From: Candidatus Aenigmatarchaeota archaeon | Lineage (GTDB): Archaea > Aenigmatarchaeota > Aenigmatarchaeia > CG10238-14 > SCSR01 | Length of the DNA stretch: 64,000 nt | Assembly (NCBI GenBank): GCA_016181005.1 | Contig: JACPAE010000003.1 | Span: forward strand, 1-64,000 | Direction of reading: 5' to 3' | Shown here: in pieces, positions 1 to 64,000 of the stretch | How positions within the stretch are numbered: the stretch's first letter is position 1 | Layout: each line of letters opens with the position of its first letter | The notes under the pieces: generated by a model | What the model saw: only the letters and a program-made list of their open reading frames with translations | What the model was told of the DNA's origin: nothing | Database searches by the model: none | Position numbers and translations under genes: made by a program

Positions 1-78
1 GCCTAAACCTAGGTACACCAAAACTGCCCCGATGCCTATCCCTATTATGCTAAGAACTACAAACCATCCGCTCGTCAT
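1..78 (-). CDS. Partial membrane protein N-terminus (MTSGWFVVLSIIGIGIGAVLVYLGLG...), continues past the left edge
   Basis: ATG at 78 on minus strand, open to the window edge, hydrophobic segment. Confidence 0.4.
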   Translation of the reverse strand, partial: MTSGWFVVLSIIGIGIGAVLVYLGLG

Positions 79-96
79 CAAATCACCAATTCATAA

Positions 97-1503
97 TTAC
101 CCAACTGCACCTGTCATCTCCAATTGTATCAGCCTGTTGAACTCGACCGCATACTCGAGAGGCAGTTCTTTCACAAAAGTTTCAAAGAACCCGTTGACTA
201 TCATTGCTACTGCCTCGTCTTCACTTAGCCCGCGGGACATTAAGTAGAACAACTGGTCTTCACCGACTTTGCCAACAGTCGCCTCATGGCCGACATTCAC
301 CCTGTTTTCATCAATGTCAAGCTGCGGTATTGTCCCTGAATTAGACTTTTCATCAAGAATAAGAGCATCGCACCTTGTATGTGATTTGGAATTGATTGCG
401 CCTGGAAATATTTTTACAAATCCCCTGAAGTTAGTTCTGCCGCCATCTTTGCTGACTGATTTGTTAACTATCTTTGATGAAGTGTCTGGTGCCATGTGAA
501 TAGCTTTTGCACCAGCATCTAGATTCTGTCCTTTACCAGCAAAGGCAATCGATAAAATTTCTGCTCTTGATCCTCTACCTACAAGATATATAGACGGATA
601 TTTCATCGTTGCCTTGCTCCCGATATTTGCATCAAGCCATTCGACAAAAGCATTTTCATATGCTCGTGCTCTTTTTGTAACAAGATTGTAGACGTTTGTT
701 GACCAGTTCTGGAGTGTTGTGTATCTAACATGCGATCCTGGTAGAGCAACTATTTCAACTACAGCTGCATGCAGAGCATCTGCTTGATAAGTTGCGGCAG
801 TGCAACCTTCGATATAATGACATTTGGAATTCGGTTCCGCAATTATCAGAGTCCGCTCAAACTGTCCCATGTTTTCTGAATTAATTCTGAAATAAGCTTG
901 CAACGGAGTTTTAACTTCAACACCTTCGGGTATGTAAACAAAACTTCCCCCACTCCACACGCATGAATTCAGTGCGGCGAACTTGTTGTCATTTGGTGGT
1001 ATAATTGTTCCGAAATATTTTTTGACAATTTCAGGATATTCTCTCATGCCTGTATCCATGTCAGTAAAGATAACACCTTGTTTTTCTAGATCCTCTTTCA
1101 GTTTGTGATACACCACCTCCGAGTCATATTGTGAACCTACGCCAGCCAAGAATTTCCTTTCAGCTTCAGGTATCCCCAATTTTTCAAAGGTTCTCCTTAT
1201 ACCTTCTGGCAAATCTTCCCATGACTTTGCCTGTTTTTCTGTGGGTTTTATGTAGTAAACAATCTCATCAAAATTCAAACTAGACAAATCAGGACCCCAT
1301 GTAGGTAAAGGTCTTTTCTGGAAGAATTCCAAGGCCTTTAGTCTAAAATCCAGCATCCATTTCGGCTCGTTCTTTATCTTGGATATTTCCTCGACAATTT
1401 CCCTCGACAATCCTTTCTTAGTCCTGTAGACAGACTCGTCCGGCTCCCTAAAGCCGTATCTTGAATAGTCTTTTTCACTAACCAAAGGTTGTGCATTAGC
1501 CAT
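97..1503 (-). CDS. sufB: Fe-S cluster assembly protein SufB
   Basis: 468 aa; SufB-type sequence (NDNKFAALNSCVWSGGSFVYIPEGVEV, EGCTAATY, SNSGTIPQLDIDE, VGHEATVGK); next to sufC. Confidence 0.95.
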   Translation of the reverse strand: MANAQPLVSEKDYSRYGFREPDESVYRTKKGLSREIVEEISKIKNEPKWMLDFRLKALEFFQKRPLPTWGPDLSSLNFDEIVYYIKPTEKQAKSWEDLPEGIRRTFEKLGIPEAERKFLAGVGSQYDSEVVYHKLKEDLEKQGVIFTDMDTGMREYPEIVKKYFGTIIPPNDNKFAALNSCVWSGGSFVYIPEGVEVKTPLQAYFRINSENMGQFERTLIIAEPNSKCHYIEGCTAATYQADALHAAVVEIVALPGSHVRYTTLQNWSTNVYNLVTKRARAYENAFVEWLDANIGSKATMKYPSIYLVGRGSRAEILSIAFAGKGQNLDAGAKAIHMAPDTSSKIVNKSVSKDGGRTNFRGFVKIFPGAINSKSHTRCDALILDEKSNSGTIPQLDIDENRVNVGHEATVGKVGEDQLFYLMSRGLSEDEAVAMIVNGFFETFVKELPLEYAVEFNRLIQLEMTGAVG

Positions 1504-2233
1504 TTACAATTCCCTCGTATCCTTTTTCTTCGATCTCTTTCGCCAGCCTGTAATCACCGCTCTTGACAACTTTTCCGTCAATTAAGATGTGAACGAATTC
1601 AGGTTTGACGTAATTTAGAATCCTCTGATAATGTGTGATCAAGAATATCCCAATACCTTCTCTAGCAAGCTTGTTTATACCGCTAGAAACTATCTTTAAA
1701 GAATCCACATCAAGGCCAGAGTCTGTCTCATCCATTATTGCAATCTTTGGTTTCAGTACAGACAGTTGCAGAACCTCTGCACGTTTTTTTTCACCGCCAG
1801 AAAATCCTTCATTCAAATAGCGTGTGATGAAACTTTTATCCATTTTCAACACTTCCAACTTCTCGCTCAGCATTTCGTTAAAATCTACAAAAGAAGAATT
1901 ACCATTATTCAGAGTCTTATAAGTTCTCCATAGGAAATTCTTTAACGTGACTCCAGGAACTTCGACGGGATATTGAAAACCTAAAAACAAACCGAGCTTT
2001 GCTCTTTTGTCAGCCGTTAGTCCAATTATGTTCTCTCCGTCAACTAAAATTTCCCCCTGCTCGACGACATATTTTGGATGCCCCATAAGAACGTAGGACA
2101 AAGTGCTTTTGCCGGAACCGTTCGGTCCCATTAATGCGTGCAATTCACCCTGCCTGATTTTCAGATTAACTCCCTTCAGAATTTTTTTTCCATTAACAGA
2201 CGCATGCAAATTTCTTATTTCCAATTCTGTCAT
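1496..2233 (-). CDS. sufC: Fe-S cluster assembly ATPase SufC
   Basis: ABC ATPase with Walker A GPNGSGKST, signature FSGGEKKRAE, SufC-type TDSGLDVD. Confidence 0.95.
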   Translation of the reverse strand: MTELEIRNLHASVNGKKILKGVNLKIRQGELHALMGPNGSGKSTLSYVLMGHPKYVVEQGEILVDGENIIGLTADKRAKLGLFLGFQYPVEVPGVTLKNFLWRTYKTLNNGNSSFVDFNEMLSEKLEVLKMDKSFITRYLNEGFSGGEKKRAEVLQLSVLKPKIAIMDETDSGLDVDSLKIVSSGINKLAREGIGIFLITHYQRILNYVKPEFVHILIDGKVVKSGDYRLAKEIEEKGYEGIVNG

Positions 2234-2598
2234 TTATCTCCCCTCAAGTTGTAAATTTCCAGCAGACAAACCAAAGGCCCGAGTTCCTTCTGCTTTAACT
2301 CCTTTCTAGTCTCAGAACAAAGATCACATTCAGCATCACCTAATCTCAAGTTGCCAGATGCTATCTCCGCTGTCAGTTTCTTAATCCACTCTGTCAATTG
2401 CTGATTAGATAAAATGGCATTAGCTTTCTTCCCACGAACACCACTTAGGTATTGTGACACAGCCGGCTGTGTTATTCCCAACCGTTCAGCAACTTGCTCT
2501 TGAGTGAATCCGTAGGTTTCTACCAACTCTTTTGTGATTATCGACTTTACTTCAGCTGGTATTGAACTATTGAAAAGCGTCTGGCAGAATGTTTTCAT
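2230..2598 (-). CDS. XRE-family HTH transcriptional regulator with C-terminal CxxC
   Basis: HTH YGFTQEQVAERLGITQPAVSQYLSGVRG; CDLC motif; 4-nt overlap with sufC. Confidence 0.85.
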   Translation of the reverse strand: MKTFCQTLFNSSIPAEVKSIITKELVETYGFTQEQVAERLGITQPAVSQYLSGVRGKKANAILSNQQLTEWIKKLTAEIASGNLRLGDAECDLCSETRKELKQKELGPLVCLLEIYNLRGDK

Positions 2599-2654
2599 AG
2601 CATCTAGAAACTATTGACATCGAAACTTTATAAGTATAACGCAGTTATAGAAAT

Positions 2655-2933
2655 TTAATCAAGCGATATGGCGCCGCCTGGAGTGGGTTCGGGTTTGGGG
2701 AAGTATGGTGTAGGGTCAACTTTTGGCTGTTGCGTAGGTGTGGCTCTTGGCTGTTGCGTGGGCTCCGCTTTACCGCCGTACGATAATGATGACCTAACTT
2801 CATGCGTTGGCCTAACCTCGTTTTGTTGGCAAGCCAAAAGTGTACCGATTAAGAGAGATGACATTAAATAATAACTTCCCCTCTCTTTCAAATCCCTAAT
2901 TACACCCGAAACATAAGGTATGCGCATTATCAA
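2655..2933 (-). CDS. Small predicted lipoprotein with Pro/Thr/Gln linker
   Basis: Lipobox-like LIGTLLAC; PTQQPRATPTQQPKVDPTP. Confidence 0.55.
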   Translation of the reverse strand: MIMRIPYVSGVIRDLKERGSYYLMSSLLIGTLLACQQNEVRPTHEVRSSLSYGGKAEPTQQPRATPTQQPKVDPTPYFPKPEPTPGGAISLD

Positions 2934-3051
2934 TATTCGTGGCAGTTAATTATTTAAGCTTTAGCTAGTCGGTTGCTAATTAAACGAAAAACTTCTTCTT
3001 CCTTGAAGAAATTAATTACTTGATTAAGAATATAAACATTAAACCAAAATT

Positions 3052-3441
3052 TTATTGCACATCGACGCAACCCTTTAAATTAGGATTGAGATGATCGTGG
3101 TAGCACCAGCTACCTTTCTGGAAGAATGCGAACGAATAATTTTCGCCTTGTTTCAATCCCTTGCATGCATCGAACTTGCTTCCTATACATCCACCTTTTT
3201 CTGGATAAACATTATGTGCTGGATGTATGTCGCTAGCTGGCCAATGCGACGATGCGTCTTTATTAACAAATACCACTGTATCACCGGCTTTGATGCTCGG
3301 TTGTTTTGGTGAAAATCCAGCTGAAGTCATATCAACCTGGTACTCTTTCCCAGTAGGGGTGCCGCTAGTTGAAGATTTAGAAGTGCATCCTGCAAGAACT
3401 ACAAGAAAAATCAAAGGCAGTGTTGGGACCAGTTTATTCAT
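3052..3441 (-). CDS. Cupredoxin-domain lipoprotein
   Basis: Lipobox VVLAGC; type-1 copper-like C-terminus SWCYHDHLNPNLKGCVDV. Confidence 0.85.
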   Translation of the reverse strand: MNKLVPTLPLIFLVVLAGCTSKSSTSGTPTGKEYQVDMTSAGFSPKQPSIKAGDTVVFVNKDASSHWPASDIHPAHNVYPEKGGCIGSKFDACKGLKQGENYSFAFFQKGSWCYHDHLNPNLKGCVDVQ

Positions 3442-3473
3442 AAACTTTAATTAGATAACCCATTTTATAAAGT

Positions 3474-3977
3474 TTAGGGTACTATTACCTGCATACTATC
3501 TTTAGCTACATTGCTAACAGGCCAATAAGAAGTTATCGCACATGTACTGAGAGCTGTAAACTGAACTTTAATGGAATCGCCTGGTTTGACACTAGGTGTG
3601 GATTGTCCGCATCCTCTGAAATCAAGACCTCCATAATACACTCCTTGTGAGCGCACTTGGTAGGTTATTGACACGAAATCGCCGCTACTGACAGAAATTG
3701 ATGAGATGTCTTTGTTGTCAATGTAGAACCCAGAATCGTCGGCTTCTATTGTGAACTCTCTGATTGCTGGCGGGGCTGGTGTTTCCTCCTGCTGCACAAC
3801 CTCTCCTTGCAAAGTTCCTTCTCCGACTGGCTGTGTTTCTAATGGAGTTTCCGGGGGCGCTTGTGCCTCCTGCAGCCCCTCCGCAGGCTGCATAGTTTCT
3901 TGCCCAGTGTCAACTTGCGCTGCACATCCAGCCAGAAAAATGGCGAGTATTATTGGCATGGTTTTCAACAATCGCAT
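3474..3977 (-). CDS. Cupredoxin-like lipoprotein without obvious His ligands
   Basis: Lipobox IFLAGC; linker; beta-rich PSVKPGDSIKVQFT domain. Confidence 0.5.
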   Translation of the reverse strand: MRLLKTMPIILAIFLAGCAAQVDTGQETMQPAEGLQEAQAPPETPLETQPVGEGTLQGEVVQQEETPAPPAIREFTIEADDSGFYIDNKDISSISVSSGDFVSITYQVRSQGVYYGGLDFRGCGQSTPSVKPGDSIKVQFTALSTCAITSYWPVSNVAKDSMQVIVP

Positions 3978-4027
3978 AACTATATCTGCTGCATTTAAAT
4001 TTAAAAGTCAGATGTCATAGGATAAGT

Positions 4028-4987
4028 ATGGAATTCCAAGTGTGGGCGGAAAAATACCGTCCGTCGAAATTGTCCGAAGTGATCAACCAAAGTCATGCCA
4101 TTGAGAGGATAAAGGCGTTTGTCAAAGACAAGAACATTCCTCACATGCTGTTCTCTGGACATGCAGGAACTGGGAAAACTACAACTGCACTGGCTATAGC
4201 CAAGGAATTATACGGGGTTACCTGGAGACAGAATGTTCTGGAGTTAAATGCTTCGGATGAAAGGGGCATTGATGTTATACGCGGGAAGGTTAAAGATTTC
4301 GCACGAATGAAACCATTGGGGGATGTGCCGTGGAAAATAGTAATTCTGGACGAGGCAGATGCATTGACTCAGGAAGCCCAGCAGGCTCTAAGGAGGACTA
4401 TGGAGAATTATACAAATGTCACAAGGTTTGTATTGCTTTGCAACTATTCATCTAAAATTATCGAGCCTGTCCAATCAAGGTGTGCGGTGTTCAGATTCAA
4501 AGTTTTGGACGACGCTGATATCAAAAAGTACGTGGAAAGAGTTGTTGAGGGGGAAAAATTGAAAATTGATGCCAAGGCTATTGATGCCGCTGTTTATTTG
4601 GCAGAAGGTGACTTGAGAAAAGTTGCGAACATTTTGCAGGCGTCTGCCGCAACGAAGGAGAAGATTACGGAAGACGTTGTTTATGATATCGCAAGCAAGG
4701 CCAAGCCTACGGACGTGAAGGATATGCTTTCATTGGCATTGAAGGGAAAGTTTATTGATGCAAGGAAGAAGCTGCAGGATTTGGTTTTGCGACAAGGCTT
4801 GTCGGGAAGCGATGTGATTTCTGAAATACATCGACAGATTTACTCATTAGATGGCATGAATGAAAGTGTTAAAGTCCAGTTGATAGAAAAATGTGGCGAA
4901 TACGAATTTAGAATTAGTGAAGGTGGAAATGAATTGATTCAATTGGAAGCTCTCCTGGCAAGTTTCTTGCAGCACTCGAAGAAATGA
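4028..4987 (+). CDS. rfcS: Replication factor C small subunit
   Basis: AAA+ clamp loader: VWAEKYRPSKLSEV, GTGKTTTA, DEADALT, SRCAVFRF. Confidence 0.97.
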   Translation: MEFQVWAEKYRPSKLSEVINQSHAIERIKAFVKDKNIPHMLFSGHAGTGKTTTALAIAKELYGVTWRQNVLELNASDERGIDVIRGKVKDFARMKPLGDVPWKIVILDEADALTQEAQQALRRTMENYTNVTRFVLLCNYSSKIIEPVQSRCAVFRFKVLDDADIKKYVERVVEGEKLKIDAKAIDAAVYLAEGDLRKVANILQASAATKEKITEDVVYDIASKAKPTDVKDMLSLALKGKFIDARKKLQDLVLRQGLSGSDVISEIHRQIYSLDGMNESVKVQLIEKCGEYEFRISEGGNELIQLEALLASFLQHSKK

Positions 4988-4991
4988 TTCC

Positions 4992-6107
4992 ATGTGGGTT
5001 CAAAAATACAAGCCGAAAAACTTGGAAGAATATGTAGGCCAGAAGCAATCTGTAGAAAAGTTTCTTAGATGGATAAAGGAGTGGAAGCAGAGTAAATCTC
5101 TTTTGTTCCACGGACCACCCGGAACCGGAAAGACTTCTCTGGTAGAAACATTCGCGAAGGTCAACAATTATGAATTTATAGAAATGAACGCGTCGGACTT
5201 TCGTGGCGGGAAACAGATAGACGAAATTCTTGGGCAGTCCATGAAGCAAGCCTCTCTCTTCGGAAGGAAAAAAATATTTTTGATTGATGAGATTGACGGT
5301 TTGGCCGGCAGGGCGGACATGGGAGGCGTTGGCGCGATAATAAAAATAATCAAAGGATCCAAATTCCCCGTTGTGCTTACCTGCAACAATCCGTACGACC
5401 GGAAACTACGAACGTTGCGGGAATATTGCGAGCTTGTTGAATTCAGAAAATTCACAGTCTTTGATATTGAGAGGCGGTTAAAGCAGATACTTGAAACTGA
5501 AGAAATTAAAATGAGCAAGGAAATTCTTAGGCAAATGTCAAAAAGGTCAGAAGGCGATTTGCGATCTGCGATAATGGATTCCGAATTAATTGCGCATGGC
5601 AAAAAGGAAGTTAAACAGGAAGATATTGATACTATTGGTCATCGCGATAGGGAGCAAAATATTTTCAATGCACTCATGATGCTTTTCAAGACAAAATCTG
5701 CGCTTGCGGCAAAGCTTTCGATTAATAATGTTGATAAAGACCCGGAGGAAATTTTCTGGTGGATAGAGAACAATATAACGAACGAGTACGAGACTCCGGA
5801 AGAGATTGCAAAGGCATACGAAATGCTCAGCAGGGCCGATATGTTCAGGCAGAGGATCAAGTCGAGGCAGAACTGGAAGTTTCTTGCATATATGATTGAC
5901 TTGATGACGGCCGGGGTGTCTGCAAGCAAGAAGGAAACCTACAAAAAATTCACTCGCTATCAATACCCGAGCAATTTGATTGTACTGGGTGGGAGCAAGT
6001 TTGAAAGGAAGGATGAAAAGGAGAAATTGTTAAAGCTGACGAAGGAACTTCATTGCTCAACGAGGAAAATCAGGAAAGAATTCCTACCGTTCTTCAAGCT
6101 GATTTAG
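4992..6107 (+). CDS. rfcL: Replication factor C large subunit
   Basis: WVQKYKPKNLEEYVGQ, GPPGTGKTSLVE, DEIDGL; directly after rfcS. Confidence 0.95.
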   Translation: MWVQKYKPKNLEEYVGQKQSVEKFLRWIKEWKQSKSLLFHGPPGTGKTSLVETFAKVNNYEFIEMNASDFRGGKQIDEILGQSMKQASLFGRKKIFLIDEIDGLAGRADMGGVGAIIKIIKGSKFPVVLTCNNPYDRKLRTLREYCELVEFRKFTVFDIERRLKQILETEEIKMSKEILRQMSKRSEGDLRSAIMDSELIAHGKKEVKQEDIDTIGHRDREQNIFNALMMLFKTKSALAAKLSINNVDKDPEEIFWWIENNITNEYETPEEIAKAYEMLSRADMFRQRIKSRQNWKFLAYMIDLMTAGVSASKKETYKKFTRYQYPSNLIVLGGSKFERKDEKEKLLKLTKELHCSTRKIRKEFLPFFKLI

Positions 6108-7513
6108 TTTTTCTTTTTGAAAAAGTCTTGTATTGCTTCTCTTGCTGCTTGCGTTGTATCTTGCCATATATCTGTAGCTCTTTCCGCACCCTTTTTAAGT
6201 GCTTCACTTCCACTTCTTTCAGCCTCCTGCCGCAATCTCTCAGCCTCTTTTTGCCACTCTTTTGATGCGTCTTGGGCAGCATCTCTGGTTTTTTGTCCAG
6301 CTTCCTTCGTCCCTTGCTGAATAGTTTCATTTACTTTTTGTCGCAATGTTTGTTTTACATCTTCTGGTTTGGACTCTCTTACCCTGACGGTAGCACTCTC
6401 CGCGCCACTTTTACCGTAATAATACAAATCGTAAACTATTTCAAAAACGCCTTCTCTAGTGGCTTCATCTCTAGCTGTTGCAAAAGCGTAGCGCTGTGCG
6501 GTCAACGGATCCTGATGAACGGCTCTGGCACCAAAGACTGCCGTATAAACAATTAGCGCCTTCAATCTCGGATCAATATTAGCCTGCTCTTTAGTGCCAA
6601 AACTTGTTTCTTTTTTAAACTCCCTGTAGCTGTCAACAGCATCTCTGAATTCCACCATTTCCTTCTCTTCTACACTAAACAGGTATGTTTTGTCATAAAT
6701 CAAATCCAGTGCAGCAGATAATTCGGCAGGGTTGTTTGTTCCCATTATACGGTGCAATTCTTCTATTGTGTAGGGATTTCCCTGCAGACTTCTTGAAAGA
6801 ATGTCGTCCTTCTTAAGCTCTGTCGATTCGAACAAGTTTACAGCTCTGACACCGACATCGTTGCCGTACAACTGCGCTACCGCTTCTTCCCCAGACAGCT
6901 TTGGCTGTCTAACTTGTGTTTGTGAATACACGACAAAGTCGTTATCGGCTATTGTCGTTATGGTTTCTCCTTCCCGGTAACCAGTGACAGGATAGTTAAT
7001 AGTGCTTCTACCTTTGACGCCTTCAGGATAACGTCGTGTCTCGCCTGATTTTGGTTTTGTGACTTGCAATGAATTACCAGCTTTCAATTGTCTTTCTATA
7101 TGTGAACGGTCTTGGGCGGTGAAGAATAGAATCGCTAAATCATACGTTTTTGTTTCATCGTAGACTGTTACACGAACCCTGTCGTTATCAACTCTTATCG
7201 AGTTGTGGTATATCCCCAAGTCTTGGGCGTAAGGTGTCATCTGCATAGCTGGAGTAGCTTGAGCGAGCGTTGTTTGCTTTGCTCTTTGCAGGTATCTAAA
7301 AGCTTCTATAGTTTTCGCGTCAGATTCAGTCATCCTATAACTCATGTAATCGTTCACCGACGATTCTTGCATTCTCACTGTGGGAGTTGGATTAGATTGT
7401 GAAATTGTATATGGTGTTGGAGATGGTGCGGTTGTAGGAGACTGCTGACCATTACAAGCTACAGCAAAAAGCATAGCTGCCAATAAATTTAATGTATTTC
7501 CCGCTTTTTTCAT
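6104..7513 (-). CDS. Predicted lipoprotein of unknown function, 469 aa, with C-terminal amphipathic/coiled-coil region
   Basis: Lipobox FAVAC; SPTPYTISQSNPTPTV linker; charged KEAGQKTRDAAQDASKEWQKEAERLRQEAER tail. Confidence 0.7.
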   Translation of the reverse strand: MKKAGNTLNLLAAMLFAVACNGQQSPTTAPSPTPYTISQSNPTPTVRMQESSVNDYMSYRMTESDAKTIEAFRYLQRAKQTTLAQATPAMQMTPYAQDLGIYHNSIRVDNDRVRVTVYDETKTYDLAILFFTAQDRSHIERQLKAGNSLQVTKPKSGETRRYPEGVKGRSTINYPVTGYREGETITTIADNDFVVYSQTQVRQPKLSGEEAVAQLYGNDVGVRAVNLFESTELKKDDILSRSLQGNPYTIEELHRIMGTNNPAELSAALDLIYDKTYLFSVEEKEMVEFRDAVDSYREFKKETSFGTKEQANIDPRLKALIVYTAVFGARAVHQDPLTAQRYAFATARDEATREGVFEIVYDLYYYGKSGAESATVRVRESKPEDVKQTLRQKVNETIQQGTKEAGQKTRDAAQDASKEWQKEAERLRQEAERSGSEALKKGAERATDIWQDTTQAAREAIQDFFKKKN

Positions 7514-7539
7514 AAATAATAATTTAAATGCTTAAATAA

Positions 7540-8223
7540 ATGTTCAGACATCCATTCATTATGGACTATCGCGGGATAACTAGAAACTACAAGAATTTTG
7601 GTTTGGGTATATTGGCATTGTTTTTGGGTCTGGCCTGCTCTTCTTCTCCACAGGCAAACTTGGAGGCGACTATTCAGGCACGAGTGCAGGCAACCGTTTC
7701 CGCACAAAAGACGTCCTCCCCAACGCCGACGAACACACCTGTAGCCATGAATACACCTACTCAAACCCCTGTGCCGCGGTTCACACCGACATCTACACTC
7801 CAGTTCACGAATGTATTCTCATACTGCCGAGATGTCAAAACCATAGATGAGCCGGCTGCAGACAAAAGATGGGCAGGTCCAAGGGTCCCGTACGAAGTGG
7901 AAGCACGAATGCGCCAGATATACGGTAGAGAATACATAGATATTGGCACTGTTTGGAGATGCTCTGGAGGGGATGTATTTGCATGCAATATTGGAAGCAA
8001 TCCTGATTCTTGTGACAAAAAGCCGGTGGTAAGCAAGCAGACTATTGATAATATAGTAGCATACTGCAACCGTAATCCGAATGCCGGAATTGTCCCGAGG
8101 TCGGTAACCGGAAACGTTCCTTACACATGGGATTGCAATCAAGGTATGATAGTCGGCGGTCCAAGGGGTCTAGATGCTGATGGCTATGTTATAGCTAGTT
8201 GGTTAGTCGTATCTCCAAGGTAA
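7540..8223 (+). CDS. Predicted lipoprotein with Thr/Pro linker
   Basis: Lipobox LGLAC; NLEATIQARVQATVSAQKTSSPTPTNTPVAMNTPTQTPVP. Confidence 0.7.
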   Translation: MFRHPFIMDYRGITRNYKNFGLGILALFLGLACSSSPQANLEATIQARVQATVSAQKTSSPTPTNTPVAMNTPTQTPVPRFTPTSTLQFTNVFSYCRDVKTIDEPAADKRWAGPRVPYEVEARMRQIYGREYIDIGTVWRCSGGDVFACNIGSNPDSCDKKPVVSKQTIDNIVAYCNRNPNAGIVPRSVTGNVPYTWDCNQGMIVGGPRGLDADGYVIASWLVVSPR

Positions 8224-8375
8224 TTTAGAGAATTGGCGAATCTTTTAGGAATTTCTGCTTCAAAACATCTATAATTTTCTCAATTTCTTTTCTATTCTCT
8301 TTTACAGAATCCGCATCAATCGATTTCCCATAATAGTTTACATGTTTAAATAACTGGGCGACTATCTCTAGATTA

Positions 8376-9251
8376 ATGGCATTGAACTTTTTGCAGAAAG
8401 CATTGTATGGAATTTCTCCGTTTTTTGTAGCATCCATGTTATATGGATGTGCATCTTCACCACCTGTTAACCCTACACCAACAGCCACTCCGCACCCGCT
8501 TGTAAATAAAGTTCAGTGCTACCGAGACGGAAAACCTCAAAGGCTGAGTATTGATGAGATAAATCCTGCCCGTTGTACAATGGATGGTAAGGATGTCCTA
8601 ATTTTCGATATGCCACGCGATGCTAGAATAGGCGATACTGTTAACTTTCGGGTTTATGTTGACAGCAGCGTGTACAATGGAAGTAGTGTGAAAGTGAACT
8701 ACACCAAGGAAAAGATTGTGCGAGAGCCTGACCGATATGACGAGACAGTGAATACGGAAATGTTGACATTGGCTGAAGTTCCGTTAAATAGGGAAGTTAC
8801 GTTGAAATTCAATCCAAGTGGCTCAGGATCTTACAAATTCTTTTTGCCAGGGGTTACATTTTTTGAGCCTGATGTTAGATGGCCTAAAGCTACAACTTCT
8901 TCTGCATATGAAAATGAAGGGCTTATCGGCAGTGTTTGTTTTGGCCGCCCTGCACAGGTATCTGTCAAGTCTGATGTAAGAGAGACAATGGTAGATTCCA
9001 CTGTATTGCTTTCGGTAGATGTGTCACCCGCAGCAGGTGAGTATGGACAGTTAAGAGTGAAAATTAGCAGGGAAGGTAGTATAGTTGACGAGTTTGTAAA
9101 CAGCAGTAAAACTTCGAGATATTTGGTGAATTGGATACCAGCCCAACCCGGTGTATATGATATCGTTGCAAAAAGCGATTATTCTTGCCTTTTCGACGGG
9201 TATATACCGACTACTTCAAACTCTATAAAGGTCTCTGTCAGGGCAAAATAA
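8376..9251 (+). CDS. Predicted lipoprotein with beta-sandwich (Ig-like) domains
   Basis: Lipobox LYGCAS; SPPVNPTPTATPHP linker; repeated beta-strand-like segments. Confidence 0.65.
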   Translation: MALNFLQKALYGISPFFVASMLYGCASSPPVNPTPTATPHPLVNKVQCYRDGKPQRLSIDEINPARCTMDGKDVLIFDMPRDARIGDTVNFRVYVDSSVYNGSSVKVNYTKEKIVREPDRYDETVNTEMLTLAEVPLNREVTLKFNPSGSGSYKFFLPGVTFFEPDVRWPKATTSSAYENEGLIGSVCFGRPAQVSVKSDVRETMVDSTVLLSVDVSPAAGEYGQLRVKISREGSIVDEFVNSSKTSRYLVNWIPAQPGVYDIVAKSDYSCLFDGYIPTTSNSIKVSVRAK

Positions 9252-9285
9252 TCATATTCCTACCACTAGTAAATTATAGAAATGC

Positions 9286-9687
9286 TTATACCAATTCTAG
9301 TCCTTCTATACTCTCAAAATGCTTCTTATTGCGTGTAAAAAGTTTAAAAGAGTTAGTTAAGCATATTGATCCTATAAACAGATCTCTCAATGCCAGTGGC
9401 TTACCTCTCTTTTCCAAATCAGAAAGAATTTTTGCCGCTATCTCCATAGAATCCTCGTCCGCACTAGAGAGAAAAAGCGTATTTAACAGCCCTTTGACGT
9501 CCGCCAGTTCTTTTTCTTGCTTTTTGCTTTTGTAAGCGCCTAAATAAAGTTCAAAAGCATTAATATCAGTAGTTCCTAATTCGTTATCTTCCTCAAGCTC
9601 CTTTATTTTCTCTGTAGCCTGAGGTACACTCTTTAGGAAATCTATCAAAACATCGGAATCTATGATTATCTTTCCCATTTTTTCCAC
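9286..9687 (-). CDS. PIN-domain toxin, VapC-like
   Basis: IIIDSDVLIDFLKS; ALRDLFIGSICLTNSFKLFTRNKKHF. Confidence 0.85.
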   Translation of the reverse strand: MEKMGKIIIDSDVLIDFLKSVPQATEKIKELEEDNELGTTDINAFELYLGAYKSKKQEKELADVKGLLNTLFLSSADEDSMEIAAKILSDLEKRGKPLALRDLFIGSICLTNSFKLFTRNKKHFESIEGLELV

Positions 9688-9914
9688 ACTTCTCTAATTT
9701 CTTTTTTTAGTTTCTTAATTTCTGCATCACTTTTATATGACCAAGTGCCTGCAAATGACAAAATACTAGGCTTGTCTTCCCTTTTCAAAAGATCAGAAAT
9801 AGCGTCGTTCATTGACACGGGTTTTCTTTCCTTAACTCTAAGCATGCCAACATATTTATTTAATCTGTTGTAAATCTCTTCCTTAATTTTAATTGTTTTT
9901 TCCACTTTCTCCAC
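9666..9914 (-). CDS. VapB-like antitoxin
   Basis: RHH-like N-terminus KTIKIKEEIYNRLNKY; overlaps the vapC-like ORF. Confidence 0.75.
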   Translation of the reverse strand: MEKVEKTIKIKEEIYNRLNKYVGMLRVKERKPVSMNDAISDLLKREDKPSILSFAGTWSYKSDAEIKKLKKEIREVWKKWER

Positions 9915-10053
9915 CTAGTAGTATTTGTATACTTCTGTATTTAAAGGTTTGGAATTATTACAAACTTTCTTATAACATCGGTCACCATATAGTGGCAACA
10001 GAATAGAAAAGCTTATATTTAATATCCTTTAGTTAAATATTCTAATAACAGGT

Positions 10054-10263
10054 GTGAATATGCAAGAATACCAAATGCAGCGTGTTAAAATCGACAAGGA
10101 GACTGTCAAGAGTGTGGCCGACGTATTGGCAACCGAAATCGCAAACAGAATGTATAACAAGTTGCTGATGCTGAAATTTCTGCCTGAGATAAAGGCTGTC
10201 GAAAAGGGGAAAATCAAGGCCTTAAAAGGTGCTGAAATACATAATTTCCTTAATCCACGCTAA
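10054..10263 (+). CDS. Small protein, possible antitoxin partner of the convergent ORF
   Basis: 69 aa; ends at overlapping stop with 10260-10592(-). Confidence 0.4.
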   Translation: MNMQEYQMQRVKIDKETVKSVADVLATEIANRMYNKLLMLKFLPEIKAVEKGKIKALKGAEIHNFLNPR

Positions 10264-10592
10264 GTAAATATTTTCTCAAGTCCAGCTCTAACAGCTATGG
10301 AAAGCTTGAATCTTAATTCTTCGATAGCTTTTTCCTGCTTATCTTTGTGCTCCCAATCGGCTACATAGTATTTGTTGTTCTGCTGGTCCAATATCACATA
10401 AAGCCTATAGGGAGGTTTCATTACTTTCATTTCACACAGCAGATAATGGCCCTCGACATCTAGAATTTTCAATGCATCCCTACCCATCTCTTCTATCTTC
10501 TTAATGAGTCTAGATACTATTTTCAAATGCGAACTGTATTTAACGTCTTTCAATTTCTCTTGCAGAGACTGTAGAAGTATAATATCATTCAT
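10260..10592 (-). CDS. RelE-superfamily-like protein
   Basis: MKPPYRLYVILDQQNNKYYVADWEHKDKQEKAIEEL pattern typical of RelE-type folds. Confidence 0.55.
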   Translation of the reverse strand: MNDIILLQSLQEKLKDVKYSSHLKIVSRLIKKIEEMGRDALKILDVEGHYLLCEMKVMKPPYRLYVILDQQNNKYYVADWEHKDKQEKAIEELRFKLSIAVRAGLEKIFT

Positions 10593-10743
10593 GCTAATAG
10601 ATTATTTCTGATGATAATAAAATTTGGCATGCGCACCGCTGGCACTGCCCACACTTAATTTACATGGTGTGATGGAAAGTTTTCTTATTCCTACCATATA
10701 GTGACAACAGAATAGAAAAGCTTTTAAGATAAGCTGATAAAGT

Positions 10744-13077
10744 TTGAATATGCCACTAAGAGGAATAACGACGATGTTGCATGAAGTAAGACATGTGCCT
10801 AATGCTGCTCCGCCTCCTTTACTGGCTGGTCTGCTAGAAGCCGGGAACTCTGTTTATAAACTAGTGCAAGGCGATCCTAGAGTAACAGATACCGATCTGA
10901 TTGTTCCTGTGGCAAGAGATTCTGGGAATGATTTTGACTATCCCTGGGCGTGGCAACGTAGACGCGGCATTTATCTTCCGGAAAGTCATAGAACGCCTGT
11001 ACCTGTACGAATAGAGAAGAGAAAAGCGCCGGGTTATTTGCAACCTGTATCCAGACTCGCAGCCGCTTCATTGATAGGCACCCTATTTACGTTAAACTCG
11101 GGCGGCATTTCAAGTGCTTCTGCCGTACACCAAGATAATGCCGTTGCTAGTGAGAATCTCCAAGCCGGCAAACCTGTCTTAAAGGGGCCTTTGAACAATA
11201 CCCGTTTGCCTGGTCTCGGCACCGAACTTAGTTTCACGCTCCCGTCTGGATCTGTATGGTATCATGCTCAAGTAATGCCGTACAACAATGACGGCCCTGG
11301 GATAAATCTCATTATTGGTGACGAGAAGCTGGTGGGGGCCGGTTCTTATACTGTCCAGCAGCCTGTGCTTGGAGAAGGGAATTACGTAATGCTTCCTGGC
11401 ATGAACTATAGGTGGAGAATAAGGGCCAGCAGCAAGGCTGCATTTCCTGCAGAAGATGATCCGTCATGGGGGCAATGGTCAGACGAATGGTCATTTGGAA
11501 CTGCAAATGCAACAAGCGCTACGATAAAGCCCTTATTCCCAAAGCCTGTGGCTACAGATGCAGTATTGGATTTGCCGGAGCCTACTGTTTACTGGTTCGA
11601 TGAAAATCCAAACATTTTTTACTATGAAGTCCAGGTGAGCACTGATCCTGATTTTGGGGAAAGAGGCGCAATAGCGCCTGTATGGCACAATCTAATTCAT
11701 GGCGGCGTTACGGAAGCATTGAACAGCTATAGGTTGCCGAAGAATCTGCTGCGGACGGGAGAGCAGTATCACTGGCGGGTCAGGCCGAGAATACAAGGGG
11801 ACGGCATACCGGTAGCATGGTCTCCCGCATGGAGTTTTCGCTATTCTCCGCCTTCGGGTGCAAGCGTTACCATTTACAACATGGCCAAGGATGCCCTGGA
11901 GCCTGGGATAGCAGAGGCGTTCAGAAATGTCCAGAATAACGTGAATGCACAGAGCGCTGTTGAAATATTGATTAACATGAGCAAAACCAGTAGGATGGTG
12001 TACGACAAGAGGACGGACTTGCTGCTTGTGCATACGAACGACGGGTTGATTAGCAATGAGGAGATTAGTAAATTGCTGGACGTGGATGGCGATGGGATTC
12101 CTAACAGAATTGAAAGGCTGCAGGGGACGAGTAGCTGGGATCCGTTGGATTATGATCCTAGGAATATATCAAAGAAGTATATTTGGATTGTAAATGGATC
12201 TCGACTTTCATCCAATCCCAGAAGTCAAGAAGCTCTTATTGAATCCGATCCTTTAGAGTTTTATCATACACTTAAGGAATTAGGGTATACAGAGGATCAG
12301 ATTTATTTATTCTCACAGCATTCATTTCCAGGTATTGTTGCAAAATATGTTTGTGTTTTTGAAAGACAACTTTGCAACGAAAGAGACGTTACTAGAGGGA
12401 ATGAAGCAAAATTTAGATCACTCCTAGATGTTGCCGGCTTGGTTGATGATAAAGTTGGATCTGATGTATGGCTAAATTGGTGGAGAAATGGCGAGGTAGG
12501 TCTTAGTGATAATTTATTGACAGCTTATGGAACAGTTCAACTGGATTATGAAAATAATGCTGTCACCTGGGAAAATCTTAGCAGATCTTTGATGTCTACA
12601 CAAACAAAACCGAATGATGAGATTTATATTGTGTTAGTTGATCATGGGGGCTTTGACGAATTTGGACGAGGTTACTTTGCACTAAATCCTAATGAAGCAC
12701 TACGGCATTATCAACTAAACCAAATATTAAGAAATAAACAATTTGGTAGGGCTGTAATAATTCAAGATAGTTCTTATGCGGCATCGCTACTTCAAGATTT
12801 GGATAAAGATCAAAACTTACAACTAGCACCACTTCAAAATGTAATTACAATAGGTTCTACATGGCAAGACAATAAAACTGGTGCTGCCTATCCAACCAAA
12901 TGGTCATCTTATTTACTTGAAAAAAATCCGTATCTTTCAGTAGGACAATCACTACAACTATTACAAGAATTTCCTTCTGACGGTTCAAGAGGTCCCCACC
13001 CTGTGTACATTCAACCTTTTGGTATGAACATAGAAACGGCAAGGAATGGATTCTTCTTTAATCCTTCTTTTAGATAG
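10744..13077 (+). CDS. Large surface protein with FnIII-like domains, Ca-binding DxDGDG motif and C-terminal peptidase C13 (legumain/GPI8)-like domain
   Basis: WRWRI/WRV FnIII-like repeats; DVDGDGIPNRIE; YIWIVNGSR...FYHTLKELGYTEDQIYLFSQ; EIYIVLVDHGG; VIIQDSSYAAS. Confidence 0.7.
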   Translation: MNMPLRGITTMLHEVRHVPNAAPPPLLAGLLEAGNSVYKLVQGDPRVTDTDLIVPVARDSGNDFDYPWAWQRRRGIYLPESHRTPVPVRIEKRKAPGYLQPVSRLAAASLIGTLFTLNSGGISSASAVHQDNAVASENLQAGKPVLKGPLNNTRLPGLGTELSFTLPSGSVWYHAQVMPYNNDGPGINLIIGDEKLVGAGSYTVQQPVLGEGNYVMLPGMNYRWRIRASSKAAFPAEDDPSWGQWSDEWSFGTANATSATIKPLFPKPVATDAVLDLPEPTVYWFDENPNIFYYEVQVSTDPDFGERGAIAPVWHNLIHGGVTEALNSYRLPKNLLRTGEQYHWRVRPRIQGDGIPVAWSPAWSFRYSPPSGASVTIYNMAKDALEPGIAEAFRNVQNNVNAQSAVEILINMSKTSRMVYDKRTDLLLVHTNDGLISNEEISKLLDVDGDGIPNRIERLQGTSSWDPLDYDPRNISKKYIWIVNGSRLSSNPRSQEALIESDPLEFYHTLKELGYTEDQIYLFSQHSFPGIVAKYVCVFERQLCNERDVTRGNEAKFRSLLDVAGLVDDKVGSDVWLNWWRNGEVGLSDNLLTAYGTVQLDYENNAVTWENLSRSLMSTQTKPNDEIYIVLVDHGGFDEFGRGYFALNPNEALRHYQLNQILRNKQFGRAVIIQDSSYAASLLQDLDKDQNLQLAPLQNVITIGSTWQDNKTGAAYPTKWSSYLLEKNPYLSVGQSLQLLQEFPSDGSRGPHPVYIQPFGMNIETARNGFFFNPSFR

Positions 13078-13127
13078 CTAAGTAACATAATATATATCAA
13101 GGCAAAAACAATTAATTATTGTAAAAG

Positions 13128-13580
13128 ATGCGAGTATACAATCAATACAGTAGAGGTGCTGGGAAAACTTCTGAAAGAAAAAATCGATTAGTCGAGATAT
13201 CAGGCGGATTATTGTTGCTTTTTTTAATTTTTATTGCAGGGCTTTTTATCGGAGGTATATTTGCTAGCGGCGGCCCATACAAAAATCTTTTTCTTGTCGA
13301 CCCATTCAACGTGAATGTGAAAGGCTATTTTCTTACGCAAGAATTTGTCGGTATTATCGAAAGCGTCGGCGCTGATCAATTGGCGGTAAAGGTGGGTGAT
13401 GAAACAGTTGTAGTGAGCATAAATCAGCCGATAACATTGCTTGACTGCGGTGGAAATTTTGAAGAATTGAATTGTGAATATAGCCCAAGCACCACTCTAG
13501 ACGATCTCCAAAATAAACAAGTTCTGATACGGGCTACCAGAACGGCGAATGGTTATGAGATTACAGGAATTTGGTATTGA
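13128..13580 (+). CDS. Single-pass membrane protein with extracytoplasmic beta domain
   Basis: TM LLLLFLIFIAGLFIGGIF; overlaps start of the 1838-aa ORF. Confidence 0.6.
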   Translation: MRVYNQYSRGAGKTSERKNRLVEISGGLLLLFLIFIAGLFIGGIFASGGPYKNLFLVDPFNVNVKGYFLTQEFVGIIESVGADQLAVKVGDETVVVSINQPITLLDCGGNFEELNCEYSPSTTLDDLQNKQVLIRATRTANGYEITGIWY

Positions 13581-16500
13581 TTCAAGCGGTCATAAGGTAT
13601 TGTTTGCGATTTCGCTGGCAGCCTTTTTGCTTGCTGTTTTAGGTTTTGGGTATTCCCACGCATTTTACCCTCCCCAAGGCCCTATCGGATCCTGCACTGC
13701 CGGAGGCACTACAGAATGCAACAATGCTTATCCAAGCTATGCGGATGCGTACTGCTTTGATTGCGGTGGGGGTTCTGGATGCTACGAGGTATGTGAAGCG
13801 ACAGCCGCAGGACATGGGTCGGCATGCGATACCGGGGGCGGCACCAAGAGGCGATGCTACGATGAGTGCAGCTCAATTGGCGTAGCTCAAGATGACAACA
13901 AATGCTCTGGCTATTGTAAGCCCTACTCCACAACTACAAGCCAGAGTGATCTTACTGCATGCAATGACAAGGCGCCTGGAACAATTATCAATGACGGCAG
14001 AGTTTATACAGAAGGCGATGATGGTGTTATATGGTGCAACAATAACTGTCAATACGACACGGCTGAATGCGCTAATGACGGATGGTACACTGTAGGACAG
14101 CCGAAATGGGTAAGTACAGGTGCTTGTACTCAAAAGGAGCAGGTGCAAAAAGAAAAAAGAAACTATTATGTGACCACGACATGCCAAGTTGAGGTACTCG
14201 ACACCCAATGGTTTGATACAGGGAAGACAGGAACTAAAACAGACGGGACAACATGCACAACAGCTGATGGTAAAAGCGGTGCGTGCAAATCTGGAAGCTG
14301 TGTAGAGCCGGCTGTAGAGTGTTCTTCTTACGCAACTAGCACAAAGTGTGGGCAAAAAAGTTACGACACGTGCACAGCAAGATGCACATCCGATGGCAGA
14401 AGATATTATGACTGCTATGCATCGCAAAAAACTAATTGTGTGGGACAGATATTTTGTGCACAGGAGGATAGCCAGTGTAAGGTATGTTCTTCGTACGCAA
14501 CACAGACTAGCTGCATTAGTCAACAGACATGTTGCTGGGATCAGCCTACCAGTGGATGTAACCTAGCTACTGTAGGACCGTGTAGAGGATGTGCGTCACC
14601 ACCACCGGCCGAAGGTCAACAATGTAACCCTGAAGGTTGTCCATTAAGATGCTCTACTGACTTAACCTGCGACACATCCACCAACAAATGCGTTAAAACT
14701 GGTCTTCAACCCTGCGCCACCAACGGCTGCTCAACCCAAGGAACCACCCGCTGCACCAACGACGTGGAACAAAAATGCGACAACTACGGCAAAAACTGCC
14801 TTGAATGGGATGCCGACAAATCCTGCAATTACGGCTGCTCAGGAAGCACCTGCAAGGCAGGACCCGGAAACACTTGCTTTTCAGGATGCGGAAGCTATTG
14901 CCTTCCTTTCTCAGAAAACCCAGTCAGGCTATACTCCGGCACATGCCGTTGGTACGGGCCTTATGATTTAAGATGCTCCTACAGCACGGAGACGTGCAAC
15001 GACTTCAACGAGTGCACAACAAATAGCTGCACGCCAGGCAGCTGCGCCTATACAAACAAAACTGACGGCACGCCGTGCTCACTTACCTACCAGCAAAAGG
15101 TTTCTGACAACAACATACTTGGCGGAAGTGAAGACAGTTCTGTAACAACTGATAGCGGTGTTGCTGCATTTGCCTGGAAAAAAACCAGCAACTCAGCTGA
15201 CATTTACATAACAATCGCCCAGCCAAACGGCGCTTCGCAAGACATTCTTGTTGAGAGGAGCGTGGCAGAGAAGTCTGGCTCTTATTACCAATGGGATAGT
15301 GCCACTATTTACGGTCCTACTGTTTCTTATTCGGCAACTGACGATTCTTTCCTTGTTGTATGGACAACAGTCGCAAAATATACGACTGTGGAAGAGGTTA
15401 CTAGACGATATGATTACAACGGACAACCCCGGACAAGCAACGAGACCATATACTGGTACAACTATTCCATATATGCCGCAAGCGTGAAAAATGGCGTGGC
15501 CGGCGCCAAACAAGTAGCTGCCAGTGGTAGCATAAAACTCTTCAATAAAGATTCTGCTTCAACTCTTTTTTACAAGCCTGTTGTAGCCTACTCTTCTGCT
15601 GACAACAAGTTCATAATAGCATGGATAAATTTGAATCAAACAGAACAGCTGTGCTACTATAGAGGTGTTAGTTACAATTGTGGTCAGTATTCTAATTACG
15701 TCGATCTACAAGGGGCTATAACTGATGCGAATGGTAAAGTTCTCAACAAGGTGTATTTTGGAACACATGGGCTAAGTTATTCTCTGTATGGATCGATTGT
15801 TTCTCCAGACATCCAGCTTAAAAATTCCCCTCTTATAGCTGCATCAGACGACGGCCGCTTCCTGGTTCTTTGGACGCTGGACAGCTACCAGTATACGGGA
15901 GACGAAGATAGAGAAGAGTTGACACTAACCGAACATAGAACAGTCGGCTATGCTGTGAACTCTTCCACCGGGAAATTCTCAACTCCATACAGCGCAGGCT
16001 ACAGAAACATAGTGTACGACACAAGAGGTAGGGCCACAACTGACAACCCATATAGGCCATATCATGCACTGAGCTACTCCCCTGCCGACAAAGAGTTTGT
16101 AGTGGGTGTTGTTGAATACAAACGGCTGGAATACGACACTAGCTCAGGCAGGTTCCGCAATCCCCTTTACGACACCGTAGTTAAATTCATTGGCAATAAC
16201 AACGTCAGGTCGTTTGTTGTCAACCACGTGGACGGAGGCTACTACCAGACTAATCCTAATAGCATAAAATTGTTCCGCACGAACGACAATAAATTCATTG
16301 TTCTCTGGAAAGATTATTGGAACTCTGTAACAAACGAGTTCAATGTAAGGCCTACGTTTGCAATCCTGGGCAAGCCGCCTGTTGTCAGCAACGGCTCTCC
16401 AAGTGGGACGGTAACTACCGGAAACGTCGCCATGTCTGTCCAGACAGACAATCCATCCATATGCAGATATTCAACAACATACGGCAAGGACTTTGGCTCA

Positions 16501-19065
16501 ATGGCACAGGTTTTCTCGTCGACAGGCGGGACATCACATTCCGAACCTTTGGCAGGGCTGAAGAACGGACAATATAACTTTTATGTGAGATGTGCGAACA
16601 GCGGGGTTGAAAACATTGAAGACTATGTAATTACTTTCGCAGTGTCAAATGCAGATCCTATTGTAATTAGCAAAGGCTCTCCAAGTGGGACAGTAAATTC
16701 ACCGACGACAACAATTTCCGTTCAGACAAACAAGTCGTCCACATGCAAATACAGCACTTATTCAGGTGTCGCATATGACTTGATGACAACTGCGTTCTCG
16801 TCGACAGGCGGGGCTAATCATTCACAGACATTAAGCGGCTTGACAAATGGCATAAAGAATTATTATGTTAAATGTGCGGATGCTGCAGGGAATAAAAATA
16901 TATATGATTATTCTATAACATTTTCTGTCGCAGTCCCGGCATGGTATATGTTTGCAACCAGCACCACCTACAATGGTAACATGCAAGAACAGGTGTGTGG
17001 TGACGAAGATTGTTATTACACCCAGGGCCTGCAGGGAGCTGATAGCAAGTGCCAATCCCGAGCCAGTTCTGCAAGGCTTGGCGGTACTTGGAAAGCTTGG
17101 TTGAGTGACGATAGAACCTCCGCAGCCTCCCGCTTTAGCAAGGGAACTGGACCGTACAAGTTAGTAAATGAAGTTGCAATAGCTTCCAACTGGAGCGACT
17201 TGACAGATGGCACGCTTCTTGTTAACAACATTGGTGTGGATGAGTTTGGAGGAAGTGTGTCGGGAAACGTTTGGACAAATACAAAAAGTAATGGAACTGC
17301 ATATGGCGCATCGTGCAGTAACTGGGAATCTTCTTCTTCAAGTGAGGTGCGGTGTGTGGAGTATAATACAGCCGAGGATGAGGACGGCAACACTTATACT
17401 TATTGTGTAAGGTACGGGAATGTTCCAACAGCCGGAGCATATGGGAATACAGGTTCTGGTTTATCTGCTCTTGCAAATGCTACTTGCGGCAATACATTTC
17501 GATTATACTGCGTTGAACAATCTGGCCAGATCCGTAGTGCTAGTCCCTCTCCGGCCATAAGTAACGGTCAGCCGAGCGGGACGATAACCACATCCTCCCC
17601 TACTCTTTCGGTTCAGACAGATGTACCAGCAATTTGCAAATACAGCACTACATCAGGGGTTGCATATGATTCCATGACAACTAACTTTACATCCACCGGC
17701 GGGGCGTCCCATAGCACAAGAGTAAGCGGAGGTGGCACATATTATGTAAAGTGTGCGTTGCTTACACAAACAAACGAATGTATAAGGTATGGTTATGACG
17801 ATGAAGGGAACTCTGTATGCCAAGGGTATAGAAAAATCATTGGTAGCAAAAATACAGAAGATTATGCAATTAATTTCGCAGTTAACACGGCGGCTCCTGG
17901 AAAGAAGTTGACTGCCTTTTTCACCCAGTATGGTGGGAATTCGAAAATAGTTTATTCGCCGCAGCAGAACAAGCTTGGCATTTTATGGCAATATAGTGAA
18001 AGCAGTTCAGAACAAAACCCGTATTACAGTTACTCTGTTCCCCAAAAGAAACTTATACTGCATTCGCTTGACACAGGATCTAGTGCAACATATAATGTTC
18101 CAGGCGCCGGTGATTTGATAATGGGCGGGAATTACACACGGGTCCTCTATCAGGGAGCTAGCACTTACTCTTCAGACTTCCAGGAAGGAGCAACTTGCTA
18201 TTCAGGAAAATGCGGCGGCGCGGCGCCTGTACCTGTATACGGTCCTTTGCAATTCACGTCGTTTGACTACGGCGGAACTGTTGCAAGCTTGAACCTTGGG
18301 TGGACGCTTAGAGGCGATCCAAAGCCGATAAATGTCACGTGCTACCTGAACTGCGATCCTGACAAGGAATCCTGCCTGTCAGCCCAGACCTGCAACGCAC
18401 TGCAGCTGCCTGGAAAAGGTTCGTGCTCAATTGCAGGTCCGAGATATGTGCAGAGCAATCTGGTAAAATGCCTAGCGTATTATCAGGACGAGCCGGACGT
18501 CAAAGATTCTGTAAACGGCACATTTGAAAAAGTGAAATTCAGGGTTTTGGCGCCCAGCAGCATAACAACCACTGTCGGCAGCCCTGCCGATATAAAGATA
18601 GTGGTGTCGAACGAAGGCGCTATTTCGGACATTTATAATGTCACCATTGAGTTGCTAAAGCCGCAGTCGGCGACTGTCTCTAAAGCAGTAGAATTGCCCA
18701 AAACTGGAAGCGCGGAAGCCGGACAGCTCATAACCGGCAGGGCTGTGGAAATCGGGGGTTCTGCCGGAGAAATAAAAACTGGTGAAATTGCAACCGAGGA
18801 GGCTGCTGTTGTAGCGTCTGAACTTACTGTAACCGTTGATGAGCCGAACGTGCTTAGAGTTACAATTGTATCGAATGTAGATCCTGCTGTAAAAACAACT
18901 ATAGATATTCCGGTGAATCCTGCGGCGGTTGTATTGCCTGAGTACTACCTGGCCGGCTTCGTCCAGATAATGGTGGTCGCGGCAGTGGTGTACTTCCTTT
19001 ACACAAACAGGGATTCGTTGGGCAGCATATTCAAATCACGCAAGAGAGGCAAAAGAAGAAAATAG
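13549..19065 (+). CDS. Giant Cys-rich cell-surface protein, 1838 aa, with internal repeats, DUF1554-like domain and C-terminal TM plus basic tail
   Basis: N-terminal signal/TM; three repeats of NGSPSGTVTT...SVQTDNPSICRYST...FSSTGG; C-term LPEYYLAGFVQIMVVAAVVYFLYTNRDSLGSIFKSRKRGKRRK. Confidence 0.85.
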   Translation: MVMRLQEFGIDSSGHKVLFAISLAAFLLAVLGFGYSHAFYPPQGPIGSCTAGGTTECNNAYPSYADAYCFDCGGGSGCYEVCEATAAGHGSACDTGGGTKRRCYDECSSIGVAQDDNKCSGYCKPYSTTTSQSDLTACNDKAPGTIINDGRVYTEGDDGVIWCNNNCQYDTAECANDGWYTVGQPKWVSTGACTQKEQVQKEKRNYYVTTTCQVEVLDTQWFDTGKTGTKTDGTTCTTADGKSGACKSGSCVEPAVECSSYATSTKCGQKSYDTCTARCTSDGRRYYDCYASQKTNCVGQIFCAQEDSQCKVCSSYATQTSCISQQTCCWDQPTSGCNLATVGPCRGCASPPPAEGQQCNPEGCPLRCSTDLTCDTSTNKCVKTGLQPCATNGCSTQGTTRCTNDVEQKCDNYGKNCLEWDADKSCNYGCSGSTCKAGPGNTCFSGCGSYCLPFSENPVRLYSGTCRWYGPYDLRCSYSTETCNDFNECTTNSCTPGSCAYTNKTDGTPCSLTYQQKVSDNNILGGSEDSSVTTDSGVAAFAWKKTSNSADIYITIAQPNGASQDILVERSVAEKSGSYYQWDSATIYGPTVSYSATDDSFLVVWTTVAKYTTVEEVTRRYDYNGQPRTSNETIYWYNYSIYAASVKNGVAGAKQVAASGSIKLFNKDSASTLFYKPVVAYSSADNKFIIAWINLNQTEQLCYYRGVSYNCGQYSNYVDLQGAITDANGKVLNKVYFGTHGLSYSLYGSIVSPDIQLKNSPLIAASDDGRFLVLWTLDSYQYTGDEDREELTLTEHRTVGYAVNSSTGKFSTPYSAGYRNIVYDTRGRATTDNPYRPYHALSYSPADKEFVVGVVEYKRLEYDTSSGRFRNPLYDTVVKFIGNNNVRSFVVNHVDGGYYQTNPNSIKLFRTNDNKFIVLWKDYWNSVTNEFNVRPTFAILGKPPVVSNGSPSGTVTTGNVAMSVQTDNPSICRYSTTYGKDFGSMAQVFSSTGGTSHSEPLAGLKNGQYNFYVRCANSGVENIEDYVITFAVSNADPIVISKGSPSGTVNSPTTTISVQTNKSSTCKYSTYSGVAYDLMTTAFSSTGGANHSQTLSGLTNGIKNYYVKCADAAGNKNIYDYSITFSVAVPAWYMFATSTTYNGNMQEQVCGDEDCYYTQGLQGADSKCQSRASSARLGGTWKAWLSDDRTSAASRFSKGTGPYKLVNEVAIASNWSDLTDGTLLVNNIGVDEFGGSVSGNVWTNTKSNGTAYGASCSNWESSSSSEVRCVEYNTAEDEDGNTYTYCVRYGNVPTAGAYGNTGSGLSALANATCGNTFRLYCVEQSGQIRSASPSPAISNGQPSGTITTSSPTLSVQTDVPAICKYSTTSGVAYDSMTTNFTSTGGASHSTRVSGGGTYYVKCALLTQTNECIRYGYDDEGNSVCQGYRKIIGSKNTEDYAINFAVNTAAPGKKLTAFFTQYGGNSKIVYSPQQNKLGILWQYSESSSEQNPYYSYSVPQKKLILHSLDTGSSATYNVPGAGDLIMGGNYTRVLYQGASTYSSDFQEGATCYSGKCGGAAPVPVYGPLQFTSFDYGGTVASLNLGWTLRGDPKPINVTCYLNCDPDKESCLSAQTCNALQLPGKGSCSIAGPRYVQSNLVKCLAYYQDEPDVKDSVNGTFEKVKFRVLAPSSITTTVGSPADIKIVVSNEGAISDIYNVTIELLKPQSATVSKAVELPKTGSAEAGQLITGRAVEIGGSAGEIKTGEIATEEAAVVASELTVTVDEPNVLRVTIVSNVDPAVKTTIDIPVNPAAVVLPEYYLAGFVQIMVVAAVVYFLYTNRDSLGSIFKSRKRGKRRK
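16381..17890 (+). repeat. Three-copy protein-coding repeat (about 90 aa each) within the giant surface gene
   Basis: GGCTCTCCAAGTGGGAC and TTCTCGTCGACAGGCGGG are shared at 16.39/16.67 kb and 16.51/16.80 kb; a third diverged copy starts near 17.56 kb. Confidence 0.8.
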
Positions 19066-19085
19066 CGGAAATCAATGAATTAATT

Positions 19086-19565
19086 ATGGGTGTGAAGCTG
19101 TTTTCCTTTATCGCAGTCCTGGTTGCTCTAGTACCGGTTGTTGATGCGGATGCGACAGGAACTAATTTTGCAGTGGTGGCGCCGCAGACTATAACCACCA
19201 CTGTTGGAGAGCTTACTGAGGCCAGGATAAGCATTTACAACAAGGGCTCTGTAGAGGAGGCGTACACTATTTCGTATGCTGCGAGCTCCCCGAACTTCAT
19301 CGACATAACAAAGAGTGCTATTGTGACCCAAGCTGTGGGCCCGAAGCAGACAATTCAGGTGTCGACAACAATAAGAACTTTGACCGATGACAACAACGTG
19401 CTTGCCATAACTGTCAGGTCAAGCGCAACTGCAGAGACTCTGAATGCAAACATTCCTGTCAGGTCCGGCAAGTACAGCCTGCCTGAGTTTGGGTTTCCCG
19501 GCTTCGTCCAGATAGTTTTCATCGCTTCAATTTTGTATTTCTTGCACAGCCGGAGAATCTTTTAG
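19086..19565 (+). CDS. Surface protein resembling the C-terminal domain of the upstream giant protein, with PGF-CTERM-like tail
   Basis: Signal peptide; TITTTVGELTEARISIYNKGSVEEAYTI; LPEFGFPGFVQIVFIASILYFLHSRRIF. Confidence 0.7.
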   Translation: MGVKLFSFIAVLVALVPVVDADATGTNFAVVAPQTITTTVGELTEARISIYNKGSVEEAYTISYAASSPNFIDITKSAIVTQAVGPKQTIQVSTTIRTLTDDNNVLAITVRSSATAETLNANIPVRSGKYSLPEFGFPGFVQIVFIASILYFLHSRRIF

Positions 19566-19969
19566 GGCCACTGAATGGAGAAATTGCTTTTCGCGTTGAC
19601 CTTTTCGGAGACCAGTGTAAGATTCACCCTGGCTATGGCAGAGGACGAGCAGGGCTCTATGGAATAGACGAAGCCGATTTGGTAGTTCTTTTCACGTGCA
19701 AAGTCGTTCAAAAAATTCTTATACTCCTGCAAATTGTAATCCAGCTCTTCGCAGCTCTCGCTACCCTTTACAACTGCCGTTGCCTTTTCCTTTACGTTGT
19801 CGAATGTGAACAGCTCCTCTGTCAAAGCAATGCTGGATGTGTCCGGAACTGTTGAAGGCTCCAGCCATCTGCCGATAAAAAACAGGATTATGACAATTGA
19901 CACTGCGGAAACGATGAAGAATTGTCCTTTACTCGAGCTTGGCAAACTGCGCATGAGGTGTGCCATCAA
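19562..19969 (-). CDS. Membrane protein with class III/pilin-like N-terminus
   Basis: SSSKGQFFIVSAVSIVIILFFIGRW. Confidence 0.5.
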   Translation of the reverse strand: MMAHLMRSLPSSSKGQFFIVSAVSIVIILFFIGRWLEPSTVPDTSSIALTEELFTFDNVKEKATAVVKGSESCEELDYNLQEYKNFLNDFAREKNYQIGFVYSIEPCSSSAIARVNLTLVSEKVNAKSNFSIQWP

Positions 19970-20333
19970 TATTGATAATATTTTCCTTTGTTATAAACCC
20001 GTTCTTTCTTGCGAGTGCGACCACGCCTTTGCCGATGAGGTTCCCTATCGTCGCCGACTTGAGCAATTTCAAGGCAGCCCTTTCATCCACAAGCCTGCCG
20101 CCGTAGAAGTGCCTGCTTACTTTGACACTGACCCCTCTTTTCTTGAACTCTATGCTCCTATCCAGCAAATCTTCGTCGCATATCGCAACAATTATCTCGG
20201 TCCTGGTCGTGAAAAGATTGGTCCAGTACATCTTAATCAAAAGTGCTTGTAGGTCGACCTTCCGCCGCATGCATCGCAATGAATATAAGTTATCCTGCCT
20301 TCTTTCGCAAACCTTGTGTCGGGCTCCCCGCAC
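19929..20333 (-). CDS. DUF424-like archaeal protein (true start probably near 20231, MYWTNLF...)
   Basis: GLVDERAALKLLKSATIGNLIGKGVVALARKNGFI; follows aIF2-beta. Confidence 0.65.
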   Translation of the reverse strand: MRGARHKVCERRQDNLYSLRCMRRKVDLQALLIKMYWTNLFTTRTEIIVAICDEDLLDRSIEFKKRGVSVKVSRHFYGGRLVDERAALKLLKSATIGNLIGKGVVALARKNGFITKENIINIDGTPHAQFAKLE

Positions 20334-20644
20334 ACCTTGCAGTAGACATATTCGCTCACATAGCTTTCAATCTTCTTCTGCACCACGTTTTGCTGCAGCT
20401 TTGTCTGAAGAATTAGTGCGCTGCCTTGGATTGTGCCGGGAGTTGCAAGCTCCTTGAACAGATATTTGGCAATGTGGCTTGGCTCTCGCCTCAAGATGTT
20501 TGCGATGTCTATAAAATTTCTTATAAGCGTCTTGTTGCCCTGGATCTCGGTTATCGCCTGCGGGATTTGGAACCTGTCCTTGTCGTGAGTCTTCTTGGGC
20601 ATTTTTTCAATCGCAACTTCCAGCAAACTGTTATAGTCTTCCAT
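20237..20644 (-). CDS. Translation initiation factor aIF2 subunit beta
   Basis: LATPGTIQGSALILQTK; zinc ribbon CKVCGEPDT...CDACGG. Confidence 0.92.
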   Translation of the reverse strand: MEDYNSLLEVAIEKMPKKTHDKDRFQIPQAITEIQGNKTLIRNFIDIANILRREPSHIAKYLFKELATPGTIQGSALILQTKLQQNVVQKKIESYVSEYVYCKVCGEPDTRFAKEGRITYIHCDACGGRSTYKHF

Positions 20645-20668
20645 ACAATCACTTTCTAATTGCGCTTT

Positions 20669-21385
20669 TTAAACTTTCTTGAGGTGCCCAATTTTTGGCT
20701 CGTAGATGCTTCCATCATTCAGAAGCTGGTCAATGGTTTTCTCGACAATGTTGTCAGGCAGATTGAGAACGTCGAACAGCTTTACCGCTTCTATTCCATT
20801 CCCTTCGTCAAGCTTTTCTATGATTTCCAAGACCTTCGGCCTATAGTCGACCTCCTTCTTTTTGGCCTCCAGAACGGCTCCAAGGGTCTCGCCGTCCATC
20901 CCGTAAGTATCCTTCGCGTAATTCTTCAGCTCCTCTTCGTCCATTTGGCCGGACGCCGCCCTTACATCGTCGATGACCTTTTTCTGCTTCGCCAGCTCGT
21001 GAAGCACGTCCAGCCTGCCCAGGAGCTCTGCATTCATCTTTTCTTTACTGGCGATTTCAAAAGCGATATAAAGCTCTCCGTTGTACTCCTTCAGCTTTCC
21101 TATAACTCTGACAATGTCCCCGGCCTCAAGGCTCTCCAACCCCCTTTCAAACGATTTCACTTTTATGGCTCCTGTGCCGTCGTCCAAAGTCACGGACGAA
21201 TAGCTCCCTTCCTCGTTTGTGAACTTCTCAGTGACAGTTCCCACAATGCTGACGCGCGACACCTTGCCTCCGTAAGGTGTTATCACGTAGCTGGGCTTCA
21301 TCTCCTCCTTGCTTCCGTAGAAGAATTTTCCACTCACCAAATCCGATATCCTAACCTTTCTCGCTGTCATTCTCTTGATTTCCAT
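20669..21385 (-). CDS. RPA-like ssDNA-binding OB-fold protein
   Basis: OB-fold VSIVGTVTEKFTNEEGSYSSVTLDDGTGAIKVKSFE...GDIVRVIGKLKEYNGELYI; winged-helix-like C-terminus. Confidence 0.8.
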   Translation of the reverse strand: MEIKRMTARKVRISDLVSGKFFYGSKEEMKPSYVITPYGGKVSRVSIVGTVTEKFTNEEGSYSSVTLDDGTGAIKVKSFERGLESLEAGDIVRVIGKLKEYNGELYIAFEIASKEKMNAELLGRLDVLHELAKQKKVIDDVRAASGQMDEEELKNYAKDTYGMDGETLGAVLEAKKKEVDYRPKVLEIIEKLDEGNGIEAVKLFDVLNLPDNIVEKTIDQLLNDGSIYEPKIGHLKKV

Positions 21386-21386
21386 A

Positions 21387-23411
21387 TCACACCTTGCTCA
21401 CTATGCCGTGCCGCGGGCGGAACAGCCACCCCTCTCTTATCATTTTTTCAATTATTTCGTCCGAAGCCTCCACGCCCTGATCCTTGGCTCTTCTCAGGAC
21501 TTCTTCCAGGGGTATGTCCTTGTTGAAAGTTCTTTCCAGATCGTCTATAATGTCGCGCATGATTCTCATCTTGCTTCTTTGGGCAGCAGTTGCTTTAGCT
21601 CCCTCCATCCTGTCGATGTCTATCTCCCCTGTCTCAGGCTCGAAGCCGAACTGCCTCAGCGATGTTTTCATCAGCTCTATCGATCGCAGGGCATCCTCCT
21701 CTGTCACCTCCTCTCGAAGCTGAATCTTTGCAGACGCCTCCGCCATCCTTATCAAGGCCTCGTACTGCCTTGGAGTGATCGATATCGGCGAGTCCTCGCC
21801 AGATTTGCCGCGCAGACCAAGATAAAAGTTCTTTATGGTTTCCCCCGCCTCCTTGGTCAGTTTCGGGCGGCAGTTTTTCCTTGCATATGCAATATACTTT
21901 TTAAGGAATCCTGGATCTATCGCTGGCTTGATCTCTTCTTCGCCATAGTGGCGGGCCTGAAGTATGTGGTCGACTATTTTAGTGTCCAGCTCCGGATTGG
22001 GTATGTCGCGGAGCGCGAACTTGAGGTCGAACCTTGTCAGCAAAGTCTCTGGTATGTCGACCTGCTCTTTAATTGGGAGGTAAGGATCGAACCTGCCTAA
22101 TTTCGGATTGCCTCCTCCGAGAATTGCGGTATTTGCCGGAAGTGTCGCGACAATGTTCGCCTTTGCAATGCTTATCGTCTGAAGTTCCATGGCCTCGTGC
22201 AGCGCAACTTGGTCGGTTTTTTCTATCTTCTCAAACTCGTCTATGCTGATCATCGATCTGTTGCATAGGACCAATGCACCTGCCTCAAGGACCCATCCGC
22301 CTAGAAATTCTTCGTCGCGTATAACAGAAGCTGTCAGTCCTGCCTGCGTAACGCCTTTGCCCGATACGTACCTTCCGCGCGGAATCAGAGTCGAGACTGT
22401 TTTCATCATGGCGCTTTTTGCCACTGCCGGATCACCGATCAGTAGAATGTGTATATCCCCCCTTACTCGCGACCGATCTTTTTGCACATGCACCTGCCCG
22501 CCGAAAAGTTGGAAGGCCACTGCCATTTTTATCGGCTCGTTACCGAAAATTGAAGGCGCGATGGAACCCACAAGCTTTTCATAAATCTGCGGGTCTTTTG
22601 CCAATTCTATGATTTTCTGCTCGTCTTCCTTAGTTATCTCGAGCTCCTCCCATTCTACCTCGACAGTCTCAACATGATTGGCGTCCAGATAAATTTCCAT
22701 TTGCCTTGATTTAGTCCCCTTCATTCTTCTCGGCAGCTCTTTCAGTATTCCGACTACTTTAATTCTGTTTCCGGGATCTGTCTTGTTCTGCATTTGCGGT
22801 GCCGTCAGGTCTTCCTTGAGGTATATCATCATGTTGGAAGGACGTTCGCCTGTGACGATTTCAAACGGCTCTTCGACTACGCACCAGCGCGCGTCATAAA
22901 GTTTCTGCTGCACAGGCTTGAAAGCCTTTGTGTTCCTGCAGGCGGGATTCTCGCAATCTGTGGGAGATCTCAGTATCCGCTCTGTTTGTATTATAGTGAC
23001 ATTGCTTCCGCACTCCAGACACTGGAAAATGGCTTCGCTTACTTCAGGCCTTACCTCGCTCGACCGCCTTACCATACCCTCCACTATAATCATCTTGGCA
23101 ATGTGCTCTGCACGAATGTTCCTGATCCTTATGTTCTTGGTCTCCGGCAAGTTGAAGAACCTAAGACGGAAGTTTTCCGCCAAAGGGCCTGCGTCGATCT
23201 GCCTGACAGCCTTCTGCGCAAGCTCGATAGTCTCTGCGGGATTTTCGAGAAGATAATCGGCGACGCCGACGTCGAATTTTTCAAGCAGGGAAAAGTCGAC
23301 ACTAATAGCCCTCTTGCCTTCTATCGCGGACTTGATCAATTCGTCTTTGTAAAACTCGTTGAAAAAATCTGCGAATTTTTCCAGAATATCGAAGCTTTCC
23401 ATGAATAGCAA
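21387..23411 (-). CDS. mcm: Replicative helicase MCM
   Basis: Walker A GDPAVAKSAMMK, IDEFEKI, TRFDLKFAL arginine finger, zinc-binding CLECGSN...CENPAC. Confidence 0.97.
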   Translation of the reverse strand: MLFMESFDILEKFADFFNEFYKDELIKSAIEGKRAISVDFSLLEKFDVGVADYLLENPAETIELAQKAVRQIDAGPLAENFRLRFFNLPETKNIRIRNIRAEHIAKMIIVEGMVRRSSEVRPEVSEAIFQCLECGSNVTIIQTERILRSPTDCENPACRNTKAFKPVQQKLYDARWCVVEEPFEIVTGERPSNMMIYLKEDLTAPQMQNKTDPGNRIKVVGILKELPRRMKGTKSRQMEIYLDANHVETVEVEWEELEITKEDEQKIIELAKDPQIYEKLVGSIAPSIFGNEPIKMAVAFQLFGGQVHVQKDRSRVRGDIHILLIGDPAVAKSAMMKTVSTLIPRGRYVSGKGVTQAGLTASVIRDEEFLGGWVLEAGALVLCNRSMISIDEFEKIEKTDQVALHEAMELQTISIAKANIVATLPANTAILGGGNPKLGRFDPYLPIKEQVDIPETLLTRFDLKFALRDIPNPELDTKIVDHILQARHYGEEEIKPAIDPGFLKKYIAYARKNCRPKLTKEAGETIKNFYLGLRGKSGEDSPISITPRQYEALIRMAEASAKIQLREEVTEEDALRSIELMKTSLRQFGFEPETGEIDIDRMEGAKATAAQRSKMRIMRDIIDDLERTFNKDIPLEEVLRRAKDQGVEASDEIIEKMIREGWLFRPRHGIVSKV

Positions 23412-23468
23412 TATTCTCTGGAATATAAATTTATAGAGTAATTTTGAAATGTTTCAGAATTGAGTTTG

Positions 23469-24029
23469 TTACTCCTTTATCAGGGCCCCTTTCAATTGCC
23501 TGAGCCTTTTGTTGAGCTTGTCCACCGCTATTCTCACATCATTCACGCTTCTGCCGCCTGTGCAAACGACTTTACCTGAGCCGAACAGCAGGAATGCGAC
23601 CTTTGGGGATTCCATCCTATAGACGAGACCTGGGAACTGCTCGGGCTCGTATTCTGAATTCTCGAGGTCAAAAGCGATTTTGTCCAGATTTAGTTTGCCG
23701 TCCAGTTTGGCGCTGGCTACAATGTTCTCAACCTGCATCTTGTAGACCTTTGGCACTTTGACTCTGACTGCCTCTACAATTTTGACCACTTTCTTGAAGA
23801 CGATTTTCACATCTGTGATGCTCCTTGCGCCCGTGCAGACAATCTTGCCGGAGCCGAATATCAATGCCGCTGCTTTAGGTTTGTCCATCCTGTATACCAG
23901 CCCTGGGAACTGCTCGGGCTCGTACTCCATCCCTTCGAGCTTTGACACGATTTTCTCCAAAGGAATAACGACGTTCAATGACGCAGAAGCAACAATGTTC
24001 TCGATTCTTATCTTAAAATCAGTCACCAT
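23469..24029 (-). CDS. tbp: TATA-box binding protein
   Basis: Two TBP repeats, each with YEPEQFPGLVYRM and FGSGK(I/V)VCTG. Confidence 0.97.
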   Translation of the reverse strand: MVTDFKIRIENIVASASLNVVIPLEKIVSKLEGMEYEPEQFPGLVYRMDKPKAAALIFGSGKIVCTGARSITDVKIVFKKVVKIVEAVRVKVPKVYKMQVENIVASAKLDGKLNLDKIAFDLENSEYEPEQFPGLVYRMESPKVAFLLFGSGKVVCTGGRSVNDVRIAVDKLNKRLRQLKGALIKE

Positions 24030-24173
24030 TAGACCACGAATTAAACAATATTATACCGAAAAGTATTTAAACCTATTTATAAAGGTTTCGAAAAGGTTAA
24101 AATTGACTCCACTTTATAGTGGGAACTGGTCCGATTTATGTTGCTTAAATAATTTTGGAGATATTAGTAATTC

Positions 24174-24428
24174 ATGAACCTGTTTAGACGTTTTGGACAA
24201 AAACAACCCTCGGATCGCTTGACTGAACCAATGATAAAAGTTCTCGAACCATATTTGGAAAAACGCGGCGTGCAATGCAATATTGGAGATCTTCGCTACA
24301 GAGAAAGAAATCCTACAAGTAAGTTTATAGCTGGAAGTTATGATGTATATCAACAGGGAAATCCAGACGTGGTAGTTGTAACACTTGACCAAATTCGAGC
24401 TGGCGAGTACAGAATACATGAAGCATAA
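24174..24428 (+). CDS. Hypothetical protein
   Basis: 84 aa ORF in an otherwise open gap. Confidence 0.4.
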   Translation: MNLFRRFGQKQPSDRLTEPMIKVLEPYLEKRGVQCNIGDLRYRERNPTSKFIAGSYDVYQQGNPDVVVVTLDQIRAGEYRIHEA

Positions 24429-24465
24429 TTAACCAGCTTTTTTTGGACCGTTACAAACGGCATTG

Positions 24466-24942
24466 TTATATCGAATGCAAATCGTTTATAAACGTGTTCA
24501 ATTTCCAAATGGGCACTACAAAAATTTCATTTTCTTTTATTAAATTCTCGTCGTGAAGCGTGACTAACAATGGATGAGTCGAATATCCTGAGCCAATCTT
24601 AAGGAGTTTTTGCGCTATTGGATTTTTCTTTAGATAATTTTTGAACTCTTTTGCACGTTCTTGTTGTAATTTTGCGGCATTCTTCAGACCAGATTTTTTG
24701 TACCTTCCGCTTCCCCACCACTTGCAGTCAACGCAAAATATTTGGCTGTTTTTAACAGCTATGATGTCTATTTCATATCTCCGCTTTGTTTTGAAGCGGA
24801 AGTTTTGCTTAATGCCAAATCCGTTTGTTTTGAACATTTCGGCAACTGTTTTTTCAAAAACCTTCCAGTCGTATCTTTCAAGTATATCCTCGAACGACTT
24901 GCCGTGGCTTAACTCTTCCGCAAGATGCTCCAAATCCAGCAT
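24466..24942 (-). CDS. PD-(D/E)XK nuclease-like (Mrr/RecB-like) protein
   Basis: RRYEIDIIAVKNSQIFCVDCKWW. Confidence 0.65.
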   Translation of the reverse strand: MLDLEHLAEELSHGKSFEDILERYDWKVFEKTVAEMFKTNGFGIKQNFRFKTKRRYEIDIIAVKNSQIFCVDCKWWGSGRYKKSGLKNAAKLQQERAKEFKNYLKKNPIAQKLLKIGSGYSTHPLLVTLHDENLIKENEIFVVPIWKLNTFINDLHSI

Positions 24943-24991
24943 AAATTAGTTAAGTTAATTAAATTAAAAGAGTAAAAGGAATTAGGGGTGT

Positions 24992-25708
24992 TTGTTAATT
25001 CAGTTTGTTACAGGCATTGATGAAGCTGGGAGAGGCGCTGTTTTAGGTCCGCTAGTTGTAGCCGGCGTTACCATAGAAAAGAATTCTGAGAAGAAGCTTA
25101 AAGCACTTGGCGTGAAAGATTCCAAGGAACTGACTCCGAAGAAGCGTGAGGAACTTTTTCAGTATATAGAAAGCACTGCAAAAGATACGTTTGTTTTGAA
25201 AGTAGCTCCATGTAGGATTGACACTTACAGGAAGAACGGCGTGAATTTGGACAAGATTGAGGCCATGAAAATGGCAGAGATAATCGACTTCAGCAGCAAC
25301 AGCATAATATACGTGGATTCTTTAACTCATAACCCAGGAAAATTCAAGGCTTTAATTAAGAGTTTTGTGAAAAATAAAAATGCTGAAATGGTTGTTGAGA
25401 ATTACATGGACGAATCTGTAATTGCCGTATCAGCCGCGTCTATAGTCGCAAAAGTTCACAGGGATAGAGAAATAGAAGAGTTAAAACGGCAGGTTGGTTT
25501 TGATTTTGGCGTCGGCTATCCACATGACGCGCTTACCATACAATTTATAGAAAAGCTTATACAGGACTCGAAAGGCAAGGAGCTGCCGGATTTCGTGAGA
25601 AAGTCCTGGGTTACGACAGAGATGCTTCAGGAAAGGTCTTGGCAGAAGAAGCTCAAGGAGTTTGTGTTCGGCGGGAACAAGACGGAGATGGATGAAATTG
25701 AATACTGA
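24992..25708 (+). CDS. rnhB: Ribonuclease HII
   Basis: GIDEAGRGAVLGPLVVAGV; VAAASIVAKVHRD-like AASIVAKVHRDREIE; GYPHD. Confidence 0.95.
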   Translation: MLIQFVTGIDEAGRGAVLGPLVVAGVTIEKNSEKKLKALGVKDSKELTPKKREELFQYIESTAKDTFVLKVAPCRIDTYRKNGVNLDKIEAMKMAEIIDFSSNSIIYVDSLTHNPGKFKALIKSFVKNKNAEMVVENYMDESVIAVSAASIVAKVHRDREIEELKRQVGFDFGVGYPHDALTIQFIEKLIQDSKGKELPDFVRKSWVTTEMLQERSWQKKLKEFVFGGNKTEMDEIEY

Positions 25709-25943
25709 AAGAAAGCTTGCGCTCATTTATCTGGTCCTGGCGGTTGCAATGGGTCTGGCTTCAAGATACTTGGATACAGGCGCGGCGGTCTTGTCCGCAG
25801 TTGTGCTTTATTCTCTGTCGATGCCTTTGATTAGGAAGCTGCTCAAGGAACGGGTAAAGACGGCATGGTATGTCGCGAACACGCTGATAACTTACATACT
25901 TGTGTGGCTCATCGTCTGGATACTTGCATTCAACTTTTGGTGA
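25662..25943 (+). CDS. Small membrane protein
   Basis: Three hydrophobic segments; overlaps rnhB end and aspS start (start probably MKLNTERKL). Confidence 0.6.
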   Translation: MCSAGTRRRWMKLNTERKLALIYLVLAVAMGLASRYLDTGAAVLSAVVLYSLSMPLIRKLLKERVKTAWYVANTLITYILVWLIVWILAFNFW

Positions 25944-27256
25944 TTGGAATCAAGAGGACTTACACAAGGGAATTGAAAGCGTCAAGCAAGGAGGTTGTTG
26001 TTAAAGGCTGGGTGCACGACGTGAGGCTGATGGGCGGCATAAGTTTTGTTCTGCTTCGGGACATGGACGGGATTGTACAGGTGACTGCTCACAAGAAGAA
26101 TGCCGAACCTGAGCTGCTGAAGCAGATAGCAGGTTTGCACAATGAGGATGTGATTGCTGTCAAGGGAGTTGTGCAAAAAACATCGAAGACAAAAAGCGGC
26201 ATCGAAATTGCACCTAAAGAAATTGTCAAGCTTAATCCGTCAGAACCTGTATTGCCGCTGGACCCGAGGAAGGTTACAAAAGCTCATTTAGATACAAGAC
26301 TGGACTGGAGAGTTTTAGACTTGCGGTCGCCCGAGAACATGGCGGTCTTCAAGATACAATCGATGCTTATGCTTGCGATGGAGGAGTTTCTGTCAAAGAA
26401 CAAGTTCCTGAAAGTTTTCACGCCCTCGCTGATCGGAGGCATATCAGAGGGGGGCTCTGAGGTCTTCCCGGTCGTTTACTTCAACAAGCAGGTTTTCCTG
26501 AGGCAGGATCCGCAACTGCACAGGGAGCTTTTGATTGCGGCCGGGTTTGAAAGAATCTTTGAGACCGGACCTAGCTGGAGGGCTGAGAAGAGCCATACCG
26601 TAAGGCACATGACAGAGCACAGGACAATAGCGGCCGAAATTGCGTTCATCGATGACGAACATGACGTGATAAGTGTCGAGGAGAATATGGTTGTTTATGC
26701 GCTGGACAAGGTGAGTAAGGACTGCAAGGAGCAGCTTGACTTGCTGGGAAAAACTATCACAATTCCCAAGCCGCCTTTTCCCGAACTGCAGTTCCCGAAA
26801 GTTTACGACATACTTGAAGAGCTTGGCAAACCCATCCAGAAAGGCGAGGATCTTAACAGGGAGGCGGAGGAAGCCCTTGGAGAATATGTCAAGGATAAGT
26901 TCAAGAGCGAGTTCTTCTTCGTAAACAGGTTTCCGTCTGAAGTAAAGCCGTTCTATGTCATGAGGGTCGACAGCGAGCCGAAATGGGCCAGGAGCATTGA
27001 CCTGATGTTCAAAGGCATGGAGCTTTCGTCTGGCGGGCAGAGAGAACACAGATACGAAAAGCTAGTCTCCCAAGCAAAAGAGAAGGAACTGGACCTAGAA
27101 TCGGTAAAGTGGTTCACCGAGGTTTTCAAGTACGGTGTTCCTAGTATGGGCGGTTTTTCTCTTGGAATAGAGAGATTCACAATGAAGCTGCTGGACATGG
27201 AAAATGTCCGCGAGGCGACCTTGTTCCCGCGGGATCCGGAAAGGATTCTGCCGTGA
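25940..27256 (+). CDS. aspS: Aspartyl-tRNA synthetase (archaeal type)
   Basis: KGWVHDVR, FLRQDPQLHRELLI, FETGPSWRAEKS, MGGFSLGIERFTMKLL; GTG start overlapping the preceding TGA. Confidence 0.93.
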   Translation: MIGIKRTYTRELKASSKEVVVKGWVHDVRLMGGISFVLLRDMDGIVQVTAHKKNAEPELLKQIAGLHNEDVIAVKGVVQKTSKTKSGIEIAPKEIVKLNPSEPVLPLDPRKVTKAHLDTRLDWRVLDLRSPENMAVFKIQSMLMLAMEEFLSKNKFLKVFTPSLIGGISEGGSEVFPVVYFNKQVFLRQDPQLHRELLIAAGFERIFETGPSWRAEKSHTVRHMTEHRTIAAEIAFIDDEHDVISVEENMVVYALDKVSKDCKEQLDLLGKTITIPKPPFPELQFPKVYDILEELGKPIQKGEDLNREAEEALGEYVKDKFKSEFFFVNRFPSEVKPFYVMRVDSEPKWARSIDLMFKGMELSSGGQREHRYEKLVSQAKEKELDLESVKWFTEVFKYGVPSMGGFSLGIERFTMKLLDMENVREATLFPRDPERILP

Positions 27257-27325
27257 AATTCCAGGAAAAACTATTTATGTTCTAGAACTAAAATAGTCTA
27301 TAAATAACTCACGGAGGTGCTACAA

Positions 27326-27370
27326 TTGGCTAGAAGACGACGACGGGCCGCTGCGGCAGCTGCTAGATAA
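27326..27370 (+). CDS. Putative 14-aa basic micropeptide (M)ARRRRRAAAAAAR
   Basis: GGAGGTG 6 nt before a TTG start; upstream TATA-like elements; mixed Arg and Ala codons. Confidence 0.4.
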   Translation: MARRRRRAAAAAAR

Positions 27371-27608
27371 GCTTAGTTTTCTTTGAAATGCATGCAAGTA
27401 TATGCGAGCATCTTTTTTGATGCAATGAACTGAATTTGCAGTCACACTTCCATTCCCCTTTTCCTTTTTCAAAAATTACCGAATGCGTCTCAGACTCCCC
27501 TTCCACGGTGAAGTGAATTCTCTTGTCTGTCTCGACATCTTTCCTGACTTTGCCCCTTTCAACAAGCAGGTTTGCCTTTTGGATAACTTCATTAGACGGT
27601 TTTTCCAT
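27363..27608 (-). CDS. SWIM zinc-finger protein
   Basis: CDCKFSSLHQKRCSHILA = CxC...CxH. Confidence 0.75.
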   Translation of the reverse strand: MEKPSNEVIQKANLLVERGKVRKDVETDKRIHFTVEGESETHSVIFEKGKGEWKCDCKFSSLHQKRCSHILACISKKTKLI

Positions 27609-27624
27609 AATTATAAATGGTAAG

Positions 27625-28275
27625 ATGAGGTTAACTTTGCTTCTGATTCTGGTGAACGTGGCTGTATTTGTTTACGGCTACCAGAACTTGGGTACATTTA
27701 TTCAAGAGTATGGATTCAGCGCGCAGGCCTTCAGCGAAGGCAGGTACTGGACTCTCTTGACCGCGCTGTTCATCCACGGCAGCATACTTCATTTGGCCGG
27801 CAACATGGTTGTGCTTCTTTTCATGGGCGAGGTTGTGGAGGGATATGTGAGCAAACTGTCGTACCTTCTTGTATATTTCCTCAGCGGCATTGCGGCTAAT
27901 CTAGGAGTTCTGTTGCTGTCATTAGTCGGCATTAATCCTGTGGCGGTGGGAGCTTCCGCGGCGATATCAGGCCTGATAGGCTATGGGGCGTTCAAGTATT
28001 CCGGCAAGTGGGTTCTGTCGCCGATAAGGTTCATCCCAGTCCCGATGCCGTTCATGGTGGCGGGTGCGTTGTACCTTGTTATGAACAGTGTTGGACTGTT
28101 TGTTTTGAACCTCTCACTTGCGTCAGGCGGACATTTGATCGGCGGGGTTGTAGGCGCGTTATTTGCATTGAGGGACGAGGAGCACAAGTTAAGGAAATTG
28201 ATAGTGTTCTCTGCCGCAGTAGTGCTAATCAGCCTTGTGCCTTACGGGATAAAGTATCTACTTGGAATGCTCTAA
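27625..28275 (+). CDS. Rhomboid-family intramembrane protease
   Basis: ALFIHGSILHLAGNM, GASAAISGLIGY (GxSx), GGHLIGGVVGA. Confidence 0.85.
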   Translation: MRLTLLLILVNVAVFVYGYQNLGTFIQEYGFSAQAFSEGRYWTLLTALFIHGSILHLAGNMVVLLFMGEVVEGYVSKLSYLLVYFLSGIAANLGVLLLSLVGINPVAVGASAAISGLIGYGAFKYSGKWVLSPIRFIPVPMPFMVAGALYLVMNSVGLFVLNLSLASGGHLIGGVVGALFALRDEEHKLRKLIVFSAAVVLISLVPYGIKYLLGML

Positions 28276-28756
28276 GTTCAGCTTCTTCAGCTTTGGCAGT
28301 ATCACAAGCCTGCAGTAGGGGGCATTTTTATTCTTGTTGTAATAGTTCTGGTGGTAGCTTTCTGCTTTGTAGAATTTCTTCATGGGCTTTATTTCCGTGA
28401 CTATTGGCTTGCCGTATTTCTTTGCGACCTGCGCCTTTGATTTCTCCGCGGCTTTCTTCTGCTTGTCGTCATGGTAGAAAATTACTGAGCGGTATTGCTT
28501 GCCTACATCTCCTTCCTGCCTGTCCATTGACGTAGGGTCGTGGTTGCTCGTAAGTTATCACATTCGGGTCGTATTCTGCCTGCACCACTTCTATATGGCC
28601 TGTTGTGCCAGAGCAGACGTCTTCATAGGTTGGATTATGTGAAGTTCCGCCGGCATAGCCGGAAACAACCGATTTAATGCCCTCTAGTCTTTGGAATATC
28701 GCTTCGATGCACCAGAAGCACCCTCCGCCGAAGGTTGCTTTATCCAATTTTACCAT
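28258..28756 (-). pseudogene. msrA: Peptide methionine sulfoxide reductase MsrA, frameshifted
   Basis: N-part 28469-28756 GGGCFWCIEAIFQRLEG...DPNVITYEQ and C-part 28258-28527 DRQEGDVGKQYRSVIFYHD lie in different frames with a missing junction. Confidence 0.85.
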
Positions 28757-28758
28757 TA

Positions 28759-29025
28759 TTATCTTCCATAAACCCTGTCGTGATGGTCATATTCCTCAAC
28801 TACAACTATTTTCCTATTCTCGTCTATAGAATAGACTAAAACAAAGCTCTTGTCTATATGAACCCTTCTCATGCCAGTAAGGGGAGAATGCAAAAGCTTG
28901 AACCTATGAGGATTCTGGCGGATTTGTTGGATTTTTTTATTTATTATTTCTAGTTGCTTTGGGCTTCTCTTGGCTAATTTGGAAAAAACTTCCTCTACGG
29001 ATTTTCTGACTTCTAAACTGTACAT
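28759..29025 (-). CDS. RelE/ParE-type toxin
   Basis: NPHRFKLLHSPLTGMRRVHIDKSFVLVYSIDENRKIVVVEEYDHHDRVY. Confidence 0.85.
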   Translation of the reverse strand: MYSLEVRKSVEEVFSKLAKRSPKQLEIINKKIQQIRQNPHRFKLLHSPLTGMRRVHIDKSFVLVYSIDENRKIVVVEEYDHHDRVYGR

Positions 29026-29026
29026 A

Positions 29027-29263
29027 TTACTTTAATCCGTAATACTTGGCAAAATCTTTTATTCTAATTGTCTTTTCTTTCTGCCTTTTAAGCATTTTCC
29101 TTATGAATTCTGGCCTCAACTTAGGTTCTATGCTCACGTATGTCTTGTAGTCTTTAGCCATCTTGTTTATTGCCTCGGACTTGTCTCTTAGTCCGTATTG
29201 CGCTTTCAAGACATTCAGCACCTTATTGGCTTCTTTGTTTATGTCTACGATCGCCTTTACCAT
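29027..29263 (-). CDS. Antitoxin partner of the RelE-type toxin
   Basis: Small ORF directly upstream of the toxin, DNA-binding-like N-terminus. Confidence 0.7.
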   Translation of the reverse strand: MVKAIVDINKEANKVLNVLKAQYGLRDKSEAINKMAKDYKTYVSIEPKLRPEFIRKMLKRQKEKTIRIKDFAKYYGLK

Positions 29264-29352
29264 ATTAATATGATGTTAATGTCTGTATTTAAGGGTTCTA
29301 GATGCACATCGATTATGTTCTCGTTGAACTATTATTTTAAATAACTCTCAAT

Positions 29353-30309
29353 TTGAATATTAATGTTGATTTAATGGACTTGAATGGCGTAATCGGGAAA
29401 TTGAAAAAATTAAAGGCTAAAAGGGTCTTTATACAATTCCCTGAAGGTTTGAAGAACCAAAAAATACAGAATATTGCGAAAGAGTTGGAAAAATCTGGAT
29501 TTGAGCCTGTGCTTTGTATGGAAGCCACTTACGGTGCTTGTGACATTAGGGATACAGAAGCAAGGAGATTGGAGTGTGATGTTATACTTCATGTAGGGCA
29601 TGTTGATTTTGGCGTTAAATCAGAGGTGCCGGTGGTTTATTGGGAGTATTTCTTAGAGTCAGATCCTATACCAATTTTAGAGAAAGAATTTAACAAGTTG
29701 GACAATTATAAGAATATCGGACTTGTAGGCTCTCTGCAGTACATGGATAAAGTTCCTGCAATTAAGAAGTATCTGGAAGAGAAAGGGAAGAAAGTTTTTG
29801 TTGCTGAAGTTGAAGGCGTGAAATATCCTGGACAGATTCTTGGCTGTAGATTAAAGTCCGGTAAAGAAGTTGAGGACAAGGTTGATGCCTTCCTTTGCGT
29901 ATCAGCTGCTAAATTCTATGGCCTTGGTTTAATTCTTAACACAGAGAAGCCTATGCTCACTTTGGATGTTGAAAGGAAGGAGATAACCGATATAGAACAT
30001 GAGAAGAAAAGGATTCAAAAAATTATAGCATGGAACAAGTCAGCATTCAAAGATGCTAAAAAAGTTGGGATATTGGTTTCATTCAAGAAGGGCCAGTTGG
30101 TTATGCCGTATGCTATAAAGAATTATCTGGAGAAGAAGCTGAAGAAGGAGGCGTACATTCTTGCAGGCGACGAGATAACGCAGGAGAAAATAATGGGGCT
30201 GAAACTGGATTTTCTTGTGTCAACTCTTTGCCCTAGAGTAGGAACTGATGACACCGATAGGTATGAAATACCTATGTTAAACTTCGATCAAGTAGCAAAG
30301 ATTAAATAA
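29353..30309 (+). CDS. dph2: Diphthamide biosynthesis enzyme Dph2
   Basis: FPEGL, YGACD, LGCR, STLCPRVGTDD. Confidence 0.92.
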   Translation: MNINVDLMDLNGVIGKLKKLKAKRVFIQFPEGLKNQKIQNIAKELEKSGFEPVLCMEATYGACDIRDTEARRLECDVILHVGHVDFGVKSEVPVVYWEYFLESDPIPILEKEFNKLDNYKNIGLVGSLQYMDKVPAIKKYLEEKGKKVFVAEVEGVKYPGQILGCRLKSGKEVEDKVDAFLCVSAAKFYGLGLILNTEKPMLTLDVERKEITDIEHEKKRIQKIIAWNKSAFKDAKKVGILVSFKKGQLVMPYAIKNYLEKKLKKEAYILAGDEITQEKIMGLKLDFLVSTLCPRVGTDDTDRYEIPMLNFDQVAKIK

Positions 30310-30320
30310 TTTGGCATTAA

Positions 30321-30512
30321 ATGATAGTTATGGGAGACCCGTATAAATTAAGGCAAGATTATAATAGGCTGGCTGACCGTTCTAGGGCTCACTATATGTC
30401 ACGGGAAGTTAGAGCAGACCCTATAAATTCTTTATATTCGGGCACAGGAGATATCGGCGCTTCCTATGACGAGGTTAGAGCCAAAGCTAGAGAAAGATTT
30501 TCGTATATGTAA
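30321..30512 (+). CDS. Hypothetical small protein
   Basis: 63 aa ORF between dph2 and a methyltransferase, same strand. Confidence 0.4.
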   Translation: MIVMGDPYKLRQDYNRLADRSRAHYMSREVRADPINSLYSGTGDIGASYDEVRAKARERFSYM

Positions 30513-30518
30513 GATTTT

Positions 30519-31154
30519 ATGAACAAGAAGCAACTAGAAATAATTATTTCGAAGCTGAAACCTATACAAACTCCCAAGCCTTCATTGGAGCAGTACACGA
30601 TACCGTCAGACCTTGCAGCTGAAATTCTGAACTTGGCTCATCTTAGAAATGACATAGAAGACAAGGTTGTGTTTGATTTTGGCTGCGGAACCGGCAGGCT
30701 GGCTTTAGGTGCCCTGCTGCTGGGCGCGAAGGAGGTTGTTGCTGTTGACACTGATGACACTGTTCTGGAAACCGCCGAGGAAAACTTCCATTCGTTGGTT
30801 ACTGGCATGAAAGGCATTTCTTTTAACGGCTCGATAAAGTTTGTCTGCTCTGACATAGGAGAGTTTGAAGGCAAATGTGACACTGTTGTTCAGAACCCGC
30901 CTTTCGGAATCCAAGGTTCTCATCATGCTGACAGCGTATTTCTGGAAAAAGCACTGGAATGCGGCAGAAGCATTTACTCTTTGCACAAGAACGGCTATGA
31001 GAAAACGCAGGAATTTCTGACTAGGCTTGTTGAGAGTAAAGGAGGTAAAGTTGAGCAAATAGTGCCGTACACATTCTCAATTCCCCACATGTTCAAGTTC
31101 CATGACAAGCCGAAGAAAGAGATCAGCGTGGACTTGTATGTCATAAGAAAGTAA
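30519..31154 (+). CDS. Class I SAM methyltransferase, METTL5-like (N6-adenine type)
   Basis: VFDFGCGTGRLALGALLLGAKEVVAVD; VVQNPPFGIQ. Confidence 0.85.
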   Translation: MNKKQLEIIISKLKPIQTPKPSLEQYTIPSDLAAEILNLAHLRNDIEDKVVFDFGCGTGRLALGALLLGAKEVVAVDTDDTVLETAEENFHSLVTGMKGISFNGSIKFVCSDIGEFEGKCDTVVQNPPFGIQGSHHADSVFLEKALECGRSIYSLHKNGYEKTQEFLTRLVESKGGKVEQIVPYTFSIPHMFKFHDKPKKEISVDLYVIRK

Positions 31155-31155
31155 G

Positions 31156-31262
31156 CGCCCCGAGAGAGACTCGAACTCTCGACCTCCACGTTAACAGCAT
31201 CAACCTTCTTTCGAAGAGTGTTGCTCTACCTGCTGAGCTTACCCGATGCGAATTACCGGGGC
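31156..31262 (-). tRNA. tRNA-Asn(GTT) with two apparent introns
   Basis: Minus strand GCCCCGG-TA-[ATTCGCATCGGGTAA]-GCTCAGCAGGTAGAGC-A-ACAC-[TCTTCGAAAGAAGGTTGAT]-G-CTGTTAA-CGTGG-AGGTC-GAGAG TTCGAGT CTCTC-TCGGGGC-G; spliced length 73. Confidence 0.85.
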
Positions 31263-31295
31263 AGTTCGGGGCATGTAAAAGAATTAGTAAACTGC

Positions 31296-32693
31296 TCATT
31301 TAATAAGTTTTTTGATTAACTCTCTTATCTTGTTCGGATCTCCGGAAGCTTTAGTTTTTCTAAGCACTTGCCCTATCAAGAATTGAACAGCCTTTTCATT
31401 ACCTTTCTTATAGTCTTCAACTGCTTTCTTATTCTCTTTAACAACTTCTTTAACCACATTTTCCAAATCAATTTTTGCAGGCACCATTTTGCCTCTCATC
31501 AGCTCTTTAACCGATTTTCCTGTGGGCACCAACTCCTTAATTAGCTCTTTTCCTAATCGTTCTGTTACCTCTCCTTCATCCATAGCCTTAAGAAATTCTG
31601 TGAACAATTTCGGTGTTAAATTAGATTTTTTAATCGTCAAATCATTCCAATTAAGAACCTTGAGTAAATCTGTGACAATCCACCGCGAAACAAAATCGGG
31701 CTTCTTGAACAACTTTACACATTCTTCAAAAAAGTCTGCTAGAGCTTTATCAGTATAAACAATTATCTGCGCCTGCTTCTCAGGTATCTTGTATGATTTA
31801 ACGAATCTCTGCACTCTTGCATCCGGCAGTTCTGGCATCTGCCTTTCAATTGCCTTTACCGCCTTTTCAAAAATGTTGAACTGCGGCAAATCAGGCTCGA
31901 ATATGTAACCATAATCCTCCTCAGTCTCCTTCTTCCTCAGCATGACAGTCATCCTTGTGTTCTCGTCGAAATGTCTCGTCTCCATTGCCACCTTCTGCCC
32001 CATCCTCATCAAATTCTCCTGCCTGACAATCTCGTAGCTCAGCGCTTTTTCCACGCTTGCAAACCCCGTTATGTTCTTTACTTCGACTCTCGACCCGCCC
32101 TCGACTGAAATATTTGCATCCACCCTCAGCGACGCTTCCTTTGCCGGGTCATAGACTTCCAGGTGCTCCAAAATCGACTGGAGCTTCGACAAGAACTCCC
32201 TCACTTGCTTGACATCCTTAAAGTCCGGCTCAGTTACAATCTCAACAAGAGGTATACCTGCCCTGTTGTAATCGACAAGCACGTATTTGGCATTGGTTAT
32301 GCTTCCGCCGACGTGCACCAGCTTTCCGGGATCCTCCTCTATCTGTATCCTCCTTATCCTGATTTTCATATCGCCTATGTTCAGGTGACCGTTGGTTGCA
32401 ATCGGAATTTCGTACTGCGTTATCTGGAAATTTTTCGGCATGTCCGGATAAAAGTAAGATTTTCTGGAGAAGAACATCGTCGGCGACACTTGGCAGTTCA
32501 GTGCCTTTGCTACCATCATTGCAGAATCTACGATTTTTTTGTTTACGACCGGCTTTGATCCAGGAAGTCCAAGGCATGTTGGACAGGTATTCTCATTCGG
32601 TTCCTTGCCTTCGTAGTCTGCAGGCGAACTGCAGAATAATTTGCTTTTGCTAAGAAGGTGAACGTGTACCTCCAATCCTATCTTTGCCATCAA
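31296..32693 (-). CDS. gatB: Asp/Glu-tRNA amidotransferase subunit B
   Basis: IGLEVHVHLLSKSKLFCS, CPTCLGLPGSKPV, FSRKSYFYPDMPKNFQITQYE. Confidence 0.97.
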   Translation of the reverse strand: MMAKIGLEVHVHLLSKSKLFCSSPADYEGKEPNENTCPTCLGLPGSKPVVNKKIVDSAMMVAKALNCQVSPTMFFSRKSYFYPDMPKNFQITQYEIPIATNGHLNIGDMKIRIRRIQIEEDPGKLVHVGGSITNAKYVLVDYNRAGIPLVEIVTEPDFKDVKQVREFLSKLQSILEHLEVYDPAKEASLRVDANISVEGGSRVEVKNITGFASVEKALSYEIVRQENLMRMGQKVAMETRHFDENTRMTVMLRKKETEEDYGYIFEPDLPQFNIFEKAVKAIERQMPELPDARVQRFVKSYKIPEKQAQIIVYTDKALADFFEECVKLFKKPDFVSRWIVTDLLKVLNWNDLTIKKSNLTPKLFTEFLKAMDEGEVTERLGKELIKELVPTGKSVKELMRGKMVPAKIDLENVVKEVVKENKKAVEDYKKGNEKAVQFLIGQVLRKTKASGDPNKIRELIKKLIK

Positions 32694-32798
32694 ATACCAC
32701 TTACAGTTTTCAACACTTTAAAATGCTTCATCGGAATCTTTCCGGCGGACTCGGTCGATTTGACCGCAAGTTTTAATTCCTTCGAGTATTGCATATCA

Positions 32799-33599
32799 TC
32801 ACAATTTTTTCTTGAACAAATTAATTACTTTGTCGTGCAATCTTCCATTAGTTGCAATGCTGTGTCCTGAATAAATAGTGTTTTCGCCTTCAAAATCTGT
32901 CAACTTTCCTCCCGCTTCTTCCACAATTATTTTTGCAGCGGCAATATCCCATGCCGAGGGCGTGTCTATCATTATGTCAGCGTGACCTTGCGCCAGGAGG
33001 ATATACCCTATAGTGTCTCCATATCCTCTTTTCCCATCGCACCTTTTCAGCAATTCAAAAAATTGGTTTCCATAACCGGCTTCATAGTAGCTATCTACAT
33101 CGCCGAACACAACGAAAGACTTTTCAATAGCATTGATAGTCGAAACGCTGACTCTCCTATTATTCACAAATGCTCCATTGCCTTTGCTTGCGAACGCCAA
33201 CAAGTTCATTGCAGGCATGTTAATCACACCGACAACTATTTCTCCGTTTATTTCCAAGCCAATGCAACTGCCGAAAAACGGCATGCCTCTGACAAAGTTT
33301 TTTGTGCCGTCAATGGGATCTATTATCCACGTGTACTTGGAATGAGTTTTCTTGTAAGAGAATTCTTCGCCAAGAAAATTATGTTCAGGGAAAACTTGCT
33401 TTATGACAGAAACTATTTTTCTTTCAGATTGCTTGTCTACGATTGTCACAGGTGTCTTGTCGGATTTTCTATATGTTTTGAAACTGCCTCTGAAGTATTT
33501 GCTTTGTATTTTGCCTGCTTCTTTTGCAGCATTGATTGCAACCTTGAGTTCTTTGGAATAGTTGGACATAAGATTATTTGTAAATTTGGATTTAAACAT
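32799..33599 (-). CDS. Inositol monophosphatase family protein
   Basis: WIIDPIDGTKNFVRGMP; SAWDIAAAKIIVEEAGG. Confidence 0.93.
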   Translation of the reverse strand: MFKSKFTNNLMSNYSKELKVAINAAKEAGKIQSKYFRGSFKTYRKSDKTPVTIVDKQSERKIVSVIKQVFPEHNFLGEEFSYKKTHSKYTWIIDPIDGTKNFVRGMPFFGSCIGLEINGEIVVGVINMPAMNLLAFASKGNGAFVNNRRVSVSTINAIEKSFVVFGDVDSYYEAGYGNQFFELLKRCDGKRGYGDTIGYILLAQGHADIMIDTPSAWDIAAAKIIVEEAGGKLTDFEGENTIYSGHSIATNGRLHDKVINLFKKKL

Positions 33600-33651
33600 A
33601 AGGAAATGAACCCTAGTTAACTATTTCTGAGATGAGAGCTTTTATTAAAGT

Positions 33652-34803
33652 ATGATAACGGGCAAGGCTGCTTACCTCAACCGGCTATATGCAAAGATGC
33701 AGATCAGGTCTGTGGAGGTTGGGAAAAGCATTTCCGGCGCAAGCCCGCCTTCAGTTTTTGTGGGAAAGTGGAACTATCCTAAGGTCTTTGTCGGCCCTAT
33801 GACGCCGCAATTGCACGGCGACACGCAGGCCATGGATCTGCCGGAGGAATGGATCAAAAGCGGCAGGACTATACAGGACGTGATTAATTTCCGGTTGAAT
33901 CTTGTTCGGGGGAAGGAGCTTGTGAATGTGAAAGACGTCAATGCCAAGCCCGTCCGGTCATTGCAGGAAGTTGCCTTGGCCAAAAACTCGTTGGAGATGG
34001 ATGTGGAATTCAAGAAGAAACCTCGTGGCGTGTTTTTCCACGAGGACGTCCAGCCTTTCGGGCCAAGCGCGTTAATGAAGGAGTTCAGGTTGAACGAGAA
34101 TGCCAAGTGGGATGTGAATTTGGAAAAGGCTCACTATGACACCGACTTGAAGGCAAGGGACGCGATTATAGAGCTTTATGGAAAGGGTGTTGTGGTATCT
34201 GCGATACAGAAGGCGCTGAGCATAGGAGCGTTTGGTCTGGAGGGAAACAGGAAACTGGTGCCGACAAGATGGAGCATTACAGCGGCAGACGACACTTTAT
34301 CCCTGCATCTTCTGGAAAAGGTGAAGGAGTATCCTGCCCTAGACCACTACAAGCTTTTCGAGGTAAAGACTTTCAACAACTACTTTGCAATTCTGTTCAC
34401 TCCCACGCCATGGCAGTATGAGTTCCTTGAAGCTTTCATCAGTGTACTGGGCAACGAGCAGATGCTTTTCTCAGACTGGGAGTCTTACAATGGCAGGAAA
34501 GAATATGCCGGCATAGGCGGCTGCTATTATTCGACAAGGTTGGCTGTTTTGGAAAAACTGGAGGAGCTTGGACGGCAGGCAGGTGTGATTGTCTTCAGGG
34601 AGAGCTACCCAGGTTATATTCCTACGGGCGTCTGGCTGGTAAGGGAATCCGTGCGGGAGTCGTTCCGCAAAAAGCCTTTGGAGTTCTGGGACATGCAGTC
34701 AGCTTTAAAGTACGTCTCCCGCAAGCTTTGGTTGCCAATTTTGAGGTATAAGGAAAAAAGTGTGTTGTTAAGACAATCTTCTTTAACTAGATTTTTTGGA
34801 TAA
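33652..34803 (+). CDS. nreA: Archaeal DNA repair protein NreA
   Basis: SPPSVFVGKWNYPKVFVGPM; C-terminal PIP-box QSSLTRFF. Confidence 0.88.
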   Translation: MITGKAAYLNRLYAKMQIRSVEVGKSISGASPPSVFVGKWNYPKVFVGPMTPQLHGDTQAMDLPEEWIKSGRTIQDVINFRLNLVRGKELVNVKDVNAKPVRSLQEVALAKNSLEMDVEFKKKPRGVFFHEDVQPFGPSALMKEFRLNENAKWDVNLEKAHYDTDLKARDAIIELYGKGVVVSAIQKALSIGAFGLEGNRKLVPTRWSITAADDTLSLHLLEKVKEYPALDHYKLFEVKTFNNYFAILFTPTPWQYEFLEAFISVLGNEQMLFSDWESYNGRKEYAGIGGCYYSTRLAVLEKLEELGRQAGVIVFRESYPGYIPTGVWLVRESVRESFRKKPLEFWDMQSALKYVSRKLWLPILRYKEKSVLLRQSSLTRFFG

Positions 34804-34889
34804 ACTCCCTCTCGTTAATTGGGTTTTATTATTGCTGACGTGAGTGATGTCTTTAAATCACTTGAGAGCAACCAGTTTTTTGTGGTATA

Positions 34890-35252
34890 ATGCGGGAAAT
34901 AGACCGAGCTGCAGGCGACCTTTTGACAAACTTGTACAACATTAGAGCAATGGCGATTTCTCTTGGCAGGACTGACGTACAAGAATTGATAGACAGCCGT
35001 ATCGATGTTGCTGGCGATGTCCCCTATTCTAAGAAATTAGCACCAAAACAATTTGCGGCATATGCTGATTTCGCAAAAGTTGCTGTTTTAGTTTTGTCTG
35101 AGATTTACCACAATCAATTAAGAAGCGAGAGACAGGATGGACCACAGCTTTTCAGAGGTTACAAGCCGGTAGGGGGTGATATACCTAATGCAGAATTTGT
35201 CGCATTTAAAGAAAATATAGAACCTGGAATTTTATCAGAGGCTTACCGATAA
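34890..35252 (+). CDS. Hypothetical protein
   Basis: 120 aa ORF. Confidence 0.5.
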   Translation: MREIDRAAGDLLTNLYNIRAMAISLGRTDVQELIDSRIDVAGDVPYSKKLAPKQFAAYADFAKVAVLVLSEIYHNQLRSERQDGPQLFRGYKPVGGDIPNAEFVAFKENIEPGILSEAYR

Positions 35253-35265
35253 CCGGACAAGAATT

Positions 35266-36594
35266 TTACTGTGCATACGAATTAGCAGCTTGCAGAATCT
35301 TCCCTTCCTGCAAATGGTCTGCCATCAAGTGCAGCCCGACAGGCATCTTATCTACTGTACCAGCAGGTACAGAAATCATGGGTATACCCGCCAAATTGGG
35401 CGCCACAGTCAGGATGTCCATCATGTAAACCTCTATGGGCGACAGCTTGCTTATCTCGTCAAACTTTGGAGCAACTAGGGGCATTGTGGGCGCTGCCAGA
35501 ACATCAAACTTCCTGAACGCCTGCTTGAAATCTTCTATCACCTTCGTCCTTACCTTCAATGCCTTTAGATAATAGGCGTCCCTGTAGCCTGCCATCCTTG
35601 CAAAAGTCCCGAGAATAATTCTTCTCTTCGCCTCCTCGCCAAAGCCGTTTGTCCTTACCGAAGAAAAGTATTCGTCAAAGTTTCCCTTCAGCTCCTTGTG
35701 CAACCCATACCTCATTCCGGCGTATTTCGCCAAGTTGGTCGACGCTTCCGCCATGGCTATAATGTAATATGCAGGGAGGGCGTACTTTGTATGCGGCAGT
35801 GATATTTCAGTTAATGCCGCGCCCATGCTTTCCAGCTTGCCAACTGCCCCCCAAACAGCTTTCGACACCCTTTCGTCCACGCCTTCAAAGTATTCCTTCG
35901 GAACTCCGATTCTCATTCCCTTGACGCTTACTTTCAGATGCTTTGTGTAATCCTGCTTGCCTACTTGCAATGAAGTGGAGTCTTTGGGGTCATGGCCTGC
36001 AATAACTGACAGCAATTTCGCAACATCCTTGACCGTCTTTCCCATGCAACCAATTTTGTCCAGGCTGTTGGCATAGTCTATCAAACCCCATCTGGAAACA
36101 AGCCCGTAAGTAGGTGTTAGGCCTACTGTGCCCGTGAATGCCGCCGGGCATGAGATTGACCCTCCTGTGCTTTCAGCAAGCGCGACATGGGGAAAATCCG
36201 CGGTCGCTGCAACGCATGCCGCACCGCCAGAAGAACCTCCGCAGCTTCTTTCAGGATCAAGAGGGTTCTTTGGAATTCCATAAGCGCAATTTACTGAGAA
36301 AGTGCCAAAACCAAACTCGTCCATAGCTGTCTTTCCAAGAATAGTTCCGCCTGCCTCAAGAACCCGGTCTATGCATGTTGCATTGAAAGGTGGTATGTAT
36401 CCCTCCAAGATTTTGCTGCCGGCTGTTGTCTGCATCCCTTTTGTTTTTGTGCAGATGTTGTCTTTGACCGAGACCATGATGCCAGACAAGGGTCCTTTCC
36501 TTGTGTTACTTACAAGCTTATTGGGCAAAGTTATGAAAGGAGAGAATTTTTTCTGAATTGATCGCGAAGAATCCAATATTTTTTCCGAATTCAT
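35266..36594 (-). CDS. gatA: Asp/Glu-tRNA amidotransferase subunit A
   Basis: Amidase signature GKTAMDEFGFGTF, CGGSSGGAA, ALAESTGGSISCPA. Confidence 0.96.
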   Translation of the reverse strand: MNSEKILDSSRSIQKKFSPFITLPNKLVSNTRKGPLSGIMVSVKDNICTKTKGMQTTAGSKILEGYIPPFNATCIDRVLEAGGTILGKTAMDEFGFGTFSVNCAYGIPKNPLDPERSCGGSSGGAACVAATADFPHVALAESTGGSISCPAAFTGTVGLTPTYGLVSRWGLIDYANSLDKIGCMGKTVKDVAKLLSVIAGHDPKDSTSLQVGKQDYTKHLKVSVKGMRIGVPKEYFEGVDERVSKAVWGAVGKLESMGAALTEISLPHTKYALPAYYIIAMAEASTNLAKYAGMRYGLHKELKGNFDEYFSSVRTNGFGEEAKRRIILGTFARMAGYRDAYYLKALKVRTKVIEDFKQAFRKFDVLAAPTMPLVAPKFDEISKLSPIEVYMMDILTVAPNLAGIPMISVPAGTVDKMPVGLHLMADHLQEGKILQAANSYAQ

Positions 36595-37058
36595 AAACTA
36601 AGCTCCTGTTTTGGGTTGTTTGGAAATTTCACTTCGTCGAACAGAATTATCTTTGACGGCTTTACCTTGTAGAGCCTCTGCTCTGTCATGTTTTTGGCAA
36701 TGTCTCCAACTGACTTTAGGTAATTCTTGGTTTTAGGGAAGCGCTTTGTGAAGACACTGAAAGCTTTAGGCAGGTTGATTAAAGAAACTTCCGAAGCTTT
36801 TCCTTCAAATTGCAACCCTCTCACTTTATCTCCCAATGTCCTGTGATGAGTGACAATAGCTCCTGCAACACTTGGGTTATCCTTGATTTCAAGCGAATGC
36901 CGCCTAGTTTTGCGAGAGATGAAATAAAAATTCAAGTCCTTGTCGTATGCAAACCAGACTGTTGCGACCCACGGCCTGTTGCCATTTGCTGTGGCTACCT
37001 GCATCAATCTGGCTTTATTCAAGTAATCAGCAACAAGCTTCTTAATCTCAGCCGACAT
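36591..37058 (-). CDS. Pyridoxamine 5'-phosphate oxidase-family (FMN-binding) protein
   Basis: LMQVATANGNRPWVATVWFAYDKDLNFYFISRKTRRH. Confidence 0.82.
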   Translation of the reverse strand: MSAEIKKLVADYLNKARLMQVATANGNRPWVATVWFAYDKDLNFYFISRKTRRHSLEIKDNPSVAGAIVTHHRTLGDKVRGLQFEGKASEVSLINLPKAFSVFTKRFPKTKNYLKSVGDIAKNMTEQRLYKVKPSKIILFDEVKFPNNPKQELSL

Positions 37059-37776
37059 GGTAACCACCGTCCACAAGTATAACAGAGCCGTTAACAAAAC
37101 TGGCTTCGTCTGAAGCTAAGAATGCAACGACATTTGCAATTTCTTCCGGTTCTCCAAGACGCTTAAGCGGCACGGCTTCCACGACTTGTTTTACTAAAGC
37201 TTCTGGAAGTGTTTCATATTGCCCGCTTCTTGTAGGTCCTGGTGCGACAGCATTAATTCGTATTTTCTTATCCGCCAGCTCCAAGGCCAAACCCTGCGTA
37301 AGACTAGCTAACCCAGCTTTGGAAGCTGCATATGTCGCTGTTGTTGCACGATGCTTTACTATTCGAGCTGCGCTGATGTTTATTATGCTCCCGTTTTGCA
37401 TGTGTTTCGAAGCATATTGTATGAGAAAGAAAGGTCCCTTAAGGTTGGTATCGATAGTGATATCCCAATCTTTTTCTGTAAAATCCTGCAATTGCTTTCT
37501 TATTACGATCCCTGCATTGTTAACCAAAATGTCTACTTTTCCAAATTTCTTAATTGTCTCATCTACAAGGTCTTTGCACTCGCTCACCTTGCTAACATCA
37601 GCTTTTATTGCAAATGAGTCTTTCCCACACAGCTCCTTTGTTTCTTCGGCTGCCTTCAAATCTTCATGATAGTTTATCACAACCTTGCATCCCTCTTTTG
37701 CCAATCTAACAGCTATTGCTCTTCCTATACCTCTGCTTGACCCGGTTACAATTGCGACTTTATCCCTAAGTCTCAT
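37048..37776 (-). CDS. SDR-family reductase (FabG-like)
   Basis: TGSSRGIGRAIA, LVNNAGI, YAASKAG; GSVILVDGGYHVG. Confidence 0.92.
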   Translation of the reverse strand: MRLRDKVAIVTGSSRGIGRAIAVRLAKEGCKVVINYHEDLKAAEETKELCGKDSFAIKADVSKVSECKDLVDETIKKFGKVDILVNNAGIVIRKQLQDFTEKDWDITIDTNLKGPFFLIQYASKHMQNGSIINISAARIVKHRATTATYAASKAGLASLTQGLALELADKKIRINAVAPGPTRSGQYETLPEALVKQVVEAVPLKRLGEPEEIANVVAFLASDEASFVNGSVILVDGGYHVG

Positions 37777-38063
37777 AAAATCTTCGGCCCCTTGAAGTTC
37801 TTGCCTTCCTTGTGCTTGGTGTTTGCCAGCGGATCCCAGTCGAACTTTTCAGCCTTGTCTTCCCGGTAGACGTCGGAAATCTCCTGCGGATGGAAGGACG
37901 GCTTTACCTTCTCCGTGTTGACCTCGTCCAGGCTCTTGAAAGCCTTAAGAACTTCCTTCAGCTGACTGGTAAAGCTTTCCAGCTCTTCGTCAGACAAATT
38001 CAACCTAGCGTTGCTGGAAACTCTCTTCACAAGCTCTCTATCGATATTCCAATAATCTGCCAT
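37773..38063 (-). CDS. gatC: Asp/Glu-tRNA amidotransferase subunit C
   Basis: VKRVSSNARLNLSDEELESFTSQLKEVLKAFKSLDEVNTE. Confidence 0.88.
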   Translation of the reverse strand: MADYWNIDRELVKRVSSNARLNLSDEELESFTSQLKEVLKAFKSLDEVNTEKVKPSFHPQEISDVYREDKAEKFDWDPLANTKHKEGKNFKGPKIL

Positions 38064-38084
38064 GCTAACAAATTTTAACTTTAC

Positions 38085-39149
38085 TTATTTATATTGCCTG
38101 GCTATATGCTCTATTACACCAAAAACTTCAGGGTGATGGCCAACCATATAGTGCTCGTCTAGAAAACAGTAGGAACGTGCATATGCTTCTGGTGTCGAGG
38201 CAAAAGACCTGGATCTGAATTTTCTATCTAGACTTGTTTCATCAATAGCCAGATAAGCATGCTCCCTGCTTCTAGCAACTTGAAGGTAGCTGCAATGGGC
38301 ATATGCACTAACTAAGTAGTTAAGAAAAGGCTGTGTTCTCTTATATAAAATATCTTCCATTATTTGGGAGATTTCTGGCGTTACGCCGGTTTTTGCTATA
38401 TCAGGCATGCCCTCCATATCAAAAACTGTGAGAGGAAGTCTTCTTATTTGTCCGTCCTGCAGAGGCATACCAGTTATAGAATCGCCCACATGCAGGCCAA
38501 CATCAACACTATGACCAAATAATTTAACTCTTGCACAAGTCAAATAGCCCAACTTTTTTTGCGGAATACTAAACAACTTTGAGAACGGCTCTCTTAAAAA
38601 TGCCAAACCTTCCCAATTTTGGTTTTTTAGTTCACTTGTTGGTACAGGATATTCTGTATTATCATAATCCATAACAGATACAAGTCCTTCACTGTAATGC
38701 ATAGAAGAACATGGATTTGCAATGTCGCTGTCGTAAGTGAAGACATAGCAGTGATGGCCACGTTGAGCCATAAGCCTAGTGCTCCTGCCTAAAAAGGCTT
38801 TGGGCGCTGTCTTTGACCACAGCTCCTCGCTTGTCGTCCTTTCGCGAGGAGCTACCACGCCCTCTGGTATTTCGTTTATTATTTTCTCTGGGTTGGTTGC
38901 CCGAAATAAAGTTAATGAGTGATATTTTGGCAGGCCTTCCTCGTCAACGGTCTTTTCCCTGCAAAACCTTTCGTATTCACTTATCACTGAATTTGGGATA
39001 ATCTCGGTATAGCCGCCGTCAGAGTCTAGCATCTGGTCTAGATTGTTTAAAGCTGCAAATGTGCCTAGATCGTGGCGTCCGTAATTAACAAGGAACGATG
39101 TATCGTAAACTATCAAATTTCGAGTTGGGTATTGCAACTCTGTAACCAT
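38085..39149 (-). CDS. PIN-like domain protein of unknown function
   Basis: LIVYDTSFLVNYG...IIPNSVISEYERF...HHCYVFTYDSDIAN. Confidence 0.5.
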   Translation of the reverse strand: MVTELQYPTRNLIVYDTSFLVNYGRHDLGTFAALNNLDQMLDSDGGYTEIIPNSVISEYERFCREKTVDEEGLPKYHSLTLFRATNPEKIINEIPEGVVAPRERTTSEELWSKTAPKAFLGRSTRLMAQRGHHCYVFTYDSDIANPCSSMHYSEGLVSVMDYDNTEYPVPTSELKNQNWEGLAFLREPFSKLFSIPQKKLGYLTCARVKLFGHSVDVGLHVGDSITGMPLQDGQIRRLPLTVFDMEGMPDIAKTGVTPEISQIMEDILYKRTQPFLNYLVSAYAHCSYLQVARSREHAYLAIDETSLDRKFRSRSFASTPEAYARSYCFLDEHYMVGHHPEVFGVIEHIARQYK

Positions 39150-39238
39150 ACAAGATTAATTGAATGCAAAATATTTAAACCGATTACCATTATCTCCCAT
39201 AGTTTTGTGGCAGCCACCTCTATACAATAAATCATTGG

Positions 39239-39802
39239 CTAGACCCTTGAGCGCTTTATCCTCTTCAAGTCCTTTTCCAATTTTTTAAGCTCCCTGTTTG
39301 TGATAGCCGTGCCGCTTTCGACCAGGTCAGTCAGCCTGTCTATCTGCTCTTCGGTAAGCTTCTCCAGGCTGATTCCACTAGCGGCTAGTTTCTCTATATA
39401 CTTCTTTTCTATGTACGCTATGAAGACAAGCACAATATAGACTATAAACGTGGTTATGACTGCTGCCTGATAATGCCCATAGCCGACAGCCATCCCTATC
39501 GCGGCCGCTATCCATAGCAATGACGCCGTGGTCAAGCCGCGCACCCTATCGTTTGAGCGGAAAATGGCGCCGGCACCCAGAAAACCAACGCCCGTTATGA
39601 CTCCTGCAGCTATTGCAGAATTGACGGAAATTGACATCATCGTAAACAGAGCCGCCCCTAGAGCGACGATTGAGAAGGTTTTTATTCCGACATGGCTGAA
39701 TTTCAGCTCCCTTTCAAGGCCTATTAGGGCTCCCAAACCCATCGCCGCAAAAAGTTTTAGCAGAACTTCTGTCTCGTTGAAAGGAATTACTTCCAGTGCC
39801 AC
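39239..39802 (-). CDS. MgtC/SapB-family membrane protein
   Basis: GLGALIGLERE, GAAL, GVGFLGAGAIFRSNDRVRGLTTASLLWIAAAIGMAVG. Confidence 0.92.
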   Translation of the reverse strand: MALEVIPFNETEVLLKLFAAMGLGALIGLERELKFSHVGIKTFSIVALGAALFTMMSISVNSAIAAGVITGVGFLGAGAIFRSNDRVRGLTTASLLWIAAAIGMAVGYGHYQAAVITTFIVYIVLVFIAYIEKKYIEKLAASGISLEKLTEEQIDRLTDLVESGTAITNRELKKLEKDLKRIKRSRV

Positions 39803-40065
39803 AAACTAAAATTGATTTTCCTCGGCTTAAGCTTTTTGGCTGGTATTGTCAAGATTAAAATTTTTAAAGCATGTTCGGGGAAATATAGGATGGAAATTAC
39901 GATAAGTATTTATAAACAGAAAGAAAATAACTTTTACTCATTACGATCTCGTTGCTTACCTGTTAAGTTGCGACCTTAACTTGTAAGATTTTAGTCACAG
40001 TTATTACTGCAATCTCGTTCTCGTAAAAAGATATTTGGAAACCGTTTATAAAGGGTTTTCGATGA

Positions 40066-40083
40066 TGTGAAATATATTTCACA
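40066..40083. promoter_or_regulatory. 18-bp perfect palindrome upstream of ftsZ, candidate operator
   Basis: TGTGAAATATATTTCACA; TATA-like CCGTTTATAAA about 25 nt upstream. Confidence 0.6.
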
Positions 40084-40103
40084 AAAGTTAGGGGGGAATT
40101 AAC

Positions 40104-41252
40104 ATGGAGTCAATAGTGAAGAACGCCCTGGGGAAATCTTGGAAAGATGAACCTCTACAAAATAGGTTCAAGCTTGAATCGACATCCGGAGCGACTTTTA
40201 GCAATATAGACTATTACAAACTGGCCGAACAAGAGTTCGGTTTCGCAATAAAGAGAGCAAAAGTGACTGTAATCGGATGCGGTGGTGCAGGACAAAACGC
40301 CGTGACCAGATTGACAGAAATGGGAGTTGAAGGTGCGCAAACAATTTCCATCAACACCGACGCCAAGCATCTCGCCGTAGGCAAGGCCGACAAAAAAATC
40401 TTGATTGGTCGCGAGCTTACGCGAGGGTTGGGTGCGGGCGGCATTCCGGAAGTTGGCAAGAAGGCTGCCGAAGAATCGAGGAATGAAATCAAGGAATGCC
40501 TTGAAGGCAGCGACCTGGTCTTCGCCGTTGCAGGTCTCGGAAAGGGAACCGGTTCCGGTTCTGTTCCTGTAGCTTGTGAGTTGGGCAAACAGATGGGAGC
40601 AATCGTCATTGGCGTGGTCACAATGCCCTTCAAGCTGGAAGGCGCTAGGGTGAGCAAGGCCGAGGAAGCTTTGGCTTCCGTGAGGCAGGTCTGCGATACG
40701 GCGATTGTCATAGAGAACGACAAGTTGCTCAAGTATGCGGGCAATATGTCAGTCCAAAGCGCGTTTGCCGTTGCTGACGAGCTGATAGCAAGCATGGTCA
40801 AGGGAATTACCGAGACTATAACACTGCCAAGCTTGGTCAACCTGGACTATGCTGACGTTAAGAGTGTCATGCACTCAGGAGGAGTTGCATCCATCGGCGT
40901 AGGCGAGAGCAATTCCAGCAACAGGGCAGAAGACGCAATCACCAAGGCTTTAACGAATCCGTTGCTTGAGGTGGACTATACAGGAGCAAGCGGTGCCCTG
41001 GTTCACATTACAGGCGGTCCGGATCTAAAGCTGGACGAGGTAAACGCGATGGGTGAGGCAGTCTCAAGGCAACTTGACCCTCAAGCCCAAGTGTTCTGGG
41101 GAGCTAGAATTCTTCCGGAATATGAAGGCAAGGTTCAGGTAATCGCTATAGTCACAGGAGTTCGCTCGCCTTACATAGTAGGGCCAGTGACAAGAGAAAC
41201 TCCGGTCGTGAGGGAAATCAGCCACGCACTGGGCATCGACGTAATAAGATGA
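40104..41252 (+). CDS. ftsZ: Cell division protein FtsZ
   Basis: VIGCGGAGQNAV, SINTDAKHL, GLGKGTGSGS (tubulin signature variant), NLDYADVKSVM T7 loop; SD GGGGGG upstream. Confidence 0.93.
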   Translation: MESIVKNALGKSWKDEPLQNRFKLESTSGATFSNIDYYKLAEQEFGFAIKRAKVTVIGCGGAGQNAVTRLTEMGVEGAQTISINTDAKHLAVGKADKKILIGRELTRGLGAGGIPEVGKKAAEESRNEIKECLEGSDLVFAVAGLGKGTGSGSVPVACELGKQMGAIVIGVVTMPFKLEGARVSKAEEALASVRQVCDTAIVIENDKLLKYAGNMSVQSAFAVADELIASMVKGITETITLPSLVNLDYADVKSVMHSGGVASIGVGESNSSNRAEDAITKALTNPLLEVDYTGASGALVHITGGPDLKLDEVNAMGEAVSRQLDPQAQVFWGARILPEYEGKVQVIAIVTGVRSPYIVGPVTRETPVVREISHALGIDVIR

Positions 41253-41302
41253 AGGCCAACGCCTTCTCTTCTTTACTTTCAAAAAATGAAAGGAGGATAA
41301 AA

Positions 41303-41371
41303 ATGGACGACGACATATGGGACCCGTTTGAAGACGCAGAACAGGAAGAAATGGACATGTTTGAGAACTGA
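41303..41371 (+). CDS. Acidic microprotein MDDDIWDPFEDAEQEEMDMFEN
   Basis: Perfect AGGAGG 6-7 nt before ATG; 51 nt after ftsZ stop on the same strand. Confidence 0.55.
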   Translation: MDDDIWDPFEDAEQEEMDMFEN

Positions 41372-41487
41372 GATTCTTTAATTTTTTCTTCTTTCTCTTT
41401 TTCTTACTCGTTTTAATAGACTTAATTTTACCTTATAAGAAATGTCACGGATGACTGCTTTAGAAGCATTCTAGTAAGATTCTATCT

Positions 41488-41862
41488 TTACCGAAGGGGT
41501 CTCTGAAGCTGCCCTCTTTGCGGCATAGGACTCATTGCGCCTTTCGTAGCCTGCGCCTTTGGCTCCTCTACCGGCTCCTCTTCAGCTAAAGATTCTGTTA
41601 TGTGCTTGATTATCACAACATCGCCGACAGATTGGACCATAGGATAAGGAATAACAACGCCTCTCTTTCCGCCGACAGCCTTGCCCAGCAGCGAATTCTT
41701 TGCAGCCTCTACAACCAGTGAACGAACCTTGTATCTTGCCAAATCAAACTCGATGTCAGAAACCTTGCCGCAATAAAATCCCTTGTTGGTGAAAACGTCC
41801 TTGGCGAACATGTCTGAGATATCCTTTGTCGAAACTGGCATAGGTATTATTTGTAAAATCAA
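41488..41862 (-). CDS. PRC-barrel domain protein
   Basis: MFAKDVFTNKGFYCGKVSDIEFDLARYKVRSLVVEA. Confidence 0.75.
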   Translation of the reverse strand: MILQIIPMPVSTKDISDMFAKDVFTNKGFYCGKVSDIEFDLARYKVRSLVVEAAKNSLLGKAVGGKRGVVIPYPMVQSVGDVVIIKHITESLAEEEPVEEPKAQATKGAMSPMPQRGQLQRPLR

Positions 41863-41888
41863 ATATAAATATCTATGGTGGAAGCTTT

Positions 41889-42077
41889 TCAGTAAACGTC
41901 CATGGTGTACGACAAGTTCTTAATCAGGCCTTCGTGCTCTCCCCGCTTTTTCGCCACCTCCATCAGGGCTTCGACTTCGCCCTTGTCCAGCCAGATGCCG
42001 TGGCTCTCGCAGACATCCACCTTCACGTCCTCTATAGTCTTGACTTGCATCCTTTGCTTGCATACTGGACATTCCAT
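41889..42077 (-). CDS. TFIIB-type zinc-ribbon small protein
   Basis: CPVCKQRM...DVCESHGIWLDKGEVEAL. Confidence 0.75.
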   Translation of the reverse strand: MECPVCKQRMQVKTIEDVKVDVCESHGIWLDKGEVEALMEVAKKRGEHEGLIKNLSYTMDVY

Positions 42078-42122
42078 GAAATCGCTATTTATTAATTATG
42101 TTCTCAATTAAACTATAAGTAT

Positions 42123-42236
42123 GCTGAGGTCGCCTAACCCGGTATGGCACAAAACTTTAAAGTGTGTAAGGTTGCTAAATCTCGCGAAGACCTTGCGGGC
42201 GCAAGTCCGTTGTGGGTTCAAATCCCACCCTCAGCG
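42123..42236 (+). tRNA. tRNA-Ser(GCT), class II, with two apparent introns
   Basis: GCTGAGG/CCTCAGC acceptor; D-arm GCCTAACCCGGTATGGC; TAAGG-TTGCTAA-[12 nt]-CCTTG anticodon arm; variable arm CGGGC GCAA GTCCG; T-arm GTGGG TTCAAAT CCCAC; G73; about 17-nt insert at 42149-42166. Confidence 0.88.
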
Positions 42237-42271
42237 CTTAATTTTAAATGTAAAGGGTGCGTAATTAAATC

Positions 42272-42478
42272 ATGAAGCTTACGATAAAGATCTGGAAAGG
42301 AGAGAAATATTACATAGCAAGAGTGCCTGAATTGGGTGTGACTACTCAAGGCAAAACTGTGCTGGAAGCCAAAAAGAACTTGCAGGAAGCAGTTAGAGTC
42401 CATCTGGAGTCCATGGTGGATTACATGATAAAGAAAGGCGGGGTAAGGATAGAAAAAGGCCATATTGTCCATGTTTGA
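42272..42478 (+). CDS. HicB-like antitoxin
   Basis: YYIARVPELGVTTQGKTVLEAKKNLQEAV. Confidence 0.85.
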   Translation: MKLTIKIWKGEKYYIARVPELGVTTQGKTVLEAKKNLQEAVRVHLESMVDYMIKKGGVRIEKGHIVHV

Positions 42479-42490
42479 AGATGGGATTGA

Positions 42491-42709
42491 ATGCCTAGGC
42501 TTCCTATTATTTCCGGATATGATCTCATTAAAATACTGTCCAAGAATTTCGGCTTCAGACCAATAAGACAAAAAGGGAGTCATATTACGCTTACGAACGA
42601 CATGGTTTTCATCACTATCCCATTGCATGATGAGCTGGACAAAGGCACATTAAACGCAATTTTAAAAGATGCAGGAGTTAAGCGGAAGGACTTTGTTGAT
42701 TATCTGTAA
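42491..42709 (+). CDS. HicA-like toxin
   Basis: GYDLIKILSKNFGFRPIRQKGSHITL...IPLHDELDKGTLNAILKDAGV. Confidence 0.88.
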   Translation: MPRLPIISGYDLIKILSKNFGFRPIRQKGSHITLTNDMVFITIPLHDELDKGTLNAILKDAGVKRKDFVDYL

Positions 42710-43889
42710 CCTGTTTCTCGCGGAACCAGTTTCTCAGAAGAACCGGAGCTATCACGGTCGTCAGTATGCTCATCAAAACAATCGAGATGTAAATGTCCTG
42801 GCCGATAATGCTCTGATTCAGCGCGACCAAGCCTACAATCATGGCAACCTCTCCCCTAGGAACCATTGAAATGCCTATTATAACCGAGTCTTTGGGATTC
42901 ATGCCCAGCAGCCTTGCGCTGGAGCCACAAGCAACAATTTTTGTAACAACCGCTATGATCGTGAGCGCTATCACGAATGTTATTATGTTGAAATTCAACG
43001 TGTGCAAATCGGCTATTATGCCGAGCGAGACGAAGAACAATGACGCAAAGATTATATGGAGATACTCCACTCCCTCCCGGAAGTTCTTGCCGTGCTTCGA
43101 GTGGACACCCTCTAGAGATATGCCGGCTATAAATGCGCCCAAGATTGCGGAAAGGCCGAACAGCTCAGCTGACATTGCGTACAGGAAGGCGAACAGTATA
43201 GTGAAGATGAAGACGAGCTCGGGAAATTTCTTTGCCATATCAGCGTGGTCCATCCTCCTTACAAGCCTGTTTACGCCGAAGTAGCCGATGACCGTGCCGG
43301 CGACAAGGAATCCCACTGCTTTCAGCATGACTAATCCCAACATCGCTGGGGAGACAGTGCCGAGGACTATCTGCTGGGAAAAGGATAAAGCGAGAAGGTC
43401 CAGGACATCGTCTATGACTGCGGCGCCTATGATTGCCTTTGCGGCGTCTGTCTCAAGCTTTCCCATCTCCTTCAGCACATGCGCTGTGATTGCGATACTG
43501 GTGGCGGTAAGAGCGGTTCCTACCATTATTGCGGATGCAAAGTCAAACCCGAAAAGCACGGCAGTGAGGTAGCCTCCTATCCATGGGACGATGGCACCTA
43601 TAATGGCAATTGTAAAGTATTTCGGATTCAGGATGTGCTTCAACTGGAACTCCAGGCCGACGACGAACAGGAGTATTACTGCACCCAGATGCGCTATGCC
43701 CTTCACGAATTCTGTGTACGTGATTAGTCCGAGAAGGCTGGGACCGATTAGCAGACCCAGCAACAATTCTGCAACAATAACGGACTGGTTTACCCTGGAT
43801 GCGACCAGGTATCCGGCAAAGGCCACGAACAGCAGAAGGCTCATCTGGAATTCCGGCGAGGATGCAATTGTAAAGTCTGCGAACGACAT
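42678..43889 (-). CDS. CPA2-family cation:proton antiporter
   Basis: 12-TM-like; LGAVILLFVVGLEFQLKHI, AAVIDDVLDLLALS. Confidence 0.9.
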   Translation of the reverse strand: MSFADFTIASSPEFQMSLLLFVAFAGYLVASRVNQSVIVAELLLGLLIGPSLLGLITYTEFVKGIAHLGAVILLFVVGLEFQLKHILNPKYFTIAIIGAIVPWIGGYLTAVLFGFDFASAIMVGTALTATSIAITAHVLKEMGKLETDAAKAIIGAAVIDDVLDLLALSFSQQIVLGTVSPAMLGLVMLKAVGFLVAGTVIGYFGVNRLVRRMDHADMAKKFPELVFIFTILFAFLYAMSAELFGLSAILGAFIAGISLEGVHSKHGKNFREGVEYLHIIFASLFFVSLGIIADLHTLNFNIITFVIALTIIAVVTKIVACGSSARLLGMNPKDSVIIGISMVPRGEVAMIVGLVALNQSIIGQDIYISIVLMSILTTVIAPVLLRNWFREKQVTDNQQSPSA

Positions 43890-43925
43890 GTAAGCTTTTG
43901 TATATGGAGATAAAAATAAGAACTT

Positions 43926-44429
43926 ATGGAGCTCTACTGGCTGTCATTGGTTCCGATACCGTTCTTTACCTGGCTGCTGATAGAATTGGTCAGGGACGAG
44001 GCAATACCGATACCTCTGCCGAAAGACACAATAAGACAGATGCTGAAGCTTGCTAAGGTTAGTAAGAAAGACGTTGTTTATGATCTTGGTTCCGGTGACG
44101 GCAGGATTGTCAGAATAGCTGCGAAAGAATTTGGCGCTAAAGCGGTTGGCGTAGAGAAAAATAGGTTGCTTGTTTGGCTGTCTAGAAAGATGGTCGGAAA
44201 TAAAGGAAGGATAGTGCATGGTGATATTTTCGAGGAAAATTTGAATAAAGCCGATGTTATTGTGATGTACCTGTCACACAAATTAGTCCAACAATTGAAG
44301 CCGAAGTTGGAAAAGGAATTAAAGAAAGGGGCTGGAATAGTTTCTGCAAGCCATCCTATTGAAGGGTGGAAGGAAGTTGAAAGAATAAGGACAGGTCATT
44401 TCTATTCTTACTTGTACAAGATTTCTTAG
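43926..44429 (+). CDS. Membrane-anchored SAM methyltransferase
   Basis: VYDLGSGDGRIVRIAAKEFGAKAVGVE. Confidence 0.8.
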   Translation: MELYWLSLVPIPFFTWLLIELVRDEAIPIPLPKDTIRQMLKLAKVSKKDVVYDLGSGDGRIVRIAAKEFGAKAVGVEKNRLLVWLSRKMVGNKGRIVHGDIFEENLNKADVIVMYLSHKLVQQLKPKLEKELKKGAGIVSASHPIEGWKEVERIRTGHFYSYLYKIS

Positions 44430-44489
44430 ATTAATTGCCGTGGCTCAGCGACTTATTTTTTTAAATAAAGAATGTATTAGTTATGATAC

Positions 44490-44591
44490 GGGTTCATAGT
44501 CTAGTGGTAAAGCAAATTCACCTGAGGACGCAACCTTGACGAGCTAAGACTCAGAATGGTTGAGACCGCGGTTCAATTCCGCGTGGACCCA
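44490..44591 (+). tRNA. tRNA-Val(GAC) with two apparent introns
   Basis: GGGTTCA-TA-GTCTAGTGGTA-[AAGCAAATTCACCTGA]-GGAC-G-CAACC-TTGAC-[GAGCTAAGACTCAGA]-AT-GGTTG-AGAC-CGCGG TTCAATT CCGCG-TGGACCC-A; spliced length 71. Confidence 0.88.
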
Positions 44592-44778
44592 CTAAATTTA
44601 AATAAGATTAAAACAGTAGTTCCGAATGTAAATAACTACCAATAAATGTCATAGAATGAATCTGTTTGGCTAGTATCCTCATTTTACGCAATATTGATAA
44701 TTCAAAATTCGTTTATCGTAAACCCAGTTTCTACCAATGATGCAAACTGGATTAAACCAGCCTGAGAAATAGACTGTT

Positions 44779-45231
44779 ATGCGAAAACCAAATTTCGATT
44801 ATGCGAAAGCAAAACGGGAATTAAGGAAACTAGTTAAAATGGGCGTGTCCAAAAGAGAAGCATCGGTCATAGTCGGCGTCCCCTATCCTACTGCATTGCT
44901 CTGGACTCCAGACATTTATATGGACGCCGACAGCAGGATATCTGGGATAACGCTAAAAATTCTAAAAGAACTAGTATCAACTGGGTATTACTTTCCAAAC
45001 AGGAACCTCAGGGCAACTTTCGCCTACAGATTGCTGAAAAGAAGTTTCCCTGTTAAAAGGGTAAGGTCGCACGGCCTGGTTGTGTATATGATGAAGGGAA
45101 GCGAGAGGACAGCAATGGAGGAGTTGCTTAAGAAACTAAATCTGAAATCAGTAACATACGGTAAGCTCGGCTATATAAGAGACACTTTCGGAATAAAAAT
45201 TAATCCTAGGCGGGAGAAGATGATAATATGA
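44779..45231 (+). CDS. Predicted HTH DNA-binding protein, first gene of the methyltransferase operon
   Basis: KLVKMGVSKREASVIVGVPYPTALLW HTH-like; ATGA overlap with the next ORF. Confidence 0.5.
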   Translation: MRKPNFDYAKAKRELRKLVKMGVSKREASVIVGVPYPTALLWTPDIYMDADSRISGITLKILKELVSTGYYFPNRNLRATFAYRLLKRSFPVKRVRSHGLVVYMMKGSERTAMEELLKKLNLKSVTYGKLGYIRDTFGIKINPRREKMII

Positions 45232-45347
45232 AATCTGGTAAAATGAGAGGAAAACCAATGTGCAAGATGTGTGGTCATAAGTTCAGGAATGTAAGGGATT
45301 ATTTCAAGCACACTTGCGATGTTGATCAAAAATATGTTTATGGGTGA
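45228..45347 (+). CDS. C2HC zinc-finger microprotein (39 aa)
   Basis: MKSGKMRGKPMCKMCGHKFRNVRDYFKHTCDVDQKYVYG. Confidence 0.65.
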   Translation: MKSGKMRGKPMCKMCGHKFRNVRDYFKHTCDVDQKYVYG

Positions 45348-45351
45348 ATTT

Positions 45352-46509
45352 ATGAAAAAACTGAATGTTCTTGATTTGTTTGCTGGATGTGGGGGATTGA
45401 GTAAGGGATTCGAAAAGGCAGGGTTTAATATCCTTGCGGCTAATGAGATTTGGCATCCTGCAGCAGAGACTCACAGAATGAATCATCCGAATACTTTTAT
45501 GGTCGAAGGTGACATAACCAATCAAAAAATCAAGCAAATGTTAATCAAAATCTGTAAAGACAAGGTGGACGTAATAATAGGTGGTCCACCTTGTCAGGCA
45601 TATTCTGTGGCTGGTAGAAGGGATCCAACTGATCCAAGAGGAAAACTATTTGAGGATTATGTGGACATTGTAAAATCCCTCAAGCCATCATTCTTTGTTA
45701 TGGAGAACGTGAAGGGAATACTTAGTATGATGCACGACAGGGAGGATCTTGCAGACGATAAAATCAATAAAGTCCAAGAGATGAGGGAACAGGTTGATGA
45801 AATTAGTTCAATCTTGAAGCACAACAAGCTAAATGAAAATGAAGTGAAATTCTACAAGGAAAGGTTGCTACACCTAAAGAAGGACATCAAGCAGTATCAA
45901 GAAAAGGTCACCGATATGATTGCCAAAAGATTTAAGAGAATAGGTTACGATATGGGATTCCAAGTTCTCAATGCGGCCGATTATGGCGTGCCACAGAAAC
46001 GAGAGAGGGTGATTTTCATAGGAACAAACACAAAAAAGAAGATAACCTTTCCCACACCGACCCACTCAATGAATCCTCAAATAAAGTTGGATGGGAAAAA
46101 ACTGGACAAGTGGAATACTGTCGCCAAGGCCATAGGTGACTTGGAAAACAAGGAGGAAGACACAAAATTGCACCACATACTTCCTAGTCACAGTGTGGAA
46201 TTTCTTAAAAAAATTCAAAATACTCCAATAGGGAAAAGCGTTTTTAGGAATTACACTGATGCATTCTACAGGTGCAATCCCAATGAACCATCAAGGACTG
46301 TCAAGGAAAATCACAACGGCGTTTTTCTTCATTACTCTAAGGATAGGGTTATGACACCACGAGAATTGGCAAGACTACAAGATTTCGATGACGATTTCAT
46401 TTTTTTCGGTGGCAAGAGTTCAGTATTGGTACAAATCGGAAATGCGGTTCCAGTGGGATTGGCCAAAGCGATAGCCAGTCACGTAAAGGGACTAATCAAC
46501 ATAAAGTAG
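45352..46509 (+). CDS. DNA (cytosine-5) methyltransferase
   Basis: LDLFAGCGGLSKGFEKAG, GGPPCQAYSVAGRR, ENVKGIL, QIGNAVP. Confidence 0.96.
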   Translation: MKKLNVLDLFAGCGGLSKGFEKAGFNILAANEIWHPAAETHRMNHPNTFMVEGDITNQKIKQMLIKICKDKVDVIIGGPPCQAYSVAGRRDPTDPRGKLFEDYVDIVKSLKPSFFVMENVKGILSMMHDREDLADDKINKVQEMREQVDEISSILKHNKLNENEVKFYKERLLHLKKDIKQYQEKVTDMIAKRFKRIGYDMGFQVLNAADYGVPQKRERVIFIGTNTKKKITFPTPTHSMNPQIKLDGKKLDKWNTVAKAIGDLENKEEDTKLHHILPSHSVEFLKKIQNTPIGKSVFRNYTDAFYRCNPNEPSRTVKENHNGVFLHYSKDRVMTPRELARLQDFDDDFIFFGGKSSVLVQIGNAVPVGLAKAIASHVKGLINIK

Positions 46510-47304
46510 TTGGCACGTTATTGATAGGTCTTCTTCAGATACTCTTATTGGATTTCCGAGATTACTCGTATTGCGCTTGATTTTTTCCAATACATCCTCG
46601 GGTTTTTTGAGCCAGTCATCAGTATCCTTTAGGATCACGTAGAATCTGTTGAGTCCCCAATTGTTTATGGAATTGTTAGCCTGTTTCCTGAGCCTCTCAA
46701 CATCCGCACCACCAATTAACGAACTCGCAAACTCGGCAGGGCTGTCTTTTGCTTCGGAAAAGGACCAGCCATTGGGAACGCCACTATTCTTCAAATCATA
46801 CGGTATTCCCTTGAAGACAAAATCGGATACGCCTTTCTGTGCGATTGACGGTATCACGTCATCCACAGATTTGATAATAGTAGTTTCGGACAAGTCGTGT
46901 GTTGCCACAATGAAATATTCCTGTTTCATAACATCCTCGCCTACCTTCAAAAGCTCCTTTAATTTTTTCCCCTGACTTATCCATTCCCTGACTTTATTCT
47001 GAAATGAGAGATGCAAAAAGGATGGCATACTCCCGTGCCAGTTATGCCCTTCCAGCAAACCTGATTTAAGGTTGATCAAATGATATCCAATATCGGTGCC
47101 TACCCATTTTTTCCTAACAAAATTCCTGATTTGATCTATGCTTATTATGAAGGAGCCTGATGCCCTCAATTCTTTGGCTGTCTTTTCATAGCTAGTAACA
47201 CGAATACGAATCCCATTAGCTTTAAGAAATTCTTCTATGGCACCCTTATTCATCATAAACCGAAAGCAGTACTCACCCAGATCTTCATATCCCTCTTCAA
47301 ACAT
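46492..47304 (-). CDS. Type II restriction endonuclease-like protein
   Basis: KGVSDFVFKGIPYDLKNSG (D...DxK-like core); convergent to the methyltransferase. Confidence 0.7.
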   Translation of the reverse strand: MFEEGYEDLGEYCFRFMMNKGAIEEFLKANGIRIRVTSYEKTAKELRASGSFIISIDQIRNFVRKKWVGTDIGYHLINLKSGLLEGHNWHGSMPSFLHLSFQNKVREWISQGKKLKELLKVGEDVMKQEYFIVATHDLSETTIIKSVDDVIPSIAQKGVSDFVFKGIPYDLKNSGVPNGWSFSEAKDSPAEFASSLIGGADVERLRKQANNSINNWGLNRFYVILKDTDDWLKKPEDVLEKIKRNTSNLGNPIRVSEEDLSITCQLLYVD

Positions 47305-47719
47305 ATCTCACAGCCTTTATTATCTTGGTTATTATATTCTTTGGATTGTTTTTAAGTTGATGCTCCCAGACTCGTATTACAGTCCATCCAAGCCTCCTAA
47401 GTTTCTTTCTGACTCTCTGGTCCCTTTTCATATTGTTCGATATTTTGTTCACCCAAAAAACATTCTTTAATTTGGGTTTCAGATTATCCCAATTATATCC
47501 GTGCCAGAAATCACCATCCACAAATATTGCAATTTTTTGCCTAGGAAGTACTATGTCAGGATTTCCTGGCAGTGATTTGCGATGCAACCTATATCTAATT
47601 TTATCTTTCCATAACGCTTTTCGTAAAATCAGTTCAATCTTGGTATTTTTCGACCTTATGCTGGACATTATTTTGCTTCTGGTATCTTTGGAGAGCGTGT
47701 CTTTTCCCATAGAAATCAC
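47297..47719 (-). CDS. vsr: Very short patch repair endonuclease Vsr
   Basis: IMSSIRSKNTKIELILRKALW, LPGNPDIVLPRQKIAIFVDGDFWHG, RRLGWTVIRVWEHQL. Confidence 0.95.
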   Translation of the reverse strand: MISMGKDTLSKDTRSKIMSSIRSKNTKIELILRKALWKDKIRYRLHRKSLPGNPDIVLPRQKIAIFVDGDFWHGYNWDNLKPKLKNVFWVNKISNNMKRDQRVRKKLRRLGWTVIRVWEHQLKNNPKNIITKIIKAVRYV

Positions 47720-47883
47720 TATGCACGGTTTAACCCTGATTGTCTATAAGACACTTCATTTACTTCACATTGATGCCTGTAAAATTTCTCAACTTCAGTG
47801 AAACGAACACCACAAAACCTACATCTACGAACATACTTGCGTGGCTTGCCTCTTTTCATATTATTGTCTGTCACTTTTAACAT
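47719..47883 (-). CDS. C2HC zinc-finger microprotein (54 aa), paralogue of 45228-45347
   Basis: MLKVTDNNMKRGKPRKYVRRCRFCGVRFTEVEKFYRHQCEVNEVSYRQSGLNRA; stop TAG overlaps vsr GTG (TAGTG). Confidence 0.6.
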   Translation of the reverse strand: MLKVTDNNMKRGKPRKYVRRCRFCGVRFTEVEKFYRHQCEVNEVSYRQSGLNRA

Positions 47884-47910
47884 AAATTAAGCTAATCCAA
47901 TATTCACTTT

Positions 47911-48369
47911 ATGATAAATTACTGGATTTTCGTCATCGGTAATAGAAGAGATGGGCACGAACTTTTTGAAAACAAAACAAAATTCAACAAAGTGATGAAA
48001 AGGAATATGGTGTGGGGTTTAGGGTGGAGAACACCTAATGTAAGAAGAATAACGAATGGTGATAAAGGTTTATTTTACCTCTCGGGAAATGGGTGGCAAT
48101 GCATCATAGGTCAATTTGAAATCAGCTCAGAAGCCATAAAAATCGAAACTGACAATAAACAAAATACCAGCCCCATCTTATTGTACGGTGCAGGTTACTT
48201 TGTTAGACTGAAAAAATTCAGATCTTTCAAAAGATATGTGAAAATCGCAAATATTAAAAACCAGCTCGAATTGACAAAGAAATCGGCTTTTTGGGGCACA
48301 GTTCTTCAGGGTGGCACCAGAAAAATATCCGAAAAAGATTTCAATTATATTTTGAATATTTCCCGATGA
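47911..48369 (+). CDS. EVE/PUA-like domain protein
   Basis: MINYWIFVIGNRR...GDKGLFYLSGNGWQCIIGQFEI. Confidence 0.6.
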   Translation: MINYWIFVIGNRRDGHELFENKTKFNKVMKRNMVWGLGWRTPNVRRITNGDKGLFYLSGNGWQCIIGQFEISSEAIKIETDNKQNTSPILLYGAGYFVRLKKFRSFKRYVKIANIKNQLELTKKSAFWGTVLQGGTRKISEKDFNYILNISR

Positions 48370-48371
48370 AA

Positions 48372-49145
48372 TTAGTTTGTTCTTATTTTTGTACCAGTGT
48401 CTAATTCGAAAGCTTCAACTATTTTAGATGCAGATTTCTTAATTTCTTCTGGGGACTGGTTTTTCATTCCTTCAATGAGCCAATAAAGTTTTTCCCAATT
48501 ATTATCTTTAGCTAATTCAGACAGTGTATTAATAGCCACTTTCTCATCTTTAACATCCTCTAATGGTAAAAAGACTCCAATTACCCTTATTGCTTTTAGA
48601 ACATCCTCATTAAATTTTTTCTGTGACATTTTCATATCCTTTTGCTCAGGTTTCACAACTTCTAGATTAGGATTTATTTTTTGCACATACTCAAATCCTT
48701 CAATGTACCTGTTTGCCACTATGCCAGGGCTTACTTTTATTTTTTTCTTTTTAAGGAAAGCTATTACGGAACCTAGACTAGGTCTAGATGGATAAGCCGC
48801 TTTAATTTCATTATGAATATCTGGAGTTAGGAAAGATTGTGCAATAGCGTCTTTATCATCAGAAGCAACTTTCTTGCCCAATTCCGTTATTTGCCATCCC
48901 AATGTCCCAGTCTTAGCAACCAAACCATACATCTTTAATGAGGCCATATAACGAGACCTAGAACCACCTTTTATTCCCATATGCCTGCATATTTCTTCAA
49001 ATGTTAATATTTCATCTCCCCCCCTTTCATAACCCTTCTTTATCAGTTGTATTGCTTCGTCTATTCCAATTGCAGGAGATTCCATTTCAAGTTCTCTGCT
49101 CCGCGTCTTACCCTTGTCATCAAGTTTTTTAGACACATATAACAC
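48372..49145 (-). CDS. Predicted winged-helix DNA-binding protein
   Basis: GDEILTFEEICRHMGIKGGSRSRYMASLKMYGLVAKTGTLGWQITELGKKVA. Confidence 0.55.
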   Translation of the reverse strand: MLYVSKKLDDKGKTRSRELEMESPAIGIDEAIQLIKKGYERGGDEILTFEEICRHMGIKGGSRSRYMASLKMYGLVAKTGTLGWQITELGKKVASDDKDAIAQSFLTPDIHNEIKAAYPSRPSLGSVIAFLKKKKIKVSPGIVANRYIEGFEYVQKINPNLEVVKPEQKDMKMSQKKFNEDVLKAIRVIGVFLPLEDVKDEKVAINTLSELAKDNNWEKLYWLIEGMKNQSPEEIKKSASKIVEAFELDTGTKIRTN

Positions 49146-49183
49146 TAAAACTAATTTAGATTACTTATTTATAAACCTTTTTT

Positions 49184-49270
49184 TGGTAATCATTCATCCA
49201 GGTTCTCCCAATTTTGGTAATTAATGGTAATTTTTGGTAAATAGTAAAGCTTTAATACCAAGTATTACCA
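49184..49270. promoter_or_regulatory. Array of TGGTAAT-type elements with 10-bp spacing
   Basis: TGGTAA(T/A) at 49184, 49215, 49225, 49235; inverted copies ending 49260 and 49270. Confidence 0.6.
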
Positions 49271-49290
49271 TATTTTATGAATAAAAGAAA

Positions 49291-49385
49291 GCCCCTAGGA
49301 TGGTCCAGATACAACAACATCAGAGTCCAATGATGCATCACGCACTGTGTTGTTGTATCTCCAAGTTCAATTCTTGGTAGAGGCA
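49291..49385 (+). other. tRNA-like element (T-arm plus near-complementary acceptor) of unresolved identity
   Basis: GCCCCTA...CCAAG TTCAATT CTTGG TAGAGGC A; internal 13-bp inverted repeat AGATACAACAACA/TGTTGTTGTATCT. Confidence 0.4.
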
Positions 49386-49430
49386 TAGCAGATTAAATCC
49401 AGAGGAAAGCTTTGAGGGCAGTCCCTCTGG

Positions 49431-51005
49431 GTGGAGCTGAGTCCCGTGAAGAACGCAACCACCACGAATAGAATAATAGAGAGAGAAATATATAAAGCAT
49501 TTATCAGACGCGGGTCTCAAAATACGGAACTGGCCGACCTGTTAGGCGATATACCCCTCGGCTTTTCTTTCAATCCAAGATTTGAATTCTCAGCAGCGTC
49601 TATGGTGAAGTCGCTAATCCTGATGAAATTGAAGGGAATAAAATCGCAGTCAAAGCTCGCTCTTTATCTTAGGACATATGAAAAGGATTCGATTAGACTA
49701 GGATTTTTCAATGATAGAGATAATAAATTAAGAACCCCAGACCAGAGGACATTGAGCTATTTTATCAAGAAACATCTGGACTTTGAGAAGAAGCAATTGA
49801 TAGAATTTGTATCTAAGAAAATAGAAGAGGTATCAGAAAAATTCAACATTGTTCTGGATTTGGAGATACTACACAAAAATACAGTAAAGGAAAGCAAAAA
49901 TGAGAAGACCTTTTACAATCGCAGAAGCGAGAAGCTGTCGGAACTCTGCAGGCTGGTAAGGAAGAAAATCTATCCGAAAATAAACCTTGGCATAAAGGCA
50001 AATTCCATTTTCAAGAAGAACAACTTTCTCGACATACTCGTCCACATAGCATTGACTGAAGATTTTGCAGAGAACGGCTCCAGGACATTTTCGCATATCT
50101 TGAATAAGAGGACACCAACATCTGACACATTGTTATACCACATTAAGAAATTTGAGGACGTTGAAGTCCTGCAGAAAATGTTCATCGGAATATTCGACCT
50201 TGTTCACAAAATGTCCAAAAGAAGCAATCTGTTCGGCGGAAGAAAAGTTGATGTAGCGATAGATTTCACGGACTGGTTCTACTACGGAAAGGACAGGAGC
50301 TTTATGGTTTTGGGAAAGAAGCCAGAAAGGGGAACTTCAAAATGCTTCAGGTTTGCCACGATAAATGTCGTGGAGCACGGAGAGAGATTCACGCTTCTTG
50401 CGCTTCCAGTATCGCCGTTTGATACGAAAGAAAAGATTATTGAGAAGCTCGTTTCATTCGCAAGAGAAAGAGTGCCGATAAGAAAATTGTATGTCGACAG
50501 GGGTTTCTTTTCCTCTGGCGTGATAAATCTCCTGAAGAGAATGGAAATAACTTTTCTCATGCCCGCTATCATGAACGACAGGGTGATTGATTACGCAAAC
50601 TCGGTAAGCCCGCCTTCCATAATAAAAGGATATCCGATGAAGGACTGCAAGTTCAACCTTGTAGTGGTTGAGAAGGACGAGAGAAGATACGCATTCGCGA
50701 CAAATATGAATCTCAATTCCAATGATATTCTGCTTTCCGAGAAATTGTTCACTCCTTACTCGAAGAGGTGGGGAATTGAGACAAGCTACAGAGTGAAAAA
50801 GAACTTCAGGGGAAAGACAACTTCAAGGAATTACATAATCAGGCAGTTTTATTTTATGATGTCTGTTGTCCTTTATGATTTGTGGATACTGATAAATCTG
50901 CTGTTGTCAATGTTTTTGTTTGGAAAAATCTCAAAGAAGGTTGCAGTTACGGCTAAATTATTCGGAACTGTTTTGTACACTATTGTCGATCCTGGTGGAA
51001 CTTAA
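49431..51005 (+). mobile_element. IS4-like DDE transposase
   Basis: 524 aa; VDVAIDFTDWFYYG (D), RKLYVDRGFFSSGVINLL (D), YSKRWGIETSYRVKKNFRGKTTS (YREK-like E region). Confidence 0.85.
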
Positions 51006-51030
51006 CTATAAAGACCAACAATAAAATATT

Positions 51031-51207
51031 ATGGCATACATTGAGTTAGCGTCCATAGTATTCGCATTTATCATAGTCATTTTGGAAGGTAGCATCCTAG
51101 GAAAAATCATACTAAAACAACCGTTCAAAGTTGCCTTGAAAGAGTCCTTTATCGAGCATTTGGAAGCATTGCCTAGTGTGTTTGATATATTTCATAGGAA
51201 CGATTGA
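51031..51207 (+). CDS. Small membrane protein (58 aa)
   Basis: MAYIELASIVFAFIIVILEGSILGKIILKQPFKVALKESFIEHLEALPSVFDIFHRND. Confidence 0.5.
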   Translation: MAYIELASIVFAFIIVILEGSILGKIILKQPFKVALKESFIEHLEALPSVFDIFHRND

Positions 51208-51254
51208 CAATCTTGATTTACATTCGGAACTACTGTAAAAGCCATAATATTAAT

Positions 51255-52445
51255 ATGAAAACGACATATCTCACCGTCTTAAGTTTAGTAGCAATAATTT
51301 TCATATCAGCAACGATTGCATTAGCGGCTTCTGCACAAAGCAATGGAAACAATAAAGTTAGGGTTATTGCTCATACAGACAAAGAGGTGTCGGACGCATT
51401 GGCAAAGGGTTGTAATGTAGTAAGGGAAACCAGAACTTTAAAAGCGTTGATTTGTTCTGAAAGTGTTGCTTCGTCTTTAGGCCTTCAAGAAGATATTAAA
51501 GTATTTGCAATGGACTCTGGAGCCAATACACAGATAAGGGCGGACTTGGTGCAATCATCTGGAAATAATGGTGATGGAAGAAAAGTTGTTGTTATAGACA
51601 CGGGATACAACTATGATCACCAAGAATTAAGTTCTAGTTATTTAGGAGGAAAGGATTTTGTTAATGATGACAATGACCCATTCGATGACAATGGTCATGG
51701 CTCGCATGTTGCTGGAATTATAACTGCAGACGGAGTTGATGCTAAAGCAAAGGGAGTTGCACCATTAACAGGCATAATTGCAGGAAAGGTTCTCGATTCT
51801 TCTGGTTCAGGCTACTTTAGCGATGTTGTTGCCGCAATCTACTGGGCAGTAGATGGTGAGGATGGGGTTGCGGGCGATGTCTGCATCACAGACAATTCAA
51901 CAGGCGAAACTACTTGTACTAATGATGACTTTAATGCAGATGCAATAAGCATGAGCTTAGGAACTTCACAACCTTATACTTACAAAGGATTTTGCGATAG
52001 TGTTTTGCCAGATTTAACAAATGCAATTAAATACTCAAGGGATAGGAATGTAATCGTTGTTGTGGCGGCAGGCAACAGCGGAGGCGCAGGAGTTTCAATT
52101 CCAGGGTGCATAAGCTATTCCACAACTGTTGGTGCAGTTGATAGCGCTGATAAAATAGCTAGGTTTTCAGGTAAAGGGAATGCAGTCGATATTTCAGCTC
52201 CGGGTGTAAATATATTTTCATCTTGGTTGAATAATGAGTATAAAACGGCTAGTGGGACGAGTATGGCTACTCCTATGGTTAGTGGCACAGTAGCATTAGT
52301 CAAATTTGCTCATCCAGAATATACAGTAGATCAAATAGAAAGTGCATTATTCAATACAGCAAAAGATTTAGGAAAGAGCGGCAAAGATACAAGTTATGGC
52401 TGGGGTAGAGTAGATGCTTATGGGGCAGTAAATTTTGCATCTTAA
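51255..52445 (+). CDS. Secreted subtilisin-like serine protease (S8)
   Basis: Signal peptide; VVVIDTGYN, DNGHGSHVAGII, AAGNSGG, SGTSMATPMVSG. Confidence 0.96.
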   Translation: MKTTYLTVLSLVAIIFISATIALAASAQSNGNNKVRVIAHTDKEVSDALAKGCNVVRETRTLKALICSESVASSLGLQEDIKVFAMDSGANTQIRADLVQSSGNNGDGRKVVVIDTGYNYDHQELSSSYLGGKDFVNDDNDPFDDNGHGSHVAGIITADGVDAKAKGVAPLTGIIAGKVLDSSGSGYFSDVVAAIYWAVDGEDGVAGDVCITDNSTGETTCTNDDFNADAISMSLGTSQPYTYKGFCDSVLPDLTNAIKYSRDRNVIVVVAAGNSGGAGVSIPGCISYSTTVGAVDSADKIARFSGKGNAVDISAPGVNIFSSWLNNEYKTASGTSMATPMVSGTVALVKFAHPEYTVDQIESALFNTAKDLGKSGKDTSYGWGRVDAYGAVNFAS

Positions 52446-52501
52446 ATTTCATTTACAACTAATTCTATATCTATCAAAAAACTACGGCAACAAAAAATTT
52501 T

Positions 52502-52667
52502 CGGCGCCTCGCGACTTTGAGTTCTTGGGCTTCGCCCAACGTTGCACTAAAATCCAACCTCTAACGAGGGAAACTAACAGGAATTTAACGGTTATTCCGA
52601 TTATGGTGAAACTAAGAAGAGAACTCTTGAGGCGCAGGACATAAACGGTTTGCACAGGCTATATCCT
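52502..52667 (+). ncRNA. Candidate structured RNA of unknown class
   Basis: Nested stems GCGCCTC/GAGGCGC and GAGTTCTT/AAGAgAACTC enclosing hairpins TTGGGC-TTC-GCCCAA, CCTC-TAAC-GAGG, GGAAT...ATTCC; followed by GCAGGA...TCCTGC. Confidence 0.4.
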
Positions 52668-52866
52668 GCCTAAGCCATTAATTTAGTTTCTGGCAATTCT
52701 ACTTGTCGCTATTTTCTGGATAGAAATTATGACATCCTACCCAGGCTAAAGCACCGCGGTTTCCTTTTTATTAACCTGGTTTCCAGCTTGTCTGCGATTC
52801 ATCCGGCGGACTGAAATTGCAGATTTCTCATGTGTTTAAATAGTTATTCTCCGGTAATGAATAACG

Positions 52867-53166
52867 ATGATTATGGAGGGGGACTTGAACGATTTGATTG
52901 CAGATATCAAGCAGGCAGGTATAGATGTTTATGAAAAAGTGGGTAATGGTGGGGATGAATACCATTTAGATATCGGCCAGTATAGATTGGCTTCTATGGT
53001 GGCTAGAAACGGCGGAGAGCCGGACATTACTGCCTATCAAGGAACTTCCTATGGACTGCATGCGCATCTTGGACATTTGTTGGCTTTGCATTATATCGCC
53101 ATGAGAAGAAATGTACCCTTCAAGGTTGTTGATAATCACAAAAACCGCGTTTTTCCCAGAACCTAA
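52867..53166 (+). CDS. Hypothetical protein
   Basis: 99 aa ORF. Confidence 0.5.
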   Translation: MIMEGDLNDLIADIKQAGIDVYEKVGNGGDEYHLDIGQYRLASMVARNGGEPDITAYQGTSYGLHAHLGHLLALHYIAMRRNVPFKVVDNHKNRVFPRT

Positions 53167-53208
53167 CGCTTACTAACGCTTAAATACAAGCACTGTAACT
53201 ATTCTTTA

Positions 53209-53463
53209 GGCGAGCTGCACAGGTAGTTTCGGTTTCACGTCAAAGTGAAATTGAGGAAGTTCCCTCCACCCGTCAAGGTGCTGCGGAAGCAGTTGGCTGA
53301 GAAGCCAGAAACGGAATCAGAAACGAATCCCTGCCGGCAGTATGATGAGCTGAAGTGAAGTGCTGGCAAAGGAATGAAACGAACCGGTATAACCTTGGGT
53401 GCAAGCATTGGCGCTTAGATAAATGCTACCTAAACAGAAGAGGGGCTATGAGCAGCACGCCGC
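53209..53463 (+). ncRNA. rnpB: RNase P RNA
   Basis: P1 GGCGaGCTGC/GCAGCaCGCC; GAGGAAGTTCCCTCC CR-I-like; TAGATAAATG and ACAGAAGAGGGGCTATGAG CR-V-like; T-run after; TATA-like CTTAAATA upstream. Confidence 0.85.
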
Positions 53464-53480
53464 TTTTTTATAATTAGACT

Positions 53481-53936
53481 TCACTCCCGCATCTGTTGAA
53501 GATATTGCATTAAGGTCGCCAAACTATCTCTTTTGTAAGGCAGTTTACTACCAGTTCGTTCTTTTGGAGATGTATGAATTATATCGAAAACGTAGAGTAT
53601 AGCTGCTTTCAAATCTTCCTTATCATGCTGTCCTATGTGACCATTTACTACTAAAGAACCATCATACTTTTGAAACCCCTTATCTCTTGTTAAAACAATT
53701 CCGCCAAAATATTCGGCAATCTTCCTTATTTTTTCGTCATGTAATGCATAAAAAGTCGGTGCTCTGGCACTTCTAACACCCAAAGCCTCCAAATCTTCCG
53801 CCAAATCATCAGGTCCGAAGCTCTGGTCAAATATCACAGTTGGTCCATTTCGACGATGGGAGAAATCACCACGAATAGTCCAGTCTCTTAATTGTCCTGA
53901 GACATTGGCTGACATTGAATTATTATTGGCTTTCAA
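53481..53936 (-). CDS. DUF5615-like PIN-superfamily protein
   Basis: DQSFGPDDLAEDLEALG...ALHDEKIRKIAEYFGGIVLTRDKGF. Confidence 0.55.
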   Translation of the reverse strand: MKANNNSMSANVSGQLRDWTIRGDFSHRRNGPTVIFDQSFGPDDLAEDLEALGVRSARAPTFYALHDEKIRKIAEYFGGIVLTRDKGFQKYDGSLVVNGHIGQHDKEDLKAAILYVFDIIHTSPKERTGSKLPYKRDSLATLMQYLQQMRE

Positions 53937-53989
53937 GGATTTATTTTTGAAATGTAAAAGTTTTAAGAACTCTGCGGTTAATTAATTTT

Positions 53990-54151
53990 ATGGCCAAGAA
54001 AGACAGCAAGGTCTACATGCCCGCAGGCGTTGGAGGGCTTGTGAGGTACCCGGAGGAGGAGAAGGAAGCCCTGAAGATCAAGCCGCAGTATGTCGTCTTT
54101 GTTTCTGTTGCTATTGCCGTCTTCGAAATTGCTCTGCACTTTTTGCTCTAG
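53990..54151 (+). CDS. Preprotein translocase subunit SecG/Sec61-beta
   Basis: 53 aa MAKKDSKVYMPAGVGGLVRYPEEEKEALKIKPQYVVFVSVAIAVFEIALHFLL: P-G-GL-R motif plus C-terminal TM. Confidence 0.88.
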   Translation: MAKKDSKVYMPAGVGGLVRYPEEEKEALKIKPQYVVFVSVAIAVFEIALHFLL

Positions 54152-54152
54152 C

Positions 54153-54785
54153 TTAATTTCTCTTTTGATACCCTAACTCTAAAATCAACTTTTCGTATTC
54201 ATCAAAGAGTCTTCTAAGAGGATCGATTACCTCTTTTTCATGAACCGCTTTTATTTCCCTTGTTCTTTCTTCTGCTTCCTTTAACTGTGCCCTATAACTT
54301 TCAACTTGTTGGACTGTCCGTTCTAAAGACTCGAATTTTATCGGTTCTATTGTTGGAAAATGAGTAACCGGGGGTGAAGGTTCAGCAAGAGTGATTAGTA
54401 TTTGGCTGAATAGAACCTCTCTCCTATTTATCGGAAATCCTAGAAATTTTCTGGCTATTGGCTTACTATAATATCTAATTTGTATATGCGGGCCACTCGT
54501 CGGCACAGCCAAATCTATACTGCTTTTTTGTAATCGTAATTTTAGGCCATCGCTCGAAGCTTGAAGGTATTGTTCAAGGTTTTCTAATTCAAGCTCTGTA
54601 GCTGCTCGACCATCAATAGGAATGTAAAAGCTTCTAGTGGATATATGAGAATAACTTGGACCCCGACTATAAGTAGTATGCGTGTCGACAAAGCTGATTT
54701 GTGGATTGTATGTGCCTAATTTAGCAAGAACCGGCAGAATTGCTTCTTCTAAATCTCCTATAGGCTTGACGTATGTACCTATCAT
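54153..54785 (-). CDS. Hypothetical protein with C-terminal coiled coil
   Basis: 210 aa ORF; VQQVESYRAQLKEAEERTREIKAVHEKEV. Confidence 0.5.
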   Translation of the reverse strand: MIGTYVKPIGDLEEAILPVLAKLGTYNPQISFVDTHTTYSRGPSYSHISTRSFYIPIDGRAATELELENLEQYLQASSDGLKLRLQKSSIDLAVPTSGPHIQIRYYSKPIARKFLGFPINRREVLFSQILITLAEPSPPVTHFPTIEPIKFESLERTVQQVESYRAQLKEAEERTREIKAVHEKEVIDPLRRLFDEYEKLILELGYQKRN

Positions 54786-54856
54786 AATCTCTATCTGAAT
54801 GAAAAGATATTTAAACTTAATTGAACGTCACCAAAATATCTCTGACATTTTGTATT

Positions 54857-57382
54857 TTAATCAAAGTATTTAGTAAGTAGTGATTTGTTACTTTCCAGCC
54901 AAAAAGTCTTTCTTCTTACCCTTTCAAGAGACTTTTCTATCGTCATCCTGTACTTGACTGGATGCGACCTGAAAAATTTGATAATGTCCTTCTCATAGTC
55001 CTTGCCCACGCAGGAACTAACAACAGACTCCACTATGCTTATGAAAATCTTCCCGCTTCCCTTAAACTTTTCCACCTTGCGCCAATTCTTCTTAACCCAA
55101 TTCCACAGAATTCTTCGCGAATAGGGATTGGATGCGACAGAAGAAATTGCTATCGGCAAATCCTGCACCCTGACCTTTTCTGTGAACGCAAACTCAAGGA
55201 ACTTTTCCAATAGATTGGAATTTCTGAACTGTCCCAAAGACTGCAGGCATATGATTCTTTCCTCCGGGCTTTTCGTCTTCTGGTATAGGTTAACCAGCTG
55301 TTTGTACACGCTTTCGTTGTCTGACAATGTTGCGATGTAAAATACAGGCGAACGCAAATCTGGGTGCAATTCTGCCTTGCCGCCAACATAATCCTCAAAC
55401 TTTTTCATCCCGACATCCAGAACTTCCGGCTCTTCGATGAACGCCAGATACCTTATGGCAAGACTTCTCAGCAGGGAATGGGACTGTCTCTCGCCTTCTT
55501 TAGGATCCCAGCCGAGATTGGACAATGCTCTTTTGAATGCCCGCATAAAATGGCTCCTGAATTTCGGCCAAATGTCAAGCCAGAACTTTTCCTGGGAGAA
55601 CACGGAATGAATGCTCCGCATGTTGGATGCAATTCCGGCAAGGACAAGATAATTATTTTCATCGTTATAGCACTTGACAAATTCTAGATAGTCCGTCATG
55701 CGCTTGTCATCGTTTATAGACATCTGGAACATGTCGTCCTGGATGCTCCATCTGTTTAGAACAGGCAGGTTTGCGATGCTTTCTCCGAGTTTTGGAACGA
55801 GATCTTCCGGATATTTCACCCGGTAGAATCCGCTTTGGTTGTAGTTGAGAATTGGCATGGCGCTTGACTTGAACGGAAGTTTATGCTCCTTCTTATCCAC
55901 TATGTACGCATAATTTCCAGAGTTTAATCTTGCAACAAGAGGTATCAGCCACTTGGTGGTTTCGTCCTTTTTGTTGAACATGAACTTTCTCTGCGTCAGG
56001 ATCAATTCCGAACCAGGCATGCTGGCATCAACTATGGGATAGCCCGCCTGCCTTATCCAGCTCGACATTATCTTGTCTACAGGCTTTCCCGAAGTCTTGG
56101 ACAAGGATTTCCACAAATCTTCGGAAGTCGCGTTTCCGTATTTGTACTTGGAAAGATAGATCCCGATGCCTTTCCTGAATGCCTCCTCGCCAAGATAATT
56201 GTCAAGCATCCTTAGAATGCTTCCTCCCTTTGAATAGCTTATGGCATCGAATATCTCCTCGATTATGTGAGGGTCTTCAACTTTGACCTCAATCGGGTGC
56301 GTAGTCTTCAATGAATCATCGCTGAAAGCCTTGTCCATCTCGTCCCGGACAAATTCCTCCCACATGTCCCATTCGGGGTAAAGCGAATCCACAGCCTTGT
56401 ACGCCATGTAGGTTGCAAAGCTCTCGTTGAGCCAGAGGTCGTTCCACCATTTCATGGTCACTAGGTTGCCTGACCACTGGTGCCAGAGCTCGTGCGCGAT
56501 TATCATCGCTATCCTCTTCTTCACCGGCGTCGACGTCAGCTTTGGGTCGAACAGCAGGTAGATTTCTCTGAAAGTTATGGCGCCCCAGTTTTCCATTGCT
56601 CCTGCAGCAAAGTCCGGCAATGCTATCATGTCCAGCTTCGGCAACGCATACCTTATGCCTGAATATTTCTCGAAATAATTGAGGAACTTTTTCGTCATGT
56701 CCAGAGCAAATCCTGCCTGCCCTTTCTTGCCTAGAGTTGTGATTATCCTTATGGGAATCCTGCCCCTCTTGTCCTCAAGGAATTCAAACTCGCCAACCCC
56801 GATGTAAAGGAGGTACGTTGACATCCTGGGCGTCCTGCCGAATTTCACAACCTTCTTGCCGCCGTCCGCACTCTGGGTTTTGATCGGCATGTTGGAAATA
56901 GCCTGCAGCTTTTTGTCGACCTTCACAGTCACGTCAAACGTCGCCTTGTGATTCGGCTCGTCAAAGCATGGGAATGCCATCCTGGCGTAGGGTGCTTCGA
57001 ATTGGGTGGTCGCCAGATATTTTGTCCTGCCGTTTTCGGTGTACTTGCTTCTGTAAAGCCCGATGAGGTCGTCGTTTAGCACGCCGTCGAATTCTACAAC
57101 AAGCTTTACAAGACCCTTGATTTTCGAACCGAATTTAAAAGAGACAATCTCCTTCTTGTTCTCCAGTTTTATCTTCGGTACAAGTGCATCTCCTTTCTGC
57201 ATCGCCGCTGCATTCTTTATGTTCAGGTCCCTTGCATTGAGAACAATTTTATCCGTCGGTTTTGAAATCTCCAAGTCTATTGTCTCCTTCCCGCGGAACT
57301 TGAACTTTTCCAGGTCTATCTCGAAAAATAACTTGTAATTTGTTGGGGCAACACCTTTTGGCAATTGGAAGCTGGACGACAT
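54857..57382 (-). CDS. M1-family aminopeptidase (tricorn-factor-like)
   Basis: GAMENWGAITF, HELWHQWSGNLVTMKWWNDLWLNESFA. Confidence 0.97.
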   Translation of the reverse strand: MSSSFQLPKGVAPTNYKLFFEIDLEKFKFRGKETIDLEISKPTDKIVLNARDLNIKNAAAMQKGDALVPKIKLENKKEIVSFKFGSKIKGLVKLVVEFDGVLNDDLIGLYRSKYTENGRTKYLATTQFEAPYARMAFPCFDEPNHKATFDVTVKVDKKLQAISNMPIKTQSADGGKKVVKFGRTPRMSTYLLYIGVGEFEFLEDKRGRIPIRIITTLGKKGQAGFALDMTKKFLNYFEKYSGIRYALPKLDMIALPDFAAGAMENWGAITFREIYLLFDPKLTSTPVKKRIAMIIAHELWHQWSGNLVTMKWWNDLWLNESFATYMAYKAVDSLYPEWDMWEEFVRDEMDKAFSDDSLKTTHPIEVKVEDPHIIEEIFDAISYSKGGSILRMLDNYLGEEAFRKGIGIYLSKYKYGNATSEDLWKSLSKTSGKPVDKIMSSWIRQAGYPIVDASMPGSELILTQRKFMFNKKDETTKWLIPLVARLNSGNYAYIVDKKEHKLPFKSSAMPILNYNQSGFYRVKYPEDLVPKLGESIANLPVLNRWSIQDDMFQMSINDDKRMTDYLEFVKCYNDENNYLVLAGIASNMRSIHSVFSQEKFWLDIWPKFRSHFMRAFKRALSNLGWDPKEGERQSHSLLRSLAIRYLAFIEEPEVLDVGMKKFEDYVGGKAELHPDLRSPVFYIATLSDNESVYKQLVNLYQKTKSPEERIICLQSLGQFRNSNLLEKFLEFAFTEKVRVQDLPIAISSVASNPYSRRILWNWVKKNWRKVEKFKGSGKIFISIVESVVSSCVGKDYEKDIIKFFRSHPVKYRMTIEKSLERVRRKTFWLESNKSLLTKYFD

Positions 57383-57437
57383 CTCTAATTATTAGGGAAT
57401 TTGAAAATAAAAAGTATAAAATTGAATTATAACTATT

Positions 57438-58436
57438 ATGAAAATGAGCAGGATCAAATGGGTTGCCCTCATTGCTGTCGTCCTTCTTGTAGGATTCGCG
57501 TACGTGGAGGGCGCCACATTAATAAAATCCATAAGGATATTGAATGGGATGTTCTCCAATGCTGAAAGCAGTTATTTTCAAGTTAGCACGCCCGAAGTGA
57601 TTGTGCTGGACAATCAGACCAAGCTCTACATATTCAAGCCTGCGTCCAACGAGAAGCATCCTGCGATGATTTTTTCATTGGGTTTGTGGGAGAACGGCAC
57701 TGACCCTAGATTGCAAAAGCCGGTCGAAACTCTGGTGAACAACGGTTTTGTTGTGGAGCTTGTCGAATCAAACGACACTGCAAGCGGCTATCTGACAAAC
57801 AACAGCGTGAACAGTCTGGTTAAGGGATTTACTTACATGGAAAATCAGGATTATGTGCAGAAGGACAAGATTGGATTTTTCGGCATATCAGTCGGCGCGT
57901 CAGTAGCTTACGTTGCATCCGCGAATCCTGGAATAAGGGATGATGTTCTGTTTATCTTTTGGCTGGGAGGATATTATGACGGTATGGAGTATGTGACGGA
58001 TGTGTTTTCAGATTCCACAGTGCATAACGGAAAAATCATAGAATACCATGCTGACCAGAAAGTTAAGAATGCGTTGCTGACGATGGGAATCATAGACGAG
58101 GAGACTGCTGGAAGGCTGGCACCAACTAAAGACCGTGAGGAAATAAGAGCTTTATTGGAAAGTTCGTCTGCAATTAAGGAACGTATTAGCGCAATTTCGC
58201 CCAGCAATTATGAAGTCGAAGTGAAAATATTTGCGGTCCATGACGTCAATGACAGCTATGTCCCGTTCACGCAGTCCATCCGCCTGGTTGAAGAAAGGGA
58301 AGTAGATGCGCATGTGCAGACTGAACTCGTCAGGCACGCCGTACCGAAGGTTGACGTGGAACTGTTTCAATTTTTGAAAGAGTACGTCAAACTAGTTTTC
58401 CTCACCAACGGGGTGCTGAAGCTGACTGAGAATTAG
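57438..58436 (+). CDS. Alpha/beta-hydrolase-like membrane-anchored protein
   Basis: N-terminal TM; KIGFFGISVGASVAYVA nucleophile elbow; VHDVNDSYVPF. Confidence 0.7.
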   Translation: MKMSRIKWVALIAVVLLVGFAYVEGATLIKSIRILNGMFSNAESSYFQVSTPEVIVLDNQTKLYIFKPASNEKHPAMIFSLGLWENGTDPRLQKPVETLVNNGFVVELVESNDTASGYLTNNSVNSLVKGFTYMENQDYVQKDKIGFFGISVGASVAYVASANPGIRDDVLFIFWLGGYYDGMEYVTDVFSDSTVHNGKIIEYHADQKVKNALLTMGIIDEETAGRLAPTKDREEIRALLESSSAIKERISAISPSNYEVEVKIFAVHDVNDSYVPFTQSIRLVEEREVDAHVQTELVRHAVPKVDVELFQFLKEYVKLVFLTNGVLKLTEN

Positions 58437-58444
58437 GGGTATTT

Positions 58445-59073
58445 ATGAAAGCATTAATCCAACTTGCTGAGCTGAAGAAACTGAGCTCCGATATGAGGTT
58501 GGCTGCAGAGAAATGGAGCGAACCGTGGCAAACTTTGATTGCAACTATCTTGTCCGCAAGAACGAGGGACGAGAAGACTATTCCAGTCTCCCAACAATTA
58601 TTCAAGAGGTATGCAAGTGTGAGATCTCTAGCAAATGCGGATTTAAAAGACGTCCAAAAGATAATAAGGCCGATTAATTTCTATAGAACTAAAGGCCGAT
58701 TAATTTCTATAGAACTAAATCCAAAAGCATTGTAAATTGTGCTAGGATTCTAGTTGAAAATTATGAAGGTGTGCTGCCAAAAGATTTCGACAAACTAATC
58801 AAGTTGCCTGGTGTTGGAAGGAAGACTGCAAATGTTTTCCTCTCGGAAATGGGGAAAGATACTATAGGTGTCGATACGCATGTGGCTTACATATCAAGGA
58901 AATTAGGATGGACTAAAAGCAACAAGCCAGAAATAATTGAAGCAGATTTGAAGCGCCTTTTTCCAAGGAGTTACTGGAGGAGGATTAATAGGATTTTAGT
59001 AAGGTTTGGTAAAAGCTATATAAGTAAGAAGGGAAAAGGCAGAATTTTGCAACAGATTAAAAAAATAAAGTAA
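58445..59073 (+). pseudogene. nth: Endonuclease III-like DNA glycosylase, frameshifted by a 26-bp tandem duplication
   Basis: N-part EPWQTLIATILSARTRDE, C-part LPGVGRKTANVFLSEMGKDTIGVDTHVAYISRKLG; removing one repeat copy restores INFYRTKSKSIVNCARI. Confidence 0.9.
58668..58719 (+). repeat. Perfect 26-bp tandem duplication inside nth
   Basis: GGCCGATTAATTTCTATAGAACTAAA x2. Confidence 0.97.
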
Positions 59074-59143
59074 GGTTTTAAGTTGGTTTTAACCGCTAAT
59101 CACTTGTACAAATATCTTCCTGAAAAGGTCTGATACAGCCTTA

Positions 59144-60268
59144 TTATCTTTTCCCAAATGTCAAATATCTGCCGAATGCTTCTTTAAACTTTCCTTCCAT
59201 GTCTTTCGGTATTGCATAAGCATGAGTCCCATCTTGGCCTACGTTCTTTCCACCCAAATGTGCATATTCATCACTTAATAAGAGTATTCCAATTTCATTT
59301 GCTTTACCTAGTATAGTCTTTCTCCAAGTATTTTTAGGAGCATAGGAACGGACTATATCTTCGATTAAGATATAACCATCTACTAAATTTTGTGGCGAGC
59401 TACCGAATTCTCCTTCTGTTAATCCTGCTTCTTCATAATTAGTATGGGCTAAAGCTGAAGGCGGCAACCTTTCTATCCACGGGACATTCGGAACCATATC
59501 TTTTCTAAATTCTTGCAGTCTGCCGTATTTTATATACATGCCTTTTAGAGTCATCGGGTCTCGTTCAATATATTCTCCCAGACCTAGTGCTATTCCTATA
59601 AGCGCTTGCACGTCGTCTTCTGACGAATCAAGCATAATGAAAGGGCTTAAGGCCATCCTGATAGGTAAATAAGGTAGATTTGGTATCATATTGTCACTAA
59701 CCATTGCAATTGTGATTTTATCCTTCCAAGGTAACTTGGTAGCCAATTGCTTGCGAAATTCTTCCAAAGAAGAAAGCGGGACATAAGGTCTTTCGCGATA
59801 GTCCCTCGTATCAACAAGCCATTCTACATAACCAAGATTTCGTGCAATGTCATTTACGGTTCGTCGCACATCTTTATCTTCTGGATATAGCAACAAAGGC
59901 TCTATTGCCCTAAAAAGTGAAGTGTGTGTGCTCATATCTGCATATCTTACCGGGTTTGGAGATTGAGCAGGCGTAGGTGCTTCAGCGGGAGTGGGTAACT
60001 TTGCTACAGGCGAACTGCTACTTGTGCTGGACAGCGGAATAGAGGTGGGATAAAGTTGTGTTATTAAAGTTCGGGAGAAATCTGTAACTTGAAGAGTTGT
60101 GCCATCAAGTTTTACCATAATATCCAGTCCTGTGTTAGCTAGTTTTTGTTTAAGTTCCTCAAAGTTTTCTGGTGACAATTCCGGACTAGAATTTAATCCC
60201 CTTATAGCTAATTTCATAATTTCCAGCAAGCCTTCGTAAAGTTCATCGTCCATGAATTGCTTATACAC
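59144..60268 (-). CDS. Hypothetical protein with Pro/Ser/Thr-rich linker
   Basis: 374 aa; STSSSSPVAKLPTPAEAPTPAQSPNPV. Confidence 0.6.
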   Translation of the reverse strand: MYKQFMDDELYEGLLEIMKLAIRGLNSSPELSPENFEELKQKLANTGLDIMVKLDGTTLQVTDFSRTLITQLYPTSIPLSSTSSSSPVAKLPTPAEAPTPAQSPNPVRYADMSTHTSLFRAIEPLLLYPEDKDVRRTVNDIARNLGYVEWLVDTRDYRERPYVPLSSLEEFRKQLATKLPWKDKITIAMVSDNMIPNLPYLPIRMALSPFIMLDSSEDDVQALIGIALGLGEYIERDPMTLKGMYIKYGRLQEFRKDMVPNVPWIERLPPSALAHTNYEEAGLTEGEFGSSPQNLVDGYILIEDIVRSYAPKNTWRKTILGKANEIGILLLSDEYAHLGGKNVGQDGTHAYAIPKDMEGKFKEAFGRYLTFGKR

Positions 60269-60297
60269 AGTAAAATTTAAATATGAAAGGGGGATGA

Positions 60298-60447
60298 ATG
60301 CGGCGAGCTTCAGAGCTGGCTAAAGGATTCCCAATGAAATACTGGGAGAAAATTAATCCTATCTTAGTTAGATTTGGCAAGACGTACACGAGCAGAAAGA
60401 AGAAGGACGAGCTACTGGAGAACATCAAGAACATTGATGGAAGTTAA
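60298..60447 (+). pseudogene. C-terminal fragment of a second endonuclease III-like gene
   Basis: FPMKYWEKINPILVRFGKTYTSRKKKDELLENIKNIDGS aligns with FPRSYWRRINRILVRFGKSYISKKGKGRILQQIKKIK of nth. Confidence 0.7.
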
Positions 60448-60448
60448 C

Positions 60449-61720
60449 TTATCTTTTAACCAGCCTTCTTGCATCAATCATATGAGCATACGCCGGGTAC
60501 TCGTAAAACGGTAATCCGTCGTCAACATGGGATAAAACACTAGCTATTGTCATGCTTTTCACGAAACCGGCTTCTGTAACGCTGTGGATTACATACAAAT
60601 GGTCACCGAACTCCACGACAGGCAATCTGTCTTTACTATTTTTAGGATAGGTTATGTAGCTTCCCCAGGCACTGCTTATGTTCAAATCTTTCTCTTCTAG
60701 CTGAGGGTAAAGTTCGACGACCTGCCTCTTAACTCTTTCGTTTTCTACTTCAGAGGGAACTCTTTCTGAACGAGACCGTGTAGCGCGGGATTCGCTGCCA
60801 ACAATAAGACGATTCCCCACCCGCCTCAAATAAGTGTAAGAGCGATCGTAGCTTTCTACCCATCCAATTTTTAAACTCCCTACATTATTGCCTTGTTCCT
60901 CTGTCAGATCTATTGAGATTACATGGGCATAAGCAGATCTTACAAGATCGTCGCGCGGTAAAGTATCGATAGAATAAACAATGCCCCCGTATGCCTGAGT
61001 GGCTACAACCACTGTTCTTGCCTCAACGTATCCTTCGTTAGTGTAAATCCTGTAGGTGCCATTTAGTTCTCGTTCGATTTTTCGAACCTCGCTGTTTTCA
61101 TAAACCACAGCGCCCTCTTTTTCCGCACCCCCAATCAGTCCTTCAACGAAATTAACAGGATCCACCACCCAAACTTCTTCTTCCGGATAAAAAATTGCAG
61201 TATCCAGGTTAGGACTGTATATAAGACCTGACTCTTTTACTTCCCCGGACGTCAAGATTCTTACTTGCGGCAATCCGTGCTTTTTTCTGATGCCGTCTTC
61301 ATTCTTCATTTTTTCCCTTATCCAGTCTATGTCGGAATCGCCCGCAAACCCCATTCCCATTCCCCCTGTACGCTCGTATCTGATGCTCAACTTGTCGAAA
61401 ATGGGGGGAAGTGAATCCATAGTTTCTTTGTTCGTTCTGTAAGCAAAAACCGCGTCCAACTCAGATATTTCTTCCTCTTCCGCAAGATCATAAATTCCTC
61501 CATTCTCGGGAATAAGTATGCCGACTCCGGCGGCGGAAGATCCTGAGGCAACACGCCCCTTTTCCAAAAGCGCAACTTTATGGCCTTTTCTGCTGAATTC
61601 GTAAGCGCAGGCAGAACCTGCAATACCACAACCTATCACGGCGACGTCCACAATTACCGGCCCTGCAAGAGAACCGTATGGAGGCAATGTACGATCTGGA
61701 CTTACACCCTGCGTAGCCAT
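60449..61720 (-). CDS. FAD-dependent oxidoreductase (DAO family)
   Basis: VAVIGCGIAGSACAYEFSRKGHKVALLEKG; AGVGI; C-terminal VTEAGF. Confidence 0.9.
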   Translation of the reverse strand: MATQGVSPDRTLPPYGSLAGPVIVDVAVIGCGIAGSACAYEFSRKGHKVALLEKGRVASGSSAAGVGILIPENGGIYDLAEEEEISELDAVFAYRTNKETMDSLPPIFDKLSIRYERTGGMGMGFAGDSDIDWIREKMKNEDGIRKKHGLPQVRILTSGEVKESGLIYSPNLDTAIFYPEEEVWVVDPVNFVEGLIGGAEKEGAVVYENSEVRKIERELNGTYRIYTNEGYVEARTVVVATQAYGGIVYSIDTLPRDDLVRSAYAHVISIDLTEEQGNNVGSLKIGWVESYDRSYTYLRRVGNRLIVGSESRATRSRSERVPSEVENERVKRQVVELYPQLEEKDLNISSAWGSYITYPKNSKDRLPVVEFGDHLYVIHSVTEAGFVKSMTIASVLSHVDDGLPFYEYPAYAHMIDARRLVKR

Positions 61721-61753
61721 ATACGTATTATTGAAGGTAAATAATTTATTTAT

Positions 61754-63469
61754 ATGAAGAACTTCGAAATAGCTAAAATTCTTTACAATATAGCTCTTTA
61801 CTTGGAGATGGAAGAGGAGCAGTTCAAACCAAGGGCTTATGAGAAAGCCGCCCGCTCAATCGAGGCTCTGACAGAAGATGTTTCTGGAATTTACAAACGG
61901 GGCGGAATAAAGGCGTTAATGGAAATTCCTGGAGTCGGTGAAAGCATCGCCGAGAAAATTGAGGAAATGCTACTGACCGGGAAGCTGAAGTACTATGAAA
62001 GGCTAAAAAAGAGAATTCCAGTCGACATCGAAGGATTGACATCGATAGAAGGCGTTGGCCCTAAGACGATTAAGATACTCTACAAGAAGCTGAAGATAAG
62101 GACTGTAGGACAGCTGGAGAAGGTTGCAAAACAGGGAAGGATAAGTAAGTTGGAAGGTTTTGGGAATAAGAGTGAGCAGGATATCTTGCGTGGAATTGAA
62201 TTTTTGAAGAGAGGGAAGGGAAGGTTCCTGCTTGGCTATGCAATGCCTCTTTTGAAGGAAATTGAAGGCAGGCTAGGTAAATTGCCCGAAGTTAAAAAGG
62301 TGGACATTGGGGGCAGCACAAGGAGGATGAAGGAGACCATAGGCGACGCGGACTTTCTCGTTGTTTCAAGCAAGCCGCAGAAGGTGATGGACTTTTTCAC
62401 GACTATGCCTGAAATAGCGCATGTTTCCAGCAAGGGGCTGACCAAGTCAATGGTGAAGCTGAAGAACGGTTTGGATGCAGATATTCGTGTCGTACCAGAG
62501 GGAAGCTATGGCGCTGCGCTGCAATACTTCACCGGCAACAAGGACCATAACATTGCATTGAGAAAGATTGCCATTGAAAAGGGTTGGAAGTTGAGTGAGT
62601 ATGGGATTTTTGACAAAAGTGATAGGCAAATAGCTGGAAAGAGTGAGGAAGAGGTGTATAAAAAATTAGGAATGGCGTGGATTCCGCCGGAGCTGAGGGA
62701 GAATACAGGTGAGATAGAAGCTGCTATGAAAAACAAACTGCCTAAGCTGATTGATTATGGGTCATTAAAAGGGGATTTGCAAATACAGACTAAATGGACG
62801 GACGGTACTAATTCCATAAAAGAAATGGCTGAAGAAGCTGAAAATTTGGGGTTGGAATATATAGCGATTACAGATCACACCAAAAGAAATGCGTTTGTTG
62901 GCGGTCTTGATGAAAAGCAAATATTGAAACAAAAAAAAGAGATTGAGAAGACGAATAAAGAACTCGATGGTTTAAGAATTTTATCCGGAACGGAAGTCGA
63001 TATACTCAAAAACGGGGTATTAGACATATCCGACAAGGTTCTGTCACAATTGGATGTTGTGGGTGCGTCGGTGCACTCTAATTTTAACTTGTCAAAAGTG
63101 CAGCAAACTGAGAGAATAATAAAGGCTATGGAAAACGAGCATGTCGACATTTTGTTTCATCCAACTGGAAGGGTGATACAACAGCGGGAGCCTTATGATG
63201 TTGATATGGAAAGGATAATACAGACAGCAAAGGAGACGGGAACCATCCTTGAAATTAATGCTTTTCCCAGCAGGCTTGACTTGAAGGACGAGCACATAAA
63301 ACTTGCGGTGAAGCATGGTGCCAAGTTGATAATAAATTCTGACGCTCACAACAAGAACCAGATTCGTTTTCTTGAGTTTGGGGTTGCGCAGGCGAGAAGA
63401 GGGTGGGCTGAAAGCAAGGATGTTGTCAATACGAGGAAGTTGAAGGATTTTTTGAAACTTTTGAAATGA
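61754..63469 (+). CDS. polX: Family X DNA polymerase with PHP domain
   Basis: HhH motifs IPGVGESIAEKI, IEGVGPKTIK; GDADFLV; PHP AITDHTKRN, HPTGR, NSDAHN. Confidence 0.95.
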   Translation: MKNFEIAKILYNIALYLEMEEEQFKPRAYEKAARSIEALTEDVSGIYKRGGIKALMEIPGVGESIAEKIEEMLLTGKLKYYERLKKRIPVDIEGLTSIEGVGPKTIKILYKKLKIRTVGQLEKVAKQGRISKLEGFGNKSEQDILRGIEFLKRGKGRFLLGYAMPLLKEIEGRLGKLPEVKKVDIGGSTRRMKETIGDADFLVVSSKPQKVMDFFTTMPEIAHVSSKGLTKSMVKLKNGLDADIRVVPEGSYGAALQYFTGNKDHNIALRKIAIEKGWKLSEYGIFDKSDRQIAGKSEEEVYKKLGMAWIPPELRENTGEIEAAMKNKLPKLIDYGSLKGDLQIQTKWTDGTNSIKEMAEEAENLGLEYIAITDHTKRNAFVGGLDEKQILKQKKEIEKTNKELDGLRILSGTEVDILKNGVLDISDKVLSQLDVVGASVHSNFNLSKVQQTERIIKAMENEHVDILFHPTGRVIQQREPYDVDMERIIQTAKETGTILEINAFPSRLDLKDEHIKLAVKHGAKLIINSDAHNKNQIRFLEFGVAQARRGWAESKDVVNTRKLKDFLKLLK

Positions 63470-63513
63470 TCACGACAATTTTAGATAAATTTTATATAAC
63501 CGCCGTTAAGTAA

Positions 63514-63578
63514 GTCACGAAGTGACCAAATTCCGAAAGAATTTGAGTTGTCATGCCAATATAAAGTCAGGGATTGGC
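63514..63578 (+). ncRNA. Candidate small structured RNA with three consecutive hairpins
   Basis: GTCAC-GAA-GTGAC; AAATTC-CGAAA-GAATTT; GCCAAT-N12-ATTGGC; TATA-like TTTTATATAA at 63490. Confidence 0.4.
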
Positions 63579-63641
63579 GAGCGACGGAAGTATATACTAC
63601 AGTATATGGGTTTATTTAACCTTTCTGAATAAAGAAATTTT

Positions 63642-63875
63642 ATGGAATTTGATTATACCGACCACGCTGAAGAAAATATAAAAGAGAGAAAATTGAGCAA
63701 GAAGGTTATTGAAGATGTTATTATTAATCCCGAGAAAGTTATAGAAGGTAGATTTGACAGAAAAATAGCACAGAAAATTGTAGGCAACAAACTGCTAAGG
63801 GTTATTTATGAGCAAGAAGATAATATTTATGAGATTGTTACAGCATACTATACAAAGCGTGAAAGATACAAGTGA
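63642..63875 (+). CDS. DUF4258-like protein, putative toxin
   Basis: YTDHAEENIKERKLSKKVIEDVIINPEKVIEGRFDRKIAQKIVGNKLLRVIYEQEDNIYEIVTAYYT. Confidence 0.75.
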   Translation: MEFDYTDHAEENIKERKLSKKVIEDVIINPEKVIEGRFDRKIAQKIVGNKLLRVIYEQEDNIYEIVTAYYTKRERYK

Positions 63876-63880
63876 GATAT

Positions 63881-64000
63881 ATGAAAATAACGTATGATCC
63901 GAGAGCAGATGCGATGAACATCAAGTTCCAAGAAGGGAAGTACGATATAAGCAAAGAGGTAGCAGAAGGCATAATTATTGATTACACCAAAACTGGCAAG
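63881..64000 (+). CDS. DUF2283-like protein, partial at right edge
   Basis: MKITYDPRADAMNIKFQEGKYDISKEVAEGIIIDYTKTGK... Confidence 0.75.
   Translation, partial: MKITYDPRADAMNIKFQEGKYDISKEVAEGIIIDYTKTGK

Follow-up and report, generated by a model that had tools for sequence, protein, structure and literature searches.

Predicted paralogous single-finger C2HC microproteins encoded beside both halves of an archaeal type II restriction-modification island with Vsr

The HTH controller (C) proteins of type II restriction-modification (R-M) systems are small and are encoded just upstream of, or overlapping, the R-M genes. Among archaeal proteins, the small zinc finger Brz has its gene directly upstream of the one that it activates (PMC2253796). 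In the published definition of the CPxCG proteins the second Cys/His pair has two to three residues in between and is located 7-40 residues away (PMC2253796; PMC6562870; PMC11241148). AFV1p06 is an archaeal viral single finger that binds DNA in gel shifts, and single fingers, for example that of GAGA, can bind DNA with the help of extensions (PMC3541406). In the parts of a survey of EVE-domain proteins and R-M systems (PMC7641849) that were retrieved by a term search, zinc fingers appear only in eukaryotic DCD/YTH contexts and no microprotein is mentioned. Finger microproteins tied to R-M systems were not found described in the open-access literature. Archaeal single-finger microproteins are a known kind of protein; those considered here are tied to R-M islands.

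The stretch of DNA analysed here (the window; 64,000 nt, positions 1 to 64,000 of contig JACPAE010000003.1 from a Candidatus Aenigmatarchaeota archaeon) contains C5-methyltransferase (MTase) and Vsr genes, and with these carries what by sequence looks like a type II R-M island with Vsr. The island consists of two convergent units with the following features:

44490..44591 (+), tRNA gene with an intron (Rfam RF00005, 45.9 bits); island boundary, outside the mechanism
44721..44753 (no strand), 10-nt inverted repeat preceding the HTH gene; weak candidate operator for the HTH protein
44779..45231 (+), HTH-like protein, 150 aa, opening the MTase operon; 8 further genomes of the phylum have relatives
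45228..45347 (+), ORF1, predicted 39-aa C2HC zinc-finger microprotein (motif, homology to ORF2)
45352..46509 (+), C5-cytosine DNA methyltransferase, 385 aa (Pfam DNA_methylase, 8.6e-76)
46492..47304 (-), putative restriction nuclease, 270 aa (position and PD-(D/E)xK-like D161...D170-L-K172 only)
47297..47719 (-), Vsr-type mismatch endonuclease (TIGR00632, 5.5e-40, above cut-off; Pfam Vsr, 8.6e-30)
47719..47883 (-), ORF2, predicted 54-aa C2HC zinc-finger microprotein (motif, homology to ORF1, fold model)
47876..47918 (no strand), 11-nt inverted repeat around the ORF2/EVE gap; presumed promoter element
47911..48369 (+), EVE-domain protein, 152 aa, divergent from ORF2 (Pfam EVE, 1.5e-11)

As originally predicted, the island is convergent, the 3' ends of the MTase gene (46509) and the nuclease gene (46492) overlapping by 18 bp, and both microprotein ORFs are found where they had been placed. 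ORF1 lies between the HTH gene and the MTase gene, with the expected ATGA overlap of HTH stop and ORF1 start (45228-45231) and a gap of 4 nt (45348-45351) before the MTase ATG at 45352. In the opposite unit the TAG stop of ORF2 and the GTG start of vsr have the G at 47719 in common, which agrees with the proposed overlap; an ATG at 47710, 8 nt past the ORF2 stop, is an equally good alternative start. Both microprotein ORFs stop within or against a Shine-Dalgarno-like GTGA that precedes the next start (GGGTGAATTTATG and TAGTGATTTCTATG, respectively), and the ORF1/MTase and ORF2/vsr junctions look translationally coupled. The vsr and nuclease genes overlap by 8 nt. ORF2 and the EVE-domain gene are divergent and separated by 27 bp, and the 11-nt inverted repeat around this gap probably represents two TATA boxes, which is its simplest reading. 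The half-site of the 10-nt repeat upstream of the HTH gene shows no enrichment elsewhere within the window. Downstream of the island lies a DDE transposase gene (49431-51005, +); since this gene is found on one side and the tRNA gene on the other, the island may have been acquired horizontally.

ORF1 and ORF2 share the motif C-x2-C-G-x-[KR]-F-x2-V-x5-H-x-C-[DE]-V, downstream of RGKP, with CKMCG and CRFCG as the respective first Cys pairs. The residues are those named in the original prediction, the spacing is not, as one residue intervenes between CG and K/R. In a pairwise BLASTP comparison the two proteins show 12/33 identities (E = 3e-8), and in an all-against-all comparison of the 571 small ORFs of the window they form the top pair (E = 1.2e-5; next pair 0.002). 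The DNA pattern for CxxCG-x11-HxC has two sites in the 740-kb genome, ORF1 and ORF2, and its backward control has none. Over 27 aligned codons, different codons are used at 7 of the 12 identical residues, and at the DNA level ORF1 and ORF2 have nothing in common beyond chance words; the conservation is therefore at the protein level. Codon usage lends fair support to ORF1 and is neutral for ORF2, being no better there than in spurious ORFs, such that by codon usage alone ORF2 would go unfound. With a similarity above chance, ORF1 and ORF2 are, judged by their sequences, paralogous single-finger C2HC proteins.

The predicted model of ORF2 consists of a hairpin and a helix, with a core pLDDT of about 80. 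The PDB chains closest to it are for the most part C2H2 fingers, of which many superimpose at ~1 Å over ~22 residues; the insignificant E-values (4 or worse) are expected for a protein of only 54 residues. Both proteins match zf-C2H2 Pfam models below the curated cut-offs (ORF1, 14.4 versus 25.2 bits; ORF2, at best 17.2 versus 30.8 bits), and both are strongly basic, with net charges of +7 and +9, respectively. They would adopt the fold of a classical ββα finger, ending in H-x-C instead of H-x3-H, and would carry a basic arm containing RGKP, which we take to be an AT-hook-like core.

Like the C proteins, ORF1 and ORF2 are small and located just upstream of, and overlapping, R-M genes. Unlike the C proteins, they contain a zinc finger and no HTH, occur as two diverged copies, one for each half of the island, and have no shared operator that could be found, the best match between the two promoters being no better than that of random pairs. 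With the Brz/CPxCG small zinc-finger proteins (PMC2253796; Haloferax, PMC6562870, PMC11241148) they have in common a very small size, a single domain, a position upstream of a gene and a CxxCG first pair, but they differ in their R-M context and fall outside the published CPxCG definition, because the H-x-C second pair has one intervening residue. AFV1p06-type C2H2 fingers are similar in being single eukaryote-like fingers in small archaeal proteins, whereas AFV1p06 itself, compared by description only, uses Glu for its fourth ligand and carries an extension that is structured (PMC3541406). By analogy, ORF1 and ORF2 may work like the small archaeal zinc-finger regulators.

A search of 158 genomes with a profile built from ORF1 and ORF2 revealed one more candidate, on a contig of 1533 bp (L018) from a genome of the same order (G026). 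The C-terminal half of this candidate has E = 1.3e-4 with the two-member profile, which alone is only modest given 158 genomes. The gene (L018:181-350, -) is split by a 1-nt frameshift into a first frame, MKKKFKPQCIYCG, and a second, KYTSVKDYFTHTCEVAYVSWKQ. Read through with an X at the join, which was chosen post hoc, the protein has the CxxC-x12-HxC spacing intact, and its score with the original two-member profile is 36 bits (E = 9e-7 for 3 million sequences). In place of RGKP it has KP only. By sequence, the G026 finger is a probable third member of the family.

This third gene starts 2 nt past the stop of a gene for a 380-aa EVE-nuclease (L018:353-1495, -), a protein with a weak EVE match and a nuclease-like K-I-D...I-E-L-K motif, unrelated by BLASTP to the 270-aa nuclease of the window. 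As only 38 nt of contig precede the EVE-nuclease gene, a partner methyltransferase is out of view; two other genomes have homologues of the nuclease, each adjacent to an N6/N4 methyltransferase. In genomes G082 (L251:3271-5472) and G077 (L252:3660-5861) an N6/N4 methyltransferase lies next to an EVE/zinc-ribbon nuclease of the kind that matches PADLOC REase_II, the two making up an EVE-containing type II-like R-M pair. The one relative of the G026 nuclease that was tested matches the PADLOC REase_II model (6e-18), and the G026 protein itself scores below the threshold of that model. The neighbour of the third finger is thus probably a restriction enzyme, to judge from sequence similarity, and with a REase_II-matching relative located beside an N6/N4 methyltransferase, the link between finger and R-M genes is seen again, with an unrelated nuclease. 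The original prediction looked to conservation beside R-M genes elsewhere, and this is represented by one probable member, in another genome, that adjoins a gene of a REase family. The present loci also resemble those of the EVE survey (PMC7641849), in having a standalone EVE gene by an R-M system in the window and an EVE-nuclease by the third finger.

The nearest relatives found of the window's MTase are from Lokiarchaeota (46-47% identity). Their loci (L075, L076, L077 and L078) have nearby a MutY/mismatch-glycosylase-like gene, not Vsr, and two of them also a D12-class-like methyltransferase, all named by eye; the glycosylase-like gene is perhaps an alternative answer to T:G mismatches. For the 270-aa nuclease, none of the collections searched gave a family match or a convincing homologue, only two weak Asgard matches (0.0018 and 0.006), and its single-sequence fold (pLDDT 33) is unusable. 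Its D161...D170-L-K172 sequence is suggestive of a PD-(D/E)xK nuclease, and 'REase' is a tentative label for it. The 150-aa HTH-like protein has no Pfam match; its family, scattered within the phylum, shows a single HTH repeat or several at the N-terminus. HNH and methyltransferase-like genes are the neighbours of one relative (L258). A role of this protein as an R-M-specific regulator was rejected, its relatives in the 8 other genomes occurring in mixed contexts.

The finger family is known from two genomes only. No homologous finger was found at 91 loci of related MTases, nor at 13 further Vsr loci of the phylum, and none was seen fused to MTase or Vsr among their relatives. These Vsr loci include a second convergent C5-methyltransferase and Vsr pair of the source genome (L063, C5:101000-112000), which has no finger gene. 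Single-sequence searches of 146 relatives with ORF1 and ORF2 gave nothing convincing; the non-window matches inspected were out-of-frame stretches, unrelated ORFs and zinc-ribbon or HTH proteins, and L018, which was among them, proved real when read on the other strand. Single, two-member and three-member queries found no finger homologue in viral contigs, matches in phages and plasmids had E ~3 or worse, and 231 Asgard genomes yielded no convincing homologue, the most striking match (L267) being an out-of-frame reading of a membrane-protein-like ORF. Other CxxCG-x11-HxC sites across the phylum are, by eye, mainly transposase-type knuckles or unrelated ORFs. The family would thus be small and rare, with its known members beside type II R-M or nuclease genes.

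The leading guess, with a rough probability of 0.42, is that ORF1 and ORF2 are small DNA-binding local regulators of their own operons; it owes this place to the precedents of Brz, AFV1p06 and single fingers, and has a subunit function as its nearest competitor. Also in its favour are the protein-level conservation, the motif confined to these two ORFs in the genome, the position ahead of each half with its GTGA junction, the basic charge, the finger-like model and the probable third member. Each finger and the adjacent enzyme half would probably be on one message. The finger would most likely insert into the major groove of the DNA, with the basic arm alongside, and each finger would modulate its own operon, much as Brz controls the neighbouring bop gene. 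We infer in this way that ORF1 and ORF2 are translated, bind zinc and DNA, and have a regulatory role. Local regulation is made less probable by the frameshift and the downstream position of the third member, by the two promoters having no operator in common, by the related MTases and other Vsr loci that have no finger, and by the restriction of the family to two known genomes. The original prediction went further, in proposing matched controllers of a new type. Homology, the zinc-finger motif and the coupling to both the R and the M half were borne out. Matched control was not: no motif common to the two promoters exceeds chance, the gene of the third member follows that of its enzyme, and the 91 MTase and 13 Vsr loci are without a finger. 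The first two of these findings weaken a shared controller, and a new R-M controller is no more than plausible.

Alternatively, the fingers may be accessory subunits that bind the adjacent enzyme (the MTase, Vsr or the nuclease, and the EVE-nuclease in G026) and provide DNA affinity, specificity or folding in trans, which is only somewhat less likely than local regulation. One finger for each enzyme half, the tight coupling to the enzyme genes and the downstream position of the third member are in keeping with such a function, as is the zinc ribbon inserted in a relative of the G026 nuclease at a place where the G026 protein lacks one. However, this ribbon differs in fold from the finger, related MTases and Vsr proteins function with no such finger, and no fusion of a finger to an R-M enzyme was seen. 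A broader, unlikely proposal is that otherwise unrelated R-M systems of archaea draw on a mobile C2HC finger family as a common module for regulation or targeting, in which the modification half and the restriction/repair half each have a copy of their own; such fingers would be a zinc-finger counterpart of the HTH controllers.

It is improbable that ORF1 and ORF2 have no function as proteins and either are translated mainly for coupling to the gene that follows or are hitch-hikers in decay. Their very short length, the codon usage of ORF2, the frameshift in the third member and the narrow spread of the family would fit this, but protein-level conservation with synonymous change, the exact CxxC-x12-HxC spacing in both ORFs and nowhere else in the genome, and the recurrence of the finger beside a nuclease argue against it. 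RNA and proteins are among the possible ligands of basic single fingers, and ORF1 and ORF2 might act on RNA or as an immunity- or antitoxin-like restraint on the nuclease half. R-M systems do resemble toxin-antitoxin pairs in behaviour (PMC7641849), but this last explanation is very improbable, as it has no direct support and one copy is coupled to a methyltransferase, which needs no restraint.

R-M systems must modify before they restrict, and little is known about the mechanism of this timing in archaea. If each half of an R-M system is indeed linked to a eukaryote-type single finger, local regulation by ORF1 and ORF2, or the targeting of their enzymes, would be a compact case of archaeal zinc-finger regulation or enzyme targeting. 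The fingers look like a small, overlooked accessory family, the role of which is a guess; if the family is real, annotation length limits would conceal parts of defence systems.
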